From positions 1 to 34,089 of the IMG/VR virus record IMGVR_UViG_3300042376_000524: a stretch of 34,089 bases of DNA; one strand, given 5' to 3'. Below, piece after piece: positions 1-34,089 of the stretch; within the stretch, counting starts at the first letter, position 1, and each line of letters starts with the position of its first letter. The DNA comes from a virus. Made by a program: the position numbers and the translations under genes. The notes below the pieces were generated by a model. The model worked only from the letters and a program-made list of their open reading frames with translations. It was not told where the DNA came from and made no database searches.

Positions 1-48
1 TCGGAAGTGCTTCACGCTTTGGCAGAAGCGGAGAAAAAGTCGTGGTAG
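1..48 (+). CDS. 3' end of a truncated upstream gene
   Basis: Frame 1 is open from the window edge to a TAG at 46-48 and reads SEVLHALAEAEKKSW at its C-terminus. Only 15 codons are visible, so no function can be given. Frame 3 is also open to a TAG at 49-51, so the frame choice is not certain; frame 1 was preferred for its ordinary helical, charged composition. By position it would be the last gene of the tail block lying outside the window, just before the holin-like gene. The promoter-like motif at 42-54 overlaps its last codons. Confidence 0.4.
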   Translation, partial: SEVLHALAEAEKKSW

Positions 49-54
49 GATAGG
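42..54 (+). promoter_or_regulatory. extended -10 promoter-like motif before the holin-like gene
   Basis: GTGGTAGGATAGG contains TG-G-TAGGAT, an extended -10 pattern, with TAGGAT at 46-51 and the start codon at 59, seven bases later. Exactly the same 13 bases occur at 729-741. Transcription starting about seven bases after the -10 would give an almost leaderless mRNA. The AGGA inside it could instead serve as a weak ribosome binding site. No good -35 at 17 bp is seen; TTGGCA at 19-24 is 21 bp away. Confidence 0.45.
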
Positions 55-58
55 CCAG

Positions 59-205
59 ATGCTCCAAGCCAAGGACTACATCGTTGCCGGGACCCCTGTT
101 GTGGCGTCCATCACCCTCTCTCAGGTGAATCAAGTTGCTGGCTTGGTGGCTACCCTTCTCGGAATTGCATACCTACTCTGGAAATGGCGGAGGGAGGCCA
201 AGTGA
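59..205 (+). CDS. holin-like single-helix membrane peptide (48 aa)
   Basis: The ATG at 59 opens a 48-residue reading frame ending at TGA 203-205. A hydrophobic stretch, VAGLVATLLGIAYLLW at about residues 26-41, is followed by a basic tail KWRREAK, which gives an N-out/C-in helix. This is the layout of small phage holins and of other one-helix phage peptides. Its stop overlaps the GTG start of the next gene (GTGA), so the two are translationally coupled. The endolysin candidate lies far away at 17155-17511 on the other strand, so a holin role rests on topology and size only. Confidence 0.5.
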   Translation: MLQAKDYIVAGTPVVASITLSQVNQVAGLVATLLGIAYLLWKWRREAK

Positions 206-453
206 AGAAGGCGGATATGCCCTGCAACCAGCCGATGAAGAGCTGGAGGGCGGGGAAGAAGAAGGTGGTGAAGGCCTGTGCGAATGGACAGGAGAGGATT
301 GTCCATTTCGGTGATAGCTCGATGAAGGACTTTACCCAGCACCGCTCCAAGGAGCGCCGTAAGTCCTATTGCGCCCGTTCCGGTGGCATCAAGGGCGGGG
401 AAGGCAAGCTCTCCGCCAACTACTGGGCGCGTAAGGTGCTTTGGTCCTGTTAA
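202..453 (+). CDS. small basic phage protein, MKKxDMPCN family
   Basis: The GTG at 202 is chosen because a strong GGAGGGAGG lies five bases upstream and because the N-terminus then reads MKKADMPCNQP, a start I recognise from a widespread family of small phage proteins. An upstream ATG at 184 would overlap the previous gene more and lacks a ribosome binding site. The 83-aa product is basic. It has a middle segment KACANGQERIVHFGDSS and a C-terminal Cys/aromatic part (SYCARSGG, NYWARKVLW) that resembles the YWSCKxW ends of DUF6321/DUF5872-type proteins. Function is unknown. Conserved Cys, His and aromatic residues suggest a small folded domain, perhaps metal or nucleic-acid binding (inference). 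Confidence 0.75.
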   Translation: MKKADMPCNQPMKSWRAGKKKVVKACANGQERIVHFGDSSMKDFTQHRSKERRKSYCARSGGIKGGEGKLSANYWARKVLWSC

Positions 454-457
454 TCCT

Positions 458-586
458 ATGAAGAAATCATCCGGTTGTAAGCATCGCAAAGGTCACGAAA
501 AGAACGAGTCCAAGAAGGAGCGTATGATGGAATACGGCTCTATGAAGATGCGTAACCACGGGACCTCCCGTAAGAAGTGCTCTTAA
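458..586 (+). CDS. small Lys/Arg-rich phage protein (42 aa)
   Basis: ATG at 458 begins four bases after the previous stop. The 42-residue product is very basic (MKKSSGCKHRKGHEKNESKK at the start, SRKKCS at the end), with two Cys and several His. No domain is recognised. It sits in a row of three small basic proteins between the holin-like gene and the first fibre, each separated by only one to four bases, which supports it being a real translated gene. The basic charge would suit binding to DNA or to an acidic virion surface (inference). Confidence 0.55.
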   Translation: MKKSSGCKHRKGHEKNESKKERMMEYGSMKMRNHGTSRKKCS

Positions 587-587
587 G

Positions 588-728
588 ATGCCTCTCACCA
601 AGAAAGGGGAGAAGATAAAGGCCTCGATGGAGGCCGAGTATGGCAAGGAGAAGGGCCAGCGGGTGTTCTACGCTGCGGCCAACAAGGGCACGATTAAGGG
701 TACGGATTTCAAGCGGAAGCGGCGGTAA
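588..728 (+). CDS. small phage protein, MPLTKKG...NKGTIKG family (46 aa)
   Basis: The ATG at 588 follows the previous stop by one base. The product starts MPLTKKGEKIKASMEAEYGK and contains the segment GQRVFYAAANKGTIKGTDF. I recognise this as a common small phage and prophage protein typified by MPLTKKGxKI and VFYASxNKGTIKG. Its function is unestablished. It ends in a basic run (FKRKRR), and the 46-aa length is usual for the family. It is the last of the three small basic proteins; the next gene has its own promoter-like motif overlapping this stop. Confidence 0.7.
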   Translation: MPLTKKGEKIKASMEAEYGKEKGQRVFYAAANKGTIKGTDFKRKRR

Positions 729-741
729 GTGGTAGGATAGG
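729..741 (+). promoter_or_regulatory. second copy of the extended -10 motif, before the glycine-rich fibre gene
   Basis: GTGGTAGGATAGG at 729-741 is identical to 42-54. TAGGAT lies at 733-738 and the ATG of the next gene at 745, six bases later, so a start site seven bases past the -10 falls on the A of the ATG. This is the arrangement expected for a leaderless message. The alternative is that GGATAGG acts as a ribosome binding site with short spacing. Confidence 0.5.
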
Positions 742-744
742 TGT

Positions 745-1524
745 ATGCCTGTCCTGTCCACAGTTGGTGCTGCCTCTTTGCGGGCGTTTGGGGCCTTCCG
801 TCAGGGGACGGTTGCGGCCAACTTCATTTCGGCTACGGGCGGCACGGTTTACGTTGATCCGACCAACGCAGACTACAAGATTCATCAGTTTACGTCGAAT
901 GGTACGTTTGCCATCTCTGCCGCTCCAGCGAGCCCTTCGGTTGAGGTGATGATGGTTGGCGGCGGCGGAAGTGGCTTGTATGGCGGCGGCGGGGCTGGTG
1001 GCTACGTCTACAGATCTTCCTTCACCGTTTCTGTTGGGTCGTTCAGCGTTGTAATTGGCGCTGGCGGTGGGGGAAGTGGAGGAGACACCACGTTTTCCGG
1101 TCTAGTGGCTCTTGGTGGTGGTGGTGGCGCAGGCAGCAATGGCGGTAGTGGTGGTGGCGGTGTAGACGGCAATGGCGGTGCTGGCCTTCAACCTACCTCG
1201 GCCACCGGAGGATTTGGCAACAAGGGTGGCGATTGGACCTCTTTCGGTTATGACGGTGGCGGTGGCGGTGCCGGAAGTGCTGGCGGAATGCCGTTTGCTG
1301 GTAGCGGAAGGACTGCGGACATCATTTCCTCGTCTGGCACCTATGCCACATTTGCAACCGGCGGCACCGGCAACTTAAACAGCGTATCGACTGCATTCCC
1401 TGCCGTGGTAGCCAATTCCGGCAATGGCGGTTGGGGCGGCGGATACGATGATTCAAACGGCAATCCTGTAAGCTTTGGATCTGGTCAGGCTGGCATTGTC
1501 CGCATCCGCTACAAATTCCAATAA
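745..1524 (+). CDS. tail fibre tip/adhesin-like protein with glycine-rich domain
   Basis: A 259-aa protein. Residues 1-70 look like a short attachment domain (MPVLSTVGAASLRAFGAF, then TGGTVYVDPTNADYKIHQF). From about residue 70 it is dominated by runs of Gly with interspersed Ser, Ala, Thr and Tyr (VEVMMVGGGG, GGGGAGGYVY, GGVDGNGGAG). This matches the glycine-rich domains of phage and bacterial adhesins, where stacked polyglycine helices carry variable loops for receptor binding. It ends in a conserved-looking strand GQAGIVRIRYKF, as these domains often do. A host-recognition role at the tail tip is therefore likely. It starts with MPVLS, as the fibre-like gene at 3703 does. The stop overlaps the next ATG by one base (TAATG). 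Confidence 0.75.
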   Translation: MPVLSTVGAASLRAFGAFRQGTVAANFISATGGTVYVDPTNADYKIHQFTSNGTFAISAAPASPSVEVMMVGGGGSGLYGGGGAGGYVYRSSFTVSVGSFSVVIGAGGGGSGGDTTFSGLVALGGGGGAGSNGGSGGGGVDGNGGAGLQPTSATGGFGNKGGDWTSFGYDGGGGGAGSAGGMPFAGSGRTADIISSSGTYATFATGGTGNLNSVSTAFPAVVANSGNGGWGGGYDDSNGNPVSFGSGQAGIVRIRYKFQ

Positions 1525-3701
1525 TGGCACGCTATTCCAAGTTTGGCGCTCTCGACTCGGCCATTGTTGATGATGGCGACGTAGGCTTCACGAAGGTGAA
1601 CAACCGCCTGCGGCCTGACCAGCTCAAGGCTGGCGAGGTGGCGGCTAGTTCCAACGGACGGATGGACATCGAGGGCGCTTGGCAAACCCGCAAAGGGCTG
1701 GAGAGCTTCGGTCCCACCCTGACGGCCAACACGGAGTCCATCCGGCTGGCTAGCCCTCCGGTGTGGTATCTCTACGCTACGGCCAGCATCTCCTCGGCTA
1801 GCCGGTCTGGCACCACCGTAACGGTGAATACGGCCACGAACGCCTTCGTGACCAACACGCTGGTGAACATTGCCGGGGTGAGCGGAACGATAGACCCCAC
1901 GGGTAACCGGGTGATTACGGTGGTAAGCACCACCCAGTTCACCTTCACGATCCCCGGGGCCACGGGCAGCGAGACGTACACGGTGAGCTCTGGTGTGGCT
2001 GGACCGGCCAAGCTGACGGCTACGCAAACGACTGGCGTCTACGGCTCCTGCCTGTTCTCCGACCCGTCCAGCCAGAACGCCAACTACATCATCCGCGCCA
2101 CCAACCAGAACGCCATTGCCACCCCTGTGACCGGCGGGTCGTCCACGACCATCACCTACCCTGCTGGCGTTTCCATCTCGGCGGATGTCGAGCTCCTGCA
2201 ATGCTTCGACAAGGTGATTATGTTCCGCGAGGGAGAGGCGGCGCTGGAGTGGGATGGAGACCTGTCTGGAAGCCCTGCCTTTACGACTGTGGCCAATGGA
2301 GTGTACACCCAGCCTGTCTACTTTGACGCAGCCGGGAACGCCTCCATTACGGACGGCGTGGTCACTATCACAGCCAATTCACACGGGCTGGCTGTTGGTG
2401 ACACGGTGTACGTCATCGACCGGGCGTCCTCCGAGCTTCAGGAGGGCGACTTCCCGTACACGGTGAGCGATGTGCCCACGGCCAACAGCTTCAAGTTCCT
2501 TGGGCAAGTGCCGGACATTGCCTCTGACCGCATCGTGGTGTCCAAGAAGATAAGCTCGGGCAAGGGCTTCATCCATATGCCTGCCCCGGGCTGGGGCTAC
2601 TACCACCAGCGGCGCCTGTGGGTGCCATACTGGTACGAGCCGGGTACTGGTTCCTACACCGACAGGAATGTCAGGGATGAGATCATTGCCTCCGACATTC
2701 TGGACAGCGACACCTACGACCGCATCCAGAACCAGTATCGGATTACGGCTGGCGTGGCCGACTATGTGGTTGGGCTCCAGGCCTTTGCCGAGGACAACCT
2801 TCTGGTCTTCAACCGCAATTCCATCCATCTGGTGAGGGGAATCAGCGGGTCGGTGGCAGACACCTCCGTGCAGATGGTGACATCTGAGGTGGGGTGCGTA
2901 GCCCGCCGGTCCATCCTCCAGATTGGGAATCAGGTGCTATTCCTCTCCGACAACGGAGTGTACGCAGCCGCGTTTGGCGACCTCTACAATCTCAGAGGTG
3001 CTGGCGTCCCGTTGTCGGAGCCTATTGCAGCCACCATCCAGCGCATCAACAGGGACTACGCCGACAAGGCCGTAGCTGCCTACTTCGACAACCGCTACTA
3101 CCTCGCGGTTCCTTTGGATGCGTCCACGACCAATAACGCTATCCTCATCTACAACTTCCTAAACCAAGGCTGGGAGTCGCTGGATAACACGGGTCAAACG
3201 GGCTGGGTGATCGACAATTTTGTGGTTGCCGAGAACAGCGGGTTTGCCTCCCTGTACACCGTAAGCCCCAATGGCTCCATTCACCGGCTGGATGGGCGAG
3301 AGGATGGCAATGACAACCTGTCCATCTTTGCTGGGGTGCCTGCCACCATCTACCCCATCTCCAGCAGCGTCACCACCCGGCAGTATTCCTATGGGACGAT
3401 GGACCGCAAGAAGTTCAATTCCTATGAGTTCCACATTGAAAGCTCTGCTTCAGAGTCATCGAACGCGACGTTCTCGGCGGAAGTGGAGAATCCTGATTCC
3501 ACCTCTACTCTTGGCACTCTCTCAGGTCTCCTTGGCACCAATCTGGCGGTAGCCGAAGATGCCTCCGTGCGTGGTAGAATTGGGAACAAGCGCGGCTATG
3601 GCATCCAGATGACGGTGGCCCCCACGAACGGGCGACCCAAATTGAGGGCCGTAAAGGTGCAAGCGATGCTTACCGACCCAACCATCTCTCAAGCCTCCTA
3701 A
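1524..3701 (+). CDS. large tail structural protein, nozzle/hub-like (gp10/gp12-type)
   Basis: A 725-aa protein without signal peptide or membrane segment. The N-terminus has the pattern of podovirus nozzle/stabilisation proteins: a list of nucleated residues leading to SSNGRMDIEGAWQTRKGLE, comparable with the N-terminal NGR...G...R.G motif of such proteins. Two Ig-like or strand-rich insertions follow (SISSASRSGTTVTVN at about 87 onward; GVVTITANSHGLAVGDTVYV at about 278 onward). The C-terminal half carries the typical blades DNLLVFNRNSIHLVRG, VGCVARRSILQIGNQVLFLS and AILIYNFLNQGWESLD, which suggest a beta-propeller-like body. It lies between two fibre-like genes. The family assignment is from pattern memory and is moderate. 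Confidence 0.6.
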   Translation: MARYSKFGALDSAIVDDGDVGFTKVNNRLRPDQLKAGEVAASSNGRMDIEGAWQTRKGLESFGPTLTANTESIRLASPPVWYLYATASISSASRSGTTVTVNTATNAFVTNTLVNIAGVSGTIDPTGNRVITVVSTTQFTFTIPGATGSETYTVSSGVAGPAKLTATQTTGVYGSCLFSDPSSQNANYIIRATNQNAIATPVTGGSSTTITYPAGVSISADVELLQCFDKVIMFREGEAALEWDGDLSGSPAFTTVANGVYTQPVYFDAAGNASITDGVVTITANSHGLAVGDTVYVIDRASSELQEGDFPYTVSDVPTANSFKFLGQVPDIASDRIVVSKKISSGKGFIHMPAPGWGYYHQRRLWVPYWYEPGTGSYTDRNVRDEIIASDILDSDTYDRIQNQYRITAGVADYVVGLQAFAEDNLLVFNRNSIHLVRGISGSVADTSVQMVTSEVGCVARRSILQIGNQVLFLSDNGVYAAAFGDLYNLRGAGVPLSEPIAATIQRINRDYADKAVAAYFDNRYYLAVPLDASTTNNAILIYNFLNQGWESLDNTGQTGWVIDNFVVAENSGFASLYTVSPNGSIHRLDGREDGNDNLSIFAGVPATIYPISSSVTTRQYSYGTMDRKKFNSYEFHIESSASESSNATFSAEVENPDSTSTLGTLSGLLGTNLAVAEDASVRGRIGNKRGYGIQMTVAPTNGRPKLRAVKVQAMLTDPTISQAS

Positions 3702-3702
3702 T

Positions 3703-4398
3703 ATGCCCGTCCTGTCCAAAGGCACCACGTTCGCCACGGGAGATGCCCCCACGGCTACCACGCTCAACAATCTGGTGGATAATGCCACCTTTGCAGCCGA
3801 TGCCGTGGACAACGCCACCACCCAGCTTTCCGGTGGGGCGGTTATTGTTAAGGATGGGGGAATCACCCCAGCCAAGCTGTCCACGGGTGGCCCTTCTTGG
3901 ACCTCTGGCGGGGCCCTGACGGCAACGTCGATCCAGAACAGTCCTATTGGCTCGTCTACGGCCTCTTCCGGCGCGTTTACGACACTTTCTGCCACGGGTA
4001 CTACCTCCATCTACGAAGTGCTGGAAAAGGCTTCTATTGCGGCCACTTCGCTTACAGGGACGGTGAACTACGATGCCCTTGCCGGGGCGGTGCTCTATTG
4101 CACCTCAAATGCATCTGGCAACTGGACCCTCAATGTCCGTGGAGACGGCTCTAACACCCTGAACAACGTGATGGCCACGGGCGACAGCCTGAGCTTGGCG
4201 GTGCTTGTGACTCAAGGGTCAACGGCCTACTACCAGTCCGGCTTCCAGATTGACGGGTCCAGCGTGACTCCCAAGTGGGCGGGCGGCACCGCTCCCACCG
4301 CTGGCAACGCCAGCAGCGTTGATGCCTACACCATCACCATCTTCAAGACGGGATCGGCTACCTTCACCGTCTTCGCCAGCCAGACCAAGTTTGCCTAA
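3703..4398 (+). CDS. tail fibre/appendage-like protein
   Basis: A 231-aa protein starting one base after the previous stop. The N-terminus (MPVLSKGTTFATGDAPTATT, then NNLVDNATFAADAVD) and the segment GGAVIVKDGGITPAKLS are typical of fibre anchor regions in environmental podoviruses. A threonine/serine-rich shaft repeat follows (SPIGSSTASSGAFTTLSATG). The C-terminal domain (YYQSGFQIDGSSVTPKWAGG, then TAPTAGNASSVDAYTITIF, ending FTVFASQTKFA) is a recurrent small beta domain at the ends of phage appendage proteins. Role: minor fibre or virion decoration, by family resemblance. It shares the MPVLS start with the fibre at 745. Confidence 0.65.
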   Translation: MPVLSKGTTFATGDAPTATTLNNLVDNATFAADAVDNATTQLSGGAVIVKDGGITPAKLSTGGPSWTSGGALTATSIQNSPIGSSTASSGAFTTLSATGTTSIYEVLEKASIAATSLTGTVNYDALAGAVLYCTSNASGNWTLNVRGDGSNTLNNVMATGDSLSLAVLVTQGSTAYYQSGFQIDGSSVTPKWAGGTAPTAGNASSVDAYTITIFKTGSATFTVFASQTKFA

Positions 4399-4399
4399 T

Positions 4400-4915
4400 A
4401 TGGTGTACCAAGCCACAGAGGAAGTCGTTGCCATTGAGCCGCAATTTGCGGATGTGGCTACCTCCGTTTCATCCAAGCAGGCCATCGAGCTACAGAAGAT
4501 CGAGGTGCTTGAGCGCTCGTTGCTCAACGCTCCGCAGGTGGACTTCCCACTTGAGCACGCCTTCGCGCCCAATGTCTACATTCGGCAGATTACGATGCCG
4601 AAGGACACGATTGTGATCGGGCACCAGCACAAGACTGAGCACTTCAACATCGTGCTGTCGGGCAGGGCCAGCGTGTATTTCGAGGGTCAGATGCGGGAAA
4701 TCGTGGCACCCTGCATCTTCAAGTCCTCTGCCAACGTGCGGAAGGTGCTGTTCATCCACGAAACTATGGTGTGGGCCACCGTACATCCTACGTCCGAAAC
4801 CAATCTCGATAAGCTGGATGAGGAGCTCATCATTAAGAGCGAGTCCTTCAAGCAACACCAGATCGACATCGCCAAGGCTAAGGAGCTAATGAACAACCAA
4901 AAGGAGACACTCTAA
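4400..4915 (+). CDS. cupin-domain protein
   Basis: The start is the ATG at 4400, one base after the preceding stop. The product is 171 aa. A short helical N-terminus (residues 25-45) leads into a single cupin barrel with H75, H77 and H81 in GHQHKTEHFNIVLSG, the metal-binding cupin motif 1. The second motif around residues 105-130 contains H120 (VLFIHETMVWATVHP) and H129. Cupins use these residues to bind a metal for sugar-nucleotide epimerases, dioxygenases or simply as structural folds. The C-terminus (residues 135-171) is a charged helix. Its place between fibre and internal virion genes suggests a virion or assembly role rather than metabolism, but that is inference. Confidence 0.75.
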   Translation: MVYQATEEVVAIEPQFADVATSVSSKQAIELQKIEVLERSLLNAPQVDFPLEHAFAPNVYIRQITMPKDTIVIGHQHKTEHFNIVLSGRASVYFEGQMREIVAPCIFKSSANVRKVLFIHETMVWATVHPTSETNLDKLDEELIIKSESFKQHQIDIAKAKELMNNQKETL

Positions 4916-6777
4916 TGGCTTGGGCAGCACTCGGTGCAGCAGCAATCAGCGCAGGCGCTCAGGCGTATGGCGCCAACAGGGTGGCCAAGGCGGGGAGGGT
5001 GAATGCACCCCCGCCTCCCGAGCCGGTGGACGCCGGGAGGGCTGCTCGTGCCTATCTCCTCGGGATGTCCGATCCCGATTTACAGCGCGACCTAATCAAC
5101 GCTGAGGGCACATATCGCCCGCAAAACCTCATCAACACGGCTCGGGACGTTCAGACCAGCCTGATTGGTACGTCAGAGAGCAAGGGCACGCTGGACTTCC
5201 TTAGCGACTCAGCCGACCGGATGGCGGCGCTTAATCAGCGCCTCAGCACTCAGAATGTTGAGTATACGCTGGATCAGTTGAAGGCCTATGGGCCAGAGGC
5301 TACTGCTGCCTATATGGCGGCCAACCCCGGCTTCGCCAATGCGGTGAAGCAGATGGAGAGCCTTGGTGGTCGTCAGGTGAGTGGCTACCTGAATGCGATG
5401 GGCGACTTGGCAATGTCGCCCGGGACTGGGCAGCAGATTACGGCCCGTGGCATCAACGCTCCGGCTAACGTGCGGGCCGACCAAATCACTTCCGGTGGCA
5501 CGCTCACCCCTGAGCGGGTGGCGGCTGAGCGGATTGCGGCTGAGCGAGTGCGGGCAGGACAGGTGCAGGCGGGAAGCATTGGCGCGGGCATTCTAGGAGA
5601 ATCCCTGTACCAGCAGGCCCTTCAGGGCCAGCAGCTCAGCCCCCTGTCGCAGGCCCTTCAGCAGCAGGGTATGGCTCGGGCAGCCACCCCGGGCCAGCTC
5701 TCTGCTGAGGAAATCCGTGCGGCTACGCAGGGCTCCCGAGAGGGCTATGCCAGTTCTGGCCGACTGATGGACAATGCCTCCATCACGGGTGAGGCTCTTG
5801 CTCGTGCGGGTGCAGCCCGTGAGCGCTCTGCTCAGGACATTGCGATGGCGCAGCAGATCAATCAGCAGCTCCTTGGGGCCCAGCAGATGGGCCAGCAGCT
5901 TGCCACGGACGTTCTTCGCACGGACATTCAGCGCCAGCAGGCCAACGTGGGCAACCAGCTTCAGGCTGGTCAGTTCAATGTGGATGCGATGCTGCGTGGC
6001 GACCTCGCCAACCAGCAGACCAACCTTCAGGCCAATCTGGCCAATCAGGACGCCTTCCTCAAGGCGGCGCTGGCCAATCAGCAGACCGGGATGCAGGCCG
6101 GGATGTTCAACATCCAGAACCTTCAGGACGTACAGCGGCTCAATCAGCAGGCCAATCTGCAAGCTAATCTGGCCAATCAGCAGATGGGCTTCAATGTGGC
6201 CCAGCTCGGCTCTGAGCAGGACCTTAGGGCTCAACTTGCCAATCGCCAGTTTGGTCTGGACGAGCTTACGGCTCGCTTCAACCGTCTCAACACCACGACG
6301 GGGATGGAGCAGAATATGCTCAACGCCGACCGTTCGTTTGCCAATCAGTTGGCCAATCAGTATGGCAACATCACGCCTGCTGCGCTGGCCCTGTCTGGCA
6401 TTGGTCGCAATGCGGACGCCATCTCGATGGGCGGCAACGCCCTGAACACGGCGATGAATATGTCCACGCGCAACACGCCTGAGCTGTTCAACCTAGATGC
6501 TGGCGTCAATCTGGCCCTCGCTAACAACGCCAACACGGCCAACTACAATGCCGCCGTGGCTGGCGCCGCTGGTGCGGCTGCCGGGGCCAATGCAAAGGTC
6601 ACCGGGGATATGTACGGCAACATCGCCAAGGGCCTTGGAGCTGCGGCTGGGAACATCAACTGGGGGAATGTGTTCGGAGGCAACACGACTTCCTCCACGC
6701 CCCCTCCTTCACTAGCCAAAACCGGAACCCCGTGGAGCGCCCCCGGCAGCGGATTTAGCTACGGAGGCGGACGCTAA
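4915..6777 (+). CDS. internal virion/ejection protein with helical repeats (620 aa)
   Basis: The ATG at 4915 shares one base with the preceding TAA. The N-terminus is a small Ala/Gly-rich hydrophobic segment (WAALGAAAISAGAQAYGA). Residues about 205-230 carry tandem pentapeptides with a central V or I (ERVAA, ERIAA, ERVRA, GQVQA, GSIGA). Residues 338-447 consist of eleven-residue repeats based on LQANLANQQ. The C-terminus is Gly/Pro/Ser-rich. Long Gln/Asn-rich amphipathic helices and the location beside two other very large proteins fit a podovirus internal core or DNA-ejection protein of the gp14 to gp16 functional class, although there is no recognisable sequence match to T7. No enzymatic motif is seen. 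Confidence 0.6.
   Translation: MAWAALGAAAISAGAQAYGANRVAKAGRVNAPPPPEPVDAGRAARAYLLGMSDPDLQRDLINAEGTYRPQNLINTARDVQTSLIGTSESKGTLDFLSDSADRMAALNQRLSTQNVEYTLDQLKAYGPEATAAYMAANPGFANAVKQMESLGGRQVSGYLNAMGDLAMSPGTGQQITARGINAPANVRADQITSGGTLTPERVAAERIAAERVRAGQVQAGSIGAGILGESLYQQALQGQQLSPLSQALQQQGMARAATPGQLSAEEIRAATQGSREGYASSGRLMDNASITGEALARAGAARERSAQDIAMAQQINQQLLGAQQMGQQLATDVLRTDIQRQQANVGNQLQAGQFNVDAMLRGDLANQQTNLQANLANQDAFLKAALANQQTGMQAGMFNIQNLQDVQRLNQQANLQANLANQQMGFNVAQLGSEQDLRAQLANRQFGLDELTARFNRLNTTTGMEQNMLNADRSFANQLANQYGNITPAALALSGIGRNADAISMGGNALNTAMNMSTRNTPELFNLDAGVNLALANNANTANYNAAVAGAAGAAAGANAKVTGDMYGNIAKGLGAAAGNINWGNVFGGNTTSSTPPPSLAKTGTPWSAPGSGFSYGGGR
5926..6255 (+). repeat. ten tandem 33-bp units encoding an 11-residue helical repeat
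   Basis: Residues 338-447 of the 620-aa protein divide without gaps into ten 11-residue units. Examples are LRGDLANQQTN, LQANLANQDAF, LKAALANQQTG, LQANLANQQMG and LRAQLANRQFG. The consensus is a hydrophobic residue at position 1 and Leu/Phe near position 5, followed by ANQQ. The DNA units are degenerate, with recurring CTGGCCAATCAGCAG-like segments. Eleven-residue periodicity is a known signature of long amphipathic or right-handed coiled helices. Confidence 0.8.
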
Positions 6778-6789
6778 CTAAACAAAACT

Positions 6790-8991
6790 ATGGCAGCTAT
6801 TGGCTCAGGCATCAATCCGGCCCTTGGCCGTGTAGACTATTCTCCCTTCCTGCAAGGGGCGCAGATGGCTGCACAGGGCCGGATGCAGGGCTCCAATGCT
6901 CTTACCGAAGGCGTCTCGCAAGGCTTTCAGGACTACCTGAAGAAGCGTGAGCAGAATGCCGTTTTGGAAGGCCGCAACGCCTCGTTAGTTCAGGCCTTCA
7001 CGCAGGACCCGACCCTGAAGCAGTTTGCCCCCAATCAGAAGGCCTTGGATGGCCTGATGGCCAAGATGGCAAAGGGCGGCGGACTGACGCTGAACGACAA
7101 CATCAAGCTCAATGCCGAGCTTCAGACGACTGTGGATATGGCCGAGAAGGCCCGCGAAGCAAATCGTCAGGCGGAAAACGTAAAGTACGTCCAAGCTCAG
7201 ACCAAAGCCTTGATGGACAAGGCGGCTGAGGATAAGCGTGTGCGTGATTCGATGTCGGCCACTATGGCCGAGATTGGAAAACTTGGCCCCGGCGCTACTC
7301 TTCAGCAGATCATCAACATTGGTGTCGCCAACAATATGCCGCTGGATAACCTGCGGTCGTTGGTTGGAATGAACATTGACGCCGCTCAGTTTGCTAGCAA
7401 CCTTAAGATTGCCGATGAGAACCTGAAGCGGGTTGAGAACGAAAACCTAGAGGCTGAGCGCAAGAGGAAGGCATTTGCCGATACCGTTAAGGCGTTTAAC
7501 GGACAGACCTATCGCATCATTGATGCACAGGATGGTACGAAGGTATTTGAGCGCCTCAACCTGATTGACGGAAAGATGGAGGCTGAGGTCTTGAAGCAGG
7601 GCTCTCCTGCTGCGGCTATTCAGCAAATGATCTTCCGGCAGGACGAAACTGCCAAAATCTACGCAGAATACGTTGGCCTGATTAATCGAGGAGATATGGA
7701 TTCTCCCGAAAACATCTCGATGCGAGATAAGTTGGCCGAGAGGTACAACATCATCAACAAGGACCCGGCAGGCCTTGGCGTTGAGCGTGGCGAGCTAGAT
7801 AGGAAGTGGGCAGGTGGCGTTATCAACCCGGATGCCGCCCCGAAGGGGGCCGGTGGCTCTTCGGGCAAGTCTAGTGGCATCAAGAATGTTTCCCCTGCGC
7901 CCGCTGGGGCCAAACCTACGGCTGCTGCTGCTCCAGCTTCTACTGGTCCCAACCTCGGACTTGCCGCTGCATCCACGGGCTTTATGGGCGGCGCCCAGCC
8001 CTTTGGGAGCCCGACTCGTACCTCGACTCAGACCCCCACTCAGACCCCGCAGCAGGACACTAGCATTGGTGCTCCGGTGCCGCCTCCGGCCCCGAATGTC
8101 GTCCTCCCCCCTCGCGGGGTTGACCTAGGGTCGGCTGCCGCCTCCACGGGGTTTATGGGGCAGGCTCCTGCGGCCCTGCTCAATTCGATCCCTCCCCGGC
8201 CTCGGTCCGAGCCCTCCGCCATCCCGTTTGGTATGGAGCCCACCGGGCCTTCTTTCCGGCCAATCGAGGACGTTGGTCAGGAGATTGATCGCACCTTTGA
8301 GGTTGGCGCTAGGGTTGTTGGCGAAGCCGCCAAGAAGGTGTCTAGGAACTTCGTCAATCAGGTGGTTCCCGAGATCAAACGGGGCGCTGAAGTCACCTTG
8401 GAAACTGCCAAGCGCATCGTCAGGGTTCCGGCTAGGAACCTTGAGCAGATGGTCATCCCCGGACTTGAGGCGGTCGGAAGGGACGGTATTCGTCTGGTTA
8501 AGGCGCTTGCTAACATCGAGGACTACGCTCCTAGCAAGGAAAGCATTAGCCGCCTTCCTAGCGGCAAGGTGATGTCCATCAGCCAAATCTTGGCTGACCC
8601 GGAGGCTGCTGGATTTGGCCCCTCCCTTGCGGCCACGGCCCTCACCACCGTAAAGCTAGACTCCAAGGCTCAGCGCATCGCTAACGAGCTGCTGGAGGAC
8701 TACCAGCGCAACCAAGCAGGCTCTCGCGGGGCGGCCCCCGTGCCCAGCCTTCGGGCAAGCAATGCCTCGATAGGCAGCGAGGGAGACCTGTATGGGATGC
8801 CCAAGCTGCGTCGTGGTGATGCCATCAATCAGGTGTCCGAGCGGCCCATAGCCTTCCGCCCGCAATACTCCAAGGCCGAGCTTGAGAAGAGCCGCAAGGA
8901 AAGTCGGTCCCTCACGGACAAGATGATGCGGGATCAGGAGCAGCTTCGCCAGCTTGAGCAGATGATGCGCTCCCGTCGCAGTCGCCGTTGA
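6790..8991 (+). CDS. large internal virion protein (733 aa), function not established
   Basis: The ATG at 6790 lies 12 bases after the previous stop without a clear ribosome binding site. The N-terminus (MAAIGSGINPALGRVDYSPF, then QGAQMAAQGRMQGSNALTEG) resembles the starts of other large phage ejection proteins. Residues 50-280 are mainly charged helix. Residues about 350-500 form a Pro/Ala/Ser/Thr-rich linker that contains a duplicated motif, AASTGFMG. The C-terminus is helical and basic, ending in Gln/Arg-rich KMMRDQEQLRQLEQMMRSRRS. No enzyme motif is visible. Gene order and composition argue for an internal core protein that partners the 620-aa and 1229-aa proteins. Confidence 0.55.
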   Translation: MAAIGSGINPALGRVDYSPFLQGAQMAAQGRMQGSNALTEGVSQGFQDYLKKREQNAVLEGRNASLVQAFTQDPTLKQFAPNQKALDGLMAKMAKGGGLTLNDNIKLNAELQTTVDMAEKAREANRQAENVKYVQAQTKALMDKAAEDKRVRDSMSATMAEIGKLGPGATLQQIINIGVANNMPLDNLRSLVGMNIDAAQFASNLKIADENLKRVENENLEAERKRKAFADTVKAFNGQTYRIIDAQDGTKVFERLNLIDGKMEAEVLKQGSPAAAIQQMIFRQDETAKIYAEYVGLINRGDMDSPENISMRDKLAERYNIINKDPAGLGVERGELDRKWAGGVINPDAAPKGAGGSSGKSSGIKNVSPAPAGAKPTAAAAPASTGPNLGLAAASTGFMGGAQPFGSPTRTSTQTPTQTPQQDTSIGAPVPPPAPNVVLPPRGVDLGSAAASTGFMGQAPAALLNSIPPRPRSEPSAIPFGMEPTGPSFRPIEDVGQEIDRTFEVGARVVGEAAKKVSRNFVNQVVPEIKRGAEVTLETAKRIVRVPARNLEQMVIPGLEAVGRDGIRLVKALANIEDYAPSKESISRLPSGKVMSISQILADPEAAGFGPSLAATALTTVKLDSKAQRIANELLEDYQRNQAGSRGAAPVPSLRASNASIGSEGDLYGMPKLRRGDAINQVSERPIAFRPQYSKAELEKSRKESRSLTDKMMRDQEQLRQLEQMMRSRRSRR
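7953..8163 (+). repeat. duplicated AASTGFMG segment inside the 733-aa protein gene
   Basis: The peptide AASTGFMG occurs twice, in LGLAAASTGFMGGAQPFG and again in VDLGSAAASTGFMGQAP about 57 residues later. A Thr/Gln/Pro-rich linker (TSTQTPTQTPQQ) lies between them. The two coding copies differ at several third positions, so this is an old internal duplication or a selected short linear motif rather than a recent copy. Confidence 0.6.
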
Positions 8992-9015
8992 TCGCTTTCC
9001 TCTTGGGCAATAGGC

Positions 9016-9027
9016 TATGATAGAGCT
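9016..9027 (+). promoter_or_regulatory. -10-like TATGAT six bases before a start codon
   Basis: In the 36-bp gap after the 733-aa gene, TATGAT at 9016-9021 precedes the ATG at 9028 by six bases. The spacing equals that at 729-747, again consistent with a leaderless transcript. There is no Shine-Dalgarno sequence in the gap. A -35 element at the usual distance is not clear. Confidence 0.4.
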
Positions 9028-12000
9028 ATGCCCAAGTTTACGGTAAGCACCAAGTATGGCGTAATGGAGGTTGAGGCCGACACCCAGCCTTCGGCGGCGG
9101 AGGTGGAGAGCTGGATCGGGAGCAATCAGGCCAATCAGACGATTCAGGAGAACAAGACGGAGGTCGTAAACGCGGCCCAACCGTCCATTACTACGACGGC
9201 CATTGGTACGGCCTTGGAAGTTGGCCTTCCCATTGTGGGCGGCATTGCTGGCGCTGCGGTCGGAACGGTGCTTGCCCCGGGTGCTGGTACGGCGGCTGGG
9301 GCTATGGGTGGCGCTGCCCTGATGGGCGGGGCGGCCAACTACATTCGCCAGCTAATGGAGATTGGCGAGGGTGCCCGTAAGGACGTAAGCACGGGCCAAG
9401 TGGTGGCCAGCGCTGCCGTGTCCGCCCTGCCTGCCTCCTTGGGCGCCAAGGCCATCCAAGGGGCCTCTGGCTACCTCAAGCCTATTCTCATCCGGGCAGG
9501 GCAAGGTGTAGCCACGGGGGCAGGCGCCAAGGCCGTGGAGGTGGCGATTGACGAGAACCGCCTCCCCACTTGGGAAGAGGTGGCCCTGCCTGCCGCTGCT
9601 GGCGCTGTCCTAGGCGGCACGCTGGGGGCCGTGGAGCGCCGCTACAAGGTGAACGGCAACCTCATCAGCAATCCTGTAGCGGCTCAGGCCGCTCAGGCGG
9701 GAGCTGGAACCGGGGTGGGCCTGTACGTGTACAACGAGGAGCGGGAGAAGGGCAACGAGAACGCTCTTGGAACGGCTGTGATGTATGGCCTGCTCACATA
9801 TGGTGGTACGCACATCCCCTCCCTGATTGCCCGCAACAAGGAGGCCGCAGCCCGTGGTGCGGTGAACGCCCTTGGGCCTGAGTTCGTGGTCGGTGATGAT
9901 GTCGTGAAGGGCAGCGCTGGCCTGAAGAACGGCTTTAGGGCCAGCCAGCAATACTCCACCGAGCTGGCCAACGACATCAACAAGCTGGTGGCTGCTGCAC
10001 CCGATCCGGCCCAAACCTCGGCAGATTGGCTATCTGTGTTGGATGGCGTCGCCTCCCCTTCCGTGCTTCCGGGCGATCTCAGGGAGTATGCTCTTCGTTT
10101 TCAAAAGCAGCGTGAGGACAACCTGCCGCTGCTGATTGCTGCCTACCCGAAGATGAAGGACGTATTCGTGAGGAATGAGGACTCATATCGTCGCTTCGCC
10201 TATCGGGCCTTTGACGGCAATGCCAAGCGCGGGGTGGACTGGGATGTTCCTGCCGCCCGGGACAAGTTCTTGAGCGAGCTGGCTGACGGGTTTGAGAAGG
10301 AGGCGGCGAAGAAGAAGAGCCCCATCACGCGGGATCAGGCTGAGGCCTACGCGGACAACTATATGAAGCGGATGGTGGGCGATGCTGGCCTGCTGGCTTC
10401 TGGTGGCGACATCGACAAGACGCTCATTGGCGGGCTCTCCTCCCCGCTCAAGAAGAAGAAGGACCTGTCCCCTGCTGCCCGTGAGTGGCTCGGGATGGTG
10501 GACGACCCGGGCACGGCTGCTGGCATCACCCTTCAGGCTCAGGATCGGCTCATCCTGCGGGCCAAGTACGACCGGGATTTGGCCGACTTCCTCATTACAA
10601 GCGGAGTGGGCAAGAAGGGCAACACCCAAGGCCTTGATGAGCAGCACGTTCTCCTCTTCGGACAGGAGAATCCCACAATCCACGGCGACCTAGCCGACAT
10701 CAAGGTGCCCAAGACTTGGGCGGACGCCTATGCCACCGTCAATGACCCCAACCTCTTCGGGGACAACGGAATGGTGAAGAAGTTCCTCGCCTTCTCTGGC
10801 TTCTCCAAGGCGATGAAGACGGTGGGCAACATCCCCGAGGCGATGGCCCCGCAGGCCTTTGGCAGCATTGCCTTGGCTGCTTCCAGCGGCTCGGTGAACC
10901 CGGTGAACATCTGGAGAGGCTTCCGCGAGGCTGCCTACGATATGGGCTGGCGGGGCGGCAACCTCACGGCCAAGCAGCGGCTGGATAGGCTTCAGGAGCT
11001 CAAGTACGCCCGCTCCCTTGGCGTGCTCCGTGGCGGGGCTGACTCGCAGGAGATCACGGCCCTGATGGATTCTGCCCTGAGTAGCGACGGCTGGAAGAAG
11101 TTCTACGGCAGGGCCTCCGATGTCTACGGATTTCCTGACACGGCTGTCAGGTTTTCGCTGTGGAAGCACAACGCCAAGAAAATGGAGGCCCTTGGGCCCG
11201 AGGGCGTTGCCTTCTTTGGTGGAGATGGCTACTCCAAGACGGAGATCGACAAGGTGGCTGCTCGCCTCACCAACGACACCTTCCCCACCTACGACTTCAT
11301 CAAGCGCAGGCTGAGGCAGGCCTCTGCCATTGGTGCGGCCAACGCCTTCGGCTCCTTTGAGTTTGAGGTGCTGCGGAACACGAAGAACAACATCGTCCAC
11401 ACCAAGCGCCTGCTAGAGCTTTCGCTCAAGGCCAAGAGCCAGAATACCCGAGAAGAGGCCGCCAAGCAGTTTGCCGAGCGGGCGATGGCATTGGGTGGCG
11501 TGGCTGCGGCCACCGCTGCCATAGCCACTTACGGTAGCCGCCTACTTGGCACCAGCGAGCAGGACGAGAAGGACCTGAAGAAGACCCTGCCGCCTTGGGA
11601 CCGCAATCGTGCGGTGACCATAAAGAAGAACGATGACGGCACCTACACCTACGTGCCGCTCAACTACCTGATGCCGCACGCCAATATGATGGGTGCGCTC
11701 ACGGAGGCCTTCACCGGAGGCGACCCCCTGCCCAACCTCAAGAGCACGTTCTTTGGCGACGACATTGGCCCCCTGCTCACCAGCGCCACGGAGATGGTGA
11801 CCAACACCTTCTACGACACGCAGGTGGCCATCACGGAGCCCCGGGATAACGTGAAGCTCTTTGAGCGTCTGGTCACCCGCGCCTTCCTCCCCCAGTTCAT
11901 CGTCGGCACCCTCACCCGTGTCGAGAAGGGCATTATGGGTGAAACCAACAAGCTGGGCACCAAGTACAACCTGAGCGATCAGGCGATGCGCTTTCTGGGT

Positions 12001-12717
12001 GTACGCGCCCAGACGGTGGACGTACTCGGGTCGGCATCAGTACGCATCCGTGACGTTGCCCAACCCCTCGGGCAGGAGCTTACGGGCTACAAGCGCATCC
12101 TCAAGGGCGCCTACAGCAAGGGCGACGAGTCGCTTGCTGGCATCAACGAGGCGGCCATCTACGAAGAGCGCAATCGTCGTTACGAAGCCGGACAGGAGCA
12201 GCTTGGCGACATCTACCGAGCCCTGAAGCGGCAGGCCGAGGGCAGCAAGGCCATCACCGACGACAAGATCATCGACGCCTTCCGTGCGGCTGGCGTCCCC
12301 AATCGCCTCATCATTGCCGCAGCGACGGGCCATACGGTGCCTATGCCCCGAGGCATCCACCAGAGCCACGGGGAGATTGTGGAGGCCATTATGGCCGACC
12401 CGAAGCGCAGGGCCAATGCCCGTCAAGAGCTTCGGAACATCGCTGGGCCTGATCGGATTATGTTGGGCAGCCTGATGGAGAGCTACGGGGACTACGTGCA
12501 GAACGAGCGCCGTGGTCTCACGGGCCTCGCCAAGCTCTTTGGCGGGCTCACGGTGGGAGATGGCGAGCGGGCTGATGCCATTGCCCGTACGATGTCCACC
12601 TTCATCCGTAACGGCAGCCCCGAGGTGGCAGACGCCCTCAATCGGTCACTCCGCAGGGCTGGCGTCATCACCCCGCAAGTGCAGCGCCAGATCAGGGATC
12701 GGGCCGACCGCTTCTAA
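9028..12717 (+). CDS. giant internal virion/ejection protein (1229 aa), polyvalent-protein-like
   Basis: The largest gene in the window. The N-terminus (MPKFTVSTKYGVMEVEAD) is followed by Ala/Gly-rich hydrophobic stretches at about residues 55-115 (VGLPIVGGIAGAAVGTVLAP, then AGAMGGAALMGGAANYI) and 180-195 that could insert in membranes. The middle is helical. The region at about 700-830, with VRFSLWKHNAKKME, RLTNDTFPTYDFIKRRLRQ and FGSFEFEVLRNTKNN, resembles a hydrophobic domain found near the ends of phage polyvalent and ejection proteins. No lytic transglycosylase active site was found. As the last gene before the convergent operon it closes the late unit, with its stop overlapping the opposing stop by four bases. 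Likely role: passage of DNA across the host envelope. Confidence 0.6.
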   Translation: MPKFTVSTKYGVMEVEADTQPSAAEVESWIGSNQANQTIQENKTEVVNAAQPSITTTAIGTALEVGLPIVGGIAGAAVGTVLAPGAGTAAGAMGGAALMGGAANYIRQLMEIGEGARKDVSTGQVVASAAVSALPASLGAKAIQGASGYLKPILIRAGQGVATGAGAKAVEVAIDENRLPTWEEVALPAAAGAVLGGTLGAVERRYKVNGNLISNPVAAQAAQAGAGTGVGLYVYNEEREKGNENALGTAVMYGLLTYGGTHIPSLIARNKEAAARGAVNALGPEFVVGDDVVKGSAGLKNGFRASQQYSTELANDINKLVAAAPDPAQTSADWLSVLDGVASPSVLPGDLREYALRFQKQREDNLPLLIAAYPKMKDVFVRNEDSYRRFAYRAFDGNAKRGVDWDVPAARDKFLSELADGFEKEAAKKKSPITRDQAEAYADNYMKRMVGDAGLLASGGDIDKTLIGGLSSPLKKKKDLSPAAREWLGMVDDPGTAAGITLQAQDRLILRAKYDRDLADFLITSGVGKKGNTQGLDEQHVLLFGQENPTIHGDLADIKVPKTWADAYATVNDPNLFGDNGMVKKFLAFSGFSKAMKTVGNIPEAMAPQAFGSIALAASSGSVNPVNIWRGFREAAYDMGWRGGNLTAKQRLDRLQELKYARSLGVLRGGADSQEITALMDSALSSDGWKKFYGRASDVYGFPDTAVRFSLWKHNAKKMEALGPEGVAFFGGDGYSKTEIDKVAARLTNDTFPTYDFIKRRLRQASAIGAANAFGSFEFEVLRNTKNNIVHTKRLLELSLKAKSQNTREEAAKQFAERAMALGGVAAATAAIATYGSRLLGTSEQDEKDLKKTLPPWDRNRAVTIKKNDDGTYTYVPLNYLMPHANMMGALTEAFTGGDPLPNLKSTFFGDDIGPLLTSATEMVTNTFYDTQVAITEPRDNVKLFERLVTRAFLPQFIVGTLTRVEKGIMGETNKLGTKYNLSDQAMRFLGVRAQTVDVLGSASVRIRDVAQPLGQELTGYKRILKGAYSKGDESLAGINEAAIYEERNRRYEAGQEQLGDIYRALKRQAEGSKAITDDKIIDAFRAAGVPNRLIIAAATGHTVPMPRGIHQSHGEIVEAIMADPKRRANARQELRNIAGPDRIMLGSLMESYGDYVQNERRGLTGLAKLFGGLTVGDGERADAIARTMSTFIRNGSPEVADALNRSLRRAGVITPQVQRQIRDRADRF

Positions 12718-12983
12718 CCGACCCACTCGCACATCTTGTCCCATTCCTCGGGACAGTCCCATTCGCAGTCGATGAGGAAGGGCCTGCCGCATTCAGGCCC
12801 TCCCACCACCTCGCAGCGTAGGTAGTAGCCTCCGTCCGTGCGGGGGGCTTGGCTGGTGACCACGAAGCAGTTCTTTCCGGGATACCACTTGGCGTAGCCA
12901 CCGTTGCCGTCCGTAGTAAGGACCGTCTCCATCACCCCTGTAAGGCGGAACAGGGGGCTGCCCTTGTCCTCAGCAGGTCCCAC
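12714..12983 (-). CDS. small Cys-containing protein (89 aa), unknown
   Basis: The GTG at 12983 is preferred because GGAGGT lies eight bases upstream, inside the end of the phosphoesterase gene, which it overlaps by 14 bases. The product has strand-like segments (YAKWYPGKNCFVVTSQ, GGYYLRCEVVGGPECG) and an acidic, Trp/Cys-rich C-terminus (CEWDCPEEWDKMCEWVG). Five Cys after residue 55 might bind a metal. I do not recognise the family. It is the last gene of the minus operon and ends in a tail-to-tail overlap with the 1229-aa gene, with no room for a separate terminator. Confidence 0.55.
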   Translation of the reverse strand: MGPAEDKGSPLFRLTGVMETVLTTDGNGGYAKWYPGKNCFVVTSQAPRTDGGYYLRCEVVGGPECGRPFLIDCEWDCPEEWDKMCEWVG

Positions 12984-13839
12984 GGACGGACACCTCCAGA
13001 TGATCGCCGTGACTGTTGTGCACCCGCTTCAGGCATAGGTCGAACTCAATCCAGCCAAGGGCACAGGCCGACCGGGCAGCGTCCACGTTGTAGCTCACCT
13101 CCCCGTCCTCGTAGGCCTTCAGGAAACTGCCCGTGCGGCCCAGCCAAGGGGTTCTTTCCCGTATGGTGAGGCTTCCCCCTCCCTCCACCAGACGAAGCCT
13201 AGGAAACGAAGGAATGCACCCTTTCTTGTGGTCGTGGCCCATCAGATAGAGGTCGGCATCCGCAGTTTGCTGCATCTTCTCGATGGTGTTAAACGTAGCG
13301 CCCGGGGTGCTCCCGCCCCCTGCCCCGTGGTGGGCGAAGATATCGAAGCACCCTCCCCTGCTGCGATCCTTGGACTTGTGAGTTTGGATGCTCAGGCGGA
13401 TGAATGAGCAGACGCCTAGGAAGCGGGTCTCTAGGTTCTGGCAGAGGATGGTGTCGCTGCTCATCCCGCTGTTGAAAGAGAAGAAGTGATTGCCGCCCAG
13501 CATCCCAATCAGCCGCCCCTTCATAAAAGCCAACTCCCCACTCATCCGCTCAATCCACTCGCTGTAGAGCTTCTCGATGTTCTTGATCGTGGTGTTATGC
13601 AGGCTGCTGCGACTGAGCCCCTCCCGCTCCGAGGTGGACATCCCATCGAAGTAGTCCCCCATCCCTAGGAAGTAGGCGTCCTTCTGGCCCTTGGCGTAGG
13701 CCAGAAACTCCCGCCACTTGGTTCCGCAATGCATATCACTATCACGGTGCACATCGCCAAAGGGGATGATCTTGATCGGCCTGTCGCAGGGCTGATTGAT
13801 TACTACCTTATGGGTGGTGAACAGGCCGGTGGTCTTCAT
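12970..13839 (-). CDS. calcineurin-like metallophosphoesterase
   Basis: A 289-aa protein with the full set of metallophosphoesterase motifs in order: D29 and H31 in PFGDVHRD, D62 and D65 in MGDYFDG, the GNH triad at 116-118, H170/H171 in FAHHGAGG and GHDH at 201-204. These residues hold two metal ions. Family members hydrolyse phosphomono- and phosphodiesters; phage copies are often linked to DNA, RNA or nucleotide processing. The substrate cannot be read from sequence. The ATG overlaps the stop of the upstream small gene (ATGA). It is cytoplasmic, with no signal peptide. Confidence 0.9.
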   Translation of the reverse strand: MKTTGLFTTHKVVINQPCDRPIKIIPFGDVHRDSDMHCGTKWREFLAYAKGQKDAYFLGMGDYFDGMSTSEREGLSRSSLHNTTIKNIEKLYSEWIERMSGELAFMKGRLIGMLGGNHFFSFNSGMSSDTILCQNLETRFLGVCSFIRLSIQTHKSKDRSRGGCFDIFAHHGAGGGSTPGATFNTIEKMQQTADADLYLMGHDHKKGCIPSFPRLRLVEGGGSLTIRERTPWLGRTGSFLKAYEDGEVSYNVDAARSACALGWIEFDLCLKRVHNSHGDHLEVSVRGTC

Positions 13840-14024
13840 AGATTCTCAATGAACGTCTTATTCGGTCCGAACTTCCTTACCGCGTAAGGGCGGGCTTTTT
13901 GGAACATCCACTCTTCGGCGCTTTGCAGGGCGCTTAGATGGTGGAGCTTCGGGGGAAGCTTCGGGATTTCCTTCGGGGATGGCTTGGGCGCCTCCTCCTT
14001 CTGTCCGAAGATGTCTAGCTGCAT
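13836..14024 (-). CDS. small protein starting MQLDIFG (62 aa)
   Basis: ATG at 14024 with GAGGTG four to five bases upstream. The product begins MQLDIFGQKEEAPKPSPKE, continues with a Pro-rich linker and ends in a helix (LSALQSAEEWMFQKARPYAV). Its stop overlaps the phosphoesterase ATG (ATGA). It lies almost wholly within the 3' end of the HNH gene in another frame. I judge it real because of the ribosome binding site and the coupled stop. Function is unknown; the short LDIFG start might be a clamp- or partner-binding tail (inference). Confidence 0.6.
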   Translation of the reverse strand: MQLDIFGQKEEAPKPSPKEIPKLPPKLHHLSALQSAEEWMFQKARPYAVRKFGPNKTFIENL

Positions 14025-14376
14025 TGGTCACCTCTTGGTGGCACGGTTTGCACAGCACCCTGAGCCCCTCTCTTTCGCAGAAAAGCCTCTCCACAAAACC
14101 CGGGAGGTCGGAGAGGCTTTTCAAGGGCCCACACGGGTTTACGTGGTCCAACTGTGTCCCCTTCATTGGAAACCAGCCTTTGCATATCGAACACTCGTAC
14201 TCCCACTTCTGTTGCTTGGACGGGCCCACGTATGGCCTGCGGGCGCCGTTTCGAGCGTCGTAGTTTACGGGCCAACGAACAAAGGCACGCCGCAAGGCGC
14301 TTCGCAAGAACGACCAATAGCGTGCCTCTGTCCATTTGCCGCCAGCCCTAGTTAGTTCAGACTTTGCCCCTCTCAC
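13858..14376 (-). CDS. HNH endonuclease
   Basis: A 172-aa protein. After a conserved-looking lead (GGKWTEARYWSFLRSALRRAF) comes an HNH/treble-clef nuclease domain: C62 and C65 in YECSICKG, D77-H78 in QLDHVNPCG, then C109, C112 and H113 in LCKPCHQ. Two CxxC pairs bind structural zinc and the His residues coordinate the catalytic metal. Such phage nucleases act in packaging, recombination or as freestanding homing enzymes. The GTG at 14376 overlaps the upstream gene and has no clear ribosome binding site. The C-terminal 50 residues are low-complexity and overlap the 62-aa gene in another frame, so the domain proper ends near residue 120. Confidence 0.85.
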   Translation of the reverse strand: MRGAKSELTRAGGKWTEARYWSFLRSALRRAFVRWPVNYDARNGARRPYVGPSKQQKWEYECSICKGWFPMKGTQLDHVNPCGPLKSLSDLPGFVERLFCEREGLRVLCKPCHQEVTNAARHLRTEGGGAQAIPEGNPEASPEAPPSKRPAKRRRVDVPKSPPLRGKEVRTE

Positions 14377-14704
14377 GGTATTTCTTGTCCTTGGCCTTCA
14401 GCCAGTTGCGAATGCCAGCCTCGGTCTCAGGCATCCCCTTATACTGGGCGCCTCGCCTGCGGACGTTGGACACCGTGGTGCGGCTGACGCCATACTTCTC
14501 GGCCACAAGCTGGTTCTGGGCGCCGGGCTCCTTGATGGCCTTGTCGATGGCGATGATGATCTCAGGATCGGTGATGCGCCGGAAGGTGCGGTCCTTCTGC
14601 TTCTCGTCGGGCAGCGACTCGTTCCAATCCATATTCTTGGTGTGCTTCTCCAAGATGATGCGGATGGACCGCATCGTCTCGGATACGTCGAATCCGAAGC
14701 TCAT
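14357..14704 (-). CDS. helix-turn-helix DNA-binding protein (115 aa)
   Basis: The ATG at 14704 overlaps the preceding stop (ATGA), which fixes the start; a longer reading from 14755 would intrude into the upstream gene. A helical N-terminus (SETMRSIRIILEKHTKNMDW) is followed by a helix-turn-helix, NQLVAEKYGVSRTTVSNVRR at about residues 65-85, and a basic C-terminus (LKAKDKKYRERGKV). The motif is of the Tn3-resolvase/LacI-like short type. It could be a transcription regulator of the phage, a replication accessory, or a partner of the HNH protein. No other domain is present. Confidence 0.7.
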   Translation of the reverse strand: MSFGFDVSETMRSIRIILEKHTKNMDWNESLPDEKQKDRTFRRITDPEIIIAIDKAIKEPGAQNQLVAEKYGVSRTTVSNVRRRGAQYKGMPETEAGIRNWLKAKDKKYRERGKV

Positions 14705-15000
14705 TGCTCGTACCCCCGCGCCGGACGCAGCCCGGTGCGTAGCCATTGCAGGCAATGAAGGTAGCCGTGGGCGTCCACAATGTTGTCCTCCTTGGACTTG
14801 TGGGCCTCGCGGCGAAGCTTCAGGCCTACCATCATCAGGGCGACATCCTCACCAGTAATCTCGTCCTTGAGCTTCTGGTTGAGGATGCCGCTCCAGATGA
14901 GGGCAATGCCGTTGAAGTCGTCGGCGGGTGTGCCGTAGGAGTCGTTGCGGTCCCCGAGGATGAGTTCAAGGGACTTTTCGGAAAGGTTTTCGGAGTTCAT
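14701..15000 (-). CDS. DUF6378-like protein (99 aa)
   Basis: The ATG at 15000 shares one base with the helicase stop (TGATG). The sequence has the pattern of DUF6378: GDRNDSYGTPADDFNGIALI, then EITGEDVALMMVGLKLRREA and a closing NIVDAHGYLHCLQWL. This family is common in phage replication regions, and its role is not established. The acidic and histidine residues spread over helices recall MazG-like and other all-alpha nucleotide-binding folds, but I cannot show catalysis. It sits directly after DnaB, so an accessory role in replication or nucleotide metabolism is possible. Confidence 0.75.
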   Translation of the reverse strand: MNSENLSEKSLELILGDRNDSYGTPADDFNGIALIWSGILNQKLKDEITGEDVALMMVGLKLRREAHKSKEDNIVDAHGYLHCLQWLRTGLRPARGYEQ

Positions 15001-16334
15001 CAGGCGGGCTGGTGGGACATTAGCTTGGTGATGGGACGGTCGAACATCATTCCGCAACGGCCCGTGCCGTCGCTGCGACCCTTGGCTTGGATGGCGTCCA
15101 CGTAGATGAAACGCAAGTCATTATCCGTGAGCTGCTGCATTACCCCGTCAGGCCGGTGGTCAGGCGCATTCAGGAAGATGATGCGGTCGGCGTCCTGTTC
15201 CAGATTACCACTCTCGCGGAGGTCAGACATCCGGGGCTCGCGGTTCTCGCGTTCCACGCTGCGGCCTAACTGAGCCAGCAGGACGACAGGCACCTGTAGC
15301 TCGATGGCTAGGTCCTTCATCGCCATCGTGAAGCGACCAAGGGCCATATCACGGGTTTCCCCGCGCTCCTGCTGGGCGTCATACCGCTGGAGGTAGTCCA
15401 CGCAGATGGCCTTGGGCCTGCTCACCTGAGCGAAGGCCTTGGCCCGGGTGACGATGTGGCTGAGCGTCCGGTCTTGGTCGTAGATTTCGATGGGCAACGC
15501 CTTCACCTTACCAAGCTCACGCTTGAACACTTCGATGTCGTCCATCGTCGAGCGACCAGCAAGGATGTCGCGGAAGCTAATGCCCGTGGTAGTCTGGGCA
15601 AACAACGGGGCCATCTGCTTCACCGGCATCTCTCGGCTGAACAGCAGCACCTTGCCCTGCTTGCACCAATGCTGGGCAATCTGGCGGCAGCAAGAGCTCT
15701 TGCCCATACCGGGACGGGCGGACAGGATGATGAGCTCACCGGGCTTGGCTAGGCCGAAGCGCCGGTTCCACTCGGGCCACGGGAAGTCGATGCCCGTGTC
15801 CTTGTCCGTGTACGTGCCATCCTGAATGCGCCCGATGAGGGCAATGGCCTCGTCCGAGGCGTCGGCCAGCGTCACTTGCTTGGTGCCAGCGTGATGCTTT
15901 GTCAGGAGGTTGTTCACCTCCAGCACGAAGGGCTCTACCCCTCCGCTATGGGCCAGCGTCTTCTCGGCCATCCGAGTGCAGGTGGAGTGCAGCTCACGCA
16001 TCACGTAGTGCTGACGCACTACATCAATCCAATGGTTGAGCTGGGCCGTGGTGCAGACGAGCTGCGTCATCTCCACGAGGCCCGGGATGCCGCCCACTTC
16101 GTCCAGCTTGCCCATCTTCTTCAGCTCCTCAGCCAAGGCATGAAGCTCAAGCGGATGATTGTTCTTGTGCTGCCATTGGATGGCACGCCACAGCTTGCGG
16201 TGCTGGGGCAGATAGAAGCAGCCCTCGTCGATGCGCCCATCAATGGCCTTGGCCAAGGACGGCGGGCCATCGAGCAAGATGCAGGAGAGAATGATGCGCT
16301 CACCCTCTTCGGAATGCGGAAGGTCGGCGCTCAT
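15000..16334 (-). CDS. dnaB: replicative DNA helicase, DnaB family
   Basis: A 444-aa protein of typical DnaB length and order. The N-terminal helical domain (residues 1-110, e.g. EEGERIILSCILLDGP) is followed by a linker and a RecA-like motor. Motor motifs: Walker A ARPGMGKSS at 206-214, Walker B AICVDYLQ at 309-316, motif H3 VVLLAQLGR at 350-358 and H4 SDLRESGNLEQDADRI at 370-385. It would form a hexamer that unwinds the fork using NTP hydrolysis and recruits the host primase and polymerase, as no phage polymerase is encoded in the window. The start at 16334 has GGAGGT upstream and shares one base with the previous stop (TAATG). Confidence 0.95.
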   Translation of the reverse strand: MSADLPHSEEGERIILSCILLDGPPSLAKAIDGRIDEGCFYLPQHRKLWRAIQWQHKNNHPLELHALAEELKKMGKLDEVGGIPGLVEMTQLVCTTAQLNHWIDVVRQHYVMRELHSTCTRMAEKTLAHSGGVEPFVLEVNNLLTKHHAGTKQVTLADASDEAIALIGRIQDGTYTDKDTGIDFPWPEWNRRFGLAKPGELIILSARPGMGKSSCCRQIAQHWCKQGKVLLFSREMPVKQMAPLFAQTTTGISFRDILAGRSTMDDIEVFKRELGKVKALPIEIYDQDRTLSHIVTRAKAFAQVSRPKAICVDYLQRYDAQQERGETRDMALGRFTMAMKDLAIELQVPVVLLAQLGRSVERENREPRMSDLRESGNLEQDADRIIFLNAPDHRPDGVMQQLTDNDLRFIYVDAIQAKGRSDGTGRCGMMFDRPITKLMSHQPA

Positions 16335-17104
16335 TACACCACCTCCTTACGGGGGTCGTAGCTACGACGCAGACGCCACAGGACGCAGCAGGCCTGAAAC
16401 CATTGCCACGCAATCTCCAGCTCGGCCTCGGTGTAGTGGATGACATCCACACGCCCGGGCTCGGTCTTGCTGACGTACACGTTGATGCCCTCGCGCTCCC
16501 AAGGGTTTAACCAAGGGAAGGCAGCGTGGTGGTAGGCCGCAATCTGGGCCTTGTGCGACATCTTCAGCAGCACCGGCTCACCCGGGGTCGTCTTCGTTGT
16601 CTTGAAGTCGAGGATGCCGTTGCGGGCATTGCGGATGTAGCGGACATCCGTGGTGCCCGCGTAGCCCATATCCTTGCTGACCAGCACCACCTCCTGCTCG
16701 ATCACCTCCAGCCCGTCGATGAGCAGCTTGTCCATCGCGCCCTTGGTGGCAGCGACCAAGACATCCATACCATCAATCTGCTCGCCAGTCTCCATCGCCT
16801 TGTGGAAGGCGGTGCCAAACTGCTGGGCCTCCACCATCTCACGATCAGCCTCCTCGCGGATGGCCTTCTTCCATTCCTCGGTGGTAGAGAAGGCATCAGG
16901 CGTGAACTTGAGGCAGGCGTCCAGCAGACGCGACTGCTTGTAGCGCTCCAGCTCAGGGCTGTAGGCTTCGTTCAGGATGGAGGAAACGGAGGGCAGCAAT
17001 CCCTCCAGCCGCGCATCGCGGAGGGTGGTAGCCCTCTCCGTGCCCTTCTTCGTAAGCCGCGTGTGGCTGCTCTTACCGTCGCGTGTGTACCAATGTTCGC
17101 TCAT
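16334..17104 (-). CDS. PD-(D/E)XK (RecB/Cas4-like) nuclease
   Basis: A 256-aa protein. GTAFHKAMET at 97-106 corresponds to the conserved GxxxH helix of RecB-type nucleases. D153 in YAGTTDVRYI and the pair D166-K168 in ILDFKTTK form the metal-binding active site, and a downstream QIAAYHHA at about 188-195 is the QxxxY motif. The protein is therefore an exonuclease or nickase of the Cas4/RecB/phage recombination type, likely processing DNA ends together with the SSB-like protein. The N-terminus (residues 1-60) is basic and specific to this group. The ATG at 17104 has no good ribosome binding site; the gap to the upstream endolysin gene is 50 bp and contains a small inverted repeat (17132-17146). 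Confidence 0.9.
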   Translation of the reverse strand: MSEHWYTRDGKSSHTRLTKKGTERATTLRDARLEGLLPSVSSILNEAYSPELERYKQSRLLDACLKFTPDAFSTTEEWKKAIREEADREMVEAQQFGTAFHKAMETGEQIDGMDVLVAATKGAMDKLLIDGLEVIEQEVVLVSKDMGYAGTTDVRYIRNARNGILDFKTTKTTPGEPVLLKMSHKAQIAAYHHAAFPWLNPWEREGINVYVSKTEPGRVDVIHYTEAELEIAWQWFQACCVLWRLRRSYDPRKEVV

Positions 17105-17154
17105 ATGTGTTAGTGTTCGTGTCGTTGGTGATGCCCAAGTCGGGCAAAGTAAAG

Positions 17155-17511
17155 CTATTTCTTTTGGCTCATCAAAAACTCCGCCTGCTTGGAGTAGTAG
17201 GTGATCTCGTTGTGCGTGGTCTTGGCGTTGAACGGGCCATATCGCCAGATGTTCGCCCGGGTCCTAGGCGTGTCCTTCAGCTTGCGCCGCTGCACCCAAT
17301 GCTGGGTGTACAGTTTGAACAGGCGAAAGGACCCTTCCATCGTGCCCCGCTCACGCAGGGAAACGTCGTAGCCCGCACGCTTCAGGTCCTCCACTACGAC
17401 AGGCTTGATCTGGGCAGGCCCGTAGGCATCCCCGTTGCGAGCCTTGAGGTTGCCGCCGCTCTCAATCTGCACGATGGCTTGGAACAAGGCGGCAAGGGCT
17501 AGTTCGTTCAC
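17155..17511 (-). CDS. lytic-transglycosylase-like endolysin (118 aa)
   Basis: A compact protein with the SLT/lysozyme-like core. AIVQIESGGNLKARNGDAYG contains the catalytic Glu (E17) in IESGGN, followed by GPAQIKPVVVEDL and a C-terminal IWRYGPFNAKTT. These features match small glycan-cleaving muramidase/transglycosylase proteins found in phages and in bacteria. It would cleave the peptidoglycan backbone to free progeny. There is no signal peptide or membrane segment, so it needs a holin or similar pore. The GTG at 17511 overlaps the ThyX stop (GTGA). It is unusual in being placed among replication genes. Confidence 0.8.
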   Translation of the reverse strand: MNELALAALFQAIVQIESGGNLKARNGDAYGPAQIKPVVVEDLKRAGYDVSLRERGTMEGSFRLFKLYTQHWVQRRKLKDTPRTRANIWRYGPFNAKTTHNEITYYSKQAEFLMSQKK

Positions 17512-18245
17512 GGCTTCTTAGGCTTTACCTTCATTACTACTGACTTCTTAATCACCTGCCGGTAAAAGCTCAGGCTTGGCGGAATGCCGCCGCCTTCTCT
17601 GAGCTGTTGCGCGTTCCACACATTCGGAAACTGTTGGGCGAAGATGCGGGCGATTTGATAGGCGAGGATCATATGCTCCCGCTGCGTGTGCTCAGAGCAC
17701 CGCTGGTCGAAATAATGAATCCAAGACCTGACATTCCCTGTCACGTACAGGCGCGTTCGGGTGGCAAGAGGCAGCACCATACGGGCCGTCTCCTTGCTAA
17801 CGCCGCGAGCAATCAGGCGTTCGTATGTCTGCTGCGCCTCCTCCAGCCGCGTCTTCACCTCGGCGTCCAATGCTGGGTCGTCCATTGGATCACCAGACGC
17901 CTGCCTGTTCTTGGTGTCCTGCTTGCGTAGCTCCACGGGCTCAAACTCAGAGGCCGTAGCATAGCGCTGGCTAAACTCTTGGAACGTGAACGAGCGATGG
18001 CGGAGAAGCTGGGCGGCAATGGCCCGGCTGGTCTCCACTTCCACGGTCATCGAGGCAGTCTCAAAGACACTCCAATGCCCGTGCCTGATGCAGTAGGCGA
18101 GGAGGCGAGGAGCCGTCTCCGTGTTGGTCTGGTTCGAGGGATTGCTGACCCGAGCGCAATACGCGATCAGGTCGTCTGCGGTGAGGATGCCCTGCTGGAT
18201 GAGGTCCGCACAGGGCTGAGTGATGCTGACGAGTTTTGCGTTCAA
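17508..18245 (-). CDS. thyX: flavin-dependent thymidylate synthase ThyX
   Basis: The start is a TTG at 18245: GGAGG lies eight bases upstream, it overlaps the preceding stop (TTGA), and the protein then begins LNAKLVSIT as family members do. The 245-aa product has the ThyX signature RHRSFTFQEFSQRY at 82-95 (RHR, seven residues, Ser). ThyX methylates dUMP to dTMP using FAD, NADPH and methylene-tetrahydrofolate, as a homotetramer. A conserved SRAIAAQLLRHRS helix and RMVLPLATRT at about 175 complete the active site. It raises thymidine supply during phage DNA synthesis. Confidence 0.95.
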   Translation of the reverse strand: MNAKLVSITQPCADLIQQGILTADDLIAYCARVSNPSNQTNTETAPRLLAYCIRHGHWSVFETASMTVEVETSRAIAAQLLRHRSFTFQEFSQRYATASEFEPVELRKQDTKNRQASGDPMDDPALDAEVKTRLEEAQQTYERLIARGVSKETARMVLPLATRTRLYVTGNVRSWIHYFDQRCSEHTQREHMILAYQIARIFAQQFPNVWNAQQLREGGGIPPSLSFYRQVIKKSVVMKVKPKKP

Positions 18246-18466
18246 GACAGTTTCCTCCACGTTGATCCAAACAAAAGTTTGGTAGTCATCCTGCGCCACC
18301 ACGACACATCTCCGCGCAGCCTGATGGTGATAAGCGCGGGATCTCCGAAGATCACCCACTCCCACCTCTCAGCAGGCATTTGGAAAAGGCTCAAGCCTTC
18401 GCCTTTCGGAGTAAGAAGACTATGCACAGTAAACATCTGTTCTTTATCGTGCATTGGATCGCTCAC
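18242..18466 (-). CDS. small hypothetical protein (74 aa)
   Basis: The GTG at 18466 overlaps the previous stop (GTGA) and has GGAG six bases upstream; its own stop overlaps the ThyX TTG. The product starts MSDPMHDKEQMFTVHSLLTP, continues with LFQMPAERWEWVIFGDPALI and ends in a basic, Trp-containing segment (WWRRMTTKLLFGSTWRKLS). I recognise no family. The strand-rich, aromatic body and basic tail could bind nucleic acid or a protein partner. The tight coupling on both sides argues that it is expressed. Confidence 0.6.
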   Translation of the reverse strand: MSDPMHDKEQMFTVHSLLTPKGEGLSLFQMPAERWEWVIFGDPALITIRLRGDVSWWRRMTTKLLFGSTWRKLS

Positions 18467-18786
18467 GGCTGCTCCTTTCGTGCGGCGTCGATGGCGGCGC
18501 TATCAAATGCAATGCGGTCTTGCTGTTCGGCAATCCGCACGGCCTCCAGATACGTTTTGCCCCAGCACGTTGTTCCGTCGCTTGCTAGGCACAGGAAATC
18601 CGCGCCCTGCAATCCCTCCTCCTCGCCGCGTTTCTTTTCCAGCCACGCCAGATAGTCGAACGCATCGGCTTTGATAATCAGCGCATCGACTAGCTTTCGT
18701 GATGATTTCAGTTCCTCCCGCAGCGCGGCGTTCTCGCGCTCTAGGTCGGCAATGCGCTGATATGGTGTGATTTCCCGGTCGTTCAC
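18463..18786 (-). CDS. small coiled-coil protein (107 aa)
   Basis: GTG start at 18786 with AGGAGGTG upstream, overlapping the previous stop (GTGA). Residues about 10-35 form a coiled coil (RIADLERENAALREELKSSR) very like that of the upstream neighbour (EELERENQLLREELEQ), so the two look like diverged copies. The rest (AFDYLAWLEKKRGEEEG, then DGTTCWGKTYLEAVRIAE) is a small helical domain. No function is known to me. Similar short phage proteins with ERENxxLREEL helices are common and generally uncharacterised. Confidence 0.6.
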   Translation of the reverse strand: MNDREITPYQRIADLERENAALREELKSSRKLVDALIIKADAFDYLAWLEKKRGEEEGLQGADFLCLASDGTTCWGKTYLEAVRIAEQQDRIAFDSAAIDAARKEQP

Positions 18787-19106
18787 GGCTTCACCTCCTT
18801 CTCTCGCTTGTGCCACGGGTCAATGGCCAGCTCAATCGTCCCGTCAAAGTTGGTGACGATGTAGCCCTCCTTCACGATGCGCTCCCTCAGCACGCAGAGC
18901 TCCTTCTGAAGGGCGTCAATGGTGGCCCGCAAGGACAGCTCCCGCGAGGCCCCTGCACCATTGCAGATGGCCTGCTGCTCAAGCTCCTCACGGAGAAGTT
19001 GGTTCTCACGTTCCAGCTCCTCCGCAAAGGAGGCGTTCACCCGTGCAGGGCGCCCCACTTGCAGCACCTCCAGCTTGGCCGCTTCCGTTCTTGGTGTGTC
19101 AGTCAT
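18783..19106 (-). CDS. small coiled-coil protein starting MTDTPRT (107 aa)
   Basis: The ATG at 19106 overlaps the end of the upstream membrane peptide by eight bases. The N-terminus MTDTPRTEAAKLE is a start I have seen in many phage hypothetical proteins. It is followed by a coiled coil (SFAEELERENQLLREELEQQ at about 26-45) and a second helix (ATIDALQKELCVLRERIVKE). The C-terminus is short and strand-like. It may oligomerise through the helix. The function is unknown; its pairing with the next gene suggests a tandem duplication. Confidence 0.65.
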   Translation of the reverse strand: MTDTPRTEAAKLEVLQVGRPARVNASFAEELERENQLLREELEQQAICNGAGASRELSLRATIDALQKELCVLRERIVKEGYIVTNFDGTIELAIDPWHKREKEVKP

Positions 19107-19197
19107 AGTCGTTGTTGTCAGGACCAGATTCGCTTTGAATGATGACGCCCACGTTCACCCCAATAACGAACGCAAGCAGGCAGAGAAGGATGCTCAC
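19099..19197 (-). CDS. one-helix membrane peptide (32 aa)
   Basis: GTG at 19197, seven bases after GGAGG and overlapping the preceding stop (GTGA). The product is 32 residues: a hydrophobic helix (SILLCLLAFVIGVNVGVII) followed by an acidic tail (QSESGPDNNDYD). The topology would put the acidic end in the periplasm or cytoplasm depending on orientation. Such short peptides act as pinholins, membrane anchors or toxins in phages; nothing in the sequence decides between them. The ribosome binding site and coupled overlap support translation. Confidence 0.5.
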   Translation of the reverse strand: MSILLCLLAFVIGVNVGVIIQSESGPDNNDYD

Positions 19198-19397
19198 AGC
19201 AGCCCCTCCGCTTTTGCGGTCTTCAGGCAACGGGAAACGTGCCGAGCGGCCATCCGCATCGACTTGCGCTCCTCCTTCTTCTCCCAGCCCGTGGAATAGA
19301 GGGCGTTCAGCCGGTGCGTGCAGGCCTTGGACAGCCAATAGCCCAAATTGTACAGCGGGCTAGCCGCTAGTTTGAATGTGACGTTCTTTGTGTTCAT
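19194..19397 (-). CDS. small basic protein immediately after a terminator (67 aa)
   Basis: The ATG at 19397 lies three bases after the U-tract of the terminator at 19401-19432, with no Shine-Dalgarno between. The product is basic (MNTKNVTFKLAASPLYNLGY, then WEKKEERKSMRMAARHVSRC) and has no recognised domain. Its stop overlaps the next gene's GTG. Because the terminator lies so close, this gene and those below it depend on read-through, antitermination or an unseen promoter. A real coding role is supported by the coupled downstream start. Confidence 0.55.
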   Translation of the reverse strand: MNTKNVTFKLAASPLYNLGYWLSKACTHRLNALYSTGWEKKEERKSMRMAARHVSRCLKTAKAEGLL

Positions 19398-19400
19398 AGG

Positions 19401-19432
19401 AAAAAAAGAGGGGGAGGTGTCGCCTCCCCCTC
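19401..19432 (-). terminator. strong rho-independent terminator
   Basis: On the minus strand a perfect 10-bp stem, GAGGGGGAGG with CCTCCCCCTC, has a five-base loop (CGACA). It is followed immediately by seven T at 19407-19401. It ends the transcript of the SSB-like gene (stop at 19440) eight bases after its stop codon. The loop and stem are unambiguous by eye. Confidence 0.9.
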
Positions 19433-19439
19433 AGTAGGA

Positions 19440-20093
19440 TTAGAAGGGTACGTCTTCGTCAACACCATTTCCACCACTTTCCGTAGTGGCTTCCGTGATG
19501 CCGCCCCCGGTGCGCTGCTTGTACTCATCCGAGGCCGTGATCTTCGCCCCAATCCACTCAGGCAGCCCCTTGGGCAGCGTGATGGGACCATTCTCAGGGA
19601 TGTCGTACAGGATGACATCGTTCACCGGCTTCAGCGGGGCCATCCCCTTCACCAGCGGCACCACGCCCTGAATGCGGGCATACACCCGGCTGGGGTCGGC
19701 CTTCCCGGGCTTGTGTACCACGTTGAGCTGGCAATTCGCCCCAAGGATGTTCTTCAGGTCGAACGCATTGAGCTCATCCGCCGTGAACGGACGCCCACGC
19801 CAGCTCTCCAGCACGCCACGCAGCGTAGCCTTCTTGCCGATGGACATCGTGTACTCAGACGAGATGATGCGCGGCTTCACCCCATCCGGCGTGCTGATGG
19901 TTTCGTGGGGCAGCTCCCACATCAGCATCACCTTCCGGCTGGGCCGGAATTGCGGATTGCCCGGGTCCTGCGTCCCCAGATCAATGACGGCGTAGCAAAC
20001 GGCCTGATGGACACCAGCAGGCACCGGATCAATACCCTTACTCTCAGCTTTGACGATTGGCATATGGTTAGTTTTGGTTGTTGGTTTGGTCAT
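19440..20093 (-). CDS. ssDNA-binding/recombination accessory protein, DUF669-like with acidic tail
   Basis: A 217-aa protein of phage SSB-like type. The N-terminal part (GIDPVPAGVHQAVCYAVIDL, then RKVMLMWELP and IISSEYTMSIGKKATLRG) resembles the DUF669-like proteins annotated as ssDNA-binding. A central LKNILGANCQLNVVHK and GLPEWIGAKITASDEY follow. The last residues, GNGVDEDVPF, form an acidic tip ending in Phe, the hallmark of SSB C-termini that recruit partner proteins. It should coat ssDNA for the DnaB helicase and RecB-like nuclease encoded below. A start at 20063 (MPIVKAESKG) is possible; 20093 was kept because GGGGGG lies just upstream. Confidence 0.75.
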   Translation of the reverse strand: MTKPTTKTNHMPIVKAESKGIDPVPAGVHQAVCYAVIDLGTQDPGNPQFRPSRKVMLMWELPHETISTPDGVKPRIISSEYTMSIGKKATLRGVLESWRGRPFTADELNAFDLKNILGANCQLNVVHKPGKADPSRVYARIQGVVPLVKGMAPLKPVNDVILYDIPENGPITLPKGLPEWIGAKITASDEYKQRTGGGITEATTESGGNGVDEDVPF

Positions 20094-20340
20094 TGCCCCC
20101 CAAGAACGGGAGGGAAAATTCGGTGATGTCCTTGTAGTCGTAAGGCAGCCCAGCCGCCTCCCGACACTCCTTCAGCCAGCCAAGCGTATCCTTAGCCCAG
20201 TTGACAGCGTGCTCCTGCTCCTTGCACTCAGGAGCCGGGAAATGCCGCAACATCCCGTCAATGGCGTATTCACACGCCATAAACTTCACAGCAAGCTGAA
20301 GTTGATCTTCACAGGTGAGGTTCAATGTGTTGTCTTTCAT
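20068..20340 (-). CDS. small hypothetical protein at the head of the replication operon (90 aa)
   Basis: ATG at 20340 (MKDNTLNLTCEDQLQLAVKF) is chosen over a GTG nine bases earlier. The product is helical and acidic, with Cys and Trp residues (ECKEQEHAVNWAKDTLGWLKE). The C-terminus is polar (LPFLGGNDQTNNQN). The family is not recognised. It is the first gene of the minus operon, and its end overlaps the SSB-like gene by 26 bases. The upstream 90 bp on this strand is comparatively AT-rich with TTGAAG and TAAAGA 16 bp apart, a possible weak promoter. Confidence 0.6.
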   Translation of the reverse strand: MKDNTLNLTCEDQLQLAVKFMACEYAIDGMLRHFPAPECKEQEHAVNWAKDTLGWLKECREAAGLPYDYKDITEFSLPFLGGNDQTNNQN

Positions 20341-20833
20341 CCCCAGCACCCAATCACTTTTTGTTAGGGGCTGCGAGCTTTTTCTTTAGGAGATTTGTTT
20401 CGCTCTTCAATTCATAGACTTACGCCACACTTTAGCTCCCTACAGGACGCTGGTGCTGATGCAGGAACACGGGGGCAGAGTTCACCCATTGCTGGATGAA
20501 CCACTAGAACGCTGTCTGCCGAGAGACGAGGTTTCCGGGTGCTGCCGCCACGCTGGTAGGCCATTGCCCGTGGTTCTCGGCACGTTCACTCCCAAAGGAG
20601 CCAACATTAAGGGGAGTTGGTAAATTCGTCAGGCTCCCCGCCAGTAGGCCCAAGAACCGCCTTGCACAGGTCGGAGCCGGACCATCCATCCTTCTAACCT
20701 AAGAACGGAAAACCCACCCCCGCTAAGCGTGAGGTGGGTTCCACCGTACAGGGCGACACTCCCATACGATTAACACATAGAACGACTGGCAAGACGGAGA
20801 GTAGCAGGACAACCGCATCCGTCAAGCGCGGAT
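20341..20833. other. structured intergenic region without a gene
   Basis: This 493-bp stretch has no convincing reading frame; a 61-codon minus frame here lacks a start signal and reads as low-information sequence. It holds several perfect short inverted repeats: 20474-20479 with 20515-20520, 20480-20484 with 20497-20501, 20519-20524 with 20575-20580, 20588-20593 with 20612-20617, and 20597-20602 with 20632-20637. The last two sets overlap like alternative folds. This could be an untranslated RNA, a regulatory leader or a replication origin. I matched it to no known RNA family. Confidence 0.4.
20705..20745 (-). terminator. terminator-like hairpin downstream of the minus-strand small gene
   Basis: AACCCACC at 20711-20718 pairs with GGTGGGTT at 20733-20740. 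The stem is extended by ACGG with CCGT beyond a small internal loop. Read on the minus strand, the stem is followed by the U-rich TTCCGTTCTT. It lies about 90 bp after the stop of the 93-aa gene at 20834 and could end that transcript. The tail is weaker than in a classical terminator. Confidence 0.4.
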
Positions 20834-21115
20834 TTACAAAAGTCGTCTTCCCCCGTGCCCATTGCGGGCCCGATTGCTCTTCCGCCCCTCCAACACCAGC
20901 TTCCCGCTGCGGGTGTGGCTCACATCCTTGCCGTCGCCCTTCTTGCCCATCTTCCGATTGGCCTGATTGAGCTCAGAGCGGTAGTCCCGGCGCTCCTCCG
21001 TCGCGTGATAGGCCTTGTTGTAGGCGTTTTTACGCCTTCTGGCCTCTGGGCTGGAGGCGTAGTAGCGGCTGCTATCGGATCGCCCCGTAAATCGCCCTGC
21101 AAGGCCGTTTCTCAT
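20834..21115 (-). CDS. small basic phage protein, KGDGKDVSH/NRARNG type (93 aa)
   Basis: The ATG at 21115 starts a basic protein (MRNGLAGRFTGRSDSSRYYA). Its core, NQANRKMGKKGDGKDVSHTR then LVLEGRKSNRARNGHG, matches a recurrent phage family that looks like a reduced HNH domain (an Asp-x-x-His followed by an Asn-Arg stretch). Activity is not established, and the second His of a full HNH is missing. A TTG at 21133 could extend it by six residues. It is alone on this strand, with a promoter-like TGGTAGAAT eight bases before the ATG and operator-like repeats over it. Confidence 0.7.
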   Translation of the reverse strand: MRNGLAGRFTGRSDSSRYYASSPEARRRKNAYNKAYHATEERRDYRSELNQANRKMGKKGDGKDVSHTRSGKLVLEGRKSNRARNGHGGRRLL

Positions 21116-21123
21116 AGGGTGCC

Positions 21124-21132
21124 ATTCTACCA
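21124..21132 (-). promoter_or_regulatory. extended -10 motif of the minus-strand small gene
   Basis: TGGTAGAAT on the minus strand (TG-G-TAGAAT) lies eight bases before the ATG at 21115. It matches the motif at 42-54, 729-741, 30036-30044 and 32610-32618. Its predicted start site is one or two bases from the ATG, so the message would be nearly leaderless. Confidence 0.5.
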
Positions 21133-21192
21133 ACGGCTAGGGGTGGATCAGCCGGGCACAAGGCTGGGCAACGGCTAGGGGTAGTTCAACCG
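21131..21192. repeat. two 24-bp operator-like direct repeats
   Basis: Two copies at 21131-21154 and 21169-21192 begin with the same 14 bases, CAACGGCTAGGGGT, and differ at only four of 24 positions in all. Each copy has its own dyad: CGGCT with AGCCG in the first, and ACGG with CCGT in the second. The first copy overlaps the promoter-like motif of the minus-strand gene. The layout is that of a repressor operator pair. Confidence 0.6.
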
Positions 21193-21199
21193 TGATAGT

Positions 21200-21221
21200 G
21201 AGAATGGCTTTCGCCATTCTC
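21200..21221. other. perfect 9-bp hairpin
   Basis: GAGAATGGC pairs with GCCATTCTC around a TTTC loop. No T-run follows on either strand, so it does not look like a terminator. It sits between the divergent minus-strand gene and the amidoligase cassette and may be a regulatory or replication structure. Confidence 0.5.
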
Positions 21222-21269
21222 TTGCATCTACCCTCCCCTGCGACCGTTGCCAGCCGCCCTCGCCTTCGC

Positions 21270-21322
21270 TTCATTTCAAATTGAAGTGAAATCCGGCGGC
21301 CGAACCTGACAGAAAATGTCAG
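21270..21322 (+). promoter_or_regulatory. two dyads upstream of the amidoligase cassette
   Basis: 21270-21290 is an imperfect 21-bp palindrome (TTCA.TTCAA.TTGAA.TGAA), and 21306-21322 is a perfect inverted repeat, CTGACA-N5-TGTCAG. They lie 52-104 bases before the first gene of the cassette, where a promoter is expected; CTGACA also resembles a -35 element. They may be binding sites for a host or phage regulator. No clear -10 was identified. Confidence 0.45.
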
Positions 21323-21373
21323 ATTATTGAGCTGGAAAAATCCCGGGCCCGTGTCACCGTCTCCTTCAGAACG

Positions 21374-21682
21374 ATGAACACCACGCCGACACTCACCACC
21401 AACGAAGACATCGCCCACCGATGCGCTCAGCTCGACCTCGCGGTTGATAAGGTCCGATCGACCGCCGAAGGAATGGACAACGCCCGAGGCAAGCCCTGCA
21501 TCCGCCGCCAATGGCACGCCGAGCACAACAAGCGCGTCAAGGAACTATCCAACGCCATTCATTACACCGAGAAAGTTCTGCGCCACCCCGACGCATCGGA
21601 AACGATGCGAGCCCACGCTTGGAGCCTTCACGGATACGCCTGCCGCGTCTTGAACGCCTACCTGCCCTTGACCCCCGCTTGA
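21374..21682 (+). CDS. unknown small protein, first gene of the amidoligase cassette (102 aa)
   Basis: The ATG at 21374 opens a 102-residue helical protein (MNTTPTLTTNEDIAHRCAQL, then DLAVDKVRSTAEGMDNARGK). It has a central RRQWHAEHNKRVKELSNAIH and a C-terminus rich in His and Ala (ETMRAHAWSLHGYACRVLNA). I do not recognise the family. His- and Arg-rich helices would be compatible with a binding or accessory protein. Codon choice (many ACC, GCC, CGC) resembles the two enzymes after it and not the phage genes around. About 100 bp separate it from the amidoligase start. Confidence 0.6.
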   Translation: MNTTPTLTTNEDIAHRCAQLDLAVDKVRSTAEGMDNARGKPCIRRQWHAEHNKRVKELSNAIHYTEKVLRHPDASETMRAHAWSLHGYACRVLNAYLPLTPA

Positions 21683-21781
21683 CCCCGGCGGCGCAAGCCG
21701 CCTCCCGCTTTCGAGGCACACGCCTCAACCCCGCCCGGGCAAGGGCCGCCGCGACACGGCGTGACTACGCGACCAAACACA

Positions 21782-22885
21782 ATGAAACACAAGATCAGTT
21801 GGAAGACCCTTCGCGCCACTTTCCCGGCGGGAGCTTACACCGAAATGGACACGCCCGTTGACCTCGCGACCGCGCAGGCAATCGCCGAGAACCTCGCCCG
21901 ATTGCTTGGACACGACCCCACCGAGGCCGTCGCCATTAACGTCCGATTCGGGCACGGCGTTTTCGTCCCCGGCTTTGTCCTGCGGCAGGTCGGCCCCCGC
22001 AGCGAGCGCAGGCTCTCCGCCAAACTGCGAAGCACGCTGCCCAACTATGCCCGCGACCTTTGCACCAGCCGCATCCGCGACTACCGCCTCCGCTTCCGCC
22101 CCGCGCCCCGCCAGACAAACGACCGCTCCACCGTCCGCACCCGATGGGAATGCGTGCCCCTTCGCCCCAACGCCGAAATCCCGTTGACCACCCGCACGGC
22201 CTTCAAATATTCCCACGCCCTCGGGATTGAGTTCGAATGTGTCGGCCCGATTGACCGGCCCGACCTTATCGCCCGGCTTCCAATGTGGACCCGTTGCGTG
22301 AGTGATGGCTCAATCCGCGCCGGCGCAGGAAACTACGGGCACGAGATCCGTGCCTTACTCGACCGCCAGACCGCCGAGCCCCGCTTGCATCGACTGTGCA
22401 AGATTCTGTCCGATGCCGGCCTTTCCGTAAACCGCAGCACCGGGCTGCATGTCCACCTCGACGCCCGCAACATCCCGACCGAGGCCGAGGCCGTCCGAGT
22501 TGCTCGCCTGATGGACGCTTGGATTTTCGCCCTGCGCGAACTAGTCCCCGCCAGCCGCCGAGAGAACAGCTATTGCAAGTTTGGCGTCAGCACCCGCGAC
22601 CGCTACCGGGCGGTCAACGTGATGGCTTGGAACACCCACCGCACCATTGAGATACGCCTGCACTCCGGGACGGTGGACTATACCAAGACCCTCGCGTGGA
22701 TCCGCTTGTTGGAGACCATCCGCGCCGTCGCCCGCAAGCCCAAGCCCGCCAGCAGTTGCCTTGCCAGCCTTGACCAGTTGCCGCTCACCGACTACGAACG
22801 CGCATATTGGCGCGGCCGCCACCAGCAGCTCAACCCGGCCCTTTACGCCACGACCACCCCGACCGCCACCACGGAGGCCGAATAA
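21782..22885 (+). CDS. COOH-NH2 (ATP-dependent) amidoligase, Amidoligase_2 family
   Basis: The ATG at 21782 is chosen; a GTG at 21761 is possible. The product is 367 aa. Residues 1-135 are a variable N-terminal part. The catalytic domain has the family motifs in order: GIEFE at 148-152, SDGSI at 174-178, HEI at 187-189, TGLHVHLDA at 220-228, YRAVN at 275-279 and TIEIRLHSGTVDYTKTLAWI at 288-307. These correspond to the glutamine-synthetase-like metal and ATP-binding strands of Amidoligase_2 proteins, which join a carboxylate to an amine through an acyl phosphate. The partner glutamine amidotransferase lies 14 bases downstream and probably supplies ammonia. The target is unknown. Confidence 0.85.
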   Translation: MKHKISWKTLRATFPAGAYTEMDTPVDLATAQAIAENLARLLGHDPTEAVAINVRFGHGVFVPGFVLRQVGPRSERRLSAKLRSTLPNYARDLCTSRIRDYRLRFRPAPRQTNDRSTVRTRWECVPLRPNAEIPLTTRTAFKYSHALGIEFECVGPIDRPDLIARLPMWTRCVSDGSIRAGAGNYGHEIRALLDRQTAEPRLHRLCKILSDAGLSVNRSTGLHVHLDARNIPTEAEAVRVARLMDAWIFALRELVPASRRENSYCKFGVSTRDRYRAVNVMAWNTHRTIEIRLHSGTVDYTKTLAWIRLLETIRAVARKPKPASSCLASLDQLPLTDYERAYWRGRHQQLNPALYATTTPTATTEAE

Positions 22886-22898
22886 GGAGACCCCCACA

Positions 22899-23702
22899 AT
22901 GTGCAAAATCCTAATTCTCACCGGGCACAATCCCGCCCAGCGGAATCACCTGATCCGCACCGCTTGGCGCTACTTCGACCGCTCCCGCGAGCGTGACGGA
23001 TTCGGTGCCGCTTGGATCTCAGCCTCCGGCCGACTCGCCCATATCCGAAGCAGCGCCCCAACACTCACCGACCGCCAACCCGATTGGTGCGATGGGTGGC
23101 ACCACGCCGAGAACACCAAGGAGGCAAGCAACGGAGGCCCGCTCCTGATTCACGGCAGAACCGCAACTTGCGGCAAGAGCCTGACCAACACCCACCCAAT
23201 GCTCGCGCCCAACCACGCCTTGATCCACAACGGCGTTGTCTCTTCCGACGAGTACAGGAACGAGTCGACCACCTGCGACAGCGAGCTTATCCTCCGCGCC
23301 TTGCTGGCCAAGTCGACCGATGGCCTAGCCGCAATCAGAGGGTACTTTGCCTTCGCCCACCTCGACCTCGCCGCCAAGCGCTTGACCGTCGCCCGCGATG
23401 ACCAAGCAGGACTCTACTCCGCCAAAATCCCCGGGCACGGGTGGGCATTCGGCACCACCACCGAGGCCGTAGCCATCGCGACCACCGCCTGCCCGGTACC
23501 AGTCAAAGACAACGTCGCCGTTTCCTTCGACACGCGCAAGCCTCACAGACCGCTCAGCATCTCCACCATAACCAAGGCACCGCCCAAACCCCGCACCGAA
23601 TACCAGCCCCAATTCACCAGCGATTGGCCCGCCACCGTGTCCGAACACGTAGCCCGCCGCCACCACCGAACCGCCAGCCTCCGCGACGTAGTCACCCAAT
23701 GA
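22899..23702 (+). CDS. class II glutamine amidotransferase
   Basis: ATG at 22899 with AGGAGA eight bases upstream. Removal of Met exposes the catalytic Cys2 (MCKILILTGH), the N-terminal nucleophile of this class. Other hallmarks are R87 in IHGRTATCG, N111-G112 in LIHNGVV, D127 in TCDSE and the glycine-rich GYFAFAHLDLAAKRLTVARD near 148-167. The 267-aa protein is a stand-alone glutaminase domain of the type that releases ammonia from glutamine for a linked synthetase. Beside the amidoligase it most likely feeds it. The last 45 residues are Pro/Arg/His-rich and not conserved-looking. The stop overlaps the next ATG (ATGA). Confidence 0.9.
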   Translation: MCKILILTGHNPAQRNHLIRTAWRYFDRSRERDGFGAAWISASGRLAHIRSSAPTLTDRQPDWCDGWHHAENTKEASNGGPLLIHGRTATCGKSLTNTHPMLAPNHALIHNGVVSSDEYRNESTTCDSELILRALLAKSTDGLAAIRGYFAFAHLDLAAKRLTVARDDQAGLYSAKIPGHGWAFGTTTEAVAIATTACPVPVKDNVAVSFDTRKPHRPLSISTITKAPPKPRTEYQPQFTSDWPATVSEHVARRHHRTASLRDVVTQ

Positions 23703-23842
23703 GCCGCACCCTTGACTTCCTACTTGGCGCCCTGATGGCCACGGCAGCCCTTGCCTTTGCCCTAATTCTTGTAATCACAGGCACGCACAAGCCCCACCTC
23801 CCACCAGAGGACGACGACCCACCCAAGCCGCCCAACCCCTAG
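23699..23842 (+). CDS. small membrane peptide, last gene of the amidoligase cassette (47 aa)
   Basis: The ATG at 23699 overlaps the amidotransferase stop. The product has a short N-terminus, one hydrophobic helix (LLGALMATAALAFALILVIT) and an acidic, Pro-rich tail (PPEDDDPPKPPNP) likely outside or at the membrane surface. No family is recognised. Its coupling to the two enzymes suggests it anchors them or acts where their product is used, at the inner membrane. The terminator follows 21 bases later, so it closes the cassette. Confidence 0.65.
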   Translation: MSRTLDFLLGALMATAALAFALILVITGTHKPHLPPEDDDPPKPPNP

Positions 23843-23862
23843 CCAAGCCCCACCGACAACAC

Positions 23863-23896
23863 AGCCCCGGCTGAGCCAACGCTCGCCGGGGCTTTT
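23863..23896 (+). terminator. rho-independent terminator of the amidoligase cassette
   Basis: AGCCCCGGC at 23863-23871 pairs with GCCGGGGCT at 23885-23893. An inner stem GAGC with GCTC closes on a CAAC loop, so 13 base pairs form. The next bases are TTTTCC (T-run 23893-23896). This is a strong intrinsic terminator 21 bases after the last cassette stop. Confidence 0.85.
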
Positions 23897-24401
23897 CCAC
23901 GCCCACCGGCCGAGTCACTATCACGCCCAGGCATCGCGATGCCACCTGGGCAATCGGTTCGGATAGCGCCGGCGCCCGCTACGCGGGCGCTTCCGCTCGC
24001 CTATCTTATCCCCGGGGTATCCCCGGGATAATCGCGCCCCTCCACGATGCACCGCACCGCCTCAGTAGAGCAGGGGACCGCCGCCCACAGCAGGGAAGGG
24101 GAGTGGTGCCACCCGTTTTTTGGGGTCGCCCTCGCTTCGCTCGGGGAGGAACAGAGTGACCTGCGGTCACAGGGGGTTCCCTGTACCATTTAATGGGGGG
24201 GGAGGGGGTCTAAAGCGGGCCGGGAGCGTTGTAACCATTGGGTCAACCCGACCTTTAAACTTTTTTACAAACGTCCTCCTGTGAGAATCAGGGGGAGTAA
24301 TGGTATTAAGGGACGGGGGAAACAGGTGAAAAGTTACACCAAAACAGAAGATTTTTAAAAAAAGTCCTATTATGGGCCCGCCTGTCTGGGATTGACAGGG
24401 G

Positions 24402-24417
24402 TGGGGAATATTCCCCA
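24402..24417. other. 16-bp perfect palindrome upstream of the small terminase gene
   Basis: TGGGGAATATTCCCCA is a perfect palindrome ending nine bases before the ATG at 24427. It is a good size for a dimeric binding protein. It may be an operator of the late operon or a terminase recognition site. It overlaps the place a ribosome would bind, so binding could block translation or transcription. Confidence 0.65.
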
Positions 24418-24426
24418 GATGGGGGT

Positions 24427-24954
24427 ATGACGGAAGGCTTGAAGGTGAAGAAGGATTTAGCCCGGTCGTTGGTGGCTGCGGCTGAGAATCGACGTAGCCT
24501 TGAAGCGAGGGACCCGGAGCGGGCGGCTAGGTTGTTGGAGATGATGGCGGAGGGTAGGAGTTGGAAGAGCATCATCCGGGACGAGGGGTGTGATTGGTAC
24601 ACGCTGGTGGGGCTGAGGGCCCGGCACAAGTCGTTGTTGGATAAGCGGAAGGAGATTGTGGCGCAGGATGCGATGGAGTTGATTGAGGGGGCGCGGCTGC
24701 TCCAGCAGGAGAAGATGAGGATGCTGGCTGAGGACGATAGTATGTTGGCCCGCACCAACTTACGTGATTTGGCGATGAGCTATGGCATCTATGCGGACAA
24801 GTTCTTTATGGCGACGGAGGGGAACAGGGTGACGGTGGAGCACAAGAGTAGTGCCCCTAGCTTGGAGGATGCGATGAAGGCGATTGAGGAGGCTAAGGCC
24901 AAGCTGAAGGAGAGCAGCATTGAGGTGGTGGCTAAGCCGGTGGAGGCGTGTTGA
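24427..24954 (+). CDS. terS: small terminase subunit-like protein
   Basis: ATG at 24427 behind GGGGG. The 175-aa protein has an N-terminal helical region, ERAARLLEMMAEGRSWKSII then RDEGCDWYTLVGLRARHKSL, that reads as a helix-turn-helix DNA-binding domain. A long helical middle follows (VAQDAMELIEGARLLQQEKM), then LRDLAMSYGIYADKFFMATE, a segment typical of small terminases, and a charged C-terminal helix. It should bind the packaging site and load the large subunit. Its place two genes before the large terminase supports this. A hairpin at 24949-24978 overlaps its stop. Confidence 0.75.
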   Translation: MTEGLKVKKDLARSLVAAAENRRSLEARDPERAARLLEMMAEGRSWKSIIRDEGCDWYTLVGLRARHKSLLDKRKEIVAQDAMELIEGARLLQQEKMRMLAEDDSMLARTNLRDLAMSYGIYADKFFMATEGNRVTVEHKSSAPSLEDAMKAIEEAKAKLKESSIEVVAKPVEAC

Positions 24955-24995
24955 AAAGACCGGGGTGTTTTTTCAACATCCAGAAAATGGAAACT

Positions 24996-25050
24996 AGGCT
25001 TTCCTTTAATGGCGATTCCCGGGATTAAAGAAAACGAGGCTTTCCTTTAA
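24996..25050 (+). repeat. 14-bp direct repeat between terminase genes
   Basis: AGGCTTTCCTTTAA occurs at 24996-25009 and 25037-25050, 41 bases apart start to start. The second copy ends two bases before the next ATG. The rest of the 98-bp gap contains a 9-bp stem (TGTTGAAAA with TTTTCAACA, 24949-24978). The repeats could bind terminase or a regulator. Confidence 0.6.
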
Positions 25051-25052
25051 CA

Positions 25053-25397
25053 ATGACTGACCAAGAGTGGGTGGATGCGCGGGCCAAGGTACTGAGTGAC
25101 CCTGATAGGCCGCTGAACGAGGGCTTCCTGATGGCCCAGAAGGAATGGAAGTGGAGTGCTCGCAGGGCCATCTGGGGGCACAGCTACTACCATTGGACGT
25201 ACAAGCGCTACCTGTACGAGTTTGACATCATCCCATTTGTGAGGCTTCAGGTGCGCCGCAGGCACAACTGGGAGGCGGAACACCTGAAGATAGAGGCGCC
25301 TGCGGACCTCACGCTGCGGGTGTCCTTTGGTTGCTTTGGCGCAGAGGGTGGGTTTTCCGTTACGACGGGAATGCGGAAGTTCCACTATGGCGCTTAG
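25053..25397 (+). CDS. hypothetical protein between terminase genes (114 aa)
   Basis: ATG at 25053, directly after the repeat, without a Shine-Dalgarno. The product begins MTDQEWVDARAKVLSDPDRP, is rich in aromatic and basic residues (WKWSARRAIWGHSYYHWTYK) and ends with a strand-rich part (RVSFGCFGAEGGFSVTTG). The family is not recognised. It overlaps the large terminase start by 11 bases, so it is translationally linked to packaging genes. It could be a packaging accessory or an unrelated insertion in the operon. Confidence 0.6.
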   Translation: MTDQEWVDARAKVLSDPDRPLNEGFLMAQKEWKWSARRAIWGHSYYHWTYKRYLYEFDIIPFVRLQVRRRHNWEAEHLKIEAPADLTLRVSFGCFGAEGGFSVTTGMRKFHYGA

Positions 25398-27000
25398 TTG
25401 GGAGCCGCACGAGGTGCTGAAGCCACCCTCCAACGAGGAGCTGGCGGCAATGAAGCCGGAGGATGTCCTCAAGCTTCACGAGGTCTACCATTCGGCCATT
25501 GCGAACAGCAAACGGGACCCGTACAGGTATGGCTGGAAGCTGCCCCATTGGAAGGATGCGGAGGAGCTCCTGACGGTGCATTCCGAGCTGCTGGTGAGCG
25601 GTGGCAACCGGAGCGGGAAGACGAGCTGGGCAGCCCACGCCGTGGTGAAGGCGGCGGTGGAGAACCCGGGGTCGGTCATAATGTGCTTTGCCCAGAATGC
25701 GGATGTGTCCATCCGGCAGCAGCAGAGTGCGGTGTACGACGCCCTGCCCGAGGAGTTTAAGACCAAGGTGCTGGGTACTGAGGAGAACGTGTCCTACACC
25801 CGGAAGAACGGGTTCTCCAAGAGCAGCCTCATCCTGCCCGGCAGCAAGAGCTCGATCATATTCAAGACTTATGCCCAATTCCTTAACAACGACACAATCC
25901 TTGAGGGTGCTGAGCTTGGTAGCCGGAGTCCTAGCTGGCTTAACATTGGCGCTTGGTGTGACGAATATCTCGTCGGCCCGGAACTCCTTGGGACTCTTCG
26001 TTTTCGCCTCGCTACTCGCAACAGCAAGCTGGTCGTTACTTTTACACCTATCGACGGATACACCGAGGTTGTCCGCGACTACGTGCAAGGGGCGGAGACG
26101 TTCCAAAGCAAGCCAGCCGAGCTTCTCGGTGGCAGGAGCGTCCCATACCTACAGCGCTCAAGGAACCGGGACGCAGGCATCATCTACTTCCACAGTAGGG
26201 ACAACCCCTTCGGTGGTTACGACCGTATCGCCAAGGACCTTGCGAACAGGCCGGAAGCGGAAATCCTCACCCGCGCCTACGGCATAGCCACCAAGTCGCT
26301 GTCCACCCGCTTTCCCAACTTTAGCCGGGAAGTGAACGTGGTGGAGCACAAGTCGATCAACCTGAAGGGTACGACCAAGTACCTCATCCTAGACCCTGCT
26401 GGCCGGAAGAACTGGTTTATGGCGTGGGTGGCGGTGGATGAGTCGGATACGTGGTGGGTTTATCGTGAGTGGCCCGACATCAACGTGGGCGACTGGGCCA
26501 AGTGGCAGGGCGGCAAGTGGGTGGGCGGGGAGGGCTCAAAGGGCCTTGGTTACGGGATACGTGACTACGTTGACCTGATTACGGGGACGGAGGCCGAAAC
26601 GGGGGACGCCATCTTTGAGCGGCTGATTGACCCCCGCCTTGGTGCAGCCAAATATCAGACACAAACCGGCGTATCGTCCGTTATGGCTGACCTTGAGGAT
26701 GCCGGGTTGGTGTTTATGCCTGCCCCGGGGTTGGACATCGAAGAGGGTTTGCAGGCCATCCAGACGAAGCTGGCCTACAACCGGAAGGCCCCGATGGACG
26801 CCCTCAATCGCCCGCACCTGTACATCTCAGACCGTTGCGAGAACATCATCCAAGCCTTTCAGGAATACACGGCGGAAGGCGGGCTGGATGAGGCGTGGAA
26901 GGACCCGATTGACGTTCTCCGCTACGCCGCCGTGGCCGACATTCGTTACATAGCCCCCGGTCAGATGACCACTACCAGACCTAAAAATGCCTACTATTGA
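25387..27000 (+). CDS. terL: large terminase subunit
   Basis: The ATG at 25387, preceded by GGAAG, gives 537 aa. The ATPase half has Walker A SGGNRSGKT at 71-79, Walker B NIGAWCDE at 186-193 and the coupling motif LVVTFTP at 215-221. The nuclease half has D336 in KYLILDPAGRKN (RNase H-fold first Asp) and a conserved C-terminal DPIDVLRYAAVADIRY. The protein pumps DNA into the head with ATP and cuts it to length. It is the motor that docks on the portal encoded two genes later. The C-terminus overlaps the next gene by 14 bases. Confidence 0.95.
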   Translation: MALSWEPHEVLKPPSNEELAAMKPEDVLKLHEVYHSAIANSKRDPYRYGWKLPHWKDAEELLTVHSELLVSGGNRSGKTSWAAHAVVKAAVENPGSVIMCFAQNADVSIRQQQSAVYDALPEEFKTKVLGTEENVSYTRKNGFSKSSLILPGSKSSIIFKTYAQFLNNDTILEGAELGSRSPSWLNIGAWCDEYLVGPELLGTLRFRLATRNSKLVVTFTPIDGYTEVVRDYVQGAETFQSKPAELLGGRSVPYLQRSRNRDAGIIYFHSRDNPFGGYDRIAKDLANRPEAEILTRAYGIATKSLSTRFPNFSREVNVVEHKSINLKGTTKYLILDPAGRKNWFMAWVAVDESDTWWVYREWPDINVGDWAKWQGGKWVGGEGSKGLGYGIRDYVDLITGTEAETGDAIFERLIDPRLGAAKYQTQTGVSSVMADLEDAGLVFMPAPGLDIEEGLQAIQTKLAYNRKAPMDALNRPHLYISDRCENIIQAFQEYTAEGGLDEAWKDPIDVLRYAAVADIRYIAPGQMTTTRPKNAYY

Positions 27001-27382
27001 GATTCCATTTGCCGATTTGGCCAAGGAACTGAAAATCACTAAGTTCCAGCTAGCCAAGATTAGGGACGAGAAGCTGTCCGACAGCGACTGGAAGCTGGTG
27101 AAGGGACGGCAATACTTCACGGAGGAGGGTGCCGACAAGGTACGACTTGCCGTGGCCGTGCCCTTGGCGGTGCCCAAGCGGCTGCTGATGCGGGCCCTGA
27201 AGGCTGCTCCCAACCCGCATTGGCTGTATTGCATCCCCGAGAAGGGCTTGGGCGACAAGGTGTTGGTGGCCGTCAAACCGAGCTGGTGTGATAGGCTGGT
27301 GGGCAAGCTAATCAACGTAGATGTCATCGAAGACGCCAATGGCGGCAAAACCTACCGGCACGAAGCCCTCGGAGGAAAGTGA
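26987..27382 (+). CDS. hypothetical protein after the large terminase (131 aa)
   Basis: The ATG at 26987 lies inside the last codons of the terminase gene. A helical N-terminus (FADLAKELKITKFQLAKIRD) resembles a small DNA-binding helix pair, followed by YFTEEGADKVRLAVAVPL. The C-terminal half is strand-rich with Trp and Cys (NPHWLYCIPEKGLGDKVLVA, then PSWCDRLVGKLINVDVIE). The family is not recognised with confidence. The location between terminase and portal is typical for small packaging or head accessory genes. Confidence 0.65.
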   Translation: MPTIEIPFADLAKELKITKFQLAKIRDEKLSDSDWKLVKGRQYFTEEGADKVRLAVAVPLAVPKRLLMRALKAAPNPHWLYCIPEKGLGDKVLVAVKPSWCDRLVGKLINVDVIEDANGGKTYRHEALGGK

Positions 27383-27575
27383 CCTGTCACTTTGCCCTGA
27401 GTGGCAGGCTGAGCAGGTGGATCGCCTGTTGGGCTTTGAAATCCTGACGCGAGCGTTGTCAGCCTGCTACCAGCCCGTCTCCCCTGAGCGGCTGGGCGAC
27501 AAGCTTGGGGTGGGCAAGGGTTTCTCCAATCGCATCATCGTTGACATAAAGCGCAGGTATTCTTATGGAAAATGA
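27321..27575 (+). CDS. hypothetical protein before the portal (84 aa)
   Basis: Two ATGs are possible, at 27321 and at 27339; neither has a ribosome binding site. It overlaps the upstream gene by over 40 bases and the portal by 11. The first third is low-information. The rest, CPEWQAEQVDRLLGFEILTR then SPERLGDKLGVGKGFSNRII, is a helical segment with a possible winged-helix or HTH character. Function is unknown. The overlap with the portal start argues that it is translated. Confidence 0.6.
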   Translation: MSSKTPMAAKPTGTKPSEESDLSLCPEWQAEQVDRLLGFEILTRALSACYQPVSPERLGDKLGVGKGFSNRIIVDIKRRYSYGK

Positions 27576-29640
27576 CACTCAAGAGGCCTTGACGTATGTA
27601 AGCGCCAAGCCCGATGTGCTTGCGCTGAAGAATGCCTACGACCGCACGGTGAACGATTTGGCGTGGTATCTGTCGTCCACCCGCGACAGCTATGACTACC
27701 GACGCAACATCTGGCCGAACAAAGCAAAAGACCTGCGTAAGTGGGGCCCGGACGCCTTCCCCTTTGAAGGAGCCTCGGACACGGAGGTGCCCCTCATTGA
27801 CCAGTTTATCAACACTTACGTTGCGCTGTGTATGTCGGCGCTGTCGCGGGCAAACATCCGCGCCTACCCGGTAGAGCTGGGCGACCTTCAGCGGGCTCGG
27901 GTTACCTCGGCCTTCCTGAAGTGGATGGTGGCGGCGTACATCCCTGACTTCAAGCGTCAGATGGAGCTGGGGGCCAACTACCTCTTTGAGCGTGGCATTA
28001 TGGTGAGCTACGTGGGATGGCAAAAGGAGGACCGCACGTTCCGTCAGCGGGTGGAGCTGGCGCAGATTGCTCAGGCCAGCCCCGACTTGGCCAGCCTCAT
28101 CATCGAGGGCAAGGCCGATGACCAGATTGCCGTCCTGCTTACCCAGCAGTTCAAGGGCGTGACTGAAAAACAGGCCAAGATTGCCGTCAAGGAGCTCCGC
28201 AAGACGGGCACGACGGAGCTGTCCGTGGTGCGTCAGTCGGTGAATGGCCCGGTGGTGAACGCCCTAGCCCCTGACGGGGATGTGTTCTTCCCGGCCTACA
28301 CCACCGACTACCAGAAGGCCCCGTATTGCTTCCTGCGCGTCCTGATGTCGGCCCAGCAGCTTGAGAACAAGGTGGCGACGGAGGGCTGGGACTCCGACTG
28401 GGTGGACAACGTGATGGCCCAACAGCCCGTCTCCATCGACCTCACCGACCCCCGTACCAACACGGAGACCAATCGCTCGGCCCAGCAGATGACCAATGAG
28501 CTGTACGAGGTCATCTACGCCTACCAGCGGATGGTGAAGCGGGAGGATGGCTCGCAGGGCATCTACTGCACGGTGTTCAACCAGAAGTGGACGGGCCGGG
28601 ATGGTGAGCCAAAGTATGCCAAGTTTGAGCTTTTGAACGGCTACGACGACTACCCCTTTGTCGTCACCAAGCTGTTTGAGGACAACAAGCGCCTGTACGA
28701 GCTTGCGACGGTGCCGGAGATGCTGCGCGGCCTGCAATGGGCCATCAAGGGCGAGCGGGACAGCCGTTCCGACCGCAACAGTATGGCGACCATCCCGCCC
28801 CTGCTCTACCCCGTGACGGGTCAGCCGCCCACGGACTACGGCCCGGCGGCTCGCATCCCCTACCGGCGGATGGGGGAGATTCAGTTTGGGCCTACTCCCC
28901 CGTACAACCCGGGCAGCGTGGAGCTGGAACAGACGATGCTCCAGCAGGCAAACACGATGATGGGGCTGGATCACGAGAATCCGATGTCCCGCATCCGTCA
29001 GCAGCACTTCGTGGACAAGTTTTTGCACCACGTTCGTGATGTCATCCGGCTGGCCTTCAAGTGCTACCAGCGTTTTGGCCCTGAACAGGTGTTCTTCCGC
29101 GTCACGGGCGTGTCCGATCCCCAGCGCTTCAGCCGTGGCGACCCGAACGAGAACTTCGACATCGTGGTCAACTACGATGTGTTGTCCGCTGACCCCGAAA
29201 ACCTCGAAACCCAGCTCAATCAGTTTGTGAGCTTGGTCCAATTCGACCGGAATGGCCGCATCAATATGGACCGGATGCTGGAAGTGATGGCCTCAGCCGT
29301 CAATCCGGTGCTGGCCGATGCCGTTCTCCAGCCTGCCGAGGAGGCCCAGCAGCAGATCGTCAAGCAGGTGACCGACGACCTGTCCAAGATTTACGCTGGC
29401 ATCGAGGTGGGGGCCCGTCCGAATGGCGCTCAGGTGGCGATGCAAACCATCCAGCAGTATTTGCAGCAGCCGGACGTTGGTCAGCGCTTCCAGCAGGACA
29501 AGCCGTTCCAAGACCGGCTCAACAAGTATATGCAGCAGTACCAATTCCAGATGCAGCAGATGCAAAATGCACAGATCGGGAAGATTGGTACTGCTCCCGC
29601 CCAGATGGGCGAGGTGAGCACGCAGGGCCTTAGCGCCTGA
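27565..29640 (+). CDS. portal protein
   Basis: A 691-aa protein of the size and position of podovirus portals (between terminase and scaffold). The N-terminal helical region (MENDTQEALTYVSAKPDVLA, then RDSYDYRRNIWPNKAKDLRK) leads to the clip and wing with DTEVPLIDQFINTYVALCMS. PLLYPVTGQPPTDYGPAARI and IPYRRMGEIQFGP follow. The C-terminal third is a long Gln-rich barrel (QQQIVKQVTDDLSKIY, then LNKYMQQYQFQMQQMQNAQI) as in portals with an internal barrel. Twelve copies form the DNA entry channel. Its stop overlaps the opposing small gene by 11 bases. Confidence 0.85.
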   Translation: MENDTQEALTYVSAKPDVLALKNAYDRTVNDLAWYLSSTRDSYDYRRNIWPNKAKDLRKWGPDAFPFEGASDTEVPLIDQFINTYVALCMSALSRANIRAYPVELGDLQRARVTSAFLKWMVAAYIPDFKRQMELGANYLFERGIMVSYVGWQKEDRTFRQRVELAQIAQASPDLASLIIEGKADDQIAVLLTQQFKGVTEKQAKIAVKELRKTGTTELSVVRQSVNGPVVNALAPDGDVFFPAYTTDYQKAPYCFLRVLMSAQQLENKVATEGWDSDWVDNVMAQQPVSIDLTDPRTNTETNRSAQQMTNELYEVIYAYQRMVKREDGSQGIYCTVFNQKWTGRDGEPKYAKFELLNGYDDYPFVVTKLFEDNKRLYELATVPEMLRGLQWAIKGERDSRSDRNSMATIPPLLYPVTGQPPTDYGPAARIPYRRMGEIQFGPTPPYNPGSVELEQTMLQQANTMMGLDHENPMSRIRQQHFVDKFLHHVRDVIRLAFKCYQRFGPEQVFFRVTGVSDPQRFSRGDPNENFDIVVNYDVLSADPENLETQLNQFVSLVQFDRNGRINMDRMLEVMASAVNPVLADAVLQPAEEAQQQIVKQVTDDLSKIYAGIEVGARPNGAQVAMQTIQQYLQQPDVGQRFQQDKPFQDRLNKYMQQYQFQMQQMQNAQIGKIGTAPAQMGEVSTQGLSA

Positions 29641-29890
29641 GCGCTTCCCAGCGTTCCTTGACGGCCTTGTAGTTGGACCGCTCCAGTATGTCGTTCAGGG
29701 TGCAGATGCGCCCGGCGATCTGCTGGAGCATTTCCGTGGGCCGGTCTTCAAGGTTGGCGATCCAATGCTCGCGGGCGTCGTGCAGGGAGGTCAGAAACTC
29801 AAGGAAGTGCTCGTTGTTCTGAAGGATTTCTAGGGACTTAGGGCTCATAAAGGGATGCCCAAGCGGGGCTCCAACCCGCATCTTCGCCAC
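29630..29890 (-). CDS. small protein on the opposite strand inside the head operon (86 aa)
   Basis: Reads from a GTG at 29890 (or an ATG at 29881, or one at 29848) to TAA at 29630. The conserved-looking body is SLEILQNNEHFLEFLTSLHD and MLQQIAGRICTLNDILERSN, then YKAVKERWEALRR. I recognise this as a small family seen next to phage portal genes, with unknown function. Helical and charged, it could be an assembly factor or regulator. It is the only minus-strand gene among the packaging/head genes and ends tail-to-tail in the portal stop. The start is uncertain: no clear ribosome binding site favours one. Confidence 0.7.
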   Translation of the reverse strand: MAKMRVGAPLGHPFMSPKSLEILQNNEHFLEFLTSLHDAREHWIANLEDRPTEMLQQIAGRICTLNDILERSNYKAVKERWEALRR

Positions 29891-29908
29891 ACCCCCGATT
29901 GGCCATTC

Positions 29909-29927
29909 TCCGGCTGTTGGAGCCGGA
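29909..29927. other. perfect 7-bp hairpin in the divergent gap
   Basis: TCCGGCT at 29909-29915 pairs with AGCCGGA at 29921-29927 across a GTTGG loop. It lies in the gap between the minus-strand small gene and the scaffold gene, upstream of both, and has no T-run. It may affect either 5' leader. Confidence 0.45.
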
Positions 29928-30035
29928 AGTCCGGTGGGCCGCTAGCGTCCTAGCAGGCGAAATGCTGTGCCTTGCACCATTGGGCAGGCGCAAAATGGCG
30001 AAGGATGACTAATTAAGTCAAGTACGGAAAAGCTA

Positions 30036-30044
30036 TGCTAGCAT
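30036..30044 (+). promoter_or_regulatory. extended -10 motif of the scaffold/capsid unit
   Basis: TGCTAGCAT (TG-C-TAGCAT) fits the same pattern as the other motifs. The scaffold ATG follows 44 bases later at 30089, so this message has a real leader. TATGCT, overlapping it at 30034-30039, is an alternative -10 with TTAAGT about 15 bp upstream. Two copies of GGCGCAAA-ATGGCG-like sequence flank it (29987-30008 and 30066-30084). Confidence 0.45.
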
Positions 30045-30088
30045 CCGCCCCATCGCAGTCGCCAAGGCGCAAAGATGGCGGATGAAAT

Positions 30089-31159
30089 ATGTCAGAAGTC
30101 GTAACGTCCGACGCGGGGGACGCTAAACCTGCCGTGGAAACCAACAAGCCAATGACGGACAAGGATTTCCTGTCCTCCCGTATTGCCAAGCTTACTGGCA
30201 AGCAGCCTCCCGCTGCTTCCAAAGAGCCTGAATCGGTTCCTCCGAAGGAGCCCGAAGCCAAGGAGCCCCCGCAAGAGGGCGAACCCAAGGCCGAGGCCGC
30301 TCCCCAGAAGGAAGTTCTTTCAAAGGAAATTGAGGACCTCACAGATGAGGAGATCGCGGAGCTTGCCCAAAAGGGCAAGAGCGGGTTGCTCAAGCGGATT
30401 GCTGAGCTCACGGCCAAGCGCAAGCTAGCCGAGGAGAAGGCAGCCGCGCTGGAGTCTGCCATTGTGCAGGCTCGGCAGCAGCTCCCTGACGCCAAGGTTG
30501 AGGATAACCCCTACGAGTCGATTGCTACCGTCGAAGACCTTCAGAAACAGAAGGAAGAGGTGGATAGCTTCATCGAGTCGGCAGAGGACATCCTTTTCAA
30601 GGCGGAGGACTTTGGTGCCAACGACGTTGTTTACACAGCGGAAGACGGCAAGGAGTGGACCAAGGTGCAGGTACGCGAGATGCTCCGAAACGCTCGTCGT
30701 CGTCAGACCAAGTTCATCCCGGCGCAGTATAAGGAGCTTCAGCTCCGAGCACAGCGCGATGGGCTGGAACAGCAGTTCAAGACCTTGGCTAAAACCGAGC
30801 TGTCTTGGATGGATGGCGAAGACAACGATGTGAGGAAGCGGTATGAGGCGATGGTCAATGACCCGCGCCTGAAGGAGGCCAAGCGCCTCGTTCCAGAGAT
30901 TGCTCCGCAGATTGAGTATCTGGTGGCTCACGCCGCCAACTCCATCTACGGGCGCCGCACGTTGCCAATGGATGGTAAGTCCAAAGGCGTAACGCTTAAT
31001 CCTCCCTCGTCCCCCGCCTCCACGGCGGCTGCCCCGGAGCGTCCTGAAAACCGCTTCGACCGGCAGCTCAAGGACATTGAAAGCCGATACAAACAAACAG
31101 GAAGCGCCAACGACTTCATCGCCCTCCGTGCAGCTCAACTCTCGAAACGCAAATCCTAA
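30089..31159 (+). CDS. capsid scaffolding protein
   Basis: A 356-aa highly charged, helical protein directly upstream of the capsid gene. The N-terminus is low-complexity Pro/Glu/Lys (SKEPESVPPKEPEAKEPPQE). Residues about 75-260 are long helices (LTDEEIAELAQKGKSGLLKR, then AELTAKRKLAEEKAAALESA). The C-terminus (PENRFDRQLKDIESRYKQTG) is a short helical, basic capsid-binding segment. This order (acidic/Pro linker, coiled coil, C-terminal capsid-binding helix) is that of scaffolds of P22-like and SU10-like heads. It would guide capsid assembly and leave before packaging. Confidence 0.8.
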   Translation: MSEVVTSDAGDAKPAVETNKPMTDKDFLSSRIAKLTGKQPPAASKEPESVPPKEPEAKEPPQEGEPKAEAAPQKEVLSKEIEDLTDEEIAELAQKGKSGLLKRIAELTAKRKLAEEKAAALESAIVQARQQLPDAKVEDNPYESIATVEDLQKQKEEVDSFIESAEDILFKAEDFGANDVVYTAEDGKEWTKVQVREMLRNARRRQTKFIPAQYKELQLRAQRDGLEQQFKTLAKTELSWMDGEDNDVRKRYEAMVNDPRLKEAKRLVPEIAPQIEYLVAHAANSIYGRRTLPMDGKSKGVTLNPPSSPASTAAAPERPENRFDRQLKDIESRYKQTGSANDFIALRAAQLSKRKS

Positions 31160-31165
31160 TTAGTT

Positions 31166-32146
31166 ATGTCGTTCTCCAACACCTACGATACCACCTCGCC
31201 CGGCAGCGCGGCCCTCAACCGTGAGGACCTCCACGACGCCATTAGCACGCTGGCTCCCAGCGAAACGCCGCTCCTTAGCTCCGCTGACAAGTTCAAGTGC
31301 AACGCCACCTTCGTTGAGTGGGGCGTGGACAAGCTGTCCGCTCCCGTCACCACGGCGGTGAGCGAAGGCGCCGATGTCACCGACTTCGACGACAAGTTTG
31401 AGTCCGTGGCCCGCCTTGGCAACTACGTCCACAAGCGGCGCCGGTCCTTCCGCGTGTCCGATCTCCAGCAGGCCGTCTCCTCGGTTGGCCCGCAGGACAT
31501 CGCCCGTGCGGAGATGAAGGCCGTCAAGGAGCTGAAGCGTGACGTTGAAACCGTCCTCCTCGGCACGCAGGATCGTGCGGCTGAGAACGGCGGCGGCACG
31601 GCCTACACGATGCGCGGCCTCGGTGACTGGATTGACTCGGCTGGTCCGGCGGATGTCCCTTCGGACTACCGCACCCCGGCTGGCTCCATCCACGCCTCGG
31701 GCACGTTCAACGAGACGGTGCTGAACAACCTCATCACCTCCATCTACCGCCAGAACGGTTCGACCAACAGCCTCACGCTGCTGGCTGACACCGCGCTGCG
31801 CCGGGTGGTGACTGACTTCGCCCGTGCGGACGCCACCACCGGCGCCCTCCGTCAGTACAATGCCAACAGCTCGTCCGGCCTCATCAAGCTGGCGGTTGGT
31901 CAGTACCAGTCGGATCACGGCATCGTCACCATCGTGGATATGAATCCCGACACCGCGCCGGACACCACCAACAAGGACACCGGCTACCTCATCAACCCCG
32001 ACTTCTACGCGGTGGGTGAGCTCATTCCGCTCGGCTCTACCCGCCTGCCGAACCTCGGCGGTGGCGAGCGCGGCTACGTTGACTGGACCGGCACCCTCAA
32101 GGTGGCGCATCCTGCCGCTCACGGCAAGATCACCGTCCTCAGCTAA
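31166..32146 (+). CDS. major capsid protein, SU10/DUF5309 family
   Basis: A 326-aa protein at the correct locus. The N-terminal SNTYDTTSPGSAALNREDLH, then ISTLAPSETPLLSSADKFKC and TFVEWGVDKL, follow the DUF5309/SU10-like capsid pattern (aspTEtPLLs and the EW-D-L motif). The arm is followed by the E-loop (VARLGNYVHKRRRSFRVSDL) and by the HK97-fold body: AEMKAVKELKRDVETVLLGT, then SLTLLADTALRRVVTDF. The C-terminus ends in DWTGTLKVAHPAAHGKITVL, also typical. It forms the icosahedral shell. A six-base gap separates it from the scaffold gene. Confidence 0.85.
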   Translation: MSFSNTYDTTSPGSAALNREDLHDAISTLAPSETPLLSSADKFKCNATFVEWGVDKLSAPVTTAVSEGADVTDFDDKFESVARLGNYVHKRRRSFRVSDLQQAVSSVGPQDIARAEMKAVKELKRDVETVLLGTQDRAAENGGGTAYTMRGLGDWIDSAGPADVPSDYRTPAGSIHASGTFNETVLNNLITSIYRQNGSTNSLTLLADTALRRVVTDFARADATTGALRQYNANSSSGLIKLAVGQYQSDHGIVTIVDMNPDTAPDTTNKDTGYLINPDFYAVGELIPLGSTRLPNLGGGERGYVDWTGTLKVAHPAAHGKITVLS

Positions 32147-32170
32147 ACCCTAACCAAGGAAACTACTACA

Positions 32171-32596
32171 ATGGCTAAAGTTACTGTTAACGAGCTGGGC
32201 GGCTTCACGGACTACGTTCGTCTGGACTACAATGATCTGATCGCCATCGGCAACGGTGGTAGTCGCGTCATTGCCAAACTTCCCGCCCATTCGGCGGTGG
32301 AGCTGGCGGCGGTCGCCAACACGGTGGACATCGCGGGCTCCAGCACGCTGGTGATCGACGTTGGCACCACCGGCGCTGACCCGGACGAGTTCATCGACGC
32401 CCTCGATGTGGACGCGATGACGGTTCCGGTGTTCAACACGGGTGACCAGTTCACCTCCGGCTACAGCAAGGCGGTCAAGGCTGTCACGTCTGAGACGGAT
32501 GTGCTGGTCAAGGTGACCGACTCCGCTGTTGCGTCGCTGACGGCTGGCGAGATCATCATCGCCATTCGCGTCATCGACCTGTCGAAGTTCAGCTAA
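32171..32596 (+). CDS. capsid-associated/decoration-like protein (141 aa)
   Basis: ATG at 32171 with AAGGAAA upstream. The product is strand-rich, Val/Thr/Asp-rich and acidic: MAKVTVNELGGFTDYVRLDY, STLVIDVGTTGADPDEFIDA and SAVASLTAGEIIIAIRVIDL. It has no helical or enzymatic motif. Placed directly after the major capsid gene and before a terminator, it has the usual position of a capsid decoration, head-fibre or spike protein. No positive match to one family was made. Confidence 0.6.
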   Translation: MAKVTVNELGGFTDYVRLDYNDLIAIGNGGSRVIAKLPAHSAVELAAVANTVDIAGSSTLVIDVGTTGADPDEFIDALDVDAMTVPVFNTGDQFTSGYSKAVKAVTSETDVLVKVTDSAVASLTAGEIIIAIRVIDLSKFS

Positions 32597-32609
32597 GACC
32601 ACACTCGGC

Positions 32610-32618
32610 TGATAGAAT
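32610..32618 (+). promoter_or_regulatory. extended -10 motif inside the terminator region
   Basis: TGATAGAAT (TG-A-TAGAAT) directly abuts the 5' arm of the terminator stem. A start about seven bases downstream would fall near 32625, inside that stem, so transcripts from here would not form the terminator. They would read into the next gene at 32654 with a short leader. Confidence 0.4.
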
Positions 32619-32653
32619 GGGGGCGCATCCTAGGTGGGTGCGCCTCCTTTTTT
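32619..32653 (+). terminator. rho-independent terminator after the capsid genes
   Basis: GGGGGCGCA at 32619-32627 pairs with TGCGCCTCC at 32639-32647 (nine pairs, one of them G-U), followed by six T (32648-32653). The U-tract abuts the ATG at 32654. It would separate the very highly needed capsid genes from the tail genes. Confidence 0.85.
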
Positions 32654-32956
32654 ATGCACATCATCACCAAGCTGCCCGGGGAAGGGGCTGTGAAGGACGC
32701 CCTGATCCGCGAGATTCGCACGGGCTTTGAGCTCATCAAGGTGAACGAGAAGAAGGAGGAGGTCCTTGCGGCTCACGAGGCTAGCCGTTGGAAGGGCCAC
32801 AAGACGATTCCCGGGCTGGGCAAGGCCGTGGCGTTCTATCCGGCTGACGAATACTTCCGCCTCATCAACAAGTATGGACGGCACGAAGTGAACAGCAAGG
32901 AGTTCATTCGCTACCACCAGAAGAAGTTCCCCCATCTCTGTCCCAATAAGGTGTAA
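32654..32956 (+). CDS. hypothetical protein after the capsid terminator (100 aa)
   Basis: The ATG at 32654 immediately follows the terminator U-tract; there is no Shine-Dalgarno. The 100-aa product starts MHIITKLPGEGAVKDALIRE and has a helical, Lys/Glu-rich body (FELIKVNEKKEEVLAAHEAS). It ends AFYPADEYFRLINKYGRHEV and HQKKFPHLCPNKV, with His and Cys. The family is not recognised. The stop overlaps the adaptor start by one base (TAATG). It may be a head-completion or tail accessory protein, but nothing shows which. Confidence 0.6.
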   Translation: MHIITKLPGEGAVKDALIREIRTGFELIKVNEKKEEVLAAHEASRWKGHKTIPGLGKAVAFYPADEYFRLINKYGRHEVNSKEFIRYHQKKFPHLCPNKV

Positions 32957-33579
32957 TGACTACCGACACTTACGGCAATCTGCTGGAGTTGGTGAAGGCC
33001 CTGTCAGGCAACACCGCCCTGACGACTGAGGAAAACTCCCTAGTCAACCAGTTCATCAACCGACGCATCTACAATGCCTACCGGCGGATCAACTACTGGC
33101 CCCGCTATCTGGTGCTGGGGGAGGCGCGGGCGGTGAGTGGTGGGTCGGTGCCCTTCACGCAGGCCACCCTCAACCCGATTGGCAGTTTCCTCCGCATTTA
33201 CGACGAGGCCCCCTATGGCACGTACAGCGTGACGGAGCTGACGTACAACGTCACTTCGGACGGGGCTGACATCGTGTCCCCGCCTGACGGGCTGGACACG
33301 GTGTACGTGGACTACAAGAAGCGGTGGGATGGGCCCTACAACTCCACCACCAACTCCCTCGTCCCGATGGAGTTCTTCCACTATGCCGCCCACGGCGCCT
33401 TTGCCGATTTCCTGCGGTATGATGGGCAGAACGAGAAGGCTGCTGCCGAAGAGGGGTATGCCGAGTCCCTTCTTATGCTAGAATTGGAGGATGTGATGAA
33501 CCAGCGTAATTTCAATACGGCTGGGAAGCGCATCCGTTCTCACCAGACAACGCAATCACGCCACTCTTCAACCCGCTAA
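32956..33579 (+). CDS. head-tail adaptor/tail tubular A-like protein
   Basis: A 207-aa protein. The N-terminal helix (NLLELVKALSGNTALTTEEN, then VNQFINRRIYNAYRRINYWP) followed by strands (TYSVTELTYNVTSDG, TVYVDYKKRWDGPY) and a C-terminal helix (AAHGAFADFLRYDGQNEKAA, then EEGYAESLLMLELEDVMNQR) is the plan of podovirus gp4/gp11-type adaptors. It would bind the portal and seed the tail. It follows the capsid block as expected. The C-terminal tail is basic and Ser/Thr-rich. Confidence 0.75.
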   Translation: MTTDTYGNLLELVKALSGNTALTTEENSLVNQFINRRIYNAYRRINYWPRYLVLGEARAVSGGSVPFTQATLNPIGSFLRIYDEAPYGTYSVTELTYNVTSDGADIVSPPDGLDTVYVDYKKRWDGPYNSTTNSLVPMEFFHYAAHGAFADFLRYDGQNEKAAAEEGYAESLLMLELEDVMNQRNFNTAGKRIRSHQTTQSRHSSTR

Positions 33580-33582
33580 GCT

Positions 33583-33909
33583 ATGGCCAACGCCCGCATC
33601 GTCAACACGCCTTCGCAGGCGATTCCCCAGAACAGCACGACGCACGCCCAGAACACGATTAGTTCGACGGCGGAGGCGGTGATCGACTTCACCCTCAATG
33701 CCTCCACGACGCACGTTCTGGTGCAGTTCAATGGGGCGGCGGCGCGGGTGACGTTGGATGGCACGACCAATCCGACGACCTCCAAGGGGTTTCTGTACAA
33801 CGACGGTGCGACGGCCTATTGGCCCCGTCAGACGGCTATTGCGGCCAAGGCTATCCGTGCGGCGGGTACGGATGTGGTGGCTGAGATTCAGGAGCTGAAC
33901 TACCTGTGA
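33583..33909 (+). CDS. small strand-rich virion-associated protein (108 aa)
   Basis: ATG at 33583, four bases after the adaptor stop. The product (MANARIVNTPSQAIPQNSTT, then VLVQFNGAAARVTLDGTTNP and YNDGATAYWPRQTAIAAKAI) looks like a single small beta domain. I recognise the general type from phage tail/head loci but not a named family. The stop overlaps the next GTG (GTGA). Role: decoration or connector, inferred from place. Confidence 0.6.
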   Translation: MANARIVNTPSQAIPQNSTTHAQNTISSTAEAVIDFTLNASTTHVLVQFNGAAARVTLDGTTNPTTSKGFLYNDGATAYWPRQTAIAAKAIRAAGTDVVAEIQELNYL

Positions 33910-34089
33910 CCGTCTTTGAGACCAGTTTGCTGGCGAAGTCTGACAACCTTTACAAGGGCTTCAGCCCGATGGTTGCTGACAAGGTATTCTGGTCTGAGCC
34001 CATCATTGGGCAGCCGTACATCAATGTGCCGAATGTACAGTTTACCTTGGTAACGTCAGCCGGTGATCGGCTGGTGGACAGCGCGGCCA
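33906..34089 (+). CDS. 5' part of a tail gene cut by the window edge
   Basis: The GTG at 33906 overlaps the preceding stop. 61 codons are visible: VTVFETSLLAKSDNLYKGFS, then PMVADKVFWSEPIIGQPYIN and NVQFTLVTSAGDRLVDSAA. The aromatic, strand-rich start fits a tail structural protein, but no family can be assigned from this much. It is expected to continue for hundreds of residues outside the window. Confidence 0.55.
   Translation, partial: MTVFETSLLAKSDNLYKGFSPMVADKVFWSEPIIGQPYINVPNVQFTLVTSAGDRLVDSAA

Follow-up and report, generated by a model that had tools for sequence, protein, structure and literature searches.

A predicted two-subunit glutamine-dependent amidoligase in a swappable slot that precedes the terminase genes in a small tailed phage

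We analyzed a stretch of phage DNA, hereafter the window, that comprises a complete IMG/VR record of 34,089 bases. Two of its genes, B and C (Table 1), most likely form a swappable accessory module that lies before the terminase genes and encodes a glutamine-dependent amidoligase. The explanation we favor, with reasonable though not high confidence, is that B and C are the two subunits of this enzyme, that they occupy an exchangeable slot and, far more tentatively, that their likeliest target is an envelope carboxylate. To judge from the chemistry of the families, Cys2 of the glutamine amidotransferase (GATase) would hydrolyze glutamine and free ammonia, while the glutamine synthetase (GS)-fold ligase would activate a carboxylate with ATP and join the freed ammonia to it in an amide bond. 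The module lies beside the terminase genes and is accessory rather than core machinery in this small tailed phage, as its replacement in a sister phage shows. The four ORFs A to D had been named in an earlier note on this DNA, and all four are present.

Table 1. Positions of the genes and regions discussed, in window coordinates
Feature	Coordinates	Strand	Description
Gene A	21374-21682	+	ORF, 102 aa, no assigned function; lineage-specific, fast-evolving
Gene B	21782-22885	+	Amidoligase_2 (GS-fold COOH-NH2 ligase, predicted); alternative GTG start 21761
Gene C	22899-23702	+	Class II glutamine amidotransferase (GATase), Cys2 nucleophile
Gene D	23699-23842	+	47-aa peptide with a single transmembrane (TM) helix and an acidic Pro-rich tail; overlaps the gene C stop by 4 nt (ATGA)
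Exchange slot	20729-24240		Stretch swapped out in sister phage L105
Slot right flank	24427-27000	+	TerS-like gene 24427-24954, 114-aa ORF, TerL 25327-27000

Gene B matches PF12224 in a Pfam search (E=3.2e-13, 50.5 bits, against a curated cut-off of 22) and phrog_2443 in a PHROG search (4.4e-17). Counting from the residue after Met, residues E149, E151, D174, E187, H222, H224, D226, N278, E289 and R291 are invariant in a six-member alignment, and some 60-80 relatives retain nearly all of the active-site residues wherever the alignment covers those positions. With the Pfam score above its cut-off and the active-site positions conserved, the earlier reading of B as an Amidoligase_2 domain with its motif set is upheld. 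The gene probably starts at the ATG and not at the upstream GTG, as the ATG is kept in four sister phages. Profile searches against solved structures gave no match. An AlphaFold model of B is of moderate confidence (mean pLDDT 64; about 73-93 across residues 121-250); when this model was compared with the PDB, the ten best matches by E-value were glutamine synthetases (probability 0.89-1.00, Foldseek E 1.3e-3, TM score around 0.3). Both structure models were built from small alignments of 6 and 8 sequences, and the model of C (pLDDT 48) is too poor for use.

The sequence of C begins MCK, carries C2, R87, N111, G112 and D127, and exceeds the Pfam cut-offs of both PF13522 (E=2.5e-11, 44.2 bits, cut-off 27) and PF13537. 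The Cys, Arg, Asn-Gly and Asp are invariant in relatives wherever the alignment reaches. Every position that the earlier note had named in calling C a class II amidotransferase (Cys2, Arg87, Asn111-Gly112 and Asp127) is thus correct.

In the window, B and C are on the same strand and separated by 13 nt. Profile-guided scans of viral contigs returned about 90 relatives, and at ligase identities of 44% or more, every locus whose contig extends further has the GATase as its next same-strand gene, mostly within about 25 nt. This near-universal adjacency, together with the motifs, gives good support to the proposal that the GATase would feed ammonia to the GS-fold ligase.

This pair of enzymes is of a known kind, old and widespread. 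Among annotated phages, it is present in Arthrobacter phages Salgado and Ottawa, Aeromonas phage LAh_9, LUZ24, tf and phiEco32; Porphyromonas and Bacillus phages have the ligase with no GATase annotated beside it. In podoviruses, the pair belongs to a cassette for which changes to peptidoglycan and a block to superinfection have been hypothesized (PMC5498523). In OM43 phages, it has been described as a set of auxiliary genes, also with a hypothesized role in the wall or superinfection (PMC10580990), and for the planctomycete phage ZRK32 an auxiliary metabolic role, in nitrogen use, was proposed for the same two genes (PMC10945688). The latter two papers refer to a prediction from comparative genomics that Iyer and colleagues made in 2009. 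The literature that we found on phage amidoligase-GATase pairs consists of predictions, with no tested target. Scans of bacterial genome contigs yielded no bacterial or prophage homologue, and hence no host.

The evidence that the pair is exchangeable comes from phages with similar terminases. A TerL scan gave 397 relatives, of which the best 80 were kept. In L105 and L106, TerL is 99% and TerS 97% identical to the window, but neither an amidoligase nor a GATase is present. The L105 DNA loses its homology to the window at window position 20728 and regains it at 24241. Since a nearly identical phage lives without it, the pair is accessory. In its place, L105 has a 490-aa protein with the motifs HELGH and, vWA-like, LIDTSGSM, both recognized by eye; the protein matches phrog_33218 (5.6e-16) and has no Pfam match. 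Proteins of this HExxH/vWA-like type, 490-494 aa in length, occur at L105:3684-5156 and L172:5359-6843 (HELGH and HELMH; LIDTSGSM and IIDASGSM, respectively). A third setting involves DUF7227 proteins (PF23872, 2.2e-84), e.g., in phages L115, L118 and L121.

Several other features in and around the slot were observed. The 584 nt between D and the TerS gene (23843-24426) hold no convincing gene, are 94-97% identical among sisters and are more conserved than the neighboring genes A-D, making them a candidate regulatory or packaging region. Between A and B is a GC-rich hairpin (21687-21702, GGCGGC-GCAA-GCCGCC), whose surrounding 115 nt fold only slightly better than shuffled sequences (z -1.7). 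Promoter, terminator and Rfam scans gave no result above chance or threshold. In L028 (4261-6308), a PAPS-reductase-like gene (a weak match, below its cut-off) and a DUF932 gene lie 3' of the amidoligase-GATase-TM set, and a DUF932-like gene was also read near the pair in L029 and L035.

Comparison with named systems indicates what is shared and what is distinct. The peptidoglycan modification cassette of LUZ24, tf, phiEco32 and RIO-1, like the window, has an Amidoligase_2 gene with a class II GATase gene directly after it (PMC5498523). However, the LUZ24-type cassette adds a COOH-NH2 ligase, an ATP-grasp ligase and a gamma-glutamyl cyclotransferase, and its GATases are large (510 aa in LUZ24 and 676 aa in phiEco32). 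Searching the window with the LUZ24, phiEco32 and C75C1 copies revealed no ATP-grasp ligase, cyclotransferase or second ligase, in a record that may be incomplete. With these three extra enzymes undetected, we rejected membership of the window in the full LUZ24/phiEco32 cassette. The gene that follows the GATase also differs: in the clade of the window it is the TM peptide D, whereas LUZ24 gp20, tf_23 and phiEco32 82 are not TM proteins, and D was therefore rejected as a counterpart of the cassette's third gene. A distant pair in L042 is followed by a 77-aa protein (6233-6466) that has no TM helix or profile match and, judged by eye, is similar to the small soluble proteins encoded behind the GATase genes of LUZ24, tf and phiEco32.

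Salgado and Ottawa have the same two genes as the window, in the same order and on the same strand, and no ATP-grasp ligase or cyclotransferase is annotated in the stretch read. However, their ligase is only about 27-29% identical, and the pair follows a helicase and two small genes rather than preceding the terminase. The closest annotated genome is C75C1 (OQ984151), whose major head protein is 57% identical. It has a similar gene order, with an amidoligase beside the terminase genes and a GATase-like domain nearby, but this amidoligase is on the opposite strand and very diverged (26.5 bits), the GATase-like domain is fused to a gamma-glutamyl cyclotransferase, and no D-like peptide was found. 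The C75C1 gene annotated as gamma-glutamyl cyclotransferase (20149-21045, minus strand) starts MCLII...HFRFAT...NCHPF, which we read as a class II GATase-like domain, with SNG replacing the usual HNG. MurT-GatD, which has a Mur-ligase fold and a class I-type GATase, is alike in outline, in that a GATase and an ATP-dependent ligase together convert a carboxylate to an amide; this is an analogy, not membership. MurT-GatD is a peptidoglycan amidation enzyme (PMC3267633, PMC5871853).

We investigated selection on the four genes by computing dN/dS among four sister phages (the window, L004, L006 and L008). Values are 0.02-0.10 for D, 0.07-0.20 for C, 0.13-0.37 for B and 0.37-0.67 for A. The quickest-changing parts are A and the N-terminal region of B, while the GATase is almost constant: in L008, the first 140 residues of B are strongly diverged, being 55% identical at the DNA level and the catalytic part 80%, and the GATase protein is 97% identical. 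Gene A is only 55-60% identical to its sister copies, compared with 97-100% for the terminase small subunit. It probably codes for a protein, given that its start and frame are kept in four phages with the dN/dS above, but it occurs only in these sisters and matches nothing in Pfam, PHROG, NCBIfam or PADLOC. Gene A is most likely a lineage-specific neighbor of the pair. The fast change of A and of the N-terminal region of B may reflect shifting substrate specificity.

This pattern is relevant to the idea that the pair acts on a protein of the host or phage, whose carboxylates it would amidate or conjugate, e.g., to blunt a host defense or transcription factor. Specificity would then be set by A or by the ligase's variable N-terminal region, or one of these would be the substrate. 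Under this idea, which we consider rather unlikely, the contrast between a nearly constant GATase and a fast-changing A and ligase N-terminal region would be expected, the accessory slot would be a natural location, and there is precedent in that GS-fold and ATP-grasp ligases have been predicted to be protein modifiers (PMC2588565, PMC7824862). However, A is absent outside the four sisters, and PADLOC gave no match. Because A is this restricted and the pair is widespread, A cannot be a general substrate.

As the likeliest target we instead propose, tentatively, a carboxylate of a host envelope peptide or of its gamma-glutamyl precursors. An envelope altered in this way would render the infected cell less accessible to competing phages or wall enzymes. 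In L014, L015, L041-L043 and L045, the pair is closely preceded by a lysozyme/SLT-like gene, although Pfam SLT matches these proteins only at E 0.01-0.025 in the two tested. The counterpart in the window is about 4 kb from the pair and on the other strand (17155-17511, minus). This previously unannotated lysozyme/SLT-like protein (IVQIESGG...GPAQIK), a likely endolysin, was found by a profile built from relatives (E 3.6e-36) and missed by Pfam. The upstream lysozyme-like genes and the C75C1 fusion point, though not conclusively, to chemistry on gamma-glutamyl groups or envelope peptides. The same fusion of a gamma-glutamyl cyclotransferase to a GATase-like domain is also compatible with the pair making or changing a small molecule, such as a gamma-glutamyl amide or a nitrogen metabolite, as an auxiliary aid to nitrogen use in infection, in line with the proposal for ZRK32 (PMC10945688). 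Nonetheless, no further metabolic gene was recognized in the slot, no cyclotransferase is detectable in the record, and the alternative slot protein, HExxH/vWA-like, is non-metabolic by appearance. We regard a small-molecule product as unlikely, and more so than a protein target.

The remaining gene, D, raises the question of whether the module extends beyond the two enzymes. Its low dN/dS indicates a real protein under strong purifying selection, and these values and its position eliminate a spurious ORF of high-GC DNA. The coupled one-helix peptide of the earlier note is therefore a genuine 47-aa gene that overlaps the GATase stop by 4 nt. It has no family match in Pfam, PHROG or NCBIfam. 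By contrast, the earlier suggestion that A-B-C-D make a four-gene unit failed: a neighborhood search showed that the four are not kept together, as A is confined to four sisters, D is missing after several pairs and a D homologue also follows an unrelated 490-aa gene. TM peptides overlap the GATase stop by 4 nt in L011, L012, L017-L020, L023-L029, L035 and L040, and a coupled TM peptide is missing after the pair in L014, L042-L046 and L049.

The D homologue in L105 directly follows the 490-aa protein, again with an ATGA overlap, and scores 34.5 bits against a D profile built without it, a score reached by none of 200 shuffles. The layout in L172 is the same, with a weaker D match (13.0 bits). 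Coupled 30-aa TM peptides also trail DUF7227 proteins; by eye they resemble the peptides that follow the GATases of L028 and L035, but they have no score against the D profile. Of 49 distinct GATases, 16 have a coupled TM peptide next to them on the 3' side, as do both HExxH/vWA-like genes and 5 of 7 DUF7227 genes, versus 6 of 647 other large ORFs. Fisher tests of this enrichment give p-values of about 1.5e-15 and 6e-12, which overstate the evidence because the sequences are related and the contrast was picked after seeing the data.

Because its homologue in L105 is behind an unrelated slot protein, D cannot be a subunit dedicated to the amidoligase. It would be a module-associated membrane protein, and is either a general tether for slot cargo or a small membrane or lysis protein located there. 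A minority possibility, but one with an appreciable chance, is that D itself is a small holin-like or lysis-timing protein beside the slot cargo and functionally unrelated to the amidoligase. Its 47-aa length, single TM helix and homologue after an unrelated gene are in keeping with such a role, as is the arrangement in L116-like phages, where the 30-aa TM peptide after DUF7227 is on the same strand as, and upstream of, a lysozyme-like gene. However, the L116-type peptide does not score against the D profile, and the lysozyme-like gene of the window is elsewhere and on the opposite strand, so that D is not a small membrane protein beside an endolysin gene, which is how a holin would be recognized. 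Moreover, D matches no holin profile in Pfam or PHROG, and the window has a second conserved TM peptide (19099-19338, minus). This 79-aa ORF, with a strong TM helix and 57-90% identity in sisters, is a candidate holin or membrane protein in its own right. A more speculative view, to which we assign a low probability, is that the coupled single-TM peptide is the constant part of the slot and brings different cytosolic effectors to the inner membrane. If this is true, one slot would deliver alternative envelope-modifying activities: the amidoligase-GATase, the HExxH/vWA-like protein and possibly DUF7227.

As far as we could find, the minimal two-enzyme form, the exchange slot and the shared coupled membrane peptide are undescribed. 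With only two enzymes, a replacement that occurs naturally in a sister phage, and a ligase whose N-terminal region varies next to a nearly constant GATase, the pair offers a simpler system for testing than the larger sets of the LUZ24 type. Since the membrane peptide is shared, studies may need to address the slot as a whole rather than just the enzyme.
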